Shown here in pieces: positions 1 through 64,000 of a stretch of 64,000 nucleotides of DNA. Origin of the DNA: Candidatus Magnetomicrobium cryptolimnococcus (lineage in GTDB: Bacteria > Nitrospirota > Thermodesulfovibrionia > Thermodesulfovibrionales > Magnetobacteriaceae). How positions within the stretch are numbered: the stretch's first letter is position 1; each line of letters begins with the position of its first letter. The translations under genes and the position numbers were made by a program. The DNA lies in the NCBI GenBank assembly GCA_018606805.1, contig JAGYWI010000005.1, positions 62,001 to 126,000 on the forward strand. Direction: 5' to 3'. The notes beneath the pieces are model-generated. The model had not been told where the DNA came from. It saw nothing but the letters and a program-made list of their open reading frames with translations, and did not search any database.

Positions 1-1617
1 TCTATGACAACAGCGCTATTTTATGTGCCACAGCAGGTCATTCCATGTTGGATTTTGACTGGTTTATTTATGGCCTTTAACACTCGTTATGGTATTAGAA
101 GAAATGTTGCTTTCATATATTCATTAGGTATTTTTTGGGCTCCTTTTGTTTTTGCTGGACTCTTTCCTTTTGTGTTGCTTGCTACATTTACAACTAATAA
201 AGGCTCGTTATTATCTGGAAGGGATTTCCTTGAGTTATTGAATTTTAATAATTTGATAATGGCTCCTTTAATAGTTATACTTATTATGATTTATTATGTT
301 TCCGGTCCTGATATGTCGCTGCCACACGGGTGGCTATGGCGTGTTATGGATATGTATGATAATTGGAGTAAGTTAGTTATATTTTATCTTATAGAGTTTT
401 TAATTTTTGCACTTTTAATTAAAAATGTTACGAAGGATATGCGTCTTTGGTTTTATACTGCTATATTGTGTTTGTTTATAATTCCATTTTACAAATTTGG
501 TCAATATAATGATTTTGTTATGAGGGTGTCTCTGCCAGCCATCTATGTGTTGTTTATTTTTATAGCGAAGACTTTTGTAGATTTAGGCATGAAGGGCTTT
601 GAAAGTAGATTGCTGCTAATATTTCTAATGCTTGGTGCCATTACGCCAGGTCAGGAATTTTCTGCAAGTATTAAACAGTTTGATAAAAAGCAAAATATTT
701 TTGATATATTAAATATAGGAGGGGATATTTATTCCAGACAATATATTGGGGATTCCTCTTATACTAAATTTTCCTATATATTAAAAAAGGATGATGATAT
801 AGAAAATATTGTTAATTACGTAAAATACTATACATCAAAAAGAAAACCTGTAGATGGGGACATCAATAGGGATGGTAAGACCGATTTAATCGGTGTAAAC
901 CCTGCCGGTGAATTTTATTACTCTGTAAACCTTGAGGCATGGAACTACGTGGCTGCAAATATGGTACAGATAGGGCATGGAGACCTCAATAGGGATAATA
1001 AAGCAGATTTAATTGGTATTGATATAAACAATAAGGTTTACATCTCATATGATTTGGGCAAGAAGTGGCAGCTTATTGCTGGTCAACTTAAAAGTGTAGT
1101 AACTGCAGACCTTAACGGAGACGGAAAGGATGATATAATAGGAAACATGAATGACTCCCATACACACTATTCAACCGATCTTGGGCAGCATTGGCAACCG
1201 TTAGACATTTTATTTCAAAGTGTAAGTGGCGGAGACATTAACGGTGATGGCAAGGATGAACTATTTGGTGTTAAGGGTGATGGAGAGATATTTTATACGC
1301 TTGATTTTATCAATTGGCAAAAAGTCCCCGGAAATTTAGTAGATGTTGCTAGTTGTGATATAAATTTGGATGGAAAAGATGATATTGTCGGTATAGATAA
1401 GACTAATCATATATTTTACACAACTGATTTAGGTGGCAGTTGGGTAAATATACCTGGGGATTTGATACATATTTTGGTTGGTGACTATAATGGTGATGGC
1501 AAGTGTGATATTGCTGGTGTTACTAGTGAACACTATTTGTACTATACTTTAGATTTGGGTGGTCATTGGAATACAATTGGAATTACAATACTCCTTGTAA
1601 ATTGGTTATCTGCATAA
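1..1617 (+). CDS. Polytopic membrane protein with C-terminal Ca-binding-type repeats (5' end outside window)
   Basis: The reading frame is open at base 1 and the first ATG (base 4) falls inside a hydrophobic stretch, so the true start probably lies upstream. The first 220 residues hold about six or seven membrane segments, including a FGQYNDFVMRVSLPA stretch of a kind seen in large bacterial glycosyltransferase-like membrane proteins. From about residue 284 (base 853) there are six tandem repeats of 41-42 residues. Each opens with a D-x-N-x-D-G-K-x-D-like loop resembling FG-GAP/VCBS calcium sites and ends with a Y-x-LD-x-W pattern. A polytopic domain joined to a beta-propeller-like repeat domain is unusual; the propeller is probably extracytoplasmic. 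The neighbouring exopolysaccharide genes suggest a surface-polysaccharide role, but this is inference. Confidence 0.75.
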   Translation, partial: SMTTALFYVPQQVIPCWILTGLFMAFNTRYGIRRNVAFIYSLGIFWAPFVFAGLFPFVLLATFTTNKGSLLSGRDFLELLNFNNLIMAPLIVILIMIYYVSGPDMSLPHGWLWRVMDMYDNWSKLVIFYLIEFLIFALLIKNVTKDMRLWFYTAILCLFIIPFYKFGQYNDFVMRVSLPAIYVLFIFIAKTFVDLGMKGFESRLLLIFLMLGAITPGQEFSASIKQFDKKQNIFDILNIGGDIYSRQYIGDSSYTKFSYILKKDDDIENIVNYVKYYTSKRKPVDGDINRDGKTDLIGVNPAGEFYYSVNLEAWNYVAANMVQIGHGDLNRDNKADLIGIDINNKVYISYDLGKKWQLIAGQLKSVVTADLNGDGKDDIIGNMNDSHTHYSTDLGQHWQPLDILFQSVSGGDINGDGKDELFGVKGDGEIFYTLDFINWQKVPGNLVDVASCDINLDGKDDIVGIDKTNHIFYTTDLGGSWVNIPGDLIHILVGDYNGDGKCDIAGVTSEHYLYYTLDLGGHWNTIGITILLVNWLSA

Positions 1618-1720
1618 ATAAAGGATATTGGTAAGGGTATGAATTACACTCCCTGCGTGAGCCCCATTTGGCAGTAAGCTAATGCTACAATACCGTTAAG
1701 TTAAGAGATACATGTATTTT

Positions 1721-1781
1721 TGTAGGGGCGAACCTATGTGTTCGCCCTTAATTTTGTACCTATTAATATTGAAATGCGCTA
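1721..1781. repeat. Hairpin repeat, degenerate copy of the 62423-62530 element
   Basis: An 8-bp perfect stem GGGCGAAC (1726-1733) pairs with GTTCGCCC (1740-1747) around a 6-base loop. It is followed at 1768-1781 by ATTGAAATGCGCTA, which matches the right inverted repeat of the element near 62.5 kb at 12 of 14 positions. No clear left repeat is visible, so this looks like a decayed copy. It lies between two convergent genes and could also act as a bidirectional terminator. Confidence 0.5.
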
Positions 1782-1796
1782 CCGATTGTTTCTATT

Positions 1797-2324
1797 TTAA
1801 TTACCAATTAGTGCTTTTAAAACACGCTTATTTAATTGCCTGAGGTTTGACGATGCGGATTTGGCTATTGATTTCATAAGCTTAGCCAATATAATAGTGC
1901 TTTCTGTTTCAAGCTCAGCAAAAACCCCCTTTGACATTATAAAGAGCTCCGTATCTTCTAAAGCAACAGCTTCAGCGCTGTGATTTTTTCTGCCTTCGAC
2001 AACCGATAATTCACCAAAGAAAATACCCGCCTCCAAATTAGAAAACACATGTTCCCATCCAGCAGCCGTGTGTTTTATTTCATTTGATGAGATATTTCTA
2101 AGCATAATAAGCATCTTCGTCTTTGTATCAAGTTGAAGTCGTCTTTTGATTTCTACCTTGCCTTTATTTATCATATATATGCCTTTGGTTTCTTCTTGTT
2201 CTTTGAAGATAGAATCTTTCGCTTTATAAGTCTTAGTTTCTAATTTGTTGGCGACAAACTCCAGCTCTTCATCTACTAACCACTCCAATAAGGATTGTTT
2301 CTTTAAATCATCTACTGAAGGCAT
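1797..2324 (-). CDS. Cyclic nucleotide-binding-fold protein (copy 1)
   Basis: This 175-residue protein is one cNMP-binding (CRP-type) beta-barrel with short helices at each end and no HTH or other effector domain. The segment FFGELSVVEGRKNHSAEAVA corresponds to the phosphate-binding cassette, but the usual Arg before Ser/Thr is His (NHSA), so classical cAMP binding is doubtful. It is a clear paralogue of the gene immediately upstream (2337-2867): both begin MP-x-x-(D/E)-(D/E)-L and share an extra W-(E/K)-x-V-(F/L)-SNL segment before the cassette. The start is supported by a GGGGGGAAG ribosome-binding site. A class III nucleotide cyclase occurs at 20078-21775, but a link is speculative. Confidence 0.8.
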   Translation of the reverse strand: MPSVDDLKKQSLLEWLVDEELEFVANKLETKTYKAKDSIFKEQEETKGIYMINKGKVEIKRRLQLDTKTKMLIMLRNISSNEIKHTAAGWEHVFSNLEAGIFFGELSVVEGRKNHSAEAVALEDTELFIMSKGVFAELETESTIILAKLMKSIAKSASSNLRQLNKRVLKALIGN

Positions 2325-2336
2325 CTTCCCCCCTGC

Positions 2337-2867
2337 CTAAATACCCATAATGAGCTTTAAAAGCTGCCTATCTATTAACCGTATACTCTTTGAGGTAATA
2401 CGAGCTATATTTTTGTGCATTTTCAGGGTAGTTTTAGGTTCGCTTTTTTCTATTTCAAAAAACGTCTCTTTTCTTAAAAGTAAGACTCCAGTATTTTCTA
2501 AAGCCTCAGCATTAGTACTATGTTTGGTCCTACCTTCAGTTACTGAAAATTCGCCAAAAAATTGGCCTTCTATTAAATTAGAAAGCACTTGTTTCCAGCC
2601 GCGAGGTGTTTTTCTTATTTCACAACAATTATGAACATTTCTTACTGTTATTAACATCTTTGTCTTAAGGTCAATAGGAAGACTCCTCGTTAGCTCCACC
2701 TCACCACTTCTCACCATATAAAGACCAGAAGTATCGTCGCCTTCGCTAAATATCATCTCCCCTTCTTTATACACTCTTTCCTCAAGAACGCCCACGAGTT
2801 TACTCAACTCTTCATCACTTAGGCCATCAAATAATATTTGTCTTCTTAATTCCTCTAGCGTAGGCAT
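2337..2867 (-). CDS. Cyclic nucleotide-binding-fold protein (copy 2)
   Basis: This 176-residue single-domain cNMP-binding-fold protein is the tandem paralogue of 1797-2324, 12 bp upstream in the same orientation, so the two probably share a transcript. Its cassette reads FFGEFSVTEGRTKHSTNAEA; His again replaces the phosphate-binding Arg. No DNA-binding helix-turn-helix follows the barrel; the last 30 residues are basic and helical. A GGGAGAGG site precedes the ATG. Single-domain proteins of this type often act as regulatory subunits or bind other ligands, but the partner is not evident here. Confidence 0.8.
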   Translation of the reverse strand: MPTLEELRRQILFDGLSDEELSKLVGVLEERVYKEGEMIFSEGDDTSGLYMVRSGEVELTRSLPIDLKTKMLITVRNVHNCCEIRKTPRGWKQVLSNLIEGQFFGEFSVTEGRTKHSTNAEALENTGVLLLRKETFFEIEKSEPKTTLKMHKNIARITSKSIRLIDRQLLKLIMGI

Positions 2868-2972
2868 TGTCGCCTCTCCCTATCTTTCATAAATTCACAC
2901 ATACATCTTCATTAAGCTTAAGATATTATAATAACTCTTGTCAATCAATATTTATTATCTATTAAATTTTTA

Positions 2973-4064
2973 TTAAAATATAGTTTTTGTCTTCATAGCG
3001 GCTATTGTTCTAAAAAGAACAGCGTTTTGCCTTCTTCCACTTATACCGATTCTTAAAAAATTTTCATCAAGCCCATAATAATTCGAGCAATCACGTATTA
3101 GTATACCAGTTTTTTTCAATGAATTGTATAGCACATTTGCATTATCATGCCTTAGCAGGTAAAAATTTATCTTTGATGGATAGTAATGAATATTCAACTG
3201 CCTAAGTTTTTTTTCTACGTATTGTTTTTCGGCTTTTAAAAACAAAAATGTACGCCTTACATATTCTTTATCCTTAAGGGCAATAGCACCGGCCTTTTGA
3301 GCAAGTAGGTTTACTGTCCACGGTTCTTTGTACATACGAAAATCAGTTGAAAGGCGTTTATGAAAAAACAATAGTCCAAGCCGAAGGCCGCTTAGTGCAT
3401 AAAACTTGGTCATTGAATACAACACCAGCAAATTAGGGTTAGCCTCTACCTCTTTTTGTACGCTTATGTAAGGCAAAAAATCCACAAAAGCCTCATCCAC
3501 TACTAAAAGACAATTAACCTCAGCAGCTCGTTTTGCTATTTGCAGTACCTCATCTTTTTCCAAATAAGAGGCTGTCGGACTATTTGGATTGCACAAAAAC
3601 GCAACCTCGCAGCCCTCCATCGCTTCCATGTACCTTTGAACATCTATTTTGAAGACCTCTTTTTCTTGTAAAAAAACATATCGTATTTCCCGCACCCCCT
3701 CGATTTTAGCTGCCCTTTCGTACTCTGAAAATGTTGGTGCCAGTAGCAATATTAAAGACGGCTTAACTACCTTCATTATAAGGTATATAAGCTCTGTTGA
3801 ACCGTTACCAACCATAATATTATCCTCTGATATGCCTTGTTGCAATGCTACAAGCCTTCTTAAACGCCTACACTCAGTATCTGGATAGGCATTTAGAAAC
3901 TTGAGGTTTTTCCTAAGCTCCGATTTTATCTTTTTTGATACGCCAAGGGGATTTATTGATACGCTGAAATCTATAATCTTGCGCTCAGGCAGTTTCAACT
4001 GCTTAGCAACTTCATATATATTACCACCATGTACAAACTCTGCACCTTCTGTCCCTATCAACAT
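2973..4064 (-). CDS. cobD: CobD-like threonine-phosphate decarboxylase / HisC-family aminotransferase
   Basis: This is a fold-type I PLP enzyme. Family marks are HGGNIYE (residues 13-19), DFSVSINPLG, the YPD motif, the CNPNSPT loop, DEAFVDF, and SMTKFYALSGLRLG with the likely Schiff-base Lys near residue 220. The HGGN and DFS-x-SINPLG motifs favour L-threonine-O-3-phosphate decarboxylase (CobD), which supplies the aminopropanol phosphate arm of cobalamin, over histidinol-phosphate aminotransferase. No other cobalamin gene lies nearby, so the assignment rests on motifs alone. TTG (4067) and ATG (4064) are both possible starts; the ATG is about 8 nt from an AAGG site and is preferred. Confidence 0.75.
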   Translation of the reverse strand: MLIGTEGAEFVHGGNIYEVAKQLKLPERKIIDFSVSINPLGVSKKIKSELRKNLKFLNAYPDTECRRLRRLVALQQGISEDNIMVGNGSTELIYLIMKVVKPSLILLLAPTFSEYERAAKIEGVREIRYVFLQEKEVFKIDVQRYMEAMEGCEVAFLCNPNSPTASYLEKDEVLQIAKRAAEVNCLLVVDEAFVDFLPYISVQKEVEANPNLLVLYSMTKFYALSGLRLGLLFFHKRLSTDFRMYKEPWTVNLLAQKAGAIALKDKEYVRRTFLFLKAEKQYVEKKLRQLNIHYYPSKINFYLLRHDNANVLYNSLKKTGILIRDCSNYYGLDENFLRIGISGRRQNAVLFRTIAAMKTKTIF

Positions 4065-4088
4065 CAATAAAGCCTTACCTCTCTTAAA

Positions 4089-4553
4089 TTAAGCCTTACC
4101 CTCTTTCTTCATAACGTCCTTAAACACCTTATAGAAGTTATCGTTATCTGCTATTGAGCGTTTTAATATCTTAGTTAAATTACCAAAATCCTTATCGTTA
4201 ATAATAACGTTTACACTGTTTGCAAATGCCTGCATATTATCAAGGGATTCAAAACTCTTGCCAGTTAACACAAGAAAGATATTTCTTCTTTCATGTATGG
4301 ACATAAACTTTAAGTATTCCAATATTTCATTATTTTCATACGTACCACCAGCATAGTTTTCATTCAATACGACAAGCTTTATATTGTTATACTTAAAATT
4401 CTCCATAGCCTCTTCAACATTATTTGCAATAAAAACGTTATACTTAAGTTCCTCAAGCGAGTACATTATCAGATTTCTCATATCCTGCCTATCTTCACAG
4501 ATAAGGGCATTTGGTAAATCTTCTATATAACCGTTAACCGATGTCTTTTCCAT
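4089..4553 (-). CDS. Degenerate receiver-domain protein next to pilT genes
   Basis: This 154-residue protein has the receiver fold: an acidic pair (CED, residues 19-21), a conserved T (LVLTG) and K (NDK) at expected spacing. However, the phosphoacceptor Asp is Asn at residue 64 (LVVLNEN), so it should not be phosphorylated in the canonical way. No output domain is present. It lies 28 bp downstream of a PilT-type ATPase in the same orientation, so a role in controlling pilus retraction or twitching is a reasonable inference. An AGGA site lies 8 nt before the ATG. Confidence 0.7.
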   Translation of the reverse strand: MEKTSVNGYIEDLPNALICEDRQDMRNLIMYSLEELKYNVFIANNVEEAMENFKYNNIKLVVLNENYAGGTYENNEILEYLKFMSIHERRNIFLVLTGKSFESLDNMQAFANSVNVIINDKDFGNLTKILKRSIADNDNFYKVFKDVMKKEGKA

Positions 4554-4581
4554 AGAACCGTTCCTAATTAATAGTAAAATA

Positions 4582-5766
4582 TTATTTTTTGATTTGTTTC
4601 ATCTTTTTAGCATACTCTTTATCAATACTCAATCCATCAATATCTGTAGTCTTTTCACCTTTTGAGCTTTTAATCATGTCAATTCCACGACCAACAATAG
4701 CCTTTCTTGATGAATACGCTAGTGCGGTTTCTTCTTTAATAAGACCTGCCTTATAGAGATTTAAAATAGACTTATCAAAGGTTTGCATGCCATAGGGCTC
4801 ACCAGCATCAAGTATTTCATAAAACGTCTTACCTTCCGACTCCCCGTGCAAAATGCTATCTTTTACACGTATATTGGTCTTCATAATCTCAATAGCAGCG
4901 CAGCGCCCACCGCCAACCTTCGGTAACAACCTTTGGCTAACAATCCACCGAACAGTATCAGCCAAGCGTATACGTATGAGCTCTTCTTCATCTTTATCAA
5001 ACATACCAATAATCCTGCTAATGGTTTGACCAGCATCTATGGTATGCAGTGTAGAAAGCACCAGATGGCCTGTTTCCGCTGCTGTTAGGCCTATTTCAAC
5101 GGTCTCGCGGTCTCTCATTTCTCCAACCAGCACAACCTTTGGTGCCTGCCTTAGTGCTGCCCGCAAACCATTTGAAAATACATCAAAATCTATACCAAGC
5201 TCTCGTTGATTAAACGTAGCTAACTTATGTGGATGGACAAATTCAACCGGGTCTTCTAACGTTACCACGTGCACTGGTTTGGTCTCATTTATTATATTTA
5301 AAACAGCAGCAAGTGTCGAGGATTTACCGCTACCGGTTGCACCGGTAACAAGTACAAGACCGTTTTTTTCTTCAGATATTTGGGCAAGTACCTTTGGTAC
5401 CTTTAAATCCGCAAGTGTGGGGATTCTTGACTCAAGTTTTCTAAGCACAATAGAGTATGTTGCCCGTTGGGAAAACACGTTTACCCTAAAGCGCGCCTTA
5501 CCGGGCAGCCCATATGATAAATCGCACGAGCCCTTTCGTAACAGGTCATCTATAAGCCGTCTGTCTGATCCTATAAGATTTAGTGCAAAGATTTCCGTTT
5601 GAAAGGGTGTCAGATTTTTAATCGGTGGCTCGTCAAATTCAACAGCCTTAAGCACGCCGGAGGATTCCACCTGTGCTGGCTTACCCACCGTAAGATTTAA
5701 ATCTGACACGTTACTAGCGCTTTCAAGCATCGTTGATAGTATATAGTCTACTTCAGCCTTTCTCAT
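4582..5766 (-). CDS. PilT/PilU-family type IV pilus ATPase (divergent copy)
   Basis: This 394-residue GspE-superfamily hexameric ATPase has an N-terminal PAS-like region, a Walker A motif GATGSGKS at residues 142-149, an Asp box (VTLEDPVEF), Walker B-like VVLVGEMRD, and the His box STLHT. Compared with the neighbouring copy, the first domain is more diverged and the C-terminal NLIRE-type motif is replaced (NIRVKDSILHGE), which fits a PilU-like accessory retraction ATPase. It is 39 bp downstream of the canonical pilT gene and probably cotranscribed with it. Confidence 0.88.
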   Translation of the reverse strand: MRKAEVDYILSTMLESASNVSDLNLTVGKPAQVESSGVLKAVEFDEPPIKNLTPFQTEIFALNLIGSDRRLIDDLLRKGSCDLSYGLPGKARFRVNVFSQRATYSIVLRKLESRIPTLADLKVPKVLAQISEEKNGLVLVTGATGSGKSSTLAAVLNIINETKPVHVVTLEDPVEFVHPHKLATFNQRELGIDFDVFSNGLRAALRQAPKVVLVGEMRDRETVEIGLTAAETGHLVLSTLHTIDAGQTISRIIGMFDKDEEELIRIRLADTVRWIVSQRLLPKVGGGRCAAIEIMKTNIRVKDSILHGESEGKTFYEILDAGEPYGMQTFDKSILNLYKAGLIKEETALAYSSRKAIVGRGIDMIKSSKGEKTTDIDGLSIDKEYAKKMKQIKK

Positions 5767-5805
5767 TGTAATTTACCCTTTATTAATCTTTAAGTTTTTA
5801 AATTT

Positions 5806-6879
5806 CTAAAACTCCGGTGGTGGCGACGATAGATACGGCACAAAGCGTTTCTTGTCAATTGACTTATCGTAAGCCTCCTCTGGACTTATCCACTTCTTAT
5901 TTAATAGCTCAATAATTGCATCATCAAGAGTCTGCATGCCAAGTTTCCTACCGGTTTGCATAACAGATGTAAGCTGTGGCGTCTTAGCCTCCCTAATTAG
6001 GTTACTTGCAGCATAGGTTACAACCATAACCTCCAGAGCGGCACAACGTCCCTTTTTATCAATCCGTTTGAAAAGGTTTTGCGCAACCACCCCTTTAAGC
6101 GCTTCCGACAAAGTAGTACGTATCTGTGCTTGCTGATTTGCTGGAAATACGTCAACAACCCTGTCAACCGTTTTCGTAGCACTTTGCGTGTGCAATGTGC
6201 CAAAGACAAGATGACCTGTGGATGCAGCCTCTAAAGCCAATTGTATTGTCTCAAGGTCTCTCATTTCACCAACAAGTATGATGTCCGGGTCCTCACGAAG
6301 TGCACCTCTTAGGGCTGCACCAAAACCTTTAGTATGAAGCCCCACCTCGCGATGATTAACAACACAGCTTTGGCTTTTGTGAACAAACTCGATGGGGTCC
6401 TCGATGGTTAGGATGTGGTCTTTGCGGTTTTTGTTTGCATAATCAACTATTGCAGCAAGGGTTGTGGATTTACCACTACCTGTTGGGCCAGTAACAAGCA
6501 AAAGCCCTTTTTGCAACATTGCAAACTTCTTACACACCTGCGGAAGCCCTAATTCATCCACGGTTAGTATTCTACTTGGGATTTCTCTAAAGACAGCGCC
6601 AACCCCCCATTTTTGTTGAAAGAAATTAGCCCTGTAACGTGCAAGGCCTGGTATTTCGTAGGCAAAGTCAACATCCCCTGTTTCTTCAAAGACCTTAACC
6701 TTGTCCTCTGGCGCTATTTCATACAGCATGGACTTTAGCTCATCATTTTCAAGTTCCTTGTACTTGATGCGCTCCATTTCACCCCTTATACGCAAAATCG
6801 GTTGTGAACCGGATACCATATGAAGGTCAGAGGCCCCCTGTTCGTTCATAAGCTTAAAAAATGCGTCTATCTTCGCCAT
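5806..6879 (-). CDS. pilT: PilT twitching-motility retraction ATPase
   Basis: This 357-residue protein has full-length PilT architecture: ASDLHMVSG at the N terminus, Walker A GPTGSGKST (131-139), Asp box TIEDPIEFVH, Walker B IILVGEMRDLET, His box GTLHTQSA, and the C-terminal SNLIREAKT segment (292-300), matching the AIRNLRE-type motif needed for retraction. It disassembles type IV pili at the inner-membrane base. It is the first gene of the pair, with an AGGTGAAGG site before the ATG. No pilin or pilB is in the window. Confidence 0.93.
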   Translation of the reverse strand: MAKIDAFFKLMNEQGASDLHMVSGSQPILRIRGEMERIKYKELENDELKSMLYEIAPEDKVKVFEETGDVDFAYEIPGLARYRANFFQQKWGVGAVFREIPSRILTVDELGLPQVCKKFAMLQKGLLLVTGPTGSGKSTTLAAIVDYANKNRKDHILTIEDPIEFVHKSQSCVVNHREVGLHTKGFGAALRGALREDPDIILVGEMRDLETIQLALEAASTGHLVFGTLHTQSATKTVDRVVDVFPANQQAQIRTTLSEALKGVVAQNLFKRIDKKGRCAALEVMVVTYAASNLIREAKTPQLTSVMQTGRKLGMQTLDDAIIELLNKKWISPEEAYDKSIDKKRFVPYLSSPPPEF

Positions 6880-6920
6880 AATTCCTTCACCTTAAAAAAA
6901 ATGTTTTTTTGTACTTTTAG

Positions 6921-7685
6921 TTATAAAGTCTTTTTTAACCAAGAAAGGATCAAACCATTAAGGTCTGGATTTTCATTTATTAACTGCACACCATGAGCAC
7001 TGGAGTTTTCGTAGATTTTAATATCAACCGGTGCAGCTGTCATATCAGCAAGCTCACGCGCATAAAGGGCACGCTCTTCATCCTTAGCCCCTGCTATATA
7101 AAACACCGAGCTCATCTTAAAATTCTCTGCCTTTACACTTAAACTCTTAACAGATGAAGTTTTTGCAGAAATAACAACAGCCGTCTTTATCGGTTTATCT
7201 TGAAGCCCACTAACCAAACACGCCAAATTACCTCCCATTGAAGCCCCAATAACGGCTATCCTTTGTGGTGAGACCTCCTCCCTACCCTTTAGCCATCGAA
7301 TAGCAGCATATAGGTCTTGTGGGGCCTTATCAGGTGCCGTTAAGAGTGCTTCCATATCTTCTACCTTGTCCGAGTGCCCATGCCCACGTACATCATAAGA
7401 TAACACGGCAAACCCCTCTTGCACAAGATAATTAAAAAAGGCATCCCACTCACTGCGGTTTGAATCATACTGGTGTATAAGTAAAACAGCCGAAAGCCTA
7501 GTCTTTATTCCGTGCGCCGGCCTTCCGTAAGTACCATGAATAGTAACTCCATCTTGGGTTTTAAAGGATATATCGCTTTTTTTAATATTAGCGCCCGTTT
7601 CACGCATATGCGCAGCACAAACCGATATGCTTAGAAGTAATAGCACCACAACGCTTATGGCTATTATTTGTTTTACATTTCCCAT
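6921..7685 (-). CDS. Secreted alpha/beta hydrolase (dienelactone hydrolase/BAAT-like)
   Basis: This 254-residue protein has an N-terminal signal segment (residues 1-24, ending VCAAH) followed by an alpha/beta-hydrolase fold. The oxyanion region LLIHQYDSNRSEW, the DVRGHGHSD strand, the nucleophile elbow GASMGG, an acidic residue near AGAKDE and a late His (SSAHGVQ) give a plausible Ser-Asp-His triad. It probably acts on an ester or acyl group outside the cytoplasm; the substrate is unknown. No strong ribosome-binding site is seen. It is 41 bp upstream of pilT in the same orientation. Confidence 0.8.
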   Translation of the reverse strand: MGNVKQIIAISVVVLLLLSISVCAAHMRETGANIKKSDISFKTQDGVTIHGTYGRPAHGIKTRLSAVLLIHQYDSNRSEWDAFFNYLVQEGFAVLSYDVRGHGHSDKVEDMEALLTAPDKAPQDLYAAIRWLKGREEVSPQRIAVIGASMGGNLACLVSGLQDKPIKTAVVISAKTSSVKSLSVKAENFKMSSVFYIAGAKDEERALYARELADMTAAPVDIKIYENSSAHGVQLINENPDLNGLILSWLKKTL

Positions 7686-7781
7686 AGATATTAGTATTTT
7701 ATTGTTTTTAATACCTGTGTGTCAATTATTTTATGAAACACCAGTTAAAGACATTCTTTGGATATTAAAGTTGAAGAGGAG

Positions 7782-7937
7782 ATGCCACCAGAGGAGATGA
7801 TAAGTAATAAACTTATTGACGCTGTAAGACAAAGTGAAAATGACATCAAAGCGGGGCGTTATGTTACCTTAACAACTGAAAAAGAGCGGAAAATGCTATT
7901 TCAGTACCTAAACAATAACAAGAATAAAGATGTTTAA
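7782..7937 (+). CDS. Small ORF, possible antitoxin remnant
   Basis: This 51-codon ORF begins MPPEEMISNKL and contains a QSENDIKAGRYVTL stretch like the C-terminal toxin-binding part of Phd/YefM-type antitoxins. The frame stays open a little upstream (an alternative TTG at 7758) and is then stopped at 7746, so the DNA-binding part may be lost. It sits 67 bp before another antitoxin-like gene. It could be a real small protein or a decayed fragment; I favour a fragment. Confidence 0.4.
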   Translation: MPPEEMISNKLIDAVRQSENDIKAGRYVTLTTEKERKMLFQYLNNNKNKDV

Positions 7938-8004
7938 ATTAAGTATATATGTTATTATACAAAAAGGGTATATATAAAGAATTTAGTTAAGGAAAAGTAA
8001 GAAT

Positions 8005-8208
8005 ATGTCAATTGCATCTTTAGATGAAAAAAAGATAGTTGAGTTGACAGTTAGAGAGCTAAAAGAAATAATTTTAGATTTAATTGAAGATAATCTTGAG
8101 CTTAAGCCCGAGTTTGAAGCTGAAATAGATAAAAGAATGAAAGATTTAAAAAATAGTGAACTAATACCACACGAAGATGTTTTAAAAGAATATGGGCTAT
8201 CAAGTTAA
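8005..8208 (+). CDS. Antitoxin-like small protein
   Basis: This 67-residue, highly charged, helical protein (ELTVRELKEIILDLIED near residues 13-29) ends with EDVLKEYGLSS, a tail typical of antitoxins paired with RelE/ParE toxins. Its stop codon overlaps the start of a RelE-like reading frame at 8192, the usual antitoxin-toxin coupling. That toxin frame is broken, so this antitoxin may now be an orphan. Confidence 0.6.
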   Translation: MSIASLDEKKIVELTVRELKEIILDLIEDNLELKPEFEAEIDKRMKDLKNSELIPHEDVLKEYGLSS

Positions 8209-8444
8209 ATGGTTAGCCGCTGCCTTTAGAGACTTAAAACAAGTTGATGCCAAACAAGCAATTGAAATACTTAACTCTATAAATAAACTTTACGATAATC
8301 CGTATAAATATTGAAAAGCATTAATAAGGACAGCACAAAGGACAGTATAGCCTAAGGGTAGGAGATTTTAGAATTATTTATATCATTGAATATAATGTAG
8401 TTAATATTCTATCAATTGGCAAGAGGAAGGATATATATAAATAA
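8192..8444 (+). pseudogene. Broken RelE/ParE-type toxin gene
   Basis: The frame starts MGYQVKWLAAAFRDLKQ, continues to NPYKY, then meets TGA at 8312. Toxin homology resumes in another frame as LRVGDFRIIYIIEYN and ends GKRKDIYK with a TAA at 8442-8444. The resumed part has the R-x-GD-x-RIIY core and terminal KRKDIYK of RelE/ParE toxins. At least one frameshift near 8310 and in-frame stops separate the halves, so no full toxin can be made. The start overlaps the antitoxin gene by 17 bp. Confidence 0.7.
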
Positions 8445-8843
8445 CCTTTATATTAGAATTTATTCTATTTATACAATAAAATTGCATTTACACACATAAT
8501 TGTCAATTAAGTGCAACATTACTTGGTAATACAATGAACTAATAGTCCGATGAGCAAGTTTTTTAAGTTGGCAAAAAGATTCAACAAAATAATTTTCAAC
8601 TTTCCTCCACTTTGCACCAATAGGTAACGTTATTTTAAGAATAACTTACATTATTTATCCGATTTATAAATATTTCCCTCCACTTTGAACGCCAACTTTT
8701 AATTGCGACACAGCCTCAATGACAGACATGTATAAATATTATATGACCACTATCCATTCAGAACTACCTTTTTAACTAGTTGCAAATTCATATTGTATTT
8801 TTTTATACTCTACGTATATATAGCAAAAAAGAGGAAACAATAA
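8445..8843. other. Intergenic region without a recognised gene
   Basis: This is about 400 bp of AT-rich sequence. The only pattern I see is a direct repeat CCTCCACTTTG at 8604-8614 and 8678-8688 (period 74). No ORF with homology-like composition and no convincing consensus promoter were found. A GAGGAAACAATAA sequence just before 8844 supplies the ribosome-binding site of the next gene. Confidence 0.5.
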
Positions 8844-11141
8844 ATGAACCTTAGATATTATATTTTGATAGTGTTATTTTCATGCGGATTGGCTCTTAAT
8901 AGCTCAATTGCTAGTGAGTTGGAGGTGGTTGTAGATGCCTCTGCAAATACTGAGGAGTTTAGTGACGTTTTAAGTGCTAACATTTGGATTTCAAACCTTG
9001 ACCAAAGAAAGACAGCGCCTTATATAGTCAATAAGTTTTTCAAGGAAAATGAGCCGGCTATTATTCAGTTGACAATGCCTTTTTTGCGGCAAACTACAAA
9101 TTCGGATGACTTTAAAATAAAAATTAAGGAATATTTTAGTACGCCAATAGCTACTAATTTCATTGAACGCGTAAAAACCTATGACCCTTTAGTCATTGTT
9201 GGATACGATCCGTGTCCTATGCCCAGTTGGATTTCCTCTCGTAGTGGGGATTTTACTCAAGTTACTGAGCAATCGAATTTCTTTGACGTTCAGTCCTGCT
9301 CACCGCCTAAGGACTATGAGCTGTGGGCGGAGGTAGTGAAGTACACCGTTGAGTACTTAAAAGGGCTTGGTATCAAGAGGCTCGGTTTTTATGTTGGTCA
9401 TGAGCCAAACAGAGATTGGCTTGGCAGTGAGGAGGAGTTTTTTCTTTACTACAAAACTACAGCAAGCGCCATTAAGGCTGTTGATGCCAATGTAGTAGTG
9501 GGAGGTATCGGCTCTTGGGATTATTTGGGCAAAAAGGTGGAGTGCAATTACGATGGCTACACTACCCCTGTTAAAGAGTTATGCAACAACGTAGGGGGAT
9601 GGGCTAATCTGGAAGGAGACACTTTGACTAAGCGCTTTATTGAATATGTAGCTAAAAATGCACTGCCCATTGATTTTATAAATTGGCATTCCTTTGGTTT
9701 TCCACCTTCTGGATTTGTAACCCAGTCTAAAACCATACGGCAGTGGCTTAAGGCTAACGGCGTTGGTAACGTCTATCTTTATCCTTCCGACTGGACATAC
9801 TGGAGCGATAACTATCCAGCCGATTATCTCGATACTACTGAAAATGCAGCTTACATAATCTCCTCAATATATTATATGTGGAAGGCTGGTATTGATTGGC
9901 ATGGTCATGATTTCGATATAACAGACACATCCTTAGAAAAAGAGATAGCACAAGAAAGAAATAATGCAACATTTATAGGCGATTGGAGTTTGTTTACCCG
10001 CGGTGGAGACGTTGGCGGTGGGATAATTAAACCATCATATAACGCCCTTAGGGCACTTAGCCTATTTACTGGAAAATCAAAAAAGGGTAATTATAAACTT
10101 TTGCATTTAACTATCCCGGAGGACAGAAATATAGCGGCATTTGCCTCCATTAGTAAGGATGATAAGAGCGTTTTACTTTTGCTATCTAAGTTTATGCCAA
10201 CTGATACAGATAGGCTTAATAAAAATAAATTAAGCCAAGTTGAGACGGAGCTTGATTTGGTACAACAGGAGGTAAGTAGTATTAAGTCTTGTGTACGTAA
10301 AGAAAAAAAAGACCGTCGTATACCAAAGGAAGTCATAAGGGACTGCAAGAGTAAAATCATTGAAAAGGTGGTTGATAGAAAAAAACATGATGCTATAGAG
10401 TTTTTAGAGGCACTTCACAATTGCTCTAAAGATGGACAGGATTTTTCTACATGCGCACTAAAACATACCGCAAAATTGGAGCTCATTGATAGTAGTAAGG
10501 TTGATAAAATAACTACTATATTGCAAAGCACCAAAGGTAGCTCTAATGACGAGGCACAAAACATAAAAATAAAATTTATCAATTTGCCCTTTGACGGTAA
10601 AATTACAGTAAAGCGCTATTCTATTAATAAATCCAATAGTAACTCCTGCAGTGTAAATAAACAAACTGCTGATACCACCTCAACAGACGTTCCTTGTGGT
10701 ATTGGTGGAGATGTTGATGAGGGAATAGTTAAGATACAAAATACGGCTGCTGTTAAGGGCGTAGACGCGGCCTTTGAACTACTTAAAAGTCTCGGCTACA
10801 CAAATAGCCAACTCCAAACTATCAGGGGCATTGTTAACCAGTGCATAGATAAAGAGGGGATTAGTCAATGTATTAAAAAACTAATTAATAATGAGTTAGA
10901 AAGTACCGAACAAGTATTCCCCGCAAGCATAGAGTCGGATTTAATACGTGCTATACGAAAGTATAAAAATATCTACTCTACTTACTATTATACAGCCCTT
11001 GACAGTATTAACACTAAAGAGGAAATATCCTTCGATGGCTCACTAAAGGAATCCACCGGAGAACTTTCCGAGAGATTTCATAATATGGATATACAACTTT
11101 CAGCTAATTCCGTATGGCTTATAATGCTAAGCAAAGAGTAG
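8844..11141 (+). CDS. Secreted GH39-like glycoside hydrolase-family protein
   Basis: This 765-residue protein has a signal peptide (residues 1-24) and a TIM-barrel-like domain to about residue 425. It shows the GH39/GH-A clan hallmarks GHEPN (acid/base Glu at 187) and DFINWHSFG (278-286). At the expected nucleophile strand the sequence is YPSDW, placing Asp316 where Glu is usual, so catalysis may be altered or lost. The rest contains two helical, Cys-containing inserts (about 450-555 and 630-690) around beta-rich segments and a final all-beta domain. It is followed by a Wzy/ligase-like gene with a 28-bp overlap, suggesting trimming of an exported polysaccharide. The enzyme class is inferred from motifs only. 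Confidence 0.65.
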   Translation: MNLRYYILIVLFSCGLALNSSIASELEVVVDASANTEEFSDVLSANIWISNLDQRKTAPYIVNKFFKENEPAIIQLTMPFLRQTTNSDDFKIKIKEYFSTPIATNFIERVKTYDPLVIVGYDPCPMPSWISSRSGDFTQVTEQSNFFDVQSCSPPKDYELWAEVVKYTVEYLKGLGIKRLGFYVGHEPNRDWLGSEEEFFLYYKTTASAIKAVDANVVVGGIGSWDYLGKKVECNYDGYTTPVKELCNNVGGWANLEGDTLTKRFIEYVAKNALPIDFINWHSFGFPPSGFVTQSKTIRQWLKANGVGNVYLYPSDWTYWSDNYPADYLDTTENAAYIISSIYYMWKAGIDWHGHDFDITDTSLEKEIAQERNNATFIGDWSLFTRGGDVGGGIIKPSYNALRALSLFTGKSKKGNYKLLHLTIPEDRNIAAFASISKDDKSVLLLLSKFMPTDTDRLNKNKLSQVETELDLVQQEVSSIKSCVRKEKKDRRIPKEVIRDCKSKIIEKVVDRKKHDAIEFLEALHNCSKDGQDFSTCALKHTAKLELIDSSKVDKITTILQSTKGSSNDEAQNIKIKFINLPFDGKITVKRYSINKSNSNSCSVNKQTADTTSTDVPCGIGGDVDEGIVKIQNTAAVKGVDAAFELLKSLGYTNSQLQTIRGIVNQCIDKEGISQCIKKLINNELESTEQVFPASIESDLIRAIRKYKNIYSTYYYTALDSINTKEEISFDGSLKESTGELSERFHNMDIQLSANSVWLIMLSKE

Positions 11142-12598
11142 CTCCATATTTGTTGATTTTATTTATTGGCTTTCTCATAGGATTTACTATAATTGTAGAC
11201 CCTTACGTTACAGCTTACACACTTGATTTTTTAAACACATCTTTAATAAATAACCATCACATTGTGGTTTATCCATATTTTTTAACAACGTTTCTGTTGC
11301 TACTCTTTGTGTTATTCGCAGGTATAGTTAAACCCATTGTTAAAAAAATCGCTTTATTCCCTGAGAAGGCTTTCTTACTTATATTCTTTATTAGCTTCAA
11401 CACCCTCTCACTTACGGAAGTAGCTGGTCATATTGACGGAGGTGATTTAGCCACTGGCATTATATTTTTACTTTTTGTATTTCAAGCGCTAACGAAGGAA
11501 GAGAAGGTTATAATTAGTTTACTAGATATGTTGAATTTACTCATGATAGCAACCATACTACTTTGCGTAATCCATAACGTTTTACTTTTTGTTAGGCTAA
11601 ACACAATCTTAAAATACACGCTAATGTCATTTGTTTTTTCTAATTTGGTATATAAAAAAAATCTTACATATTTTTTTATAAAAATGCTCTTAATATCAAC
11701 CACTATTTCAGCAGGTATTGCAATCATACAGGAACTTATCTATATGACAACAAGGGCAGTTGTCATCGGTAAGTACGACCCACGACAGCTTAAGTTGATG
11801 TTTGAAGACACACCCTTTGGACGGGCACTGCGTGTGCCTGCCTTTGTTGGAAGCTACAAAACACTTGCATTCCTGCTTATTACTAATATACTAATAGTGG
11901 TAAACTTTATATTTTATATGCCGCGGTATATTAAAAAGTTTAAAAAATCAGTTGTCAGCGCTTTAATTATAATGAGTGGTGCTCTTTTTTTGACATTTTC
12001 TAAAGATTCTATGTTAGCTCTTTCTATAACCCTGCTATTTTCATTTTTTGTCAGGTGGCCTAATTTGATAATCCATGGGTTTACATTTTCTTTAGTACTA
12101 ATTGTTGTAGTGATCTCATACGGCTTGGTTGATGATATTTATAATGCAATACTATCAGAACTATCTTACGGTGAGCTTAGGATACGAGTTATTTTAAATA
12201 AGGAGGGGATTTTAGGGTTTATAAACCAATATTTTTTCACTGGCACTGGCATAACAGATGGGAGTAAGTACACGGCAAGCATTAATAACTGGCCAAGCCA
12301 CAATGCCTTTATATTAACAGCAGTTGAAATCGGTATCTTTGGATTAACTGTGTACGCTATGCTTTTCATATATACCTTTGCTAATCTGATTTGGTTAAAT
12401 ACAAATGCCTCACGCCCACGCGAAAAAGCCCTTTTTAGAGGGCTTTTCATGAGTATGATTTGTCTTTTAATCGTATTTCAAACCCATGCAGGACACATTG
12501 ACATTATACTTTGGCTATATATGGCCTTTATTCAAGGTATAGTGCTTGTAAAAAGAAGGGAATTAGCAGCTAAAAATCGCGCTATTATATCAATATAA
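11114..12598 (+). CDS. O-antigen ligase / Wzy polymerase-like membrane protein
   Basis: This 494-residue protein has about 11-12 membrane segments. A central loop ends in GELRIRV, and the late stretch NNWPSHNAFILTAVEIGIFGL is the H-N-x-(F/Y)-x-x-x-x-x-E-x-G-x-x-G pattern of the Wzy_C/O-antigen ligase family. It would polymerise or transfer lipid-linked glycans on the periplasmic face. It overlaps the GH39-like gene by 28 bp (translational coupling) and its 3' end overlaps the opposing small gene by 14 bp. Confidence 0.78.
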   Translation: MAYNAKQRVAPYLLILFIGFLIGFTIIVDPYVTAYTLDFLNTSLINNHHIVVYPYFLTTFLLLLFVLFAGIVKPIVKKIALFPEKAFLLIFFISFNTLSLTEVAGHIDGGDLATGIIFLLFVFQALTKEEKVIISLLDMLNLLMIATILLCVIHNVLLFVRLNTILKYTLMSFVFSNLVYKKNLTYFFIKMLLISTTISAGIAIIQELIYMTTRAVVIGKYDPRQLKLMFEDTPFGRALRVPAFVGSYKTLAFLLITNILIVVNFIFYMPRYIKKFKKSVVSALIIMSGALFLTFSKDSMLALSITLLFSFFVRWPNLIIHGFTFSLVLIVVVISYGLVDDIYNAILSELSYGELRIRVILNKEGILGFINQYFFTGTGITDGSKYTASINNWPSHNAFILTAVEIGIFGLTVYAMLFIYTFANLIWLNTNASRPREKALFRGLFMSMICLLIVFQTHAGHIDIILWLYMAFIQGIVLVKRRELAAKNRAIISI

Positions 12599-12902
12599 AC
12601 CTCTTAAATATATTCCATATAACATAAATTATAAACATAACTAAAAAAAACAATACATGCAACTCAAAAAAAATAGCCATGCCTTTTAAAAAAAGCCTCT
12701 TTCGTATAAACTGTATTTTTTCTCTTGGGATCCAAGTATTATAACAAAATATCTCACCTCTTGCATGCCTTTCCGCCCTTTCTTTAACAAGCTCCTCTTT
12801 TAATGTTTGTCTAAGCTTTGTTTTATATTCCTTTACTTGTAATATAAAAATAGCTTCTTTAGTTTTATCCTCTTTCAATGATAACCTATCCTTAAAACTC
12901 AA
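12585..12902 (-). CDS. Small tail-anchored membrane protein
   Basis: This 105-residue protein has a charged, helical N-terminal two-thirds (possible coiled coil, residues 10-50) and a hydrophobic segment near residues 72-98. No family is recognised. It is the last gene of the wzz-like operon, overlaps the upstream gene by 11 bp, and shares the HARGEIF-x-YNTW-type composition of a cytoplasmic head. A role beside the chain-length regulator is inferred from gene order only. Confidence 0.55.
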   Translation of the reverse strand: MSFKDRLSLKEDKTKEAIFILQVKEYKTKLRQTLKEELVKERAERHARGEIFCYNTWIPREKIQFIRKRLFLKGMAIFFELHVLFFLVMFIIYVIWNIFKRFILI

Positions 12903-13155
12903 TGTGCATTAACATAACAAACACTATATAGGAAAACATAACCGCTAAAAGCCCCGTGCCTACACCAATTGATATTATGCCAAGCAGATTTAAATATGTC
13001 TTAATAAGGTTTTTTATAAATTTATCCCTTCTAAATTTCTCCACACTTTGGCCTGTTAGTCCGTCATTTACCTCCGCAATTGTAAGCTCATCTGTAAGTT
13101 GCTGCCTTAAAATATTACTAACGGTAACTTTGACCTTTTTAATGTCATAGTTCAT
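12892..13155 (-). CDS. Small single-pass membrane protein
   Basis: This 87-residue protein has a soluble N terminus (about 50 residues) and one long hydrophobic segment (about 55-83). It overlaps the wzz-like gene by 4 bp and the next small gene by 11 bp, so all three should be translated from one message. No domain is recognised. It probably serves the same polysaccharide export or assembly complex. Confidence 0.55.
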   Translation of the reverse strand: MNYDIKKVKVTVSNILRQQLTDELTIAEVNDGLTGQSVEKFRRDKFIKNLIKTYLNLLGIISIGVGTGLLAVMFSYIVFVMLMHIEF

Positions 13156-14528
13156 TTATTAATATTAAGCAACTCCTGTAGGAGTTTCCTTGTTCGAATA
13201 CTACCAGCTGATTCAATGTAATCAACAAAAAAGACATAAACAATGCTTACTATAACCCCTACCATAAGTGCAACAACTGCATTTAACCAAAGCACTGGAA
13301 ATATCTGTTTTTTAGGTACCTCCGCCCTATCCACAAGCACTACAAATTGCACATCCCTGTTCATCTGCATAATTGTCTCTTCATAGCTTAGCTCCAGTTG
13401 TTCAACCCGCTTTTTATATTTTTCTGCATCATTATATAGCATATCCAGCCGCGTTTTAATAGCAGGTAGCCTATTTAGTTTCTCATCGGCATTTTCAACG
13501 GCAATCTTATAGCCGGCAACAGAGGCCTCATTTGAGCTTTTTTCAATGGCCAGATTTATAAGGTCTTGACGCAGCCTTTCATAAAACGTAGTGGATGGCT
13601 TTATTTGTGAAGCAATAAGATTATTAGTTTCATTTCTCAAGGATTCGGACAACTGATCGTATTGGCTTTGTAGCTTCATAAGCTCTGGATGTTTTTTGGT
13701 ATACACAACGGAGCCCGCCATAATTTGTGCAGACACCTCAGACAACTTCATCTGCAAATGTTCTATTAACGGATTTGTAAGGGTAGCGTTTTGTTTGGAA
13801 AACAATAGCCCCTCTTTTTTTAATTCATTATACAGTTCATTAAGTCTTTTCTTATTTTCATTTAACAATACATTCTTTGTTTCAAGCTGATTGATAAAAA
13901 ACACCCGTTGCTCAGTTAGTCGCTTAATCTCTTCATCAACAGAGGCTATATTATTCTTAGCAAGGATGTCGCTAACGGATTTTTCGATGTTTGATAGGTA
14001 TACCTTGGTGTCTTCCATCTTTGCTTTAATAGCAGCACTGTCTCTTTTTAGATTTTCAAGGGACGTTTCTTGTAAAAAGACATTTATATACTTAACATAG
14101 GCATTTGCTACATTTGCTGCAAGCTGTGGGTCTTTGTCCCTGCTGTATACATTTATAAAGTATTCATTTGTTAGATCAAAGTCCACATCTGAAAGCATCA
14201 GCTTATTGATTTTTTTTGTAGGGTATTCCTTTTGAACATATTCAGCAATCTTTTTACTTTTTAAAACCCCCATATACGAGCTATACGTTTCTTCCTTGGG
14301 CTGTGGCATAAGGGGCTTACGTTTTAACTCCTCCACCGTTTTGTCTGTCAAATACGGCAGCGCCTGCGAGGTTTCCGGTATGTAAAATGATGACTTTGCT
14401 TCATAAACAGGCTCTATCGTCTTACTAAGCACTACACTAGTTATGATGGATACTAAAATTAGACACCCTATGGTGTATTTTTTTCTATAAAGTATAATCC
14501 AGTAGTCTAAAAGGGACTTTTCAGGCAT
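13152..14528 (-). CDS. Wzz/GumC-type polysaccharide chain-length determinant
   Basis: This 458-residue protein has the two-TM architecture of the family: a first segment near residues 19-36, a large periplasmic domain with extended coiled coils (about 155-260 and 310-395), and a second membrane segment near 415-440 preceded by a Pro-containing VPKKQIFPVL. No C-terminal tyrosine-kinase domain is present. It sets the length of exported glycans together with the polymerase encoded convergently at 11114-12598. It is the first gene of a three-gene overlapping operon. Confidence 0.85.
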   Translation of the reverse strand: MPEKSLLDYWIILYRKKYTIGCLILVSIITSVVLSKTIEPVYEAKSSFYIPETSQALPYLTDKTVEELKRKPLMPQPKEETYSSYMGVLKSKKIAEYVQKEYPTKKINKLMLSDVDFDLTNEYFINVYSRDKDPQLAANVANAYVKYINVFLQETSLENLKRDSAAIKAKMEDTKVYLSNIEKSVSDILAKNNIASVDEEIKRLTEQRVFFINQLETKNVLLNENKKRLNELYNELKKEGLLFSKQNATLTNPLIEHLQMKLSEVSAQIMAGSVVYTKKHPELMKLQSQYDQLSESLRNETNNLIASQIKPSTTFYERLRQDLINLAIEKSSNEASVAGYKIAVENADEKLNRLPAIKTRLDMLYNDAEKYKKRVEQLELSYEETIMQMNRDVQFVVLVDRAEVPKKQIFPVLWLNAVVALMVGVIVSIVYVFFVDYIESAGSIRTRKLLQELLNINK

Positions 14529-14585
14529 TTGAGTTAATATACTAATTCTCCAGTCTATAATATTTAAGTATAGTATTTAGATTAT

Positions 14586-14715
14586 ATCAAAAAGAAAAAA
14601 AAAAGAAAAAAAATTAGAAGATTAGAATATTAGAATATTAGAAGAGCGGGGGAAAACCCTTTTAGACAAAAGGTGCGTAGGCGCACTTCCTAAAACTTTT
14701 GGACTGCAATCTATT
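14586..14715 (+). repeat. Dispersed hairpin repeat, copy 1
   Basis: A purine-rich A/G tract (14586-14645) leads into GAAGAGCGGGGG, a GGAAAACCCTTTTAGA block, the near-palindrome GTGCGTAGGCGCAC (14673-14686) and an end block ending TGCAATCTATT (14705-14715). The same ordered blocks occur in reverse at 45939-46008 and 63364-63427 and, expanded, at 62160-62395. It contains no ORF. It lies between the wzz-like gene and a toxin-antitoxin pair. Confidence 0.7.
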
Positions 14716-14779
14716 CAGTTATTCCTCTTATCTTTATTCAGACTCACTAAAGGAGGTAAAGTTATAAGGGAAACCAAAG

Positions 14780-14893
14780 TTGGCAGTAGTATTAGACAAT
14801 AACGGAAAACCCAAAGTCTTTGAGAAAAAAGATGAGGCGCTTAAATACGCTAAAGAAAATCTTCATACTAACTGGAGGTTAGTTAGGTTATAA
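14780..14893 (+). CDS. Possible 37-residue small protein or gene fragment
   Basis: From a TTG at 14780 the frame encodes a charged peptide containing DNNGKPKVFEKKDEALKY and ending WRLVRL. Composition and the NGKPK-x-F-E-x-x-x-EA-x-x-YA pattern look protein-like. However, the AGGAGG at 14753-14758 is too far from the TTG, and no ATG is in frame, so the true start may have been lost by a small indel. Confidence 0.3.
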   Translation: MAVVLDNNGKPKVFEKKDEALKYAKENLHTNWRLVRL

Positions 14894-14931
14894 TATATTT
14901 TTAAAGAACTAAATATATACAAGGAGAACAA

Positions 14932-15159
14932 ATGAAAACCGTTAAAGTAAAATTCTCTAAGGGAAGTTTAGAGCTTATAGAAAAAGCGAATATCCCCGAA
15001 GATATTGAGTTTACAATAGAGGTACCAGAGTCTGAAGAGGAAGCAATAGATAAGTGGCATATCCATTTTGTTTCTGAAGAAGAGCAACAAGAAATTGAAG
15101 AATTATTAAAAAATCTTGATTGTCATATAGTGGCTTACGAAGAAACTGTTGAAATATGA
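14932..15159 (+). CDS. Antitoxin-like protein of a RelE/ParE-type pair
   Basis: This 75-residue, strongly acidic protein (ESEEEAIDKWHIHF in the middle) begins MKTVKVKFSKGSLELIEKA. A strong AAGGAGA site precedes the ATG and its stop overlaps the toxin start by 4 bp (ATGA). It has no recognised DNA-binding motif; the antitoxin call rests on size, charge and coupling to the toxin gene. Confidence 0.6.
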   Translation: MKTVKVKFSKGSLELIEKANIPEDIEFTIEVPESEEEAIDKWHIHFVSEEEQQEIEELLKNLDCHIVAYEETVEI

Positions 15160-15437
15160 AAATAGATATTAAATATTCTGATAATGCGATTAAATTCCTC
15201 AATAATAATAAGTCTATTCTACCCATAGAAAAGCTAAGGTATATAGTTATTTCAGCAGTTAAAAAACTTCTTAAGATTGAAGATAGCAATATAAATTTAA
15301 AGTGCTTAAAAGGAAAATTTAAAGGATATTATAGAATAAGAACAAGAAAAATACGAATTATTTTTAGTCTTAAAGAAAATACAATACTCATTGTCTTTGT
15401 TCACAAAATAGGCTATAGAAATGATATTTATAAATAA
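15156..15437 (+). CDS. RelE/ParE-superfamily toxin
   Basis: This 93-residue basic protein has the superfamily pattern: an N-terminal strand (MKIDIKYSDNAIKFL), LKGKFKGYYRIRTRKIRIIF in the core, and a C-terminal strand ending HKIGYRNDIYK. The core resembles the conserved L-x-G-x-x-x-x-x-R-x-R-x-x-x-RI-x-F signature of mRNA interferase or gyrase-targeting toxins; the target cannot be decided. Unlike the pseudogene at 8192-8444, the frame is intact. It is directly coupled to the acidic gene upstream. Confidence 0.75.
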   Translation: MKIDIKYSDNAIKFLNNNKSILPIEKLRYIVISAVKKLLKIEDSNINLKCLKGKFKGYYRIRTRKIRIIFSLKENTILIVFVHKIGYRNDIYK

Positions 15438-15595
15438 TAAAATTTAACTACTTAGAGAAGAGTTATTATGATTTTAACTTAAAATTATAAAAAAGAGTGG
15501 AACTACCTCTTTATATGAGTAATGATTTACAAAAATTTAAAAATAATCACAGAAAATACCGAATGCATTACTTTTAAGGTGTCCTCCTTTTCCAC

Positions 15596-15623
15596 TTGAC
15601 ATAATTAATAGCATTTTTATAAT
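15596..15623 (+). promoter_or_regulatory. Sigma-70 type promoter for the DUF4198 gene
   Basis: A perfect -35 TTGACA (15596-15601) and a perfect -10 TATAAT (15618-15623) are separated by 16 bp. Transcription should start near 15630, leaving a leader of about 150 nt before the ATG at 15779. No other gene lies in between. Confidence 0.75.
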
Positions 15624-15651
15624 CTTAACTGATAAATAATTATTTTACTTA

Positions 15652-15745
15652 GTACTCATTTGTGAGTACATACCTGCCATGAAGGCTCAAGCCATGAAGG
15701 CTATTGGAGATTAAATAGTTAAGTTCCAAAAACCTTTGGTTTTTG
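15652..15745 (+). promoter_or_regulatory. Structured 5' leader of the DUF4198 gene
   Basis: The leader contains, in order, a 7-bp hairpin GTACTCA/TGAGTAC with loop TTTG (15652-15669), two identical 12-nt units GCCATGAAGGCT at 15676-15687 and 15691-15702 that can each form a GCC/GGC mini-hairpin with loop ATGAA, and an 8-bp hairpin CAAAAACC/GGTTTTTG (15727-15745). A T-rich run follows about 10 nt later, ahead of the GGAGG site. The layout suggests an RNA switch or attenuator. It matches no riboswitch class I can recognise by eye. Confidence 0.45.
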
Positions 15746-15778
15746 AGCATATTATTTTTTTACATGGAGGCTTGTATA

Positions 15779-16558
15779 ATGAAAAGCAAGTTTTTTATTG
15801 CTATTACATTAATGGTAGTGTTATGTTTTTTTACAGAATGGGCCTATGCACATTTTTTAGGGCTAATTCCCTCTGATGATATTATTGAACAAGGCGAGTC
15901 AAAAAATGTAATAATAAAGGCAAGTTTTTTCCATCCATTTGAGTGGGCATTTATGAATATGGAAAAACCGGAAACAGTTGGCGTTGTTATTAATAGGGAA
16001 AAACAAAATCTGTTGGATAAATTAAAAGAGCAAACCGTAAATAACAAAAAGACATGGCAGATTGATTATACAATAAAGTCACCGGGTAACTATATATTCT
16101 ACTTGGAACCAAAACCATACTGGGAGGCTGCCGAAGAGACATTTATAGTGCATTATGCAAAGGTCATTATAAATGCCTATGGTCTTGATAGTGATTGGAA
16201 TAAGGAATTGGGTTTAAAGGGTGAAATTGTACCATTAACGAGACCATATGGGCTTTGGAGTGGTAATGTGTTTCAAGGGATTGTTAAGAAAAACGGTACC
16301 CCTTTACCTTATACAAAGGTAGAGGTGGAATTTTACAACGAAAAACAAAGTATAAAGGCACCAACAGGCTCACACGTTACACAGGAAATTCAATCTGACC
16401 AAAACGGCGTCTTTACGTATGCAATGCCATTGGCCGGCTGGTGGGGATTTGCTGCACTTTTTGAAGATGATAAACAACTTTCTCATAACGGGAAGGAATA
16501 TCCTGTTGAAATTGGGGCAGTGCTTTGGGTAAAGACCGTTAATTATGAAATAAAATAA
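15779..16558 (+). CDS. DUF4198 periplasmic protein (nickel/cobalt-uptake associated type)
   Basis: This 259-residue protein has a signal peptide (residues 1-24, EWAYA) so that the mature chain would begin with His (HFLGLIPSDD), a pattern shared with NikK/NikM-associated DUF4198 proteins and with Cu-binding periplasmic proteins. The body is two beta-sandwich-like halves: residues 25-130, and 150-255 with GTPLPYTKVEVEF and the terminal GAVLWVKTVNYEIK. The start is chosen at the ATG with GGAGG 8 nt upstream, rather than an in-frame TTG at 15743. It stands alone, without a visible transporter, behind a canonical promoter and long leader. Metal binding is a family-based inference. Confidence 0.75.
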   Translation: MKSKFFIAITLMVVLCFFTEWAYAHFLGLIPSDDIIEQGESKNVIIKASFFHPFEWAFMNMEKPETVGVVINREKQNLLDKLKEQTVNNKKTWQIDYTIKSPGNYIFYLEPKPYWEAAEETFIVHYAKVIINAYGLDSDWNKELGLKGEIVPLTRPYGLWSGNVFQGIVKKNGTPLPYTKVEVEFYNEKQSIKAPTGSHVTQEIQSDQNGVFTYAMPLAGWWGFAALFEDDKQLSHNGKEYPVEIGAVLWVKTVNYEIK

Positions 16559-16582
16559 TGAAAATATAATACAACAAAGACC

Positions 16583-16643
16583 TTTTGAGGGGGAATTTTT
16601 TTATAAAAGGTATAAAGATGTATTCCATATTCCCCCTTCAAAA
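16583..16643. terminator. Long imperfect inverted repeat between two genes
   Basis: TTTTGAGGGGGAAT (16583-16596) is complementary to ATTCCCCCTTCAAAA (16629-16643) with one bulge, around a loop of about 32 nt. It lies between the DUF4198 gene and the glycosyltransferase. It may terminate the upstream transcript, although the run after it is A-rich rather than T-rich on the plus strand. Confidence 0.4.
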
Positions 16644-16664
16644 AATTTTATAACAGAGGTGATT

Positions 16665-17603
16665 ATGTTTAAAACTAGTGTAATTATACCCACTTATAAT
16701 AGACCAGTAGACCTTAAAAATTGTATTGAATCACTATTAAAACAAACGGTAAGACCAACGGAAATAATCGTAGTTGACGATGGTAACCTTGAAGAGCTTC
16801 CACTTGCAAGTCAATGTAAGGAGGCTAACATTAATTATATATACTACAAAAAAGATAAACCAGGCCTTACTGAATCCAGAAACAGGGGGATTAAACTCTC
16901 CCATGGTGATATAATATTTTTTTTCGATGACGACGTAATACTCTACGATAGTTATATTGAAGAAACTTTAAAGGTATACAAAGAGGATAAAACAGGTGCA
17001 ATCGGCGGCGTTGGCGGTATGATTACTAATCAAAAACCTGTAACAATGATACACGGCATTAGAAGAATACTAGAAATGTTCTTCTTAGTTACCGGCAAAG
17101 AAGGAAAAGTGTTACCTTCTGGGTTTTGCACTAATTTTGGCTCAACACTTTTTCCAATAAAAAAAATAACGGGTGTTGACTTCCTATCCGGTGGGGTTAG
17201 CTCATTTAGAAAAGAGGTTTTTAACGAATTTACTTTTGATACAGACACGTACCTAAACTACGGCCTTGGTGAGGACAAGGATTTTACCTATAGGGTATCA
17301 AACAAGTATAAGCTAATTTTTAATCCAGCAGCAAAGGTCTTGCACATGGAAGCAACAAGCATGAGGCCAGAACATTTCAAAAAAAGCAAAATGATGATTA
17401 TTTCAAATTACGTTTTTTTTAAAAGATACGTTAAAACCGGCCCGCTTAGCTGGATACTTTTCTACTATGCAGTGCTTGGTTATACGCTATCGCGTATGAT
17501 TATACTTCTAATGTCCCCATCAAAGGAAAACCAAGAAAAGCTTAATGGTGTTTTTCATGGTATAAAAGATGTCATATTTAAGTCATCTTTAAAGATAAAC
17601 TAA
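16665..17603 (+). CDS. Family 2 glycosyltransferase
   Basis: This 312-residue GT-A enzyme shows SVIIPTYNRP at the N terminus, VVDDG (residues 34-38), the metal-binding FFDDDV near 87-92, the LSGG acceptor-loop motif (VDFLSGGVSSF) and the GEDKDF catalytic-base region. The C-terminal 60 residues carry a hydrophobic segment that may anchor it to the inner membrane. It should transfer a sugar from a nucleotide donor to a surface glycan. The ATG at 16665 is preferred over a GTG at 16659 because of the AGAGGTG site. Confidence 0.88.
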   Translation: MFKTSVIIPTYNRPVDLKNCIESLLKQTVRPTEIIVVDDGNLEELPLASQCKEANINYIYYKKDKPGLTESRNRGIKLSHGDIIFFFDDDVILYDSYIEETLKVYKEDKTGAIGGVGGMITNQKPVTMIHGIRRILEMFFLVTGKEGKVLPSGFCTNFGSTLFPIKKITGVDFLSGGVSSFRKEVFNEFTFDTDTYLNYGLGEDKDFTYRVSNKYKLIFNPAAKVLHMEATSMRPEHFKKSKMMIISNYVFFKRYVKTGPLSWILFYYAVLGYTLSRMIILLMSPSKENQEKLNGVFHGIKDVIFKSSLKIN

Positions 17604-17633
17604 AAATTATATTTATTATTTATAAAAATTTTT

Positions 17634-17669
17634 CCACAATATGTCATTAAGCCACAATATATCATTAAG
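17634..17669 (+). repeat. Tandem 18-bp direct repeat
   Basis: CCACAATATGTCATTAAG (17634-17651) is followed at once by CCACAATATATCATTAAG (17652-17669), differing at one position. It lies just after the glycosyltransferase stop and just before the 17672-17717 hairpin. Confidence 0.7.
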
Positions 17670-17671
17670 AA

Positions 17672-17717
17672 AGAGGCGCTCCAAAGTCATTATAATGTCT
17701 TTTGGTAAGCTGCCTCT
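17672..17717. terminator. Probable bidirectional terminator between convergent genes
   Basis: AGAGGC (17672-17677) pairs with GCCTCT (17712-17717). Inside, CCAAA pairs with TTTGG, and a CATTATAATG palindrome forms the tip. The position between the converging glycosyltransferase and chemoreceptor genes supports a shared termination role, although no clean T-tract is present. Confidence 0.45.
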
Positions 17718-17767
17718 AAACCTATTGCCTCAGGACCTACATACTGATATAACTTAAAAAATACCTG

Positions 17768-19801
17768 TTAATATATCCCCTTTTTATTTAAATATATCCC
17801 ATACTTAGTATCTGTTTTTAAAATATGATTAGCAAGCCAGTCCTTTAGAAAATTCATAATCTGAGTGGAGATAGTAGCCTTACCTTGCTTAAAATCTTTA
17901 TAAAACGCCAGTACTTGCTGTTTAAGGTTTTCGTGCATCTTCTTATGATTGGGAAAATCCGGATAACCGTGCTTTTCCATCATAATCTCTTCTTCCTTAA
18001 AGTGCATATCGGTATATTCAACAAGTTTTGTTAAAATGCCATCAAGGGCATCCTTAGCCAACCCTTTGCGCATAGCACTATAGAGTTCATTAACCATATC
18101 AAAGAGTTTTTTATGTTGGGTATCAAATTTTTCAATATTCACGCTAAAATCATCTGACCAATCTACAAAATTCTTCTCCTTTCCATAAGCCTTTGGTGTA
18201 TGAAGCAGTTGCTTTGCCCTCTGGCTGGCAGAAGATGTTTGTGCTACATTGTGAGCCCTTGCAGGTTGATTATTGTCTATCTTAAAAAATAAAATGGTTT
18301 CTTGTAGATAAGAAGCCTGCGTCTGTAAGTCCTCAGACGTAGAAGCCATTTCCTCAGCAGCAGAGGCATTTTGCTGGATTACCCTATCTAGTTGATGTAT
18401 AGCCTTATCTATTTGTTGAGAACCTGATGTTTGCTCATTTGAAGCAGCAGTTATCTCTTGTACAAGTTCCGAGGTCTTTTGTATATCTGGTACCAGTTTA
18501 TTTAGCACTTGTCCAGCACTTACAGCAACCTCAACACTTGAGGCAGATAAAGAGCTAATCTCCGATGCTGCCAACTGACTCCTTTCAGCAAGCTTGCGAA
18601 CCTCCGAGGCAACTACGGCAAACCCCTTACCCTGCTCCCCCGCTCTTGCCGCTTCTATTGCTGCATTTAAAGCCAATAGATTGGTTTGACGTGCTATTTC
18701 TTCTATTATACTAATCTTTTCAGCTATCTGCTTCATAGCCTCTACAGCCTTTGTTACTACCTGACCACCTTCCTTAGCATCTACAGATGATTGTATTGCT
18801 ATTTGCTCTGTTTTATGTGCATTGTCTGCATTTTGTCTTATATTGGATGACATTTGCGCCATTATGGACGACGTTTCCTCTATGGAAGCCGCCTGTTGCG
18901 TAGCCCCTTCGGATAACTGCTGTGATGTCTCCCCTAACTGGCCACTGATAGAAGTAACAATATCTGAAATGGTTTTCAGCTCTATTAAAACACCTTTAAA
19001 CTTATCTATCATACCCTTTATAGCACCAAGTAATTGCCCAGTCTCATCCTCATTTTCTATATTAATATTAACAGTCAAATCTCCCTCAGACAATCTTTTA
19101 GCAGCACTCACACCGGCAACTAACGGTTTAATTATTGAACTTATAGTTAACCACGCTAAGAATAAGGACACGCCTCCACCACAAATGACCATAATTAAAG
19201 ATATTATATTAGATACATTATAGGTATCCTTTACATTATCATTTTGTTTTTTGGCTAATTCAAGTTGTAACTTTATTATCTCATCATTATACTTTTTTGC
19301 CTCAGAAAATAGTGGAAGTACTACTTTTATATTATGTACGTTAAACTCAGAAAACTTACCATTTTTAATTAAATCAATACCATTTTTTAGCCCCTCATCC
19401 GTAAATTTTCTAATGACCTCTGAATATTTTTCTGCTATTACACGTATTTCTGGTCTTAAGTTAGCCTTCATATACTCATTCCACATTTCAGAAGTGTTTT
19501 TAATATTTTTCTCTATTTCATCTACGTGTACCATTAAAGACTGGTCTATATGAAGATTACTGTCAGGAAGCCTTACATCATGATATGAGGCAAGTAGTAA
19601 ATTATTAATACTTTCCAGCATGTAATCATTAATCACTGAGAGCTTTGTTGCCGGCAAAAGACCTTCATTATAAATATCCTCAGCCAACCTCACAGTCTTC
19701 TTCATCCCATTTAAACCTATCATACCTACCGTTATGAATACAATAAAAATAAAACCAACAAGCATGTAGAGCTTTGTTCTAATCTTAATGTTTTGCAACA
19801 T
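17768..19801 (-). CDS. Methyl-accepting chemotaxis protein fused to hemerythrin
   Basis: In this 677-residue protein, a first TM (about 10-30), a helical periplasmic four-helix-bundle sensor (about 35-190), a second TM (about 195-220) and HAMP lead into a signalling domain. The tip [20 protein letters not shown] is followed by [15 protein letters not shown]. The last 130 residues (from [19 protein letters not shown]) form a bacteriohemerythrin with the di-iron ligand pattern: DTQHKKL, MHFKEEE, H-x-x-x-H (NHKKMH), and [10 protein letters not shown]. Fusion to a chemoreceptor resembles the oxygen-sensing DcrH type, so aerotaxis is the likely output. GGGGGAAAG precedes the ATG. Confidence 0.93.
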
Positions 19802-20077
19802 AACTTTCCCCCACTTCTGGTTTCTTAAAATTAATTACAATATTGTAAGTATCTGTCTTACAAAATAGACATTTTTGTCCATAATAAAACTTCTCTTAGC
19901 AGCTTTTTAATAATTATACCTCTTTTCTGTAAAAAATACTTGCTCAGACAATAATTAATTATAAAAGATAGAAGAAAAATGGGCAGGACTCTATCCCAAT
20001 GATATTAGGTTATACCTATACTAAAATAAAAATGGTTTGCAAAAAATAATAGTGGTGTTTTTTATACCTCTTTTTCC

Positions 20078-21775
20078 TTATGATATAAAAGTATCAAGGG
20101 CATATATAGAAACCAGCTGCTTTTTACCTTTAATAGAGACCTCTCCTAAAAATCTAGTTTTAAATGTTTTATCTGCCTTTTTATAGACCGCCTCACTTAT
20201 TATAATATTAGCATTATATGTTTTTTCCTTCGTAAGCCCTTCAAGTCTCGATGCAACATTTACACCATCACCAATTACCGTATAGTTTAGCCTGTTGGTT
20301 GACCCCATATTACCTGCCACAACTATATCCGTATTAATACCTATACCTATATCTATTTTAGGCAACCCCTGTCTTTCAAAATCCATATTAATCTTATCTT
20401 TTGCCTTTATCATATCAATGGCAGCATATAATGCCCGGTTTACATCATCTGCATGTCCCAAAGGAGCCCCAAATAATGCCATAACGGCATCGCCTATGTA
20501 TTTATCTACGACCCCTCCATAGCTTTCTACAATATCACTCATTTGTGTTAGGTACACATTTAATAAATTAAGTACAGACACAGGTGAGCGGTTTTCACTG
20601 AGGGTTGTAAAGTTCCGCATATCAGAAAATATGATAGTAACCTCCCGTTCCTCACCGCCAAGTTCCACCTGTTTACTTAAAAGCTCATGGGCAATTGGTG
20701 CTGACACTACTTTACCTAACAGGTCATGCACCTTTTTCTTTTCTTCAAGGCCACGCATCATCTTGTTGAATGCCTCAGCAAGCATTCCCAGTTCATCACG
20801 CTGCTTTATATTTACCTCATGACCGTAATCACCGTACTCTACCCTTACAACACCTTCCACTAAGGTACGCACAGGGGTTGTTACGGTTTTTGAAATCCAA
20901 AGGGAAAGCAATATAGAAAACAACAATGCCGTTATAGTTATTGCTATTAATATCATACGAAACCTATAATATGGCTTAAGGGCATTACTCATTGAACGCT
21001 GAAGTAAGGCAAATAGGGTAAAATCGTTATTGCCCTCAACTTGCTTTAAAAGTGATACATACTCCTCACCATCTATATCAACCGTTTGCACCCTACCCTC
21101 TTTTATGTTACTATTTTTTTGTAGCTCATCAAATAGGTTATCTGAAAAGGTTGAAGCCACAACTGTCCATATTCCATCTTTTCCATGGCTTAATATTGTA
21201 ATATTAGATAGAACCAAGTTTTTTAAATCATTAACAGTCTTGCCGTTTATCTGAAAACCAACAGTAAGCCATGCTATTGGGTCTGGGGCAAGTATGGGTA
21301 CACCAACTAACTGATAATATTTTCCAGCCTGCATCACTATGGAAAAAGCCTCTCCATACTCATCTACCATATCTATAAATTCCGGACAACAATATTTTTT
21401 GCCTACAAGGTCTGGATTTAAGGTATCACTCATTATTTGATTATCCAGTGAAATTAAAGCAGCAATATCAGCATTGATACGAGCTTTAAAATTCATTACT
21501 ATTGAGTTAAGTGTTTCTGTATCTGACCCCACAATGGAGTTTTTAAAGGCATAATCCATGGTTAACAAAAATGTGCTGTCATAAAGCTGTTTTTTTCGCC
21601 CTTCCATGACTCTATCAAACACACGAGCGCCAACTTCGAGGTCTTCTGCTATGGACTGGCTTGCTATATGTCTACTTACACTGTCTATAAAAAAAAACGA
21701 TGCCACTTGCACTATTGCTACTAATACAAAAAAATAAAATACCAAGCGGCCTTTAAAACTTCTAAAATAACACAT
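20078..21775 (-). CDS. Membrane class III adenylate/guanylate cyclase with sensor domain
   Basis: This 565-residue protein has TM1 (about 10-30), a periplasmic double-Cache-like sensor (35-270) with a CC pair (YCCPEF), TM2 (about 278-300), HAMP (to about 352), then a class III cyclase domain (375-560). Catalytic elements are IIFSDMRNFTTLSE (first metal Asp), DKYIGDAVMALFG (substrate Lys and second metal Asp) and VIGDGVNVASRLEGL (Asn/Arg). The Lys-Asp pattern favours ATP over GTP. It lies 5 bp after the cupredoxin-like gene, making it the third gene of an operon with the beta-barrel and cupredoxin. Confidence 0.9.
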   Translation of the reverse strand: MCYFRSFKGRLVFYFFVLVAIVQVASFFFIDSVSRHIASQSIAEDLEVGARVFDRVMEGRKKQLYDSTFLLTMDYAFKNSIVGSDTETLNSIVMNFKARINADIAALISLDNQIMSDTLNPDLVGKKYCCPEFIDMVDEYGEAFSIVMQAGKYYQLVGVPILAPDPIAWLTVGFQINGKTVNDLKNLVLSNITILSHGKDGIWTVVASTFSDNLFDELQKNSNIKEGRVQTVDIDGEEYVSLLKQVEGNNDFTLFALLQRSMSNALKPYYRFRMILIAITITALLFSILLSLWISKTVTTPVRTLVEGVVRVEYGDYGHEVNIKQRDELGMLAEAFNKMMRGLEEKKKVHDLLGKVVSAPIAHELLSKQVELGGEEREVTIIFSDMRNFTTLSENRSPVSVLNLLNVYLTQMSDIVESYGGVVDKYIGDAVMALFGAPLGHADDVNRALYAAIDMIKAKDKINMDFERQGLPKIDIGIGINTDIVVAGNMGSTNRLNYTVIGDGVNVASRLEGLTKEKTYNANIIISEAVYKKADKTFKTRFLGEVSIKGKKQLVSIYALDTFIS

Positions 21776-21780
21776 AGAGT

Positions 21781-22455
21781 CTAACGGTAGTTATCCCCTC
21801 CAAACGAGTTAGGTGCCCTTCTTTTTTTTAATTCATCTACCACTTTTATATCAAAACTAACGCTGCCGTCCTTACCCTTTACAAGGTCAACCACATGAGA
21901 CATTACCTCTTGTGATTTCTTTAAATGTGGATGCCACACTTCCACTTTATACTTACCTACCGGTACACCTTGAATTACAGCTATTCCGTCAGTTTTAGTC
22001 TTTGCAAAATAAGGGGTATCAAGTACATAAATGTATGCCTTCATCCAGTCATGAATGTTACAGCCAATGACGACAACTCCGGGATTGTCAAAAACAACAG
22101 GCTCATTTGGTTCCTTACCAGGTGGATAAAGGGGAATTTCAAATTTTTTGGCAGGTGAGAATGAATAAACATGGTGGCGTATCTTATCGTTATTTGGAAA
22201 ATTGATTTTTGTGCCAACTATCACGGGCGTTACATAGTCTATGAATGTTTTATCTATCTGATCAATGATGGTTGGTGGGGTCGTTGTAGGTTTTATTATT
22301 TCCCCATCCATTGGTTTTGCACTTATTACGGCATTTTCTACAGGTTTACCATCATCATTTAGTACCTTAACGATCATGCCGCCTTCTGCATAGACATTTG
22401 TACACGTAAATAGTATAAATATAGTGAATAAGAACCTATTAATATGTAAGCACAT
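21781..22455 (-). CDS. Periplasmic cupredoxin-like (methylamine-utilization-type) protein
   Basis: This 224-residue protein has a signal peptide ending NVYAEGG. The beta-sandwich carries a type 1 copper-like set of ligands: a His in DKIRHHVYSF, and the late loop VVIGCNIHDWM, giving Cys, His and Met at C-x-x-H-x-x-M spacing. The first 50 residues resemble a carboxypeptidase-regulatory-like strand pair (GKPVENAVISA), and a similar pattern recurs near the C terminus (VPVGKYKVEVWHP). GGAGGT lies 10 nt before the ATG. It sits between the barrel gene and the cyclase gene in one operon. Copper binding is inferred from the motif. Confidence 0.78.
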   Translation of the reverse strand: MCLHINRFLFTIFILFTCTNVYAEGGMIVKVLNDDGKPVENAVISAKPMDGEIIKPTTTPPTIIDQIDKTFIDYVTPVIVGTKINFPNNDKIRHHVYSFSPAKKFEIPLYPPGKEPNEPVVFDNPGVVVIGCNIHDWMKAYIYVLDTPYFAKTKTDGIAVIQGVPVGKYKVEVWHPHLKKSQEVMSHVVDLVKGKDGSVSFDIKVVDELKKRRAPNSFGGDNYR

Positions 22456-22475
22456 AATTCTATTTACCTCCTCAT

Positions 22476-23396
22476 CTATAGTGCATACATCAGGCTAAAG
22501 CCGGCTAAATTGTTTTCATACCGTAAGTTCGTATCATATCCATCAACGTGAGAGTAATTAGCATTTATAGATGAATGTTCTGTAAGGGCATAGCTTAAAC
22601 CAAAAGAAAGCGTATGAGTTATAACCTTCACTCTATATGTCCACCACCCATCAATACCGTAAACATTATCATGAATTATAGCATCAAATTCATCCTCTGA
22701 GCCATGTACGCGCCCTTTACCAACAGTTGAGGCAATATCACCATATCTGATTTCATAGCCAGCACTTGCCAAGAGACTATCCATTAACTGATAATTAAGC
22801 ACAAATGTGCCTTTATGGGCGCTTTGGTCAAACACGGAGTTATCAAACACCTTGCCATCTATAATAACAGTATCACCATCATTACCCTGCCTGTATGAAA
22901 ACTCATAGCCAACAGCAATGTCTAATCTTTCATTAATAGCCTTACCAATTTTAAATCCTGTAGTTAGTAAAATCCCCTCACGGTTTGCATCTCGCACAGC
23001 TAAATATGACGGTTTCACATATATACGTACCCAAGGTATGTCAAATCCTATGCCAAACTTCTGCGATAAAGCAAGTGTTACGCCAGATTCAAAGCTATTT
23101 AACATATAGTAATTGCGGTGTACTGCACCACTAAAATCCCCTGTTATACGCAGACGCATATTATCCGTTATTTGATAATATCGTCCAAGGGATATTATTG
23201 GGACAAAAATATGTTCATCCTTTTTTACACTATCCACATCGGTTAGGTTTATATTATCATCAAACCGATATGCAGCCTCCAAATCCGTAACCCACTCAGT
23301 CCACTCGGCATGGGACACACTGGGTATTAAAATTAAAACTAAGGTTAACACTATAAAATACCTTCTTAAAAACCAAAAATCCACAAACACCTCCAT
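22476..23396 (-). CDS. Outer-membrane beta-barrel protein
   Basis: This 306-residue protein has an N-terminal signal sequence (to SVSHAEW) followed by regularly alternating amphipathic strands rich in Tyr and Gly to the last residue, ending AGFSLMYAL. The strand pattern and lack of other domains fit a porin-like barrel of about 12-16 strands. A second start, GTG at 23384, has GGAGG at better spacing than the ATG at 23396 and may be the real one. It is the first gene of an operon with a copper-type periplasmic protein and a cyclase. Confidence 0.75.
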   Translation of the reverse strand: MEVFVDFWFLRRYFIVLTLVLILIPSVSHAEWTEWVTDLEAAYRFDDNINLTDVDSVKKDEHIFVPIISLGRYYQITDNMRLRITGDFSGAVHRNYYMLNSFESGVTLALSQKFGIGFDIPWVRIYVKPSYLAVRDANREGILLTTGFKIGKAINERLDIAVGYEFSYRQGNDGDTVIIDGKVFDNSVFDQSAHKGTFVLNYQLMDSLLASAGYEIRYGDIASTVGKGRVHGSEDEFDAIIHDNVYGIDGWWTYRVKVITHTLSFGLSYALTEHSSINANYSHVDGYDTNLRYENNLAGFSLMYAL

Positions 23397-23758
23397 AAAT
23401 TAAGGTAGTCCTATAAATTTTATACACCTTCAATTTTTTCCATCTCTTTCATCACGTATGGTTTTATATATAGATTTAATATTTTATTTTGTAATATCAT
23501 TCATACATATTATTGTTATATTCTTCTAAATCTTATTTTTTATTTTATTAACCATTTACTAATCCATACTAATCTTTTTACTAATCCAAAACAACATTGG
23601 ATTAGTAAAATATTTAATAATATCAATAACTTATTATAAGTACAAAGTAAATGATATCTAATCCAAATTACTTGTCATATTTTTCTAATAGAATCCAAAC
23701 AGGCTGTGCGTCAGAACCAGTGTTTTTTTTGGATATTGTTTCAAAAATTAATATCTCC
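23397..23758. other. Intergenic region with a perfect hairpin
   Basis: This AT-rich gap upstream of the barrel gene contains a perfect 14-bp inverted repeat, TTTTACTAATCCAA (23576-23589) and TTGGATTAGTAAAA (23597-23610), around loop AACAACA. The motif ACTAATC also recurs just before it, near 23557 and 23568. It could be a terminator for the minus-strand gene upstream or an operator. No ORF is supported here. Confidence 0.5.
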
Positions 23759-23928
23759 CTAATATCGTTCTTTTAGATGCCTCTTCAGAAAATAAGCAAG
23801 CCCCATGATTTTGGTTTCCTTTTCAGCACTGTTTGACTTTGCAATATCAACTATTTTATAAGCCAAATCTTTGTGTCTACCAGTAAATATTTTATTGATT
23901 AACTTTAAACACTTTAAAATAATATAAA
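23759..23928 (-). pseudogene. Gene fragment without start codon, downstream of the DUF4065 gene
   Basis: One minus frame stays open for about 55 codons and gives a coherent basic helical peptide containing KIFTGRHKDLAYKIVDIAK and ending YFLKRHLKERY before a TAG at 23759-23761. No ATG, GTG or TTG begins it, and it starts right at the end of the DUF4065 gene. It looks like the C-terminal remnant of a lost gene, or a frameshifted partner. No family is recognised. Confidence 0.35.
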
Positions 23929-23930
23929 AT

Positions 23931-24467
23931 TTAGTTATTAGCTAAATATTCTAACGCTTCATCAAAATCAGGCTCATTAGAATATTCTTCATCTATTTCA
24001 TCAATAGAGCGTTCTGCTTGCATAATTCCCTCTATGTCTATTTCTTGCCCAAATGTACGTTCAAAAGATAAATGTAACATAGGTGGAGTCTTATATATAT
24101 ACTCAACAAAAGCATCTATCTCATTATGTGGATTTGGTACTTTAGCAGCAATTTCACTAATTAAATTACTAATTGCTGTATCAATAGTCAAAGTATTATC
24201 TTTTAGAAAAATATGTTTCGTGTTTGTTGCTGCATCATATTGAATATTAAAAAGAGTTGGAAATTTTTCCACGGTACGGATAATATCCCACGAAAAAGGA
24301 CCATACTTTTCCTTTATCCATTTAACATTTGTCAACTGCCAGCCAGTATTATAGCTATTAGTAATATCTATCAGATAAATAAATTTTGTCAGGGTACTGT
24401 TATACATATGCCCATCATACTTTTTTAGTACTGCACATATGATATTTTCTAACTTAATCTTTTCCAT
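23931..24467 (-). CDS. Panacea/SocA-type (DUF4065) antitoxin-like protein
   Basis: This 178-residue protein shows the domain pattern: an N-terminal helix, a K-F-I-Y-L-I-D segment (residues 24-30), WIKEKYGPFSWDI (46-58) and a late SFERTFGQ. The family includes the SocA proteolytic adaptor/antitoxin and the broad-spectrum Panacea antitoxins, typically encoded beside a varied toxin. No intact toxin adjoins; both flanks hold only gene fragments. The last 30 residues are very acidic. Function as an antitoxin is inferred from the family. Confidence 0.6.
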   Translation of the reverse strand: MEKIKLENIICAVLKKYDGHMYNSTLTKFIYLIDITNSYNTGWQLTNVKWIKEKYGPFSWDIIRTVEKFPTLFNIQYDAATNTKHIFLKDNTLTIDTAISNLISEIAAKVPNPHNEIDAFVEYIYKTPPMLHLSFERTFGQEIDIEGIMQAERSIDEIDEEYSNEPDFDEALEYLANN

Positions 24468-24499
24468 TGTTTTTGCTCTTCTTTGTTTATGCCTTATTA

Positions 24500-24640
24500 T
24501 TAGTCCTCAAGTATTGCCTTTAAAAGCCCTTCCGTCTCTGCCTCAAGGCTGTGGTGCCCAGCCTCTTCATTATTATAATAATTATTGAAACAAAAATAAT
24601 ATAAAACTATATGCTTTATTAATGTATTACATTCATTTTT
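24500..24640 (-). pseudogene. Gene fragment upstream of the DUF4065 gene
   Basis: One minus frame is open for about 46 codons and ends NEEAGHHSLEAETEGLLKA-x-LED followed by TAA at 24500-24502. It has no usual start codon and its first half is Tyr/Phe/Asn-rich, so only the tail looks like real protein. It could be the C terminus of a deleted gene, possibly a former toxin partner of the DUF4065 protein. This is a weak call. Confidence 0.25.
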
Positions 24641-24647
24641 GCTGTTT

Positions 24648-26288
24648 TTATCCTTTTAAGTCTTTTATCTTTACGTACTCATTCCAAAGGTTATATTTTT
24701 CTACAGAATTAGCAATAAAATCCCACGGTAAGGCTTCAGTGAAGTCTTTTTTTCTATATACATAGAACTGATAATCAACCCCTACCTCCTCACATGCCCT
24801 AAGCCAATCCCCACACAAGGCAAAAGCCTCTATCACGGCCGCTACACGTCTATCACCAAGGGAAAAAAGCCCCTGCATATAGGCATACTTTGGCATATCG
24901 TGAAATACCTTAACTCGTACCCCCTTTAGTCCTTGTTTTAGTATTTTAAGGCGCTCCTTAACTACGGAAATATCCTCCATATTGTGCCACTGAAAAGGCG
25001 TAAAAGGTTTTGGCACAAAGGTATTAATGCTTAAAACGATGTCCCCTTTTTTCGATAACTCTCTAACCTCCTTTATAAGAGCAATCATCTCGTATATATC
25101 TTCAGTGGTTTCAGTTGGAAGCCCAACAATAAAGTATAAACGGAGCGTATTTACAGAGGAATCAAATATTAATCTTGCTGTGTCTATAATGTCTTCATGT
25201 GAAATGTTCTTTTTAATAACCTCTCTTAAACGTTTAGAGCCAGCTTCGGGGGCTATGGAAATACTTGTTTTTTTTCTAATAAAAGAAATAAGTTCAGCAG
25301 CCTTTTTGGTTGAACGAAGCGAGGTTATTGAAAAATCCACGTCCTCTTGCCCTAATAACTCGCATATGTTTGGATAATCTGTCATTGAAGGGGCAATTAG
25401 ACCTATGCGTTTACCTTTAGTTTTAACATAGTTAATTTCATTTATAACATACTCCTTATCTTTTTTTCTGACAGAACCGTATATGCTACTAACAGCACAA
25501 AACCTACATCGCCACTGACAGCCACGCATAAGCTCTATTAAGTGCATATCAGCAAACTCCGTATGTGGCGTAACAAGCTGGTTAAAAGCCCCACAGGTGT
25601 TTAAATTGTCAGCAGTTAATTTCTTAATTTGAATTTTCTCACCATAGTTAAGCCGTCTTTTTATTGTCCCATAGTTATCATATTCTATACTAAAAAGTGC
25701 TGGTATATAAAAGCCGTCTTTTTGAGATAGGCTATGTAAAAATTCACCTTTGTCATCTGAGGCTAAATAAGTATCTATAAAAATATCTAATAAAACCTCC
25801 GCCTCACCAAGACACACAACATCAAAAAACTCACAGACGGGTTCTGGGTTCATAAATGCACAAACCCCGCCCATAATCACAATTGGGTAGTGCGAGGTGT
25901 TTCTATTACTGGTGCGAGGTGGCACACCTGCCATATTCAATATTTTTACTATATTTGGGTAATCATTTTCAAAGGACACGCTAAAGGCAAGGATATCGAA
26001 ATACGAAAGCGGTCTTTGTGATTCCAGTGAAAGCAGGGCACAATTATCAATATCATCACTGTGTTTGAAAACACCATCAGGCAAAAAAGCCCTCTCACAA
26101 ACTACATCAGCCCGTAAATTCAGGTAATAATAAACAAGTCTAAACCCAAGATTAGACATCCCCGTGTAGTATGTATTTGGATAAATCAAACAAATCCTTA
26201 ACTTTCCCCCATGGTCTTTGAAGACGGTGCCGGTTTCTTCTTGAAGTAGAAAAAAATTTTTTTTTGCCTGTTTGAAATTTTTTCTCAT
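24648..26288 (-). CDS. B12-binding-type radical SAM protein
   Basis: In this 546-residue protein, an N-terminal Rossmann-like domain (LRICLIYPNTYYTGMSN, then VIMGG and VVCLGEAE) is typical of cobalamin-binding radical SAM enzymes. It is followed by a radical SAM barrel with CQWRCRFC (Cys257, 261, 264), the APEAGSKRLREVI region and the VGLPTET strand. The layout matches the uncharacterised subfamily often annotated as TIGR03960-like, without the C-terminal DUF2344 domain at this length. It lies downstream of ftsZ on the same strand but behind a terminator. The substrate is unknown. Confidence 0.82.
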   Translation of the reverse strand: MRKNFKQAKKNFFLLQEETGTVFKDHGGKLRICLIYPNTYYTGMSNLGFRLVYYYLNLRADVVCERAFLPDGVFKHSDDIDNCALLSLESQRPLSYFDILAFSVSFENDYPNIVKILNMAGVPPRTSNRNTSHYPIVIMGGVCAFMNPEPVCEFFDVVCLGEAEVLLDIFIDTYLASDDKGEFLHSLSQKDGFYIPALFSIEYDNYGTIKRRLNYGEKIQIKKLTADNLNTCGAFNQLVTPHTEFADMHLIELMRGCQWRCRFCAVSSIYGSVRKKDKEYVINEINYVKTKGKRIGLIAPSMTDYPNICELLGQEDVDFSITSLRSTKKAAELISFIRKKTSISIAPEAGSKRLREVIKKNISHEDIIDTARLIFDSSVNTLRLYFIVGLPTETTEDIYEMIALIKEVRELSKKGDIVLSINTFVPKPFTPFQWHNMEDISVVKERLKILKQGLKGVRVKVFHDMPKYAYMQGLFSLGDRRVAAVIEAFALCGDWLRACEEVGVDYQFYVYRKKDFTEALPWDFIANSVEKYNLWNEYVKIKDLKG

Positions 26289-26391
26289 TTTAGAGTATTA
26301 TACACGTAAGAGTGGTGTTAGCAGCTATAAGTAAAATAAAAAATATAAAAAGCTGCTTAAATGCTATTTAGCCAATAAGTGGCCGTCTGTG

Positions 26392-26455
26392 TCCTAACTG
26401 AGCATAGCAGTTAAGGAGGGAGCAGAGGACTTATTGGGGGGTGTAAGCCCTCTGC
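26392..26455. repeat. Hairpin module 1 between ftsZ and the radical SAM gene
   Basis: Two adjacent hairpins are present. TCCTAACTG (26392-26400) pairs with CAGTTAAGGA (26408-26417) with one bulge. GCAGAGG (26422-26428) pairs with CCTCTGC (26449-26455) with a G6 run in the loop and a second G6 run just after. The same arrangement recurs in module 2 at 26538-26679. Confidence 0.6.
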
Positions 26456-26481
26456 TTTTGGGGGGTAAATGTTGTATCTGC

Positions 26482-26514
26482 AAAAACCCGTTGGTGTAGC
26501 CCCACCAACGGGTT
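26482..26514 (-). terminator. Intrinsic terminator after ftsZ
   Basis: On the minus strand, AACCCGTTGGTG pairs perfectly over 12 bp with CACCAACGGGTT around a 6-nt loop, and the second arm runs directly into TTTTT (complement of A at 26482-26486). This is a textbook rho-independent terminator for the dcw operon. Confidence 0.85.
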
Positions 26515-26537
26515 GTGAAAAACTGTAACGGGTTATC

Positions 26538-26679
26538 CACAAATGAAAATGGGCGCAGTTGTAGTGCGCATCCTTATCAGCCCCAACGGCCGACGAGGAT
26601 AGGGAAGGAGGCAGAGGATATATTGGGGGTATATTCCTCTGCCCTTTTTGGGGGTATAAAAGACCTATTTTCATTTGTG
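26538..26679. repeat. Structured module 2 in the ftsZ 3' region
   Basis: A 13-bp perfect inverted repeat, CACAAATGAAAAT (26538-26550) with ATTTTCATTTGTG (26667-26679), encloses three smaller stems: GCGCA/TGCGC (26553-26569), ATCCT/AGGAT-type (about 26569-26600) and GGCAGAGGATATA paired with TATATTCCTCTGCC (26610-26643). G5 runs lie in and after the last stem. It begins about 20 nt after the ftsZ stop and precedes the terminator, so it would be part of the dcw mRNA 3' end. It may be an RNA element or a mobile palindromic repeat. Confidence 0.5.
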
Positions 26680-26697
26680 TGTCTATCTTTTTATCCT

Positions 26698-27972
26698 TTA
26701 TTTCTTATTCTGTTTTTGGTTCCTAATAAACGTCGGTATATCCATCTCATCTTCATAGGAGGACATAAGGTCTGTTGTAGGGATTACTCCTTCTTTTGAT
26801 ATATCAAAGAGCGACTTAGCAAGTATCCTCTCTGAGCCTCCCCCTCTACTACCACTAGCCATGACCTTATCCACGCCTACACGGTCTACACCAACACGGT
26901 TTAATACCTTTTCAGTAAGACTCCGTGATATAGAAGACGTGTCTCTTACGGTTACTATGCGGTCCTTTTCTCTATCATGCTTCCATCTAGCACCAATTTC
27001 AGCAGCCTTCTCCACTCTATCTTCAAACCCTGTAGCTATAACTGTAACCTTAACTTCCTCACCCATGTTTGGATCAATCACAGCACCAAAAATGATTTCA
27101 GCATCCTCATGTGCAGAGTCAAATATTAACTCAGCGGCCCCTTGCACGGAATCAAGCGATAGGTCCATACCGCCTGTAATATTAATAAGTATCCCTCTGG
27201 CACCATCTATTGTGGATTCCTCAAGTAACGGATTAGCAATGGCCTTCTTGGCACCTTCAATGTGCCCTTGTTCACCTTTGCCTTTACCGATACCCATTAC
27301 TGCCTTACCGGAGTAGTGCATAATTGTTTTAACATCAGCAAAATCCAGATTAATAAGTCCCGGTACCATCATTAAATCAGTAATACCTTGTACGGCATCT
27401 TTTAAAACATCATTAGCAATTTCAAGTGATTTCAAAAGAGACGTACCCTTTTCAACAACCAGTTGTATCTTATCGTTTGGTATAATAATTATTGTATCAA
27501 CGTACTGAGTTAACTCTTTAATACCCATGTTGGCGTTACTTAAGCGTTTCTTTCCTTCGTAAAAGAAAGGCTTCGTTACTACAGCCACACTAAGGGCATC
27601 AATGCTTCTGGCAATTTCCGCCACCACAGGTGCAGCGCCAGTTCCCGTACCACCTCCCATACCGGCGGTAATGAATACCATATCAGCACCACTTAAGGCC
27701 TCTTTAATTGCCTCACAGTCTTCAAGGGCAGACTCCCTGCCTACCTGCGGATTTGCTCCAGCGCCAAGTCCCTTTGTTATCTGGGCGCCTACTTGGAGCT
27801 TTTTAGGAGCCAATGAATTGTTCAGCACCTGGGCATCCGTGTTTATTGCGATAAATTCAACATTTTTCATATTAGATGCAATCATCGTGTTTATCGCATT
27901 ACCACCGGCGCCTCCTACTCCAACCACTTTAATGTTTGCCTTTCCTTCGTGTACTTCTTCTAATTCAAACAT
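26698..27972 (-). CDS. ftsZ: Cell division GTPase FtsZ
   Basis: This 424-residue tubulin homologue has the GTP-binding signature GGGTGTG (residues 106-112), NTDAQVL, the T7-like NLDFADV loop, a spacer of about 70 residues and the C-terminal peptide DEMDIPTFIRNQ that binds FtsA. It forms the Z ring at midcell. A strong AGGAGGG site precedes the ATG. It is the last gene of the dcw cluster, 90 bp after ftsA, and ends before a terminator. Confidence 0.99.
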   Translation of the reverse strand: MFELEEVHEGKANIKVVGVGGAGGNAINTMIASNMKNVEFIAINTDAQVLNNSLAPKKLQVGAQITKGLGAGANPQVGRESALEDCEAIKEALSGADMVFITAGMGGGTGTGAAPVVAEIARSIDALSVAVVTKPFFYEGKKRLSNANMGIKELTQYVDTIIIIPNDKIQLVVEKGTSLLKSLEIANDVLKDAVQGITDLMMVPGLINLDFADVKTIMHYSGKAVMGIGKGKGEQGHIEGAKKAIANPLLEESTIDGARGILINITGGMDLSLDSVQGAAELIFDSAHEDAEIIFGAVIDPNMGEEVKVTVIATGFEDRVEKAAEIGARWKHDREKDRIVTVRDTSSISRSLTEKVLNRVGVDRVGVDKVMASGSRGGGSERILAKSLFDISKEGVIPTTDLMSSYEDEMDIPTFIRNQKQNKK

Positions 27973-28062
27973 TCAATTCCCTCCTTCATAACCTATTCTG
28001 GTTATTTAATTGTTCTGTCAGTCTCATCAACTTAATACTAAAGCACGTGTACAGGGTAACCG

Positions 28063-29295
28063 TCACCTTGTCTTTGTTTTAAAGAACACTCCAAATATTC
28101 CATAAAACCATCTCTTGATGGCAAAAAAACTACCCGGCAAACTCTCCAATGACCCGCTTTGCTCAAGCTCCCTTCTTGCGTAATATAGTAGCCCAACAAC
28201 GGTAGCATATGAAGGGTTTTTCATCCTATCAGTTATTTCCAATCTATCAGGCCCACCACAACGCACAGGCACATTTAAGAGCTCTTCAACCATACTGTCT
28301 AACCCTAATAAAAGCGAAATCCCACCCGTCAACACAATCCCACATGGCACTGCCACCGTTGCCGTCAGTTTTTGTATCTCCGCCTTAATTAATCCAATAA
28401 TCTCTTCACACCGCGGCTTCGCTATATCAGTTATAAGAGACCGTGAGACGGTTTTTTCCACCCGATTTGTTCCAATAAGCTCAATTTCTTCATCATCATT
28501 ACCATCTGTCAAAGTCCTCATCCCATAAGCCTTCTTAAGCCTTTCCGCCTCTACAACCGGTATCCTCAACCCAACAGCAAGGTCATTTGTTATCTGATTA
28601 CCACCCACATCCACTATTGATGTACCCAAAAAGTTATTATTCTTAAAATAAGCAACCTTCGTATTTCCCGCCCCAATATCCACAAGTATAACCCCGTACT
28701 CCTTCTCATCTTCCTTTAAAACAACCATAGAAGATACAAGCGGGTCTAACACTATCTCAACCACATCCAAGCCGGCCATCTCGCAACACTTCAAGAGATT
28801 CTGCACAGCATTTATCGAACCAGTCACTATCTGCACATTTGCTTCAAGCCGTATCCCCCTCATACCGAGGGGTTTCATTATTTCCGTTTCGCCATCCACA
28901 ACGTATTCTTCCGGTATAATATGGAGTACTTCCTTATCCAAAGACACATACACGGTTTGTGCCGTATCAAGCACCTTATCAATATCCTTTTGCTTGACAA
29001 CACCATCGGCTATACCCACAGCTCCACTACTTTTTATACTGCTTATGTGTCCACCAGCAATGGCCACATACACTTCTTTTATATTAATCCCTGCTTCTTC
29101 CTGTGCCTTTTTAATACACTCCCTTATTGAGGCTGAGGCAGCATCCATATCTATAACAACCCCTTTTCTTATACCTGCCGAGGGCACCGTAGCAATGGTA
29201 ATCACATCCAAGCTCTCATCCGACACTTTAGCTATGGCTATCGCTATTTTGGTTGAACCAACATCAAGTCCAACCACATATCTATCGAATCCCAT
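28063..29295 (-). CDS. ftsA: Cell division protein FtsA
   Basis: This 410-residue actin-fold ATPase tethers FtsZ to the membrane. Visible are phosphate 1 VGLDVGSTKIAIAI (residues 8-21), the family-specific 1C subdomain (about 85-165), ILVDIGAGNTKVAYF, the adenosine motif GIVLTGGISLLLGL and a C-terminal amphipathic helix (IKRWFYGIFGVFFK). It starts 2 bp after ftsQ, with GGGGGAA 9 nt before the ATG. Confidence 0.97.
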   Translation of the reverse strand: MGFDRYVVGLDVGSTKIAIAIAKVSDESLDVITIATVPSAGIRKGVVIDMDAASASIRECIKKAQEEAGINIKEVYVAIAGGHISSIKSSGAVGIADGVVKQKDIDKVLDTAQTVYVSLDKEVLHIIPEEYVVDGETEIMKPLGMRGIRLEANVQIVTGSINAVQNLLKCCEMAGLDVVEIVLDPLVSSMVVLKEDEKEYGVILVDIGAGNTKVAYFKNNNFLGTSIVDVGGNQITNDLAVGLRIPVVEAERLKKAYGMRTLTDGNDDEEIELIGTNRVEKTVSRSLITDIAKPRCEEIIGLIKAEIQKLTATVAVPCGIVLTGGISLLLGLDSMVEELLNVPVRCGGPDRLEITDRMKNPSYATVVGLLYYARRELEQSGSLESLPGSFFAIKRWFYGIFGVFFKTKTR

Positions 29296-29297
29296 TA

Positions 29298-30053
29298 TTA
29301 AGATTCCCCCTTCACCTGCTTAACAATAAGCCTATTAGCAAAACGCACGTCTATGTACTCAACCGAGATACTTCGTTTACTTATCTCATCTTCTATATTT
29401 AAATAATTAATCAGTTTCTTTTCATAGTCGCTATAACCAATTAACACCATAGTGCCTGCTATATTCATTGAAATATCTTCAGGTTTCGTCCCATTGATTT
29501 CAACCTTACTTGGGTCTATCTTGCTATTATCGCTTATAGCTAAAGCAAGCTTTATGCCCTCTTCATATGCCCTTTTTTTATCTGGGGCTATTTTTATAAC
29601 AGTCAACCCCGGCAGCAGATTTCGTACCTCACGAAGCCTTATACCCTTTTCATCTATCAAATAAATCTTTTTATCTGGCTGATTTAGCGCTACCGGTACT
29701 GTCTCTGATACAACAACATAAAACGTATCCGGCAACTCTTTTCTTATATATGCCTTTTTAACCCATGGCGAAGCCATCAAATTTTCAATTAAATCTTTCT
29801 TATTCATCCAAAAGATGTTTTTATCCTTAGCCCCTAACAGGGTTATTACCTCATTAGCTGTTAGATTACTATTACCTTCAACATAAAACTTCTTTGCCAA
29901 AAAATAATCAGAATCTATCACCTTATTTGCCAAAATCCAAGCCCCGACAAAGGTTACTACCATCATTACTAACACCACAACTGTTTTAAAAAACAGTATT
30001 AACCAACGCCAGCGTCGTTTCTTTTTTATCTTCTTACCTATACCGTTCGTCAT
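29298..30053 (-). CDS. ftsQ: Cell division protein FtsQ/DivIB
   Basis: This 251-residue bitopic protein has a basic cytoplasmic tail (KKIKKKRRWRW), one TM segment (about 18-45), a POTRA domain (FYVEGNSNLTANEVITLLG onward) and the FtsQ beta domain with YLIDEKG. It links FtsL/FtsI and FtsA in the divisome. The start lies 6 bp after ddl with no clear ribosome-binding site, which suggests translational coupling. Confidence 0.93.
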   Translation of the reverse strand: MTNGIGKKIKKKRRWRWLILFFKTVVVLVMMVVTFVGAWILANKVIDSDYFLAKKFYVEGNSNLTANEVITLLGAKDKNIFWMNKKDLIENLMASPWVKKAYIRKELPDTFYVVVSETVPVALNQPDKKIYLIDEKGIRLREVRNLLPGLTVIKIAPDKKRAYEEGIKLALAISDNSKIDPSKVEINGTKPEDISMNIAGTMVLIGYSDYEKKLINYLNIEDEISKRSISVEYIDVRFANRLIVKQVKGES

Positions 30054-30059
30054 CGTCTA

Positions 30060-31016
30060 CTATACTGAAATATTAGAGTATTTTTTTTCCTTTAACATAT
30101 CCATAAGCATTTCTTCTATAAGGCTCAAAAAAGTATATCCAGCATACATAGCTATCTTCGGGATTAAAGAGTTTTCAGTCATACCAGGTAACGTATTAAT
30201 TTCTAATATATATGGCATACCGTCTTCATCTGATAAAATAAAATCAACCCTACATACACCCGAACAATCGGTAGCTTCATACGCCTTAAGTGCCTCCTTG
30301 GCTAATTTATTATAGGTTATATCATCCACAGGCGGCGGCAATATGTATTCAGTGAGCCCACTCGTATATTTGGATTCATAATCATAAAATCCTTTTTTGG
30401 GTCTAACCTCAACCATACCAAGCACCTTTCCACATAAAATCCCCACATGGATTTCCCTACCCTGTATAAAGCGCTCAATAATAGTCTTTTGCCCATAAGC
30501 AAAAGCCTCGCTTATAGCATTATCTATTTCAGATTTACGCTTGACCATACTAACCCCAACACTTGAACCTTCCTTGTGAGGTTTTATAACCCATGGTATG
30601 TTAAATGGTACAAACCCAACATCCTTTTTTGTAAAATACTCATCTCTATCTACTACTACATATGGGCTTACGGTAAGTGCGGCATTTTTAAAGATTATCT
30701 TTGACACAAGTTTGTCAATACAAATACCGGAAGCCAACACACCAGAGCCTGTATACGGTATGCCCATAACTTCCAACATACCCTGTATTGAACCATCCTC
30801 ACCAAAGCCACCATGAAGGGCAAGTAATGCTATGTCAATGTCATGGGAGATAAGCTTCATACAAAGCTGTTCATCTGCATCTATAGAAATAGCATCATAT
30901 CCATCAGCAATTAAGGCATCAAACATTGCCATTCCACTTCTTAAAGACACCTCCCTCTCTGACGAAAGACCTCCCATAAGCACAGCTATATTTTTATCCC
31001 TTAACTCATCACGCAT
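30060..31016 (-). CDS. ddl: D-alanine--D-alanine ligase
   Basis: This 318-residue ATP-grasp ligase joins two D-Ala for the peptidoglycan stem. Motifs seen: VLMGGLSSEREVSLRSG near the start, LHGGFGEDGSIQGMLE, the KPHKEGSSVGVS loop, CRVDFILSDEDG and EINTLPGMT. Tyr rather than Phe in the MGIPYTG region predicts D-Ala-D-Ala specificity. It follows murC directly; the murB usually found between them is absent. A GGATG site precedes the ATG. Confidence 0.96.
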   Translation of the reverse strand: MRDELRDKNIAVLMGGLSSEREVSLRSGMAMFDALIADGYDAISIDADEQLCMKLISHDIDIALLALHGGFGEDGSIQGMLEVMGIPYTGSGVLASGICIDKLVSKIIFKNAALTVSPYVVVDRDEYFTKKDVGFVPFNIPWVIKPHKEGSSVGVSMVKRKSEIDNAISEAFAYGQKTIIERFIQGREIHVGILCGKVLGMVEVRPKKGFYDYESKYTSGLTEYILPPPVDDITYNKLAKEALKAYEATDCSGVCRVDFILSDEDGMPYILEINTLPGMTENSLIPKIAMYAGYTFLSLIEEMLMDMLKEKKYSNISV

Positions 31017-31075
31017 AATTTATCATCCTTTTACCCATATGTTTTTATATTAAAAAATATATATAAATAGCCCTA

Positions 31076-32449
31076 TTATATAGTCATATACATACTTTGC
31101 AGGAAATTTTCACCGATTTTCCATACATCCCCAGCCCCAAATGTTACAAACAAATCCCCACTTTTAAGCTGTGCCTTCATATCCATAAGCACATCATCTA
31201 TATTTTTAACATATGATACATCTACCCCTTTTTTTCTAAGTTCCGTATATATTTTCTCTGAATTAATACCATCAATAGGCATTTCTCCTGCTGCATATAT
31301 ATCCAATAGGTAAAGCTTATCAGCATAGTTAAAAGCCCCAGCAAACTCTTCAAACAAATCCCGCGTTCTTGTATAACGATGGGGCTGAAATACTACAACC
31401 AGCCTATTATCTACGCTATCCTTTATGCCCTTCATCGTCATCATTATCTCTGTTGGATGATGGCCATAATCATCGTATACCTTAATGCCGTTTACCTCGC
31501 CTTTAAATTCCAGTCTTCTTTTAATACCCTTAAAGGCATTTAGAGATTTCTTTATAGTATCCAAATCTACACCAAGGGCACGCCCCACAGCTACTGCTGC
31601 CAAGGAATTAAGGATATTGTGCCTTCCAGATAGAGGAATAAAAATGTCGCCAAGAAATTCATCCTTTCTGTAAAGCTCATAGCTTGTTTTAAGAAATCCA
31701 ACGTCTATATTTCTAGCATTATAATGAGCCTCATGGCTAAACCCATAGGTTACATAGCTACGATTTATATACGGCACAATGCTTCGTACATTTTCATCTT
31801 CAAGGCAAACAACAGCCTGACCGTAAAATGGTACTTTATTTAGAAACTGCACAAAGGCATTGCGCAATTTATCCATATTGCCAAAATACTCCATATGTTC
31901 CTTATCAATATTGGTACAGACCGCTATCGTCGGATTTAACTTTAAAAAAGACCCATCACTTTCATCAGCCTCGGCAACAAAAAACTCACCCTTACCGTGG
32001 CTTACATTACTATCTGTAGATATGAGCTTACCACCAATAACAACAGTTGGGTCATGCCCAGCCTCCTTCAACACTGTTGATATAATGGAAGTAGTAGTAG
32101 TCTTTCCATGAGAACCTGCAATCAACACCCCGTACTTAAGCCGTCCAATTTCAGCAAGCATCTCTGCTCTTGGTATAACTGGTATATTTTTCCTTCTAGC
32201 AGCGTCTATCTCCGGATTAGCAGTATCAATAGCCGATGACACCACAACCACATGAGCACCATTTACATTAGAAGCCCTATGCCCTATATTAACCTCAATC
32301 CCCATATCTTGGAGTCTGCTTGTAATTGCCGACTCCTTAACATCGGAACCAGTAACCTCATACCCAAGCCCTTTGAGTATCTGAGCGATACCACTCATAC
32401 CAATACCACCAATTCCAACAAAATGTATTACCCTGTAGTGGTTAAACAT
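31076..32449 (-). CDS. murC: UDP-N-acetylmuramate--L-alanine ligase
   Basis: This 457-residue Mur ligase adds the first amino acid to UDP-MurNAc. The N-terminal HFVGIGGIGMSGIA binds UDP-sugar, and GSHGKTTTTSI (about 112-122) is the ATP loop. EADESDGSF, the DDYGHHPTE motif characteristic of MurC and FQPHRYTRT follow. The start lies 22 bp inside the end of murG, with GGAG 7 nt upstream, so the two are coupled. Confidence 0.97.
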   Translation of the reverse strand: MFNHYRVIHFVGIGGIGMSGIAQILKGLGYEVTGSDVKESAITSRLQDMGIEVNIGHRASNVNGAHVVVVSSAIDTANPEIDAARRKNIPVIPRAEMLAEIGRLKYGVLIAGSHGKTTTTSIISTVLKEAGHDPTVVIGGKLISTDSNVSHGKGEFFVAEADESDGSFLKLNPTIAVCTNIDKEHMEYFGNMDKLRNAFVQFLNKVPFYGQAVVCLEDENVRSIVPYINRSYVTYGFSHEAHYNARNIDVGFLKTSYELYRKDEFLGDIFIPLSGRHNILNSLAAVAVGRALGVDLDTIKKSLNAFKGIKRRLEFKGEVNGIKVYDDYGHHPTEIMMTMKGIKDSVDNRLVVVFQPHRYTRTRDLFEEFAGAFNYADKLYLLDIYAAGEMPIDGINSEKIYTELRKKGVDVSYVKNIDDVLMDMKAQLKSGDLFVTFGAGDVWKIGENFLQSMYMTI

Positions 32450-33582
32450 TTAAACTCCTTCTCCATTATAAAGTCCTTTTTCTTAATCAACGATATTGCA
32501 ATAGTTGATACCTTTTTAGAAGCATCAGGACGGCCAAAAATCTTACAATTGCGACTTAAGCTCCGTCTTTTATCTTTATCAAAATACAAACGTTTTATTT
32601 CATCAGCTAAGATAACGCCGCTTAACCCGTCCTCTTTAATCATAACGGCAGCCCCACCTTGCGCTAACTTAGCAGCATTTAGCTCTTGGTGAGACGAAGC
32701 AGAATATGGATAAGGTATTAAAATAGCCGGCAACCCCAGCGAGGTTATTTCAGCAATAGTAGTAGCTCCAGCCCTTGATATTACCATATTAGAAGCGGCA
32801 TATGCCTCTGCCATTGTTGTAATAAATGGCATTACCATACCATAAAACCCATAATTTTGATATGCCCCTCTGACAAATTCGTAATCATCCTCACCTGTTT
32901 GATGTATAAATTGCATTCCATCCTTAAGGTCCTTCAAATGCTCTAAAGACTCGACAACAGTCTTATTTAGTCCTCTGGCTCCGCGACTACCACCAAAAAT
33001 AAATACCGTAAATCTATCAGTTTTAAGCTTAAACTTTGCTAAACCATCTTCTTTGGACTTACTTAGTATACCATTTCTTACAGGATTACCGGTTAAATAA
33101 GTTTTAGTTTTAGGGAAAGCCCTAATAGAATTTTCATATGTAACACAAACCCGGTCTACAAATCTAGCAAGAAATTTATTAGCCACCCCAGGTATAGAGT
33201 TTTGCTCATGTATAATCGTAGGTATTCCAAGCAGTACTGCTGCACACACTGGCAAAAATGAAACGTAGCCTCCAGTGCCAATAACCACATCTGGATTCAT
33301 CTTTCTTAAAAAATAATATACGTCAACAAAAGCGCCTGTCATTGAAAATAATGCCCAGGTCTTTTTCATAAGTGATTTACCAACCACTCCTTGGGTGTTT
33401 AGCAATTTAGCAAAGTACTTTTCAGTAGGAAGAATTTTAGCTTCAATACCCCTTGTTGACCCTATAAATAGTATATCAACATTTTTAAGGGTTTTCTTAA
33501 TCTCCTCGGCAACCGCAATACCCGGATACAAATGTCCACCAGTACCGCCACCTGTAATTACAACTTTATACCTTTCTGTCAT
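32428..33582 (-). CDS. murG: Lipid II synthase MurG
   Basis: This 384-residue GT-B glycosyltransferase transfers GlcNAc to lipid I at the inner face of the membrane. The N-terminal glycine loops TGGGTGGHLYPG and IGTGGYVS, the HEQNSIPG segment, FGGSRGARGLN and the donor-site AGATTIAEI are all present. It overlaps ftsW by 17 bp and murC by 22 bp. AGGAAGGG precedes the ATG. Confidence 0.97.
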   Translation of the reverse strand: MTERYKVVITGGGTGGHLYPGIAVAEEIKKTLKNVDILFIGSTRGIEAKILPTEKYFAKLLNTQGVVGKSLMKKTWALFSMTGAFVDVYYFLRKMNPDVVIGTGGYVSFLPVCAAVLLGIPTIIHEQNSIPGVANKFLARFVDRVCVTYENSIRAFPKTKTYLTGNPVRNGILSKSKEDGLAKFKLKTDRFTVFIFGGSRGARGLNKTVVESLEHLKDLKDGMQFIHQTGEDDYEFVRGAYQNYGFYGMVMPFITTMAEAYAASNMVISRAGATTIAEITSLGLPAILIPYPYSASSHQELNAAKLAQGGAAVMIKEDGLSGVILADEIKRLYFDKDKRRSLSRNCKIFGRPDASKKVSTIAISLIKKKDFIMEKEFKCLTTTG

Positions 33583-34783
33583 AATAGATAACCCTTCCTG
33601 TTCTTTTATTCAATTTTTTGACGTAATTTCTATTAATAGCAACTTCCGGACCAATCTCTTCACCCTTAGCTATATTTAAAAGTAATCCTACTACGGATAA
33701 ATTTACTATCATTGACGTCCCACCGTAACTTATAAATGGAAGCGGCAACCCCTTTGTCGGTAAAAGCCCTGACACCACCCCCATATTAATTACAGCCTGA
33801 TACACTATCATTAATAAAAGTCCTGTTGATAAATAATGTAAAAAATCATCATTTATCCTTCTACTTATCTGAATCCCTTTAGCAAAAAACATTAAAAACA
33901 GCATAATAATAAGCATAGTGCCAATAAAACCCATTTCCTCACCAACTATCGAGAAAATAAAATCAGTCTTAGATTCCGGTAAAAAAAACAGTTTCTGTGT
34001 ACTCTTGCCAATACCAACCCCGTATAACCCACCATTTCCAAGGGCTATAAATGACTGGATTAACTGAAAACCGCCCTGTTTTTCATCAGCCCACGGGTCT
34101 AAAAATGATAGAATCCTCTTTAACCTATATGGCTCCATCAATAGCTTAACAACAGCAGGTAACAATACAACACTTGTAGAGAGCAAATACTTCATCTTGA
34201 CACCACTTATAAAAAGCAGTGAAAATGTCAAAAGCCCTATACTCAAAGCAGACCCAAAATCAGGCTGCAATAAAAGTACCCCTTGTATCGTACCCATAAT
34301 CAAAATGGGAATTATAAAGGATATAAAATTACTTTTGTATTTTTCACGTGATAGATACCATGACAAAAATATAACCATAGCTACTTTCATAAATTCAGAC
34401 GGCTGAAATGTGAAAAACAATAGTCTAACCCACCGTCTTGCACCGTTTACGGTTAACCCAATACCCGGTAGAAATACTGTACCCAGTAAAGCAAAGGCCA
34501 TAAGTAAAATAATTATAGCCCTTTTTTTCAAAATCTCTATCCTTAATTTATAAAACACCACTAATAAAAAATAGCCTAAACAAACCGAAAATAGATGTTT
34601 TTTCAGATAACGCAAATCATTCAAAACCTTAATTTCCCCATCACTATTTGGAGCTACCACAGATGAGGAACTATAGACCATAAATACCCCTATAAGTACA
34701 AGTACCAGTGTCGTGAAAAACATAAATTTATCAAAAGCACCTGTATCAGTTATTCTAAGGTATGTCTGTCTATTTATATTCAT
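33566..34783 (-). CDS. ftsW: SEDS peptidoglycan polymerase FtsW
   Basis: This 405-residue protein has about ten TM segments and the SEDS signatures FTFQPSEFMKVA, the DFGSAL motif, the FLPESKTDFIFSIVGEEMG stretch and GLPLPFISYGGTSM. It polymerises septal glycan with the cognate PBP encoded at 42049-43794. It starts immediately after the murD stop, with GGAG inside the murD end. Confidence 0.96.
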   Translation of the reverse strand: MNINRQTYLRITDTGAFDKFMFFTTLVLVLIGVFMVYSSSSVVAPNSDGEIKVLNDLRYLKKHLFSVCLGYFLLVVFYKLRIEILKKRAIIILLMAFALLGTVFLPGIGLTVNGARRWVRLLFFTFQPSEFMKVAMVIFLSWYLSREKYKSNFISFIIPILIMGTIQGVLLLQPDFGSALSIGLLTFSLLFISGVKMKYLLSTSVVLLPAVVKLLMEPYRLKRILSFLDPWADEKQGGFQLIQSFIALGNGGLYGVGIGKSTQKLFFLPESKTDFIFSIVGEEMGFIGTMLIIMLFLMFFAKGIQISRRINDDFLHYLSTGLLLMIVYQAVINMGVVSGLLPTKGLPLPFISYGGTSMIVNLSVVGLLLNIAKGEEIGPEVAINRNYVKKLNKRTGRVIYYDRKV

Positions 34784-36253
34784 TTATATAGCAACTCCAC
34801 TTTGTGTTTTTATAGCAAGTACGGCATCTTTAAAAACCTCTCCCCTGTGCTCATAATCATTAAACATATCAAAGCTGGCACAAGCCGGCGAAAGAAGCAC
34901 AATATCACCACTTTGACTTACCTCACTTGCCTTATACACTGCACTATACATATCAGCTTCTAAATATATATCAGTAAGACCTGCAAAAGTTTGTCTAAAC
35001 TTTTCCTTAGCCTTTCCTATTAAAACAAGTGCCTTCACCCTTTGCCGAATCAGCTCACTTAACACGGTAAGGTCATCTCCCTTATCTTTACCACCAGCAA
35101 TTAGTATAACAGGACGCTCAAACCCCTCAAGAGACTTTACAACTGCTGCAACATTAGTCGCCTTAGAATCATTTATATAGTCAACCCCACCAAAAGTTGC
35201 CACATGTTCAAGCCTGTGTGAAAGCCCCTCAAAACTCATAGCAACTTCTCTTATGGCATTAACACTAGCCCCGGACAATAAAGCCATCAAAGCCGCTGCC
35301 ATCACGTTTTCCACATTGTGTACACCCTTAATCCTTATGTCATCTATGGCAATTAAGGCACTATCAGATGAAAGCTGCTCTTTAAAAAGTATCTCATGCT
35401 CTGGTAAATTGAAAAATATGGCATTATCCTTAACAAAAGCCCCTTTGACTTGCCTTTTTCTACTAAAATAAAAGACCTCTGGCCCATCTTCACCAATCCG
35501 CTGCTCTATTTCAGGCGTATACGGGTCATCTCCATTTAACACCAAAAAGTCCATCGAGTCCTGATTTTTAAATACAAGACACTTAGCCTCCAAGTACTCA
35601 TCCATATTGGCGTATCTATCTAAATGATCTGGGGCTATATTTAGTATAGTGGATACCTTTGGCTTAAAATACTCAATGTTTTCTAACTGAAAACTGGATA
35701 CCTCCGTAACTATATGGTCTGGTAAACGAGTCCCGTTATTTTTCCTAAATATCTCTAATACCTTAAGCGCTCCTTCACTTAGAGCTATACCGATGTTACC
35801 ACCTAAAATAGCATTATAACCGCTTAGTTCAAGCATGTTATGGAGTAACATCGTAGTAGTAGATTTCCCGTTAGTGCCAGTTACTGATAAAAACCGACAA
35901 GCACCATTTTTCCGACATCCTTCTATTACTTCAAAGGCTAACTCAAACTCACCAATAATACGCACACCCATATTTTTCAGTTGCACTAATTGTTGAATAT
36001 TTGTTGGAATACCAGGGCTTACCACTACCGCATCCGACTGACACAGCAAATCCATATCAAACCCATCGGTAATCACAGAAACCCCTTCTTTATCAATTTT
36101 CTCTATTAAACCCTGTAACTCTTCATACCCTTTTTCATCCATAACCGAGACTTCGGCGTCTAACTGTTTAAGCAAATTAACTGCCCCAACCCCACTACGC
36201 CCAAGCCCAAGGACCATAACCTTTCTATTAGAATATTCAATTGGCATCTTCAT
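34784..36253 (-). CDS. murD: UDP-N-acetylmuramoylalanine--D-glutamate ligase
   Basis: This 489-residue Mur ligase has VMVLGLGRSGVGAVNLL for UDP-MurNAc-Ala binding, GTNGKSTTTMLL as the ATP loop, the ILNIAPDHLDRY motif, YINDSKATN and LSPACASFDMFNDYEHRG. It adds D-Glu as the second stem residue. It is about 30-40 residues longer than the common form, mostly in the middle. A 135-bp gap separates it from the carboxypeptidase gene upstream, so an internal promoter is possible. Confidence 0.96.
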   Translation of the reverse strand: MKMPIEYSNRKVMVLGLGRSGVGAVNLLKQLDAEVSVMDEKGYEELQGLIEKIDKEGVSVITDGFDMDLLCQSDAVVVSPGIPTNIQQLVQLKNMGVRIIGEFELAFEVIEGCRKNGACRFLSVTGTNGKSTTTMLLHNMLELSGYNAILGGNIGIALSEGALKVLEIFRKNNGTRLPDHIVTEVSSFQLENIEYFKPKVSTILNIAPDHLDRYANMDEYLEAKCLVFKNQDSMDFLVLNGDDPYTPEIEQRIGEDGPEVFYFSRKRQVKGAFVKDNAIFFNLPEHEILFKEQLSSDSALIAIDDIRIKGVHNVENVMAAALMALLSGASVNAIREVAMSFEGLSHRLEHVATFGGVDYINDSKATNVAAVVKSLEGFERPVILIAGGKDKGDDLTVLSELIRQRVKALVLIGKAKEKFRQTFAGLTDIYLEADMYSAVYKASEVSQSGDIVLLSPACASFDMFNDYEHRGEVFKDAVLAIKTQSGVAI

Positions 36254-36388
36254 ATCAGTTAAACCGTACCCCCTTTTCGGTAATACATATCTTATACCGA
36301 AAATTAAGACCGCAAGTTAATAGTTTATTACTATAAACCTCAACCGCTAGCACACTATTATATCCCACACACATATCTACCCACGAAA

Positions 36389-37996
36389 TCATTTCTTCTT
36401 AGCAACAGCTATCTTTGTCTTCTTAGAATCCACACTGCTTTTGGAATCAACCGTCTTAAGTGTCGTTACATTCTTCACAACCTTTGTAGCACTTGCTGTC
36501 TCGCTCTGAGTCTTCTTAGCAAGCACCTTTATCTTAACGCTTGCAGTTGTGGTAGAAGGCGTAGATACTTCTTTTTTATCATTTTTATCATTGACAATAG
36601 CTGTGTCTTTCTTTTTTATAGCAGGCACACTCTTATTGCTAACAAGGGAAATACCTTTAGCCCCTTTTACCACAGCACCAGCACTAACGTTTTCTATTTG
36701 TTTTGCCTTAATCGCTATAGTTTTTACTTCAGTACCTTTTTTGTTTTCATTTACCTTTGCATTAGCTATCTCTACTTTTTTATTAATGTTTGCACTAAGC
36801 CCACTGTTTTGTTTAAAGCGCCGTAATTTTTGTAAATAAGTAGCTGAAGTCCTATATTCAATCTTTTTGTTCTCTTCAGATGTATACCCATTAGTTTGTT
36901 CTTTTAGTTGCGTCTTTGACTGCTCTTTTAGTTGTCTTTTGCTCTTTAGTGTATATACATTTTGTGGAATAGAAGCTACTTTAATAGTAGGAGCTTTTTC
37001 ATCCTTACCATCATCAGATTCTCCATTATCTATAATTTCTTTGGCTACAATTTCTTTGTCCGTAGTTTTAATAGAAGAGCGTCTTTTTGAAGTAAAACTA
37101 CGCACCTTTTTATCTTCAACATAGGCATTATCTCCATCTTCATAAATAACCGGGCTTGTATTAGCCATATCAATTTGTTGCCCCTGACTAAGCACTTCCT
37201 GTGCACTTGTCCACAGCGACGCCCTGCTGACATCTCCTAAAACAGCCGCCACATATGTGCTATCACCTTTTTTGGCAGCAAACGCCAAACAGTGTCTTGC
37301 AGCATTAGTAAAGCCGGTTTTTCCACCAAGTAAATCCTCATCTTCCCACAGTAACTTATTGGTGTTTTCCATATACACCTCTTTTCCACCAAGGGAGGTA
37401 ACAGTCATGGATTTTTTATTTATAATTTCACGTATTAATGGATAGTTAAGAGCTTTTCTCATTATCTTTGCAAGATCATAGGCAGTAATATACTGTCCTT
37501 CACCCGGTAAACCATTTGAATTAATGTATCTAGTATTTATTGCACCAATACCAGCTGCCTTTTTATTCATCAGTGTAACAAATTTTCTCTCTGACCCGGA
37601 AACTTTTTCCGCCAAAGCCACTCCAGCACCATTTACAGACCTCATCAGTAGAAGATGTAATAAGTCTTCAACCGTGTATTGCTCACCGGTTTTTAATATA
37701 TGCCTCGTATACATTGTGTTTGAGGCCGTCGAGCTAACAGTAACTACTTCATCTGGCTCTAAGTTATCAAGAACCACCATAGCCGTCACTAATTTAGTTG
37801 TGCTTGCAGGTGGCTGTTTTTGTTGAGGATTCTTAGCATAAAGAATCATATTGTTTTTGCCATCCAAAATAACAGCTGATCTCGCTGTTAAACCATAAGC
37901 AAATACACTCAATGGTACAAGTACTGCTGTACACAGGATAAATGTTTTAATTAAAACATACTTAATATTTATATTTTTCTTCGATGATAAAACCAT
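36389..37996 (-). CDS. D-alanyl-D-alanine carboxypeptidase with long basic tail
   Basis: This is a low-molecular-weight PBP of the S11 family. A signal peptide (to VFAYG, residue 35) precedes the catalytic triad motifs STTK (65-68), SVN (120-122) and KTG (226-228). Catalytic homology ends near residue 285. The remaining 250 residues are low-complexity, rich in Lys, Thr, Val, Ser and Ala, and end KKTKIAVAKKK, with no recognisable PBP5 C-terminal domain or amphipathic anchor. It trims the terminal D-Ala of peptidoglycan stems. Its place between mraY and murD is unusual for a dcw cluster. AGGTGAT precedes the ATG. Confidence 0.9.
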   Translation of the reverse strand: MVLSSKKNINIKYVLIKTFILCTAVLVPLSVFAYGLTARSAVILDGKNNMILYAKNPQQKQPPASTTKLVTAMVVLDNLEPDEVVTVSSTASNTMYTRHILKTGEQYTVEDLLHLLLMRSVNGAGVALAEKVSGSERKFVTLMNKKAAGIGAINTRYINSNGLPGEGQYITAYDLAKIMRKALNYPLIREIINKKSMTVTSLGGKEVYMENTNKLLWEDEDLLGGKTGFTNAARHCLAFAAKKGDSTYVAAVLGDVSRASLWTSAQEVLSQGQQIDMANTSPVIYEDGDNAYVEDKKVRSFTSKRRSSIKTTDKEIVAKEIIDNGESDDGKDEKAPTIKVASIPQNVYTLKSKRQLKEQSKTQLKEQTNGYTSEENKKIEYRTSATYLQKLRRFKQNSGLSANINKKVEIANAKVNENKKGTEVKTIAIKAKQIENVSAGAVVKGAKGISLVSNKSVPAIKKKDTAIVNDKNDKKEVSTPSTTTASVKIKVLAKKTQSETASATKVVKNVTTLKTVDSKSSVDSKKTKIAVAKKK

Positions 37997-38002
37997 ATAA
38001 AA

Positions 38003-39085
38003 TCACCTCACTTTTAAAGTTGCTAAACTTAATAATGCCAAGATAATACCAACAATCCAAAACCTAATGACAGTTTTTGGCTCAGCCCATCCTTTAAGCT
38101 CAAAATGGTGATGAAGCGGAGCCATGCGGAATATGCGTCTCTTTGTCATCTTATATGATGCAACTTGTAAGATAACCGATATTGTCTCAATAACAAAGAT
38201 ACCACCTACTACAATAAGTAACAGTTCTTGTTTGGTAATGGCAGCCAGAGTACCTAAAGCACCACCAAGCCCTAACGAGCCAACATCTCCCATAAAAACA
38301 TCAGCCGGGTAGGTGTTAAACCACAAAAACCCTAAAGAAGCACCCAATATAGCACCACAAAATACTGTCAATTCACCTATATCCTTTATATGAATTACCT
38401 GCAAATACTGTGCCAATCCAGAATGCCCCGAAATGTAAACCATCATTCCATTAGCAAATGCTGCTATGCCCACAAGACCTATAGCAAGTCCATCCACCCC
38501 ATCTGTTAAATTAACAGCATTTGATGAACCAACAATTACTAATATGCAAAATGGAATATAAAAAAGCCCTAAATCAAAGAGCAAACTTTTAAAAAAAGGT
38601 ACTATTAACTGCGTATTATATGGGTCTGATGGATTAAAAAATAAAATTAAGCCAATTATCAGGGAAAAAAGAATCTGAAACCCAAATTTGTATCTAGCAA
38701 TCAAACCCTTTGAGTTTTTTCTACTGATTTTTAAATAATCATCAAAAAACCCTACAATTCCAAAGCTTACGATAGCAAACAACATAATCCATATATATTT
38801 ATTTGTCAGATTACCCCATAAAAGTACAGTAATAACGATAGAGCCTATTACTAAAATCCCTCCCATCGTCGGAGTACCAGCCTTAGTTAAATGTGTCTTA
38901 GGACCGTCATCTCGTATCTGCTGTCCAAATTTTAAAACCCTAAGCCACTGGATAATTTTAGGCCCTGTAAAAATCACTATGGCTAATGCCGTTATAACTG
39001 ATAATGCCGCCCTAAACGTTATATATCGAAAAACGTTAAAAGGAGAAAAAACATCATGTAAGCTATATAGTATGTGATAAAACAT
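38003..39085 (-). CDS. mraY: Phospho-MurNAc-pentapeptide translocase
   Basis: This 360-residue membrane enzyme with ten TM segments forms lipid I from UDP-MurNAc-pentapeptide and undecaprenyl phosphate. Conserved marks are GTPTMGGI, the metal-binding FFDDYLK, NLTDGVDGLAIG, the PADVFMGDVGSLGLGG motif and PLHHHFELKGW. GGAGTAAATA precedes the ATG, and the gene lies 3 bp after murF. Confidence 0.98.
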   Translation of the reverse strand: MFYHILYSLHDVFSPFNVFRYITFRAALSVITALAIVIFTGPKIIQWLRVLKFGQQIRDDGPKTHLTKAGTPTMGGILVIGSIVITVLLWGNLTNKYIWIMLFAIVSFGIVGFFDDYLKISRKNSKGLIARYKFGFQILFSLIIGLILFFNPSDPYNTQLIVPFFKSLLFDLGLFYIPFCILVIVGSSNAVNLTDGVDGLAIGLVGIAAFANGMMVYISGHSGLAQYLQVIHIKDIGELTVFCGAILGASLGFLWFNTYPADVFMGDVGSLGLGGALGTLAAITKQELLLIVVGGIFVIETISVILQVASYKMTKRRIFRMAPLHHHFELKGWAEPKTVIRFWIVGIILALLSLATLKVR

Positions 39086-39088
39086 TAT

Positions 39089-40468
39089 TTACTCCAATAT
39101 CCTTTCCATTTTAAGGCCCCTTGAGCCTTTTATTAAAACAGTGTCCCCTTTTTTTACTATATCTTTAAATATTATAGAGGCCTCAACAGCATTTGCCGCC
39201 CTAAAAACGTCTCGCCTATTACCCCGTAATGCAGTTACCTTTGAAAACTCTATGGCAGCATTTTCCATTAAATCCCCTACTGCAACAAATACGTCAACCC
39301 CAGTTTCATATGCCAAAAAACCAAGCTTACTATGCTCTTCCTTTGAAAAATCCCCCAGCTCAAGCATATCACCAAGTATAGCTATTTTTCGTGCCCTACC
39401 AACCCTATTAAGTTCACGCACGGCAGCCATCATTGACATTGGATTAGCATTATAAAGGTCCTTTATCACTGTTGCACCATTATAATTAGTCAGTTCCATT
39501 CTCATGCCAACCCCTCTAAACGTGCTCAAAGCCTCAGCCACATCCCCAATGCTAATACCAAGCGTATAACCAATGATAAAGGCACTTAAGGCATTATATA
39601 CGTTGAAGGTACCAAGTACGTTAAGCTCGATCTCCTGAGTTTCACCATCTGATACACTTATAATAGCCCTCATATGATTTTCAGCCTCAAAACTTTCTAA
39701 TAACTTAGCGTTAAAGTCCCCTTTGTCTTTCATCGAATAAGTGATAACCTGAACGTTCCTTTCTACCTTTTTATTATTTACCCCTTCCATAAGAAAAGCA
39801 TCATCACCATTTACTATCAACGTATCCACATAGTCCATAATCTCAAGCTTGGTATTTCGCACATCATATATAGAGCCAAAACCCTCAAGATGCCCTGCCC
39901 CTATATTCGTAATAACGCCAATAGTGGGGGTTGCTATATCGCACAGTGTAGCTATATCCCTTTTTAGACTTGCACCCATTTCAAGTACCGAAACATCGTG
40001 CGCAGCTAAGCATGTCAGCATTAAAGGCATACCTATATGGTTATTGTAATTGCCCTCTGTTTTTAAGACCTTGTACTTTTTAGATAAAACGGCAGCAGTC
40101 ATCTCTTTAGACGTAGTCTTACCGTTTGTCCCCGTAATACCAATAACAGGGATTTTGCTCATATGCCGAAGATGGCTAGCAAGAAGCTGTAACGCCCTTA
40201 GGTTATCATCTACGACAAAACCTAACGATTTAAAGCCGGCCGGCAGTTGCACATTGCGCTCAACAAATGTGCCAAGTGCTCCATTTTCCATAGCAATACC
40301 AATATAATCATGCCCATCCTTATGCTTACCTCTAAGTGGCACAAAAAGTTCACAACCAGCTATAGCCCTTGAGTCAATGGAAGCCTTCGTAAAAACCACA
40401 TCATCTTTGGCAGGTTTTCCTATGACGCTAGCCCCTGTGCTTTTTAATATATCAGTTATAGTAAACAC
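39089..40468 (-). CDS. murF: UDP-MurNAc-tripeptide--D-Ala-D-Ala ligase
   Basis: This 459-residue Mur ligase has an N-terminal substrate domain with KASIDSRAI, the ATP loop GITGTNGKTTSKEM, the LEMGAS motif typical of MurF, NIGAGHLEGFGS and the DLYNANPMSM region. It adds the Ddl product to complete the pentapeptide. The GTG start lies 17 bp inside the end of murE. Confidence 0.97.
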   Translation of the reverse strand: MFTITDILKSTGASVIGKPAKDDVVFTKASIDSRAIAGCELFVPLRGKHKDGHDYIGIAMENGALGTFVERNVQLPAGFKSLGFVVDDNLRALQLLASHLRHMSKIPVIGITGTNGKTTSKEMTAAVLSKKYKVLKTEGNYNNHIGMPLMLTCLAAHDVSVLEMGASLKRDIATLCDIATPTIGVITNIGAGHLEGFGSIYDVRNTKLEIMDYVDTLIVNGDDAFLMEGVNNKKVERNVQVITYSMKDKGDFNAKLLESFEAENHMRAIISVSDGETQEIELNVLGTFNVYNALSAFIIGYTLGISIGDVAEALSTFRGVGMRMELTNYNGATVIKDLYNANPMSMMAAVRELNRVGRARKIAILGDMLELGDFSKEEHSKLGFLAYETGVDVFVAVGDLMENAAIEFSKVTALRGNRRDVFRAANAVEASIIFKDIVKKGDTVLIKGSRGLKMERILE

Positions 40469-41975
40469 TGTTTATCTTACTCTCCAGCTCTCTAAGTTCA
40501 CTTTTTTTTTCAGCCAATAGTCTTTTTATATATCCCTTTGCAACCTTATAATCATCAAACTCATAGCGCACTGCCTTGATTTCTTGGTAATCCTCATGTC
40601 CTTTACCTGCAATCAAGACCACATCACCTTCTTTTGCCATATACACAGCGGTTTCTATAGCCTTTTTCCTATCCTCTTCAATTATATAATCCCCCGTAAG
40701 GCCTGGCACTATATCCTTGATTATATCAGCAGGCTCTTCATTTCTTGGGTTATCAGAGGTTATTATAGAAACATCGCTTAGTGATGACACCACCTTTCCC
40801 ATCAATGGTCTTTTGCCCTTATCCCTATTACCACCACACCCAAACACAGTTATAATCTTACCAGTGGTGTGTACCTTACGTATACTTTGTAGCACGTTTT
40901 TTAAGGCATCATCGGTATGGGCATAATCTATTAGTACTGAAAAATCCTGTCCAGCCTCAAGGGGTTCAAATCGCCCTCGAACGCCCTCAAGCTGTGCTAT
41001 ACCGTTTACGATTACCTCTTGTGGTAAACTAAGACTAACTCCTGCTGCAAAAGCTGCCAGTATGTTATATACGTTAACGTAGCCTCTAAGGTTTGAGGTT
41101 ATCCCTATAGGTTTGCCTTCACAATTAATAGTAAAATCAAGTCTTCCAAGGTCTTTACTTATATTAGTTGCCATTATATGGGCATCATTTTCAATACCAT
41201 ATGTAATATATCTACAATTTAAGTTTTCTATTATACGATTAGCGTATTCATCATCCATATTAATAATACACGTACCACCATATTTAACCAACTCTCTAAA
41301 TAACCGTAATTTTGCAAGAAAATAATTTTCCATATCTATGTGATAATCCAAATGGTCCCTCGAAATATTAGTAAATAAAGCAACATCGAAACTAGCCCCA
41401 TCCACGCGCCTTTGACTAAGGGCGTGTGAGGAGACCTCCGATACAACGTATTCCACTCCTTCATCAACGGCTTCCCTTAAAAACTTCTGGTACTCCGTAG
41501 ACTCAGGCGTTGTGTGGCTAGCCTTATATACCCTGCTTCCTATCATATATTGAATAGTACCTGTCAAACCCACAGACTTGCCGTAGGCCTCTATTATTGA
41601 TTTAATAAGATAAGACGTAGTGGTCTTACCGTTTGTCCCTGTTATCCCAACTAGTTTAAGACTTTGTGATGGTTCACCATAAAAAGCAGATGAAAGACAC
41701 GCAAGGGCATATCTCGAGTCATCAACCCTTATAAACAAAATATCCTCCGGCAAGCTCACCGTATCAATCCATTCATCATAAACGACAGCCGTTGCCCCTC
41801 TATTAACCGCATCTTTTATATACTTATGCCCATCAATATTAACCCCTATTAGCGCAAAGAACATACTTCCATCCACCACATTTCTCGAATCATAAGTAAC
41901 ACTTGTAATCTTTATATCCAGATTACCTTTTACTTCAATGACATTAATTTTATTTAAAAGTTCTCTAATATCCAT
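40452..41975 (-). CDS. murE: UDP-MurNAc-L-Ala-D-Glu--meso-diaminopimelate ligase
   Basis: This 507-residue Mur ligase contains TYDSRNVVDGSMFFAL, the ATP loop GITGTNGKTTTSYL, HTTPES, and SDNPRNEEP. The DNPR tetrapeptide predicts meso-diaminopimelate rather than lysine as third residue, in line with a Gram-negative wall. HEDYQ near the C terminus is also conserved. It lies 73 bp after ftsI and overlaps murF. Confidence 0.97.
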   Translation of the reverse strand: MDIRELLNKINVIEVKGNLDIKITSVTYDSRNVVDGSMFFALIGVNIDGHKYIKDAVNRGATAVVYDEWIDTVSLPEDILFIRVDDSRYALACLSSAFYGEPSQSLKLVGITGTNGKTTTSYLIKSIIEAYGKSVGLTGTIQYMIGSRVYKASHTTPESTEYQKFLREAVDEGVEYVVSEVSSHALSQRRVDGASFDVALFTNISRDHLDYHIDMENYFLAKLRLFRELVKYGGTCIINMDDEYANRIIENLNCRYITYGIENDAHIMATNISKDLGRLDFTINCEGKPIGITSNLRGYVNVYNILAAFAAGVSLSLPQEVIVNGIAQLEGVRGRFEPLEAGQDFSVLIDYAHTDDALKNVLQSIRKVHTTGKIITVFGCGGNRDKGKRPLMGKVVSSLSDVSIITSDNPRNEEPADIIKDIVPGLTGDYIIEEDRKKAIETAVYMAKEGDVVLIAGKGHEDYQEIKAVRYEFDDYKVAKGYIKRLLAEKKSELRELESKINSVYYN

Positions 41976-42048
41976 AATTTTAAATCCAATTTTATAAAAA
42001 TAATTGTGTTAATAGTTTTATTAAATGCGCCACATAAACTTGAGCTGG

Positions 42049-43794
42049 TTAGTTATTTAGTTTGTTATAGTTATAGGATACATCAATAAGCGTCTTTGCA
42101 TTATCCACATACAACTTATTGCTATCTTCCATATCTTCACGAGGTATATTTAAGTATGACAACGCTTTTTCAGCAATGTTCTTAAATATAGGGGCTGCTA
42201 CCACCCCTCCGTAGATAGCCCCTCTTGGCTTCCAAACAACTACAATCATAGAAAGGACAGGCTTTTCAGCTGGAACAAAGCCAACAAAAGAGCTCACGTA
42301 ATCAGTAGATGAGTAGTGACGAAGCTGGCGGTCAAATATCTGTGCAGTACCTGTTTTGCCAGCCACATGGTTACCTTCCACTTCTGCATAAGTTGCGGTG
42401 CCTCCTTGTTGAGTAACCATCATCAATGCTGCACGCATAGTAGCAACTGTGTTTTTAGAAACTAATCTCTTTTTTTCATCCTCTTTAACATCAAGCGTGC
42501 TTGTTGTATCATCATAAGTAAACCCTCTCACAACATGTGGCTGTATGGCATAACCGCCGTTTGCGATAACCGAGTAGGCGGTCACTACCTGTAGAGGGGT
42601 AACGCCAACCTCTTGGCCAATTGCCATAGCACCGATGGAAACCCCAGACCAGTACTTAGGATGCTTAGCAGTACCAGGCAGTTCGCCCGGTAAATCTATA
42701 CCTGTTTTCTTACCAAAGCCAAAGAGTTTAATGTACTTATAAAGGGTATCCTTGCCAAGACGCTGTGCTAATTTTATGGTACCTACGTTTGACGATTTCT
42801 GTATTACTTGCATAAAGGATAACACACCATGGCGATGGGCGTCTTTTATACGTTTACCACCAACATCTATAGCACCAGCCGAACAATCTATCATATCGGT
42901 TGGTTTAACCAACTTTTCTTCTAATGTACCACTTGTTGCCACTATTTTAAATGTTGAACCCGGCTCATATAGGTCTGTTATTGCACGATTTCTCCTATTA
43001 GAAGGATTGTATTTACCCGCCTCATTTGGATCATACGTTGGACGGTTTGCAATAGCCAGTATTTCTCCATTATATGGATTTAACATAACAACAGTTGCGG
43101 ATTCTGCCTTCCATTTTTCAAGTGCAAGTTCAAGCTCCCTTTCAACTATATACTGCAGTCCCACATCAATAGTGAGCACCATGTTCTTACCTTTTCTTTC
43201 CCTCATGTTTTCTGTATAAAACTTATTACCCCTTGCATCTTTTTCAACAGAAAACGTTCCACCTTTATCTATAAGATCACCATTGTAGAGTTTCTCTATC
43301 CCATCTATACCTTTATTATCAATATCCACAAAACCAATCACATGAGAGGCAAGCGTACCCATGGTATAATCCCTCTTTGCCTCCGGACTTACACCAATGC
43401 CACCAATACTCAGCGTATTTAATTTTTCTGTTATTTCCACAGGTACCTTTCTTTTTAACCAAAAGAAATTTCTGGAATTTTCTAATTTAAACTTAAGGTT
43501 ATCATAGTCAATCCCAAGTAACTGAGCCATTTCCGTTAACTGTTCATCGGAGGCCTTTAGTAACCGTTTATAACAATAAACCGAGTTTTGCTCAAGATTA
43601 ACAGCAAGTCGTCTGCCTGTTCTATCAAAAATCAATCCGCGTCTTACCTGCACTTCCTCTAATGTGGTGCTTTGGTCCTCAGCTCGTTTAGAAAACCTGT
43701 CATGCTCTATTACTATTAGGTCAAATAGCCTTAGAAGCACAACTAAAAAACTAATAATGACAATCCCATATATTATAGTATTTCTTCTTCTCAT
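42049..43794 (-). CDS. ftsI: Septal peptidoglycan transpeptidase FtsI (PBP3)
   Basis: This 581-residue class B PBP has one N-terminal TM (about 8-28), a pedestal domain with RRGLIFDRTGRRLAVN, and a transpeptidase domain with STFK (280-283), the SSN motif and KTGTAQ. There is no PASTA domain. It cross-links septal wall made by FtsW. The ATG at 43794 is preferred; an in-frame GTG at 43803 would add three residues. Confidence 0.96.
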   Translation of the reverse strand: MRRRNTIIYGIVIISFLVVLLRLFDLIVIEHDRFSKRAEDQSTTLEEVQVRRGLIFDRTGRRLAVNLEQNSVYCYKRLLKASDEQLTEMAQLLGIDYDNLKFKLENSRNFFWLKRKVPVEITEKLNTLSIGGIGVSPEAKRDYTMGTLASHVIGFVDIDNKGIDGIEKLYNGDLIDKGGTFSVEKDARGNKFYTENMRERKGKNMVLTIDVGLQYIVERELELALEKWKAESATVVMLNPYNGEILAIANRPTYDPNEAGKYNPSNRRNRAITDLYEPGSTFKIVATSGTLEEKLVKPTDMIDCSAGAIDVGGKRIKDAHRHGVLSFMQVIQKSSNVGTIKLAQRLGKDTLYKYIKLFGFGKKTGIDLPGELPGTAKHPKYWSGVSIGAMAIGQEVGVTPLQVVTAYSVIANGGYAIQPHVVRGFTYDDTTSTLDVKEDEKKRLVSKNTVATMRAALMMVTQQGGTATYAEVEGNHVAGKTGTAQIFDRQLRHYSSTDYVSSFVGFVPAEKPVLSMIVVVWKPRGAIYGGVVAAPIFKNIAEKALSYLNIPREDMEDSNKLYVDNAKTLIDVSYNYNKLNN

Positions 43795-43841
43795 AAGTCC
43801 CACTCACTAAAAAATATCAACGTTATCTAAATAAGACCACC

Positions 43842-44162
43842 CTACTGAATAAACTCGACCCTTGCCACACCCTTATCTTTTATATAAATAACCTTAGTCC
43901 TATCCGGAAAATCAAACCCCATCTTTTTAATCGCTATGTGGTCTATATTAGATATGGATAGCAGATTATCCTTTTTTACAAGTAGATTGCGACGTTCTTT
44001 CATTAATTCAATCTGCTTTTGTTGAAATATACCAAGCCTGTACTCTAATGTCTTAATACTCGAACGAAGCCAGACCATAGAAAATATACTTACAGTTACA
44101 ACAATAAATCCGGTCGTAATTACAGCATTTCTTATAAAAGAGCCATTATTATTGTAAATCAT
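43842..44162 (-). CDS. ftsL: Cell division protein FtsL-like
   Basis: This 106-residue bitopic protein has a short cytoplasmic N terminus, one TM (about 12-33) and a predicted coiled coil (about 35-70) as in FtsL. Sequence identity in this family is weak, so the call rests on topology, size and position between rsmH and ftsI. It overlaps rsmH by 4 bp, with GGAGGG before the ATG. Confidence 0.82.
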   Translation of the reverse strand: MIYNNNGSFIRNAVITTGFIVVTVSIFSMVWLRSSIKTLEYRLGIFQQKQIELMKERRNLLVKKDNLLSISNIDHIAIKKMGFDFPDRTKVIYIKDKGVARVEFIQ

Positions 44163-45040
44163 ATTTTCTGCCCTCCTCTTAGCTTAGCGCTCCTTGCCGA
44201 TGGATTTTCTCTTACTTCATTTTCATCAGCACAGAGCGGCTTTTTCGTTAAAAGTGCAATCTGCCCATCCATATTTTTTTGCCGAAGCGAATGTTTTACG
44301 ATTCTATCCTCAAGTGAATGATACGAAATAACACACAGCCTACCACCAGTATTTAAAACACCCAAAGCACTATCAAGAGCTTCTTGCAACACCTCAAGCT
44401 CTCTGTTTACATAAATCCGAATAGCCTGAAAAGATTTAGTTGCCGGATGCCTTTTTGTCCACCGTCCACCATATGCCTTTACAATAAGCTCTGATAACTC
44501 AAGGCACGTATTTATAGGATTGTCCTTTCTTCTTTGCAATATAAGTCGCCCTATAAGCTTAGCCCTTGTCTCTTGCCCAAAATCTCTTAAAATACGCACA
44601 ATCTCTTCCTCACTAAGGCAATTAACGACATCCCAAGCACTTAGCTCCTTCCCGTTAGTATCCATCCTCATATCAAGCCTCTGTGTACTTTCAAAACTAA
44701 AACCCCGCGTATGGTTTTTCAGTTGATACATAGAAACGCCTAAATCAAACAGTATACCATCTGCCTTCGTATAACCGCACTCTTCAAGTACATCTTTAAG
44801 CCCTGTAAAATTTGCAAAATAAAACATAGCCCTTTCGTCATTGATACTACTTTTAGCTACAGCCAATATTTCATTATCTTGGTCTATGCCAATGTACCGA
44901 CCCCTTTCACCCAGATTTGCCAAAATAGCACCACCATGACCACCAGCGCCTACCGTACAATCAACAAACAAACCGTTTCTTTTATTCAATACGTTAAGCA
45001 TATTAAGCACTTCCTTCACCATTACAGGGTTATGATACAT
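44159..45040 (-). CDS. rsmH: 16S rRNA m4C1402 methyltransferase RsmH
   Basis: This 293-residue SAM-dependent enzyme shows HNPVMVKEVL at the N terminus, DCTVGAGGHGGAIL (SAM loop), GIDQDNEIL, the DGILFDLGVSMYQL motif, GFSFESTQRLDMRMD and the C-terminal SYHSLEDRIVK. It methylates C1402 in the ribosomal P site. It is the second dcw gene, 21 bp after mraZ. Confidence 0.97.
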   Translation of the reverse strand: MYHNPVMVKEVLNMLNVLNKRNGLFVDCTVGAGGHGGAILANLGERGRYIGIDQDNEILAVAKSSINDERAMFYFANFTGLKDVLEECGYTKADGILFDLGVSMYQLKNHTRGFSFESTQRLDMRMDTNGKELSAWDVVNCLSEEEIVRILRDFGQETRAKLIGRLILQRRKDNPINTCLELSELIVKAYGGRWTKRHPATKSFQAIRIYVNRELEVLQEALDSALGVLNTGGRLCVISYHSLEDRIVKHSLRQKNMDGQIALLTKKPLCADENEVRENPSARSAKLRGGQKI

Positions 45041-45061
45041 TAAAACTACTCATTAACTGAT

Positions 45062-45520
45062 TTACAAACCAAAATCCGATAACTCATCTGAATACTGCTT
45101 GACATCAACCTTGTTAGGCTTAAATATAGTCTCCCATTTCTTTTTTTCCCAAATCTCTATCCTATCAACAATGCCAACCATCACTATTTCACCATTTTGC
45201 ACTATACCAGTTTCTTCACGTAACACCGGCGGTATCAATACCCTACCCTGCTTATCCGTCTCACACTCCTGAGCTGAACCAACTACCCTTCTCATAAAAT
45301 ACTTCACAGATTCTTTGGCCTTTGGTAAACCCTTAACTTTTTCCATCATATTTTCCCACTCTCTATCAGGAAATACGTGTAAACACTCATCACTCACCGC
45401 ACAGGTTATAAATAATTTATTTCCATAATTATTCTTTACAATATCTCTAAATTGTGCTGGTATTATGACACGCCCTTTATCGTCAACCCTAAGATTATAT
45501 CTACCATAAAACCCAGCCAC
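45062..45520 (-). CDS. mraZ: Transcriptional regulator MraZ
   Basis: This 152-residue protein has two AbrB-like swapped-hairpin repeats: YNLRVDDKGRVIIPAQFRD (residues 8-26) and the later CETDKQGRVLIPPVLRE. It forms ring oligomers and represses the dcw operon in studied bacteria. The GTG start (GTGGCTGGG) has GGAGG 9 nt upstream; no in-frame ATG is available. The promoter and operator-like repeats directly upstream support autoregulation. Confidence 0.95.
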   Translation of the reverse strand: MAGFYGRYNLRVDDKGRVIIPAQFRDIVKNNYGNKLFITCAVSDECLHVFPDREWENMMEKVKGLPKAKESVKYFMRRVVGSAQECETDKQGRVLIPPVLREETGIVQNGEIVMVGIVDRIEIWEKKKWETIFKPNKVDVKQYSDELSDFGL

Positions 45521-45532
45521 CCATTTGTTCCT

Positions 45533-45555
45533 CCATTACATACCACTTTATACCA
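45533..45555 (-). promoter_or_regulatory. Predicted MraZ operator, site 1
   Basis: On the minus strand three TGG triplets repeat at exactly 10-bp intervals (complement of CCA at 45553, 45543 and 45533), with GTGGTATAAAGTGG in the middle. Known MraZ sites are three or more direct repeats of a G-rich box spaced 10 bp apart (TGGGN in E. coli, AAAGTG-type in Mollicutes). Overlap with the -10 box and ribosome-binding site predicts repression. Confidence 0.65.
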
Positions 45556-45574
45556 CCAACAGTTTAAATGTCAA
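45547..45574 (-). promoter_or_regulatory. dcw operon promoter (PmraZ)
   Basis: On the minus strand TTGACA (45574-45569) and TATAAA (45552-45547) are separated by 16 bp. Transcription should begin near 45540, giving a leader of only about 20 nt before the GTG. The -10 box lies inside the MraZ-box repeats. Confidence 0.8.
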
Positions 45575-45715
45575 GAACTTTATTCTAAAAAGCTGTAAAC
45601 CCTTATGTATACTACTATCGGCATTTTTAGTAAATTATTATTCATTAAATTTCATTATAATAATATAAATAATTTTTATATAAAAACCGCTATTTTTATA
45701 AATACCAACTCATAA

Positions 45716-45729
45716 GTGGTATGAAGTGG
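45716..45729 (+). promoter_or_regulatory. Predicted MraZ operator, site 2 (inverted copy)
   Basis: GTGGTATGAAGTGG on the plus strand matches site 1 (GTGGTATAAAGTGG, minus strand) at 13 of 14 positions and has the same 10-bp TGG spacing (45717 and 45727). It is about 170 bp from site 1 in opposite orientation. The 45730-45938 stretch beside it is very AT-rich and I see nothing else in it. Confidence 0.45.
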
Positions 45730-45938
45730 AATAATGATAACACAAAAATGCAGTCAAATATTTCAAATAAGTAACATTAATATTAAAATTAATATTTTGA
45801 GCTGTATAAATTACTAAACTAAAGATATAATTTATATGTTTTTTTAATAAAATATGTATTTTAATCCATATTAAAATCTACTTATGTATTTTAAGGAAGG
45901 TTGTATTAAAAATGTACTAAAAGATAAGAGAAATAGCT

Positions 45939-46008
45939 AATAGATTGCAAGGCAAAAATTTTATGAAGTGCGTAGGCGCACTCCCGTACCCCCGCTCTTC
46001 TATATTCC
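45939..46008 (-). repeat. Dispersed hairpin repeat, copy 2
   Basis: Read on the minus strand this has ATATAGAAGAGCGGGGG, then GTGCGCCTACGCAC (plus-strand GTGCGTAGGCGCAC at 45968-45981), then an end block finishing TTGCAATCTATT. The order and sequence match copy 1 at 14641-14715. It lies just after the AEC transporter stop. Confidence 0.7.
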
Positions 46009-46023
46009 TTACCAAACATACCT

Positions 46024-46944
46024 TCACAACAATAAAACTGCAATTGGAAGGGTTAAAAAAGACAATAAAGTAGTTATTAAAATTAAAAATGCACATAATC
46101 CAACGTCTATACTAAATCGAGCTGAAATCAAAAGCAAAACCACCATAGTAGGCATAGCACCTTCTATAAGGGCAGCATTTAAAGAAACCCCTTCAAGTCC
46201 GGTTATCTTTGCAGTTACATATGAAATTATTGGGCTAAACAAAAGCTTTACTATAATAGAAGGAATTATTATATAGGCATGTTTAACATTTGGTGCTTCA
46301 AGTGCTAACCCTATACTAAATATCATCAGTGGAATCACTAATCCACCTAAAAGACTTATAGTATTTAATACAAAACTTGGTAACAAAAACCCAGTTAAAT
46401 TCAAACACAAACCTATAACAATACCCCACAACGGTGGCAGTGTATACAGATGTTGTAACGCCTCTTTTAATTTATAGTCGTGATTATTTCCAAACCTTGC
46501 AGCAATGTAGCTGCCAAGAAGCCACACCATCGGAGTAGTGCCAAACAAATCGTAATAAAGTGCATAGATAGCAGCACCATCGCCAAAGGTTGTTACCAAT
46601 ACAGGTAAACCCAAAAAGGTAACATTACCAAAAGCTGAACCTATTATTAAAACACCTTCCTGTTGCCTTGTTAATTTTAAGATACTTCGTAAAAAGCGGT
46701 AGATTAAATAGGCAACAATCAAACTTGCCATTATTGATGTAATAGCACTAATAGGCAATATGATAGACTGAAAATCTATTTTAGAACTATAAAATACCTT
46801 TATACAAAGACATGGGAGAAAAAGATTTATAACACATACATTTATTGCATTTCTAATACTGCTGGCATCAATACTTCCATTCAACCGTCTAAATATAGCC
46901 CCGCTTGCTATTATCAATAAAAATGATAAAAGGGTTTCATACAT
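46024..46944 (-). CDS. AEC-family (auxin efflux carrier type) permease
   Basis: This 306-residue protein has about ten TM segments in two inverted five-helix repeats. Family traits are NVCVINLFLPCLCIKVFYSS near the N terminus, GSAFGNVTFLGLPVL in the middle and EGAMPTMVVLLLISARF near the end. Such carriers export or import small organic anions; the substrate is unknown here. Confidence 0.88.
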   Translation of the reverse strand: MYETLLSFLLIIASGAIFRRLNGSIDASSIRNAINVCVINLFLPCLCIKVFYSSKIDFQSIILPISAITSIMASLIVAYLIYRFLRSILKLTRQQEGVLIIGSAFGNVTFLGLPVLVTTFGDGAAIYALYYDLFGTTPMVWLLGSYIAARFGNNHDYKLKEALQHLYTLPPLWGIVIGLCLNLTGFLLPSFVLNTISLLGGLVIPLMIFSIGLALEAPNVKHAYIIIPSIIVKLLFSPIISYVTAKITGLEGVSLNAALIEGAMPTMVVLLLISARFSIDVGLCAFLILITTLLSFLTLPIAVLLL

Positions 46945-47019
46945 AATTTAATTATAAAAGTGTGCCTTAGTACCCTGTTGACAGAAAAGTCTTCCCCTCA
47001 AGTATCTCTCCTTTTCCTC

Positions 47020-47367
<348 letters not shown>

Positions 47368-47381
47368 CTATTCTCCTTAAA

Positions 47382-48059
47382 TTAAAAAAATCCCTTATAA
47401 AACTCCTCTGCCTTTTTTGCATAGTCGTTATAAATCTTATCTGTATAAGCCATTAGCGTTTCCATATCCGAAGCCGATACCACATCGGCCATCCACTGTG
47501 CCACTATTGCCCTATCTACTTCTATATGAAACTGGAAGGCATAGACGCTATTTGCATATTTAAAGGCTTGGTTTGGATAAAGCGCATTAAAGGCAAAACG
47601 GGTTGCATTTACTGGTAAGTCAAAGGTCTCACCGTGCCACTGAAAAACCAGCAATTTTGAAGTCTCAGGCACTATTAGCTTAGAAAACACCGCGTCTTTT
47701 AAACCCGCCACAGTTGCTTGCAGTTCAAACCACCCTATTTCAGGCGATTTACCAACATAAACCCTCTGTCCAAGGCACTTTGCTATCATCTGGCTACCAA
47801 GACAAATACCTAATACTTTTTTATTGTTTGCAATAAATTCACTTACTACCCTCTCTTCCTCAATAAGATATTGGTATTTATCCGTATCATTTACACTCAT
47901 AGGCCCACCCATTACAACCAGCGTATCGTAGTCATCGTAGTTGCCAATAGGCTCACTTTTAAGGTCTACTATTTTATAGCGTATACCTGCAATTTCTAAA
48001 AACTCCCTGATTGTCCCAGGTCCTTCATTTTTTATGTTTTTTAAAATCAACACTGACAT
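47382..48059 (-). CDS. Class I glutamine amidotransferase-like protein
   Basis: This 225-residue GATase1 domain has the nucleophile elbow GICLGSQ (Cys86), the FQWHGETFDLP strand and the AFQFHIE motif (His178, Glu180), giving a complete triad. It lacks a synthetase domain, so it resembles stand-alone GMP synthase-like amidotransferases that may hydrolyse gamma-glutamyl compounds. It is 23 bp upstream of glnB on the same strand, hinting at a nitrogen-metabolism link. AGGTG precedes the ATG. Confidence 0.85.
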   Translation of the reverse strand: MSVLILKNIKNEGPGTIREFLEIAGIRYKIVDLKSEPIGNYDDYDTLVVMGGPMSVNDTDKYQYLIEEERVVSEFIANNKKVLGICLGSQMIAKCLGQRVYVGKSPEIGWFELQATVAGLKDAVFSKLIVPETSKLLVFQWHGETFDLPVNATRFAFNALYPNQAFKYANSVYAFQFHIEVDRAIVAQWMADVVSASDMETLMAYTDKIYNDYAKKAEEFYKGFF

Positions 48060-48206
48060 TTACACCTACCATCTCCTTTAGTGTATTATATATTAATATA
48101 TACGGACTATAAATTACTTATATTTTTTATACCTAAATAAACATGGTTCGCAAAAATAATGCTTGTATTTTTATCATTACTCATGCAAAATAGCTTTTTT
48201 GGGGTT

Positions 48207-48282
48207 CAAGGGGTGAAACCCCTTGTGCTGGATTCCAAAGGGACGAGTCCCTTTGGCGGGAGTGTGAGGGCAGAGCCCTCAC
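48207..48282. repeat. Three tandem perfect palindromes
   Basis: CAAGGGGT/ACCCCTTG (48207-48225), CCAAAGGGAC/GTCCCTTTGG (48235-48256) and GTGAGGGC/GCCCTCAC (48264-48282) are perfect stems with loops of 2-3 nt. They lie between divergent genes (amidotransferase minus, OsmC plus). The first resembles a hairpin at 53100-53122. Confidence 0.8.
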
Positions 48283-48370
48283 TGTGTATTTGTTTCCTTA
48301 TTATTTTTAATAATGGTTTGCAAACCTGATTTGTTTTGGTATTATCACACGCAATGGAGGTAATAAAAAA

Positions 48371-48847
48371 ATGCAGGAAGAAGAAAAGACAGTACATGGG
48401 CTTGAGGAAGCAGTTGGCACTTACAAAACCAAGGTAGCCACCGTTTTTAAAGGTACGGTTAAATGGGAGAAGGACCTAATATTTCTTGCACGAACTCAGA
48501 AAGGTTATGAAATAGACTACGATGCTAACGTTGAATGGGGCTGTCAGCCATCTGAACCATTTATGTTAAGCCTTGGGGCGTGTATTGCTACTGATTGTGT
48601 TATGTTTTTGCAGAAAATGAAAGTTGAACTTACAGAATTTAAGGTGGATATAACCGGAACAAAGGAAAGGCAGGAGCCACCTCACTATTTTACAGGTTTT
48701 GATATAGTACTGCACATAAAGGGTAAAGATGTCTCGGAAAATAAGGTTAAAAGGGCTATAGCGCTTTCTAAAGATAAGTATTGCGGGATATATCATTCCT
48801 TAAGAAGTGATGTTAAATTAAACATTGAATACAAAATTAACGAATAA
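48371..48847 (+). CDS. OsmC-family peroxiredoxin-like protein
   Basis: This 158-residue protein has the OsmC/Ohr fold with two Cys motifs, SLGACIATDCV and DKYCGIYHSL. The paired Cys and the first-motif GACIATD pattern fit OsmC-like thiol peroxidases that detoxify organic hydroperoxides; the Arg/Glu residues of the active site were not checked by alignment. The ATG follows GGAGGT by 9 nt. Confidence 0.85.
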   Translation: MQEEEKTVHGLEEAVGTYKTKVATVFKGTVKWEKDLIFLARTQKGYEIDYDANVEWGCQPSEPFMLSLGACIATDCVMFLQKMKVELTEFKVDITGTKERQEPPHYFTGFDIVLHIKGKDVSENKVKRAIALSKDKYCGIYHSLRSDVKLNIEYKINE

Positions 48848-48949
48848 TCCTACATAGTGTCTTTGACTGCTGGTTTCTTTGTATGTTTAGAACAATTATG
48901 TCAGCTAAGCATGGTATAATAATATTAATTGTGAAGGCACACTTCTATA

Positions 48950-49645
48950 ATGAATGATGATACGGCAAAGGAGCTACCTCATTATGCCGGCCATCGGGAA
49001 AGGCTAAGACAACGGTATCTTAAAAATGGGATTGATTCCTTAACTCAGTATGAAGCTATGGAGTTGCTTTTAACTTATGCAATAACCAGGAGGGATGTAA
49101 AGCCGATGGCAAAGGCTCTTATTAAAAAATTCAAGGGAATACGAGGAGTTTTAGATGCTGATGTAGAAGAGCTTACGGCCATTAACGGCATTGGTATACA
49201 GGCAGCTTTACTTTTAAAGTTACTTAAGGATATTAATACCATATACCTGAAGGAAAAATTAATAACCGGACAAATTGTAGAGTCCCCTAATGATATTATT
49301 GATTATCTAAAACATGCTATAGGTTCTTTAAAAGAAGAGATGTTTATGGCACTTTTTTTAAATTCAAAAAACGAAATCGTAGCTGATGAGATAATAAGTG
49401 AAGGGATTGTTAATCATGCGGTTGTTTACCCGCGCAAGCTTTTTGAAAATGCCCTAAAACATAAAGCTACCGCCATCATTATTGTCCATAATCATCCCGG
49501 TGGGGTATTGAAACCGTCGGAAAACGACATAAAACTTACTAAAAATCTCGTCAATACGGCCAATAGCCTTTCCATAAAAATCCACGACCATCTTATAGTT
49601 ACCAATAAGGGCTATCTCAGTTTTTACGAGAAAGGACTAATATAG
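48950..49645 (+). CDS. radC: RadC/JAB-domain protein
   Basis: This 231-residue protein has an N-terminal HhH-like region (HYAGHRERLRQRYLKNG, then LTAINGIGIQAALLLK) followed by the MPN/JAMM domain with HNHPGG (His180, His182) and Ser190/Asp193 as zinc ligands or neighbours. Historically named for DNA repair, its biochemical role is unsettled. It is 31 bp before the NifA-like gene. Confidence 0.93.
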   Translation: MNDDTAKELPHYAGHRERLRQRYLKNGIDSLTQYEAMELLLTYAITRRDVKPMAKALIKKFKGIRGVLDADVEELTAINGIGIQAALLLKLLKDINTIYLKEKLITGQIVESPNDIIDYLKHAIGSLKEEMFMALFLNSKNEIVADEIISEGIVNHAVVYPRKLFENALKHKATAIIIVHNHPGGVLKPSENDIKLTKNLVNTANSLSIKIHDHLIVTNKGYLSFYEKGLI

Positions 49646-49676
49646 TTGACCCAGCAGGAAAACAGAGCATATTAAT

Positions 49677-51200
49677 ATGACAATAAATAAAAGCCTCGAG
49701 TTTACAACTTTGTATGAAATCAGTAAGGTTTTAGGCTCATCGCTTAATATAAATGTAACGCTTAAGTTAGCCATCAAGATACTAACCGATTATCTTGATA
49801 TGAAAATAGCAGTCATTGCCCTTATAGAAGACGGTGAGCTTATTATAGTTGCCTCACACGGAATTGACCCAGAGGATGTGAAGGCTGGTAGATATAAAGT
49901 TGGTGAAGGCATTATGGGAAAAGTAGCCAAAACCGGCTGCTCTATGGTTATCCCTGATGAGGTGGAGGAGACATCTTTTTTTAATAAAAATATGAAAGTA
50001 AATAGTACGCAAAAAGTGGCTTTTTTATACGTACCAATCGTTTTTAAAAAAGAAATACTTGGCGTACTCAGCGTAGCCAGAACTTATGATTCTATGCAAA
50101 GTACTTTTGATGAGGATATGCGATTTTTAAAAATCATCTCATCACTAGTATCGCAATCAGTAAAATTGTGCCACAGTGTTGAAAGTGAAAAGAAGCTGCT
50201 TATGGAAGAATGCGATGCCCTTAAGATGGCACTTAAGAGAAAATATAAGCTTAATAATATAGTTGGCAGGTCTGGCAGTATGCAAGAGGTCTTTGAAGCC
50301 GTACACCGTGTGGCACCAACAAAGGCAACTGTGCTTTTAATCGGAGAAAGCGGCACTGGCAAGGAACTTATCGCTCGTGCAATACATTACATGGGGACAC
50401 GTTCGGATTGCCCTTTTGTTAAGTTCAACTGTGCTGCCATACCGGAGGGATTACTTGAAACAGAGTTATTTGGACACGAAAAGGGGGCTTTTACTGGTGC
50501 TACATCATCAAGAAAAGGCAGATTTGAACTAGCACACGAAGGCACCATCTTCCTTGATGAAATAGGAGACCTCACTATGTCGTTACAGCCAAAGATATTG
50601 CGCGTCTTGCAAGAACGGGAGTTTGAGCGTATTGGTGGGGAAAAGACCATTAAAGTAGATGTGCGCGTTATTGCTGCTACGTCAAGAAACCTTGAAGCCC
50701 TCGTTGAAGAAAGTAAGTTTCGCGAAGACCTTTATTACAGGCTAAATGTAGTGCCAATTTATCTTCCACCGTTAAGGGAAAGACAAGAGGACATTGTGGA
50801 GCTTACAGAGTTTTTCCTTAATAAGTTCAACAATGAACACGGCAGAAGTGTGACTATCGCTCCCAAATCCATTTCGCTAATGATGAAGTACTATTGGCCG
50901 GGTAACGTAAGAGAACTTGAAAACACTATAGAAAGACTCGTCATAATGTGCCCGGATAACGTGGTAAAGCCCCATGATTTACCAACTAATATGCGTAATT
51001 TTAATCCAACCACTATGAAAAACGAACCATACACAAAGACAAGACCTGTAACACTGGAGCAAACAGAACGGCAGCGCATAATAGAGGTCCTTGAGGCAAA
51101 TAACTGGGTACATGCTAAGGCAGCACAAGTACTTGGCATCACGGCAAGACAGATTGGATATAAGGTGAAAAAATATGGTATCAGAAAAGGTGTTTCTTAA
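49677..51200 (+). CDS. nifA: NifA-like sigma-54-dependent activator
   Basis: This 507-residue protein has a GAF domain (about 20-165), an AAA+ domain with Walker A GESGTGKE (223-230), GAFTGA (270-275, sigma-54 contact), FLDEIGD Walker B and the sensor region AATSRNL, and a C-terminal Fis-type HTH ([28 protein letters not shown]). The GAF start (LYEISKVL) and the [12 protein letters not shown] helix are typical of NifA. No nif structural genes lie nearby, but PII (47020) and a NifX-like protein (62578) do. The usual interdomain Cys pair of oxygen-sensitive NifA is not evident. Confidence 0.82.
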
Positions 51201-51537
51201 CTGGCTCATTACACATTTAAAACAAAGACTACAAAAAGAATACAGTAGTGTCTTAGTAAACTACGATGGCGAAAACCAACATGACTTTGAGGGCTATTAC
51301 CCTAACCTCATACTTTCTAACTATGGAATGGTTGTTGCTGTAGTTAACATATTAACCGAAGGGACTATCAGTGCTTCAGAGGCAAAAACATGGAAGGCTA
51401 TGAGTACCCTTGGTGTTAAATTCATACTAATGGTACCGCATACGTCTAAAAAAAAGGTTACCGAACTTCTATGGAATGAGATGATAGCACAGGATGTGGC
51501 AGTTGGCACGTATGAATTAAAAATAAATATGCCTTAA
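51175..51537 (+). CDS. Conserved-looking hypothetical protein
   Basis: This 120-residue protein overlaps the end of the NifA-like gene by 26 bp and is read in another frame. It has alternating strands and helices ([45 protein letters not shown]), somewhat like the core of small restriction-endonuclease-like or holdfast proteins, but I recognise no family. Translational coupling suggests a role near the regulator. Confidence 0.65.
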
Positions 51538-51556
51538 TAAAGCAGGTGATTACAAA

Positions 51557-52270
51557 ATGTTATTAGGATACAGTGTTTTAGGCGGTGAGAGCGTTTCAGA
51601 CATAGTAGCTGATTTTGTGCAAATAACGGTTTTTAAAAATATTGGTAGTACAATAGGAGGCCTATCGAAAACTGTAGCCCAGTGCCACAGTCAACATCTT
51701 GACTTTGTAATACATCCAATAGACTATTTTTTATCTGATACACGACTTCATTGTTGGGAAAACAACTTGGAAGAGCTACGTCATATGGCACACATAACCG
51801 GCAATGGCGCACTAATTATCCATGATGAAACAACACCATGGGGCAGCCGCCTTGAACGGGCTTTTGAAAAGTCATACTCCGACGGCATAAGTGAACTAGC
51901 CCAAATATGCAATATCTCTATTGAAAACGCGACACATACACCCGATATTTTGTGGTTTTGGCAACGCTTTGCACATAACATAACACTTGATATAGGCCAC
52001 CTTGAATCAGCCAGTATAGATTCAGTAAATTTTATACGAAATCTCGACAATGACACTATAGATAAAATCAACTATGTTCATATTCACCAAAATAATGGGC
52101 AACACCTTCATGGCGTTACAGACCACTGGCCATTAACAAAGGAATGCCGAGAACTACAGGCTCTTAAAATCCTTGTAGAAAGAAAAGAGGATATTAACAT
52201 AATCGTAGAAATTATGGAACGGGAAGAAATCGCCGACAGTATGCGTATAATAAAAAATTTCTTAAAGTAA
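51557..52270 (+). CDS. Sugar isomerase/epimerase-like TIM-barrel protein
   Basis: This 237-residue protein shows the xylose-isomerase-like/AP-endonuclease-2 superfamily pattern: HPIDYF, IIHDE, ISIENA, LDIGHLES, YVHIHQNNGQHLHGVTDHWPL and a late IIVEIME. These supply the Glu, Asp and His ligands of a divalent metal site at the expected barrel strands. The substrate is unknown. It sits 11 bp upstream of hisA in the same direction, with an AGGTGAT site. Confidence 0.72.
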   Translation: MLLGYSVLGGESVSDIVADFVQITVFKNIGSTIGGLSKTVAQCHSQHLDFVIHPIDYFLSDTRLHCWENNLEELRHMAHITGNGALIIHDETTPWGSRLERAFEKSYSDGISELAQICNISIENATHTPDILWFWQRFAHNITLDIGHLESASIDSVNFIRNLDNDTIDKINYVHIHQNNGQHLHGVTDHWPLTKECRELQALKILVERKEDINIIVEIMEREEIADSMRIIKNFLK

Positions 52271-52281
52271 AGGGGTTTACC

Positions 52282-53007
52282 ATGCTCATAATACCGGCAA
52301 TAGATTTGAAAGATGGGTTTTGCGTTAGATTAAAACAAGGGAAAAAGGAAGAGGTTACTAAGTATTCGGATGACCCTGTAAAGACCGCACAAAATTGGGT
52401 AAACGAGGGGGCTGAACTTATACATATAGTAGACCTTGACGGCGCTTTTACGGGTACACAAAAAAACCTTGAAAGCATTAAACAAATACGGAAAAACGTA
52501 AGCGTAGCCATTGAACTTGGTGGCGGTATCCGGGATATAGATACCATATCAAAACTCATAGCACTTGGAATAGATAGAATAATAATAGGCACTGCTGCGA
52601 TAACTAATCCAGAGTTTTTACGTAAGGCATGTGAACAATATCCAGGCAAAATCCTAACTGGCATTGATGCCAAAGACGGCAAAGTGGCAGTTAAAGGCTG
52701 GCAGGAAATCACAGAAAAAAATGCCATTGACTTAGCAAAAGAAGCTGAACTTGCCGGCACCCACTCAATAATCTATACGGATATTGCACGTGATGGCATG
52801 TTAAGTGGTCCAAATATAGAGGCAACAAAAAAAATAGTAGAGAGCCTCTCTATACCAGTAATAGCCTCTGGCGGTATTTCTTCTATGAATGATATAGAAA
52901 ATTTAACAAAAATAAAAAAACTCTTTGGTGCTATAACTGGAAAGGCAATATATAGCGGCGCTATTGAGTTAAGGGAAGCTATAAATAAGACAAGAGATAG
53001 AAAATAG
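52282..53007 (+). CDS. hisA: Phosphoribosylformimino-AICAR ribotide isomerase HisA
   Basis: This 241-residue (beta/alpha)8 enzyme of histidine synthesis has catalytic Asp8 (IPAIDLKDG) and the second Asp in TGIDAKDG, with phosphate loops LGGGIRD and ASGGISS. It catalyses the Amadori rearrangement before HisF/HisH. It is separated from hisF by a repeat at 53010-53145. Confidence 0.96.
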   Translation: MLIIPAIDLKDGFCVRLKQGKKEEVTKYSDDPVKTAQNWVNEGAELIHIVDLDGAFTGTQKNLESIKQIRKNVSVAIELGGGIRDIDTISKLIALGIDRIIIGTAAITNPEFLRKACEQYPGKILTGIDAKDGKVAVKGWQEITEKNAIDLAKEAELAGTHSIIYTDIARDGMLSGPNIEATKKIVESLSIPVIASGGISSMNDIENLTKIKKLFGAITGKAIYSGAIELREAINKTRDRK

Positions 53008-53009
53008 AA

Positions 53010-53145
53010 AAAGAGAAGAGAGGAGGAGAGGAGAAAAGATAGAAGATAGGGTATTTAAGGGGGCGAGCTCCGCTCTCCCCCTTAAAAAACCCCCTCTCGC
53101 AAGGGGTCGAAGTGACCCCTTGACCCCCTTATCGCAAGCTATTAT
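53010..53145 (+). repeat. Purine tract plus two GC-rich hairpins between hisA and hisF
   Basis: A polypurine run (53010-53050) is followed by TTTAAGGGGG/CCCCCTTAAA (53054-53063, 53077-53086) and CAAGGGGTC/GACCCCTTG (53100-53108, 53114-53122), then an end block ATCGCAAGCTATTATTG. The purine head and GCAAGCTATT tail resemble the repeats at 14586 and 62160, and the second hairpin resembles 48207-48225. Confidence 0.65.
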
Positions 53146-53185
53146 TGACAATTGGTAAATACTATAAAAATAGCAAGAGGTATGA

Positions 53186-54040
53186 ATGTTAGCAAAAAGG
53201 ATAATACCCTGCTTGGATGTAAGAAACGGCAGGGTTGTAAAGGGTGTAAACTTCGTAAACATAGTTGATGCAGGGGACCCTGTGGAAAATGCCATATTTT
53301 ATGATGAAGAAGGGGCTGATGAGATAACCTATCTCGACATAACAGCATCACATGAAAAGAGGAAAATCATTCTTGATGTTGTAGAGCGTACAGCATCAGA
53401 CGTATTTATACCGCTAACAGTCGGAGGCGGTATCAACTCAGTTGATGACATAAGAGACCTCTTAAATGCGGGCTGTGATAAGGTATCCATAAATACATCG
53501 GCTGTGAAAAATCCAGAATTTATCAAAAGGGCGTCGGAGCGCTTTGGCAGCCAATGTATAGTTGTTGCAATTGATGCTAAAAGCTGTACGTCTTGTACCT
53601 CTACAGATATTGTAGATATTCCAGAGTGGTTAAAAGAAAACAAGGCATATGAACATTTGAAATTGACAGATAATGAAAGGGGCAACGCCAATAAATGGGA
53701 AGTATACACGCACGGAGGCAGAAGACCGCGTGGAATAGACGCCGTTAAGTGGGCTATGTTTATGGAAGAGCTTGGCTGTGGTGAAATACTCCTTACAAGC
53801 ATGGATAGAGACGGTACAAAAATTGGATACGATAATGCTTTAAACCGTGCTGTGTCTGAGGCTGTAAATATTCCAGTTATAGCATCAGGTGGGGCTGGTG
53901 AGCTTCAACACCTATACGATGCACTGGATATTGGCAAAGCCGATGCTGTTTTAGCTGCATCTATTTTTCACTTTAGACAGTTTACCATTGGGCAAACAAA
54001 GGAATATCTAAGCTCTAAAGGAATCATTATGAGGATTTGA
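53186..54040 (+). CDS. hisF: Imidazole glycerol phosphate synthase subunit HisF with insertion
   Basis: This 284-residue cyclase subunit has catalytic Asp11 ([15 protein letters not shown]) and Asp130 (VVAIDAK), the phosphate loops VGGGIN and ASGGAGE, and the [20 protein letters not shown] region. The normal length is about 250. The extra roughly 35 residues lie at 133-168, between strand 5 and WEVYTHGG, and include a Cys-rich CTSCTSTD start. The insert would sit on the catalytic face near HisH. AGAGGT precedes the ATG. Confidence 0.95.
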
Positions 54041-54119
54041 GGTAATTTGGTGATAAATAATAATAGGTATAAATAGTAATCGTGCCAGAATATCATTCAA
54101 GTTATAAGGAGAATAACCT

Positions 54120-56042
54120 ATGACTGATAAAATAAACGGAGAATCCCTCGATATTTCTGCTGAAAATCGTGCCCGTTTAAAGCAATTATTTCCAGCGGTA
54201 TTTACTGAAACCGTAAATGATAAGGGTATTCTAACTGAATCAATAGACTTTGAAAAACTCAAAGCAGAACTTGGGGTTTTTACCGAACTCTTTGAAAACC
54301 GCCGTGAACGTTACGGCATGGACTGGTCCGGTAAAAAAGATACCCTCCGCCTTATCCAAACCCCAAGCACCGCTACACTCAAACCCTGCCGCGAGGAATC
54401 CGTAAGTTTTGATGAAACCGCAAATCTCTTCATTGAAGGTGATAACCTTGAGGTATTGAAGCTCTTGCAAAAAAGCTATTATGGCAAGGTAAAGATGATA
54501 TACATTGACCCTCCGTACAACACTGGCAAGGAGTTTATATACCCTGACAACTTTACCGAAACCCTGCAAACCTATCTGGACTATGCAGGGCTTACAGATG
54601 GCAACGGAAAGAAGTTTTCCACTAATACCGAAAACGAGGGGCGCTTCCATACCAAGTGGTTAAATATGATGTATCCGAGATTATATCTGGCAAGAAATTT
54701 ACTACGCGACGATGGGGTCATTTTTATCAGTATTGATGATAATGAGGTGAGTAATTTAAGGAAGCTGTGTGATGAGATTTTCGGGGAGGAGAATTTTATC
54801 GTTAACATTATTTGGCAGCATAGCATTCAACCAAAGGGTTATGTAGATAATGTTTCAATTCACCATAATTATATATTGTGTTATCAAAAAAGTGATAATT
54901 TTCGCCTTATGCCACTTGAGAGAACCGAGGAACATAATATTAATTATTCAAATCCTGATAATGATGTTAATGGTTCCTGGCGCTCTGGTGATGTAAGGAA
55001 TGCATTATATCGTCCTAACTTAATTTTTGAAATAATCACACCGTCTGGGAAGATTATTAAACCTCCTATAAATGGATGGCGATGGAGTAAAGAAACTATA
55101 AATAAAAAAATCGATTGCGGAGAAATTATTTTTAACACAGATGAAACAAAAATTATTAGAAAAATTTACTTAAAAGATGTTAAAGGACGTCCTCCAGAAT
55201 CTATATGGTGTGGAGGAGAGGTAGGCACCACGCGTAGTGCTGTAAATGAGTTAAAATTATTATTTGATGGCAGTACTACATTTGACACTGCAAAACCAAC
55301 AAAACTTATTATTAAAATAATTCAGCTTGTATGTAATATAGAAAAGAAGGATATTATATTAGACTTCTTTGCCGGCTCCTGTACTACTGCCCATGCCGTT
55401 CTTGACCTAAACAAACAAGATGGCGGCAATCGAAAATTTATCATGGTGCAGCTGCCCGAACCATGCGCTCCAGACAGTGAAGCATTCAAAGCAGGGTATA
55501 AGACCATATCTGATATAGGCAAAGAGCGCATACGTCGTGTTATCAAAAAACTTAATGAAGCCAATGAAGGCAAACTCAACTTTGAAAATACCACACTCCA
55601 AGACCGCGGTTTCCGTGCCTTTAAGCTCGATAAGTCAAATTTTAAACAGTGGCAAAAACTTGATAGGAAATCCACACCTGAAGAAATTGAAAAACAGCTA
55701 TTTGAACACGTTGACCACATTAATCACAAATCAACACCTGAAGATTTGCTTTATGAAATACTCTTAAAAGCTGGTTTCCAACCGACTATAAAAGTTTCCA
55801 TACTTACAATAGCTGGCAAACAAGTTTTCTCTATTGCCGAAGGTGCACTCCTTATTTGCCTTGAAAAAGAAGTTACCGAAGAACTTATTGATGCCGTTAT
55901 TGATGAAAATCCACAGCAGTTCATCTGCCTTGATGCAGCCTTTGGCGGCAACGACCAACTCAAAGTCAATACAGCACAAAAATTTACAGCCAGCAATATG
56001 CAAAAAGAAAAGTACAATCAGATTATTTTCAAAACAGTATAA
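54120..56042 (+). CDS. Type III restriction-modification methyltransferase (Mod)
   Basis: This 640-residue beta-class N6-adenine methyltransferase has motif IV DPPY at residues 130-133 (IYIDPPYNTGKEF) and the later SAM motif I FAGSCTT at 417-423 (the order DPPY before FxGxS is typical of type III Mod). The target-recognition region lies between them (about 225-400) and looks more AT-rich in codon choice than the flanks. It recognises the asymmetric site and methylates one strand. AAGGAG precedes the ATG. It is 14 bp upstream of the Res gene. Confidence 0.92.
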   Translation: MTDKINGESLDISAENRARLKQLFPAVFTETVNDKGILTESIDFEKLKAELGVFTELFENRRERYGMDWSGKKDTLRLIQTPSTATLKPCREESVSFDETANLFIEGDNLEVLKLLQKSYYGKVKMIYIDPPYNTGKEFIYPDNFTETLQTYLDYAGLTDGNGKKFSTNTENEGRFHTKWLNMMYPRLYLARNLLRDDGVIFISIDDNEVSNLRKLCDEIFGEENFIVNIIWQHSIQPKGYVDNVSIHHNYILCYQKSDNFRLMPLERTEEHNINYSNPDNDVNGSWRSGDVRNALYRPNLIFEIITPSGKIIKPPINGWRWSKETINKKIDCGEIIFNTDETKIIRKIYLKDVKGRPPESIWCGGEVGTTRSAVNELKLLFDGSTTFDTAKPTKLIIKIIQLVCNIEKKDIILDFFAGSCTTAHAVLDLNKQDGGNRKFIMVQLPEPCAPDSEAFKAGYKTISDIGKERIRRVIKKLNEANEGKLNFENTTLQDRGFRAFKLDKSNFKQWQKLDRKSTPEEIEKQLFEHVDHINHKSTPEDLLYEILLKAGFQPTIKVSILTIAGKQVFSIAEGALLICLEKEVTEELIDAVIDENPQQFICLDAAFGGNDQLKVNTAQKFTASNMQKEKYNQIIFKTV

Positions 56043-56056
56043 AGGAGAGCAATAAA

Positions 56057-59000
56057 GTGAAACTCAAATTCGACAGCAGCCTTGACTACCAGCTTGAGGC
56101 GATAAAAGGCGTAACTGATCTGTTTGAGGGCTTACCGGAACAGGAAAGCAGTTTTAAAATAGACTTTGGTAAATCTGTCGGAGATGTTTTTAACGAACTT
56201 GGTATCGGTAATAGCCTGATGTTCTCTCAAGAACAGCTTCTTAATAATTTGCATACAGTGCAAACACGTAGCAATATACCTAAATCACGACTGTTGATTG
56301 ATACCCCTGAGGTTAATGGTAATGACAGAGCTGGAATCCGTACCTACGACTTTCCAAATTTTTCAGTAGAAATGGAAACCGGCACAGGGAAAACCTATGT
56401 CTATCTGCGCACAATCTTTGAACTTAACAAGCTTTATGGCTTTAAAAAATTTATTATCGTTGTACCATCAGTGGCAATTCGTGAAGGAGTAACCAGTTCT
56501 ATTAAGCTAATGAAAGAGCATTTCAAAGGGCTATATAATAATGTCTCATTTGACTATTTCGTTTATAAATCCAAAGATTTGAGCCGTGTACGTCAATTTG
56601 CATGGAATAATGCAGTACAAATAATGGTAATCAATATTCAAGCGTTCCAAAAAGACGCCGGTGAACATGTGGATTATAGCAGTCTTACTGATGAGCAAAA
56701 GAAAAAACTCAACGTAATTCATCAGGAACAGGATAAAATGTCTGGTCGTCGTCCCATTGAATATGTGCAGGCAACAAATCCCATATTGATTATTGACGAA
56801 CCGCAAAGCGTGGATAATACTGATAAATCACAAAAGGCAATTCGCAGTCTTAATCCGCTTTTTTGCTTACGATATTCTGCTACACACACTAATCCTTATA
56901 ATCTGCTATATCAACTCAACCCAATCCAAGCCTATGATTTGCGCCTAGTTAAACAGATTGAGGTGGTAGATGCTAGAGGTACACAGGATCATAATCAGAC
57001 GTTAGTGCGCCTTGACGCCGTGGGCTATTGGCCAAAAACCTCAAAAACACCACAGGCAAAAATTACCATTTTTGCGAATACCCCCAATGGTTCGGTAGAG
57101 AAAAAAATAACAATCAAACATGGCACTAACCTTGCCCAACAGACTAACCGCCCCGACTATGAGGGCTATATGGTTAGTACTATTAACGCAGAGCCGGGCA
57201 ATGAATATGTAGAATTTCAAAACGGAGTAATAGTAATGCTATCACAAGAAAGCGGTGGCATTAATGATGAACGGATGAAAAGCCAGATACAGCAAACAAT
57301 TGAAGCCCACTTTGCCAAAGAAAAGAAACTAAAAAGTAAGGGAATCAAAGTCCTCTCTCTTTTTTTTATAGACCATGTAAAGAGCTACCGCAGTTATGAT
57401 GACAACGGCAATTTACAAAAAGGAAAAATTGCAGAGTGGTTTGAAGCCTTCTATACTGAAACCAGCCAAAAGCCAATGTATAAAGACCTCATAACATACC
57501 CTGCCCATGCGGTGCATGATGGCTACTTTTCCTCGGATAAAAAGAAAGGGAAAGTTGAACTTTTAGATACAAGTGGAAACACGGCAAAGGATGATGAAAC
57601 CTATAAACTAATAATGAAGGACAAAGAACGGCTGCTTTCTGCTGATGAACCATTACGCTTTATTTTCAGCCATTCTGCCTTGCGAGAAGGCTGGGATAAC
57701 CCAAATGTATTCCAGATTTGCACATTGCGCGAAATGGGTACCGATGTAGAACGTCGTCAGACTATAGGGCGGGGGCTTCGCCTGCCGGTAAATCAGGATG
57801 GCGAGCGTATCTATGATGACCAAATTAACCGCCTTACAGTAATTGCCAATGAGTCATTTGAAAACTTTGCCAAAGGTTTACAGTCAGATATTGAAACATC
57901 TATTGATCCAAAAGGTGGTTTCAAGTTTGGCTACATTACACAGATTGCATTTACCAAACTTCTCAATTCATCCGGTACAGATTACCTTTCCCAAGAAGAG
58001 TCAAAAGAACTCTGGACACATATAGAAAAACAAGGCTTTATCAAGAATAACGGCGAATTTACTAAAGACTTTCGTCCCGAAAAAGAGGGATTTGACCTTA
58101 ATCTGCCTCAACAGTTTTCTGGCATGGATGAAGCAATTATCAGCCTTATGAATAAATTTATGCCACGAGATTTTGTAAAAGATGCCCGCAAACGGAAGCA
58201 GATAAGTTATAACAAGAAGGTTGAACTCAATCCGGACTTTAAAGCATTATGGGATAAAATCAGTCAAAAGACACGCTATGCGGTAAAGTTTAAAACAGAA
58301 AGGCTTATTGAACTTGCCGCCAATAAAATCAAACTCATGACGGATATTAAAGCAGTTCAAATTGAGATTACTAAGCGCAATATGGAAATCAAAGAGTCTG
58401 GCATTGAAGGTGGAATCATTACCGGTAACCGTACGTACACTGTCAGCACTGAACAGCCATTACCCGATATATTTGCATTTTTGCAACGGGAAACCAATCT
58501 TACACGCTGTACTTTGATAAATATTCTAAAACTATCCGGTAGATTAAAAGACTTTGCCATTAATCCTCAATCATTTATGACTGAAACAGCAAAACTCATT
58601 AACCGCACCTTAAATGAACTGATTATTGATGGCATAAAATATGAACCGATAAAAGGACAGTATTACGAAATGAGGCTTTTTGAAGATAAGGAAGTGGAAG
58701 AGTATTTGGATAGGTTGTATGAAGTTCAAAGTAAAGACGAGCGCACGCCATATGATTTTATTGCTTACGATTCGGAAATAGAAAAAGAGGTTGCAGAACG
58801 TTTAGACACAGATGACAAGGTGAAATTCTTTTGTAAACTCCCTCGTTGGTTTAAGGTGGCAACACCGCTTGGTGACTATAATCCCGATTGGGCAATTGTG
58901 GTAGAAGACACACACAAGCTGTATCTGGTGCGTGAGACCAAAAGCACGCTCGATAGGGATAAACGGCGGGAAAGCGAAAACAAAAAGGTGGATTGTGGTA

Positions 59001-59071
59001 AAGCACACTTCCAAGTCTTAGGTGTAAATTTCAAGGATGCAACTACGATTAATGAAGTACTTCAGGCCTAA
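56057..59071 (+). CDS. Type III restriction enzyme Res subunit
   Basis: This 1004-residue SF2 helicase-nuclease has Walker A ETGTGKT (107-113), a DEPQ box (247-250) and motif VI with RRQTIGRGLRLP. The C-terminal PD-(D/E)xK nuclease has YNPDW followed by YLVRETKST. It cleaves DNA in complex with Mod after ATP-driven translocation or sliding. The GTG start follows GGAGAG. The pair sits between hisF and lsrF without other defence genes. Confidence 0.92.
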   Translation: MKLKFDSSLDYQLEAIKGVTDLFEGLPEQESSFKIDFGKSVGDVFNELGIGNSLMFSQEQLLNNLHTVQTRSNIPKSRLLIDTPEVNGNDRAGIRTYDFPNFSVEMETGTGKTYVYLRTIFELNKLYGFKKFIIVVPSVAIREGVTSSIKLMKEHFKGLYNNVSFDYFVYKSKDLSRVRQFAWNNAVQIMVINIQAFQKDAGEHVDYSSLTDEQKKKLNVIHQEQDKMSGRRPIEYVQATNPILIIDEPQSVDNTDKSQKAIRSLNPLFCLRYSATHTNPYNLLYQLNPIQAYDLRLVKQIEVVDARGTQDHNQTLVRLDAVGYWPKTSKTPQAKITIFANTPNGSVEKKITIKHGTNLAQQTNRPDYEGYMVSTINAEPGNEYVEFQNGVIVMLSQESGGINDERMKSQIQQTIEAHFAKEKKLKSKGIKVLSLFFIDHVKSYRSYDDNGNLQKGKIAEWFEAFYTETSQKPMYKDLITYPAHAVHDGYFSSDKKKGKVELLDTSGNTAKDDETYKLIMKDKERLLSADEPLRFIFSHSALREGWDNPNVFQICTLREMGTDVERRQTIGRGLRLPVNQDGERIYDDQINRLTVIANESFENFAKGLQSDIETSIDPKGGFKFGYITQIAFTKLLNSSGTDYLSQEESKELWTHIEKQGFIKNNGEFTKDFRPEKEGFDLNLPQQFSGMDEAIISLMNKFMPRDFVKDARKRKQISYNKKVELNPDFKALWDKISQKTRYAVKFKTERLIELAANKIKLMTDIKAVQIEITKRNMEIKESGIEGGIITGNRTYTVSTEQPLPDIFAFLQRETNLTRCTLINILKLSGRLKDFAINPQSFMTETAKLINRTLNELIIDGIKYEPIKGQYYEMRLFEDKEVEEYLDRLYEVQSKDERTPYDFIAYDSEIEKEVAERLDTDDKVKFFCKLPRWFKVATPLGDYNPDWAIVVEDTHKLYLVRETKSTLDRDKRRESENKKVDCGKAHFQVLGVNFKDATTINEVLQA

Positions 59072-59111
59072 AAGTCTACAAAATATTATACTAAACTGAC
59101 TGGAAATTCTT

Positions 59112-59126
59112 ATACATTAAATGTAT
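59112..59126. promoter_or_regulatory. Palindromic operator-like site upstream of lsrF
   Basis: ATACATT-A-AATGTAT is a perfect 15-bp palindrome about 55 bp before the lsrF start. It could be a regulator-binding site. No consensus promoter was recognised next to it. Confidence 0.3.
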
Positions 59127-59179
59127 TATTATACCAGATAGGTATTAATCCTAATGATAAAAACCAAGGAGTAAGTTAA

Positions 59180-60064
59180 ATGGCTGATACAGACAGTGTA
59201 AAAGAAGGTAAAAACTATTATCTCGACATACCACAAGAAAGTAAGGCATTTTTCCTGAAAGGTAGTAACTCCCTTGACTGGGGTTTAAAAAACCGCCTCT
59301 CTAAAATTTTTAATCCCCAAAGCGGCAAGACCGTCATGCTTGCTATAGACCACGGATATTTCCAAGGACCAACGACCGGTCTTGAACGTGTAGATATAAA
59401 TATCGTCCCACTTACACCGTACACAGATAGCCTTATGCTAACACGGGGCATACTGCGCTCTACAATTCCACCTGAGTACCAACGTGGGGTTGTGCTTCGC
59501 GCAAGTGGTGGACCAAGCATACTAAAGGAGCTCTCAAATGAAGAAATAGCCCTCGACATAGAAGACGCTATCAGGCTAAATGCCTCAGCCGTAGCCGTGC
59601 AGGTGTTTATCGGTGGTGAATACGAAACCAAATCAATACACAATATGACCCGCCTTGTGGATATGTGCAATCGCTACGGGATAGCCACCCTTGCCGTTAC
59701 TGCTGTTGGCAAAGAACTCACCAGAGATGCCCGTTATTTAAGCCTTGCATGCAGGATATGCGCAGAACTTGGCGCTCACATTGTAAAGACATACTATGTC
59801 CCCGAAGGGTTTGAAACCGTAACGGCATCGTGCCCTGTACCTGTTGTCATGGCAGGCGGTAAAAAACTCCCAGAGTTAGACGCCATTAAAATGTCTTATA
59901 ACGCCATCAAAGGTGGCGCTTGTGGCGTTGATATGGGGCGCAATATCTTCCAGTCTGAAAACCCACAGGCTATGATACTAGCAGTTAGAAGCGTTGTCCA
60001 TGAAGGCAAGACACCGCAAGAGGCATACGAATTATACCTAACACTTAAAGATAATCACAAATAA
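59180..60064 (+). CDS. lsrF: LsrF-type thiolase / DhnA-family class I aldolase
   Basis: This 294-residue protein resembles E. coli LsrF (3-hydroxy-5-phosphonooxypentane-2,4-dione thiolase) in length and in [14 protein letters not shown]. The Schiff-base Lys is in HIVKTYY (Lys203). Late motifs VMAGGKK and [10 protein letters not shown] bind phosphate. LsrF ends AI-2 breakdown, but no other lsr gene is present and a class II aldolase follows 4 bp later, so it may work in another phospho-sugar pathway here. AAGGAG precedes the ATG. Confidence 0.88.
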
Positions 60065-60068
60065 CGCT

Positions 60069-62153
60069 ATGGAAAACCGTTGGGCTGATGATAAGGCATC
60101 TGAATATATTAAATTTTATGGCGATAAATATGGCGAAGACTTCGCTCTTCGCCTCTACACTACTAAACTACTTGGATATAATAAAGCATTGGTTTTACAT
60201 GGCGGCGGTAATACTTCATTAAAAGGGTTTTATACAAATGCCTACGGCGAGGAAGAGGCAGCATTATATATAAAGGCATCAGGCACTAATATGGCTTCTG
60301 CTGAGCCAGAAAATTTTAGTGCTATGCGTATTGCAAATCTAAAGAAAATGCGCTCACTGTGCAGCATTACCGACGATGGCATGATTAACGAATTTAGAGC
60401 TGCCATGTTTAATTACAGATATAAAAACCCCTCACTTGAAACCCTTGTCCATGCCTTTTTGCCTTTTAAGTATATTGATCACACACACCCAGATAATATA
60501 TTAATTCTTACTAATCAAACAAACGCCAAAAATCTTATTAACGAAACCTTTGGCGATAGCTTTATCGTATTAGATTATATAACACCCGGCTTTAAGCTTG
60601 CAAGGGCTGTCATCGAGGCCTTTGATAATAATCAAAATGCCAAAGGCATTATATTAATGAATCATGGCCTTATCACATGGGGACAAAGCGCTAAACAATC
60701 CTACGACATTACAATTGATACCGTCAAAAAAGCCGGTAATATTATCAAAGAAGAAATCTTTCGCCCTTCCATAAATGTTGAACAAACATCACTTGATGAG
60801 GCATACACAAAATATATAAAAATAGCACCAATACTAAGAGGACTCCTTACAAAGCCTTTAGAAAACCCAGATAACCCTTATGGACGTGTCATACTAAAAC
60901 CCATTATAACAAATGACACTATCTATGTTTCTAAACACATTCTCCTAACAACACCAGTTACTACAGATTATCTTATACGCACAAAGGCATACCCGCTCTA
61001 CATAGAAGAACTTGATTTTAATGCTAACTTAAACGACCAACTTAAAAAGGCAATTGACGATTATGCAAACGATTACGAACAATACGTAAAAAGACACCTT
61101 AAAAACCACAATGGCCTTAAAAACATAGACAATAAACCACGCATAGTCTTTGTAAACGGTATAGGAGCAATTTGCGCAGGGGAAGATGAGACAAGCGCCC
61201 AAATAGCCTGCGACATAACCGCTCAAACTGTAAAAATCAAGTCTACCATTGATACAATTGGTACCTACAAAGGACTTTCAGAAGATGAAATCTTTGCTAT
61301 GGAATACAGAAGTTACCAACATCTTAAATTAAACGATTATAGTCAGCAACATTTAGCCGGACGCATTGCATTAATCACAGGAGCAGCCGGGGCTATTGGC
61401 ACCGGCATTTGTCGTGAACTTGTAAAAAGCGGCTGCCATGTGGTTATAACTGACCTTGATGTAAACAAGCTCAATGAACTTTATGATGAATACAGTGAAT
61501 ACGAAAGGCCATACTTACTGAAAGTACAAATGGACGTAACCGATCCAATATCTATAGCAAATGCCTTTAAAACGGTAATAAAACATTGGGGAGGTATAGA
61601 CATAATAGTAGTTAATGCTGGAATTGCAATGGTATCAAAACTTATTGATATGGATATTCAAGGGTTTCAAAGGCTTGAAAAGGTTAATGTGGAAGGTACG
61701 CTAAATGTGATAAAAGAAGGCGCCGTACTCCTTAAAACGCAAAGTATCGGCGGCGATATAATACTTATATCAACTAAAAACGTATTTAGTCCAGGTGCTG
61801 GTTTTGGCGCATATAGCGCAACTAAAGCAGCCTCACACCAACTGGCACGGATAGCCTCCCTTGAGCTAGCCGCAGACGATATACGTGTAAATATGGTATC
61901 ACCTGATGCGGTTTTTTCTGACGGTAAGCGTCGCTCAGGACTCTGGGAAACTGTTGGGCCAGATAGAATGCGTGCAAGAGGACTTGACGAAAAGGGTCTT
62001 GAACAATACTACCAAAACAGAAATCTACTCAAGGCAAAGGTAACACCAAAACATGTAGCAAATGCCGTTCTTTTCTTTGCAACTAGACAAACGCCAACAA
62101 CTGGCGCCACTATTCCAGTTGACGGTGGTCTACCAGACTCAACACCTCGTTAG
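60069..62153 (+). CDS. Bifunctional class II aldolase / short-chain dehydrogenase
   Basis: This 694-residue fusion has an N-terminal class II aldolase domain with HGGGNTSLKG, HTHPDN and MNHGLITWG (metal-binding His), to about residue 420. It is followed by an SDR domain with the NAD-binding TGAAGAIGTG near 440, NAGIAMVS, and the catalytic YSATKAA. The family includes rhamnulose-1-phosphate aldolase/alcohol dehydrogenase fusions. It is coupled to lsrF by 4 bp. Together they could split a phosphorylated deoxy-sugar and oxidise the aldehyde product; the true substrate is not determined by sequence. Confidence 0.85.
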   Translation: MENRWADDKASEYIKFYGDKYGEDFALRLYTTKLLGYNKALVLHGGGNTSLKGFYTNAYGEEEAALYIKASGTNMASAEPENFSAMRIANLKKMRSLCSITDDGMINEFRAAMFNYRYKNPSLETLVHAFLPFKYIDHTHPDNILILTNQTNAKNLINETFGDSFIVLDYITPGFKLARAVIEAFDNNQNAKGIILMNHGLITWGQSAKQSYDITIDTVKKAGNIIKEEIFRPSINVEQTSLDEAYTKYIKIAPILRGLLTKPLENPDNPYGRVILKPIITNDTIYVSKHILLTTPVTTDYLIRTKAYPLYIEELDFNANLNDQLKKAIDDYANDYEQYVKRHLKNHNGLKNIDNKPRIVFVNGIGAICAGEDETSAQIACDITAQTVKIKSTIDTIGTYKGLSEDEIFAMEYRSYQHLKLNDYSQQHLAGRIALITGAAGAIGTGICRELVKSGCHVVITDLDVNKLNELYDEYSEYERPYLLKVQMDVTDPISIANAFKTVIKHWGGIDIIVVNAGIAMVSKLIDMDIQGFQRLEKVNVEGTLNVIKEGAVLLKTQSIGGDIILISTKNVFSPGAGFGAYSATKAASHQLARIASLELAADDIRVNMVSPDAVFSDGKRRSGLWETVGPDRMRARGLDEKGLEQYYQNRNLLKAKVTPKHVANAVLFFATRQTPTTGATIPVDGGLPDSTPR

Positions 62154-62194
62154 GGAAAGAAAAAAAAGAAAAAAAGAAAGAAAAAAAAGATAGA

Positions 62195-62358
62195 GGATGC
62201 GGGGAAAAACTTTTTAGGCAAAAAGGTGCGTGGATGCGAAGGCGCACCTCCCTGTCGCACCAGCCGTAAAGGTGCGTGGATGCGAAGGCGCACCTCCCTG
62301 TCGCACCAGCCGTAAAGGTGCGTGGGCGCACCCGCCGTAAAGGTTTTTCCCCGCATCC
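62195..62358 (+). repeat. Dispersed repeat copy 3: 46-bp tandem array with 16-bp terminal inverted repeats
   Basis: GGATGCGGGGAAAAAC (62195-62210) is the exact reverse complement of 62343-62358. Inside, a 46-bp unit starting AAAGGTGCGTGGATGCGAAG occurs at 62222-62267 and 62268-62313, with a partial third at 62314-62338. A purine tract precedes it (62156-62194) and a CTTTTGACTTGCAAGCTATT block follows, as in the other copies. Confidence 0.8.
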
Positions 62359-62422
62359 CTTTTCAAAAACTTTTGACTTGCAAGCTATTCATAGTATTTA
62401 ATACCATTGGTAATAAAGTATA

Positions 62423-62530
62423 TAGCGCATTTCGACTTGATACGTAATGTATGTGTAGGGGCAGACCTTTCGAGTGTCTGCCCTATCCTATTATCTACAT
62501 TTTGTGTTTTTATCAAATCGAAATGAGCTA
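62423..62530 (+). repeat. MITE-like element with 20-bp inverted repeats
   Basis: TAGCGCATTTCGACTTGATA (62423-62442) and its inverted partner at 62511-62530 match at 18 of 20 positions. Between them, GGGCAGAC (62459-62466) pairs with GTCTGCCC (62476-62483). TATA-like bases flank both ends. No transposase is encoded. A decayed relative lies at 1721-1781. Confidence 0.65.
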
Positions 62531-62577
62531 TAATACAACTAACAAAACAGTAAACAATATAATTGGAGGTATAATTA

Positions 62578-62949
62578 ATGAAATTGTGTTTTCCAACAAC
62601 AGAAAACAAAGAACTTAAAAGCCATATCTACGATCACTTTGGTTCGGCTCCTATTTTTCTGATATTTGACACAGAAACAGAACAAAGTTATATCATAGAC
62701 AACAGAGATTTAAGTCATAATCATGGTGCATGTGATCCTATTAAGGCTTTGAATAACCAAAAGGTAGACGCCGTTATTGTAAAAGGCATAGGAGGAGGTG
62801 CATTACAAGGCTTACTTACGGCTGGTATCAAGGTTTATCAGGCAAATAACACAACAGTAGAAAATCACATAAAGAAGTTTAAAGAAAATAGTCTAAATAT
62901 ATTTAGCACTGCACATGTGTGCGGTGGTCATCACGCATGTCATCATTAA
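62578..62949 (+). CDS. NifX/NifB-C-terminal-type (FeMo-co binding domain) protein
   Basis: This 123-residue protein has the RNase H-like fold of the dinitrogenase iron-molybdenum cofactor family: IYDHFGSAPIFLIFD, the Cys/His-containing HGACDPIKAL, VIVKGIGGGALQGLLTAGIKVYQ, and a His/Cys-rich tail CGGHHACHH. Small stand-alone members bind Fe-S or Mo clusters, and many are unrelated to nitrogenase. GGAGGT precedes the ATG. The FmdB-type gene 34 bp downstream is probably cotranscribed. Confidence 0.85.
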   Translation: MKLCFPTTENKELKSHIYDHFGSAPIFLIFDTETEQSYIIDNRDLSHNHGACDPIKALNNQKVDAVIVKGIGGGALQGLLTAGIKVYQANNTTVENHIKKFKENSLNIFSTAHVCGGHHACHH

Positions 62950-62983
62950 GAGGACATAACAACTTTTTTAGGAGAATATATAA

Positions 62984-63226
62984 ATGCCAATATATGAATA
63001 TAAATGTAAAGATTGTGGAGAGCACTTTGAACTTATAACGTTTGTTGTTAAGGCTCAGGACGATTTGGAGTGTAGTAAATGTAAAGGGAAAAACGTAGAA
63101 AAACTCATATCTGCTCCAAATGTATCAGTATCAAGTGCAGCCCCTGATCATAAAGGCTCATGCTGTGGCTCAACACAAAGACCTGCCCCTTCATGTAGTG
63201 GGTTTGGCAGCTGTTGTGGTCATTAG
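62984..63226 (+). CDS. FmdB-family zinc ribbon protein
   Basis: This 80-residue protein has MPIYEYKCKDCGEHFEL at the start, a second CSKC pair 20 residues later forming a zinc ribbon, and a Ser/Cys-rich tail ending GSCCGH. The fold is that of putative FmdB regulators; the function is unknown. GGAGA precedes the ATG. Confidence 0.88.
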   Translation: MPIYEYKCKDCGEHFELITFVVKAQDDLECSKCKGKNVEKLISAPNVSVSSAAPDHKGSCCGSTQRPAPSCSGFGSCCGH

Positions 63227-63333
63227 ATGACAATACTTTTTACAGAAAATAGTACAGAAACAAACACACAGGAAAGATGCAGTAAAAGATTAAGATGTGG
63301 TAGTCCTGAATAGATAGTGTTAGATAACAAATT

Positions 63334-63427
63334 TGTCATTGCGAGGAGCGTAAGCGACGAAGGGTGCGGGGTTTGGGAGTGCGCCTCCGCACCCCTTTTT
63401 CTCTAACAGGGTTTTCCCACGCTCTTT
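63334..63427. repeat. Compound repeat: TCATTGCGAGGAGCG motif joined to dispersed repeat copy 4
   Basis: TGTCATTGCGAGGAGCG with a following AAGCGACGAAG (63334-63362) is a motif known from repeats in many unrelated bacterial genomes. It abuts a minus-strand copy of the local family (63364-63427) containing GTGCGCCTCCGCAC (63379-63392), GGGTTTTCCCACGCTC and related blocks. It separates the FmdB gene from the next gene. Confidence 0.65.
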
Positions 63428-63487
63428 TATTTCCTTCATAATTTTTTCAAATTTGACAGTTACACAATATCTATGTAAAATACATTG

Positions 63488-64000
63488 ATGAAGAGGCTAT
63501 TGTTTTTTTTGATTACAGACATCGTAATCATCATTGTTTCTTTGTATTTTTCGTTTTATGTGCGTTTTGACTTTAATTTATCGTTCTATACGTATTATAA
63601 GAATATTATATATACTGCTTTGCCTTTTTTTTTATTTATAAAACTTAGTGTTTTTTCTATTTTTAGAATATATAACTTTACTTGGAGATATGTCAGTATT
63701 TATGATTTTTTTAAGCTGTTTAACGCCATAGTTTTAGCCGAATTATTTTTAATAGTGATTATCTATTTTACAATAATACCATCGCAGCATATTCCACTTA
63801 TAAAAATGTCTTCTTTTACTGGTTTTCCAAGAAGTATAATCATTATTGATGGTATAATAACTTTATTATTAATGTCAAATGTGCGAATTTTAAAAAGATT
63901 ATATATTGAGATTATAAAAAATAAAAAGTTTGGTAAAGGAAAAAGGACTTTGATAGTTGGTGCTGGTAACACAGGGGAAATGATCTTAAGAGACATATTG
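63488..64000 (+). CDS. CapD/WbpM-type nucleotide-sugar epimerase/dehydratase (3' end outside window)
   Basis: The frame is open from ATG at 63488 to the window end (171 codons). Residues 1-130 hold four TM segments (FFLITDIVIIIVSLYFSF onward, with the FRIYNFTWRYVSIYDF linker), followed by GKGKRTLIVGAGNTGEMI, a Rossmann fold with GAGNTG NAD loop. This is the N-terminal architecture of FlaA1/CapD-family membrane dehydratases making UDP-sugar precursors for surface polysaccharides. No strong ribosome-binding site is seen. Confidence 0.85.
   Translation, partial: MKRLLFFLITDIVIIIVSLYFSFYVRFDFNLSFYTYYKNIIYTALPFFLFIKLSVFSIFRIYNFTWRYVSIYDFFKLFNAIVLAELFLIVIIYFTIIPSQHIPLIKMSSFTGFPRSIIIIDGIITLLLMSNVRILKRLYIEIIKNKKFGKGKRTLIVGAGNTGEMILRDIL

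Follow-up and report, generated by a model that had tools for sequence, protein, structure and literature searches.

The window analysed here is a 64,000-nt stretch of the genome of Candidatus Magnetomicrobium cryptolimnococcus (contig JAGYWI010000005.1, positions 62,001 to 126,000), in which a DUF4198 gene, encoding a putative exported part of a Ni/Co uptake system, lies behind a long structured leader. An initial annotation had described a perfect TTGACA/TATAAT promoter, a 7-bp hairpin, twin units 15 nt apart, an 8-bp hairpin, a T-rich run and a Shine-Dalgarno sequence ahead of a DUF4198 gene; each of these was found at its place, and the gene assignment was borne out by Pfam. Judging from the position of the promoter, transcription would start at about 15630. 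Just upstream, at 14932-15437 on the + strand, two small adjoining genes have a toxin-antitoxin-like arrangement, and neither matches Pfam at 0.001. The features of the leader are as follows.

15596..15623, + strand: sigma-70 type promoter TTGACA-16-TATAAT, consensus match 12/12
15652..15669, + strand: upstream 7-bp hairpin GTACTCA-TTTG-TGAGTAC, from sequence and fold, local to the window leader
15674..15702, + strand: conserved dual-hairpin element, matched by the models R1 (35.2 bits) and R2 (33.5 bits)
15676..15686, + strand: P1 mini-hairpin GCC-AUGAA-GGC, from sequence and covariance model match
15690..15702, + strand: P2 mini-hairpin AGCC-AUGAA-GGCU, from sequence and covariance model match
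15685..15748, + strand: alternative long stem that abolishes P1 and P2, terminator-like but imperfect, from the minimum-energy structure
15727..15745, + strand: 8-bp hairpin CAAAAACC-TTT-GGTTTTTG, a local competitor fold, from sequence
15749-15761, + strand: T-rich run downstream of the 8-bp hairpin, a U-rich tail in the RNA
15766..15770, + strand: Shine-Dalgarno sequence GGAGG
15779..16558, + strand: DUF4198 gene (PF10670, Pfam E 1.1e-54), start codon ATG at 15779

The twin units are two identical copies of GCCATGAAGGCT at 15676-15687 and 15691-15702, offset by 15 nt. This exact 12-nt repeat at 15-nt spacing is the single instance in the window and appeared in 1/20 Markov simulations, so that by itself it is only mildly unusual. 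What places the element beyond chance is its conservation, as seen in its covariance score and in its recurrence in other genera and before a cbiM gene of the same genome. The unit GCCAYGAAGGC, together with a second small hairpin, is present upstream of DUF4198 orthologues in the leaders of other genera, and a covariance model (R1) was built from an alignment of 17 such leaders, the window copy included. The window copy scores 35.2 bits with R1, an E of about 1e-6 for the window, being itself among the 17 training sequences. The twin mini-hairpins are one copy of a conserved RNA family larger than had been noted, with the consensus loop AYGAA in P1 and AYGAA or AGNA in P2, both nearly invariant; the 7-bp hairpin at 15652-15669 lies outside the conserved model. 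Relatives share the loops and differ in their P2 stems, and the sameness of the two units in the window is a local coincidence.

P2 covaries strongly. Pair counting in the 17-leader alignment gave 21 two-sided changed cells versus 8.1 in shuffles. In an alignment of 121 matches, which was fitted to the model and holds related sequences, a few of them false, the count was 131 versus 29, and the covariation score was 0.394 versus 0.156 in shuffled and at most 0.103 in slid alignments. Over the same 121 copies, 99.3% of the P2 cells formed pairs, and each of the four P2 pairs showed two-sided changes; the third pair of P1 (3-13) had a GC/CG exchange mainly in TonB-receptor leaders, where P1 stays outside the terminator. 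The twin units are thus conserved, with covariation, in the leaders of orthologues, which supports the original suggestion of a ligand- or protein-binding RNA with two tandem loops.

R1 matched 55/176 genomes of the order (E <= 0.003), often with several copies per genome, and a second model (R2) matched 60/396 genomes sampled phylum-wide, 50 of them belonging to the order, another 8 to its class and 2 to neither; the last two look like chance coding matches. Among the model matches, three were judged false, one in the window's own genome (C80:98394) that sits inside a protein-coding gene, one in a lysine-rich repeat coding sequence (L152), and one at L153. The window genome carries a second copy on a different contig, 50 nt before a cbiM-nikL-cbiQ operon; the fetched upstream flank of its other cbiM gene (C62:28121-28750, L057) is without the RNA element. 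DUF4198 orthologues occur in 36/176 genomes of the order, usually flanked by an outer-membrane protein gene on one side and cbiM on the other. None of the 18 further genomes in the window's family has one, which made a comparison with near-relative leaders impossible, and a search with the whole leader as DNA across the order returned chance matches only (L028, L029 and L032 inspected). Nine of the genomes with DUF4198 lack NikR and gave no motif match; by eye, two loci among them (L013 and L044) hold the motif or a diverged copy.

A terminator that includes the P1 or P2 arm was found in 92/121 copies, compared with a mean of 1.2 and a maximum of 5 when the downstream sequence was shuffled. 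In 89 of these 92, the terminator stem is made of the P1 arm, loop included, and an arm further downstream that leads into a U-run; the other 3 use the P2 arm instead. Among the TonB-receptor leaders missed by that test, most form their terminator from the 3′ arm of P2 (GGCCGUGG...CCACGGCUUUUUUU). Since the terminator takes its 5′ arm from one of the hairpins, hairpins and terminator are mutually exclusive, and the terminator always costs one hairpin. The terminator fold is favoured, with a median of −26.2 kcal/mol versus −16.0 kcal/mol with P1 enforced, and read-through would therefore need some factor that holds the hairpins. In five TonB-receptor leaders (L131:624-760, L105, L110, L132 and L175), the terminator is followed by a second dual hairpin, GACUC-AUGAA-GAGUC and then CUCUC-UGAA-GGGAG, which suggests two switches in series.

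The window leader has its own version of this competition. Its long stem draws on the P1 3′ arm, the linker and the P2 arm, with GCUCAA (15685-15690), GCCA (15691-15694) and AAGG (15697-15700) pairing with CCUU (15733-15736), UGGU (15737-15740) and UUGAGC (15743-15748). The calculated energies are −39.7 kcal/mol for the long stem versus −37.1 kcal/mol with P1 and P2 enforced, a gap of 2.6 kcal/mol, and the terminator tail is broken (AUAUUAUUUUUUU). In the minimum-energy fold, the Shine-Dalgarno sequence pairs with CCU.CCAUG, which lies on the 5′ side of P1 (15673-15681). It was hidden equally in only 21/300 shuffled leaders, the hiding in the window being stronger than in 93% of shuffles, and in the energy model enforcing P1 and P2 freed it only partly. 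A translational control step in the window leader is only suggested by these modelled folds.

The genes directly behind the RNA element fall mainly into TonB-dependent receptors (20), CbiM (18), OprB-like porins that precede DUF4198-cbiM (14), Phenol_MetA_deg-type outer-membrane proteins (10), methyltransferases (9), DUF4198 (5) and TonB (5), with smaller groups of NicO-like permeases (4; the NicO label was assigned by eye, Pfam giving DsbD_2), ExbB (2), FmdE (1) and Peripla_BP_2 (1). Taken together, these genes look like a nickel/cobalt acquisition set, in which FmdE, the methyltransferase and Phenol_MetA_deg are without nickel specificity. At one locus (L111:703-5113), the methyltransferase comes first after the RNA element, with a TonB receptor and an SBP_bac_5 protein next in line; the latter resembles NikA and related peptide/metal binders at scores below the equivalog cut-offs, making this a possible metallophore or metal-chelate uptake operon. 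A methyltransferase also stands directly after the RNA element in L104, L093 and L181. Elsewhere, an FmdE-type protein that carries a DksA/TraR zinc finger and has no assigned metal-uptake role comes right after it (L097:4752-5327). A genuine cobalamin riboswitch (61.9 bits; L129:4138-4360) is located some 3.5 kb downstream from the motif copy before cbiM and is distinct from it, so that B12 and the dual-hairpin element are separate controls within one locus.

The distribution of the nickel repressor family points to the signal. Scored as NikR_C (PF08753) among the 176 genomes of the order, NikR was present in 36 and the motif in 55, with an overlap of 0 versus 11.3 expected (Fisher p 3e-7); among 85 genera, NikR occurred in 26 and the motif in 28, again with an overlap of 0 (p 3e-6), values that overstate independence, the genomes being related and families differing as blocks, with far fewer effective independent events. 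The window genome has no NikR. In all five genomes that hold both NikR and DUF4198 (G025, G032, G050, G055 and G101), nikR lies <=1.3 kb from the DUF4198 gene, and the motif was not found at their DUF4198 loci. This adjacency is a stronger argument than the genome counts, which are weakened because the NikR and motif blocks follow families. The RNA element and NikR appear to fill one regulatory seat, the RNA taking NikR's place. As the motif and NikR are mutually exclusive, the signal is probably nickel. The initial annotation had proposed Ni, Co or Cu from the gene family; Ni/Co is upheld by the uptake genes downstream, with the NikR exclusion pointing to nickel, and copper gained no support.

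Computation showed the element to be conserved and covarying, to form mutually exclusive stems, to be associated with a set of genes and to occur only in genomes without NikR. On this basis we propose, with a probability of roughly 0.7, that it is a conserved cis-regulatory RNA acting as an antiterminator-type switch of genes for the uptake of Ni/Co, most likely of nickel, and ON when the hairpins are held. The RNA would alternate between the P1 and P2 mini-hairpins and a longer, terminator-ended stem that consumes one or both. Unaided, the longer stem would be favoured and expression would be off, while a factor recognising the two conserved loops would hold P1 and P2 and block the longer stem, so that the genes would be on when the metal is scarce. 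In most relatives the choice would be one between transcription termination and read-through; in the window, with its weaker terminator-like stem and masked ribosome-binding site, control may be partly translational. That the hairpins represent the ON state is our reading of the modelled folds. If the metal itself held the hairpins, its binding would turn uptake on, and a trans-acting antiterminator protein that works while metal-free is therefore the likelier factor.

The same consideration bears on the possibility, which we hold to be tentative, of a true riboswitch with no protein involved, in which Ni2+/Co2+ or a small metal-related ligand would be bound by the hairpins themselves, perhaps through a loop-loop contact of the kind seen in guanidine-II. 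Two tiny hairpins with conserved, nearly invariant loops resemble guanidine-II/mini-ykkC, and the analysis identified neither a partner protein nor a ligand for the hairpins; however, with the hairpins as the ON state in terminator-type copies, the metal would activate uptake, the opposite of NikR, and the stems are very small. Somewhat more doubtful still is its strongest form, a new metalloriboswitch class in which a dual mini-hairpin RNA of 30 nt would itself sense nickel (or cobalt) and would have taken over from NikR across several families of one order. Were the partner a protein, ANTAR proteins, which are known to read dual hairpins (PMC3369931, PMC8934654), would share the same logic of two tandem mini-hairpins with one overlapping a terminator, but the ANTAR domain occurs in 7/176 genomes, in 2/55 motif genomes and in none of the window genome's proteins, uncorrelated with the motif, and the loops AYGAA/AGNA are not hexaloops with A1 and G4; the genome distribution rules these proteins out as the partner, leaving this reading very improbable. 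CsrA was discarded as a partner on loop sequence only, GGA being missing from the mini-hairpin loops.

Two further readings were weighed. The 15-nt spacing preserves the reading frame, and the in-frame ATGs could begin a leader peptide, MKAQAMKAIGD, of 11 codons followed by the stop TAA (15679-15711); yet the P1 loop is ACGAA in 81/115 relatives, where the ATG is lost, and covariation lies in the stems rather than in codons, so that this mini-ORF was dropped as highly implausible. That the copies are ordinary intrinsic terminators with self-complementary arms and no regulation would fit the presence of a terminator in most of them, but their location in uptake-gene leaders, the non-random choice of target genes, the independent covariation of P2 within the terminator loop and the conservation of both hairpin loops make this very unlikely. 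For the window copy alone, the imperfect terminator tail and a gene standing alone, away from cbiM, would suit a decaying remnant of a functional family, an improbable outcome given that both its loops and both its stems are intact, its promoter is perfect and its two states differ by only 2.6 kcal/mol. We retain the antiterminator-type switch as the preferred reading.

The initial annotation recognised no known riboswitch class in the leader, and Rfam 15 likewise yielded no gathering-level match at the motif, in the window or at motif-bearing loci, guanidine-II and NiCo included. The cobalamin riboswitch model (RF00174) did not match at the motif, and weak opposite-strand matches to AaHKsRNA22 and SSRC34_2, far below gathering, were dismissed. 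The element resembles the ANTAR targets (eut, nas and ami) in its tandem mini-hairpins, conserved loops and exclusivity with an intrinsic terminator. ANTAR targets are defined by hexanucleotide loops with A at position 1 and G at position 4 (PMC3369931), whereas here two mini-hairpins with terminator overlap carry a pentaloop AYGAA or a tetraloop AGNA, and nearly all motif genomes, the window genome among them, encode no ANTAR domain. Guanidine-II, formerly thought to be protein-binding (PMC2864571, PMC5486947), likewise consists of a pair of small, similar stem-loops whose short loops (ACGR) are conserved, and these two hairpins themselves form the aptamer (PMC5486947); the RNA described here differs in its loop sequences and genes and has no Rfam match. 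The NiCo (czcD) riboswitch precedes efflux genes and is switched on by metal (PMC7689651), and is similarly a termination-based leader RNA of Ni/Co transport genes, but it has another fold, and the dual-hairpin RNA precedes uptake genes and fails the NiCo model. A description of the motif was not found in the open literature searched. With a covarying leader structure, functionally related genes and an alternative terminator, it has the general attributes of an attenuator, and by every test available here it is a new, apparently undescribed cis-regulatory RNA family within that known kind.

Sister genera carry nikR, which encodes a DNA-binding protein, beside the same DUF4198-cbiM uptake operon, and here the RNA element occupies its place; Ni/Co uptake in these lineages thus seems to be under the control of an RNA, in place of the NikR of sister genera. 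This RNA is tiny and abundant, has no Rfam entry and follows a dual-hairpin logic common to ANTAR targets and guanidine-II. Its associations suggest that DUF4198, several TonB receptors and a methyltransferase family take part in acquiring Ni/Co, and the regulon offers a ready start in the search for either a new metalloregulator that binds RNA or a novel metal riboswitch.
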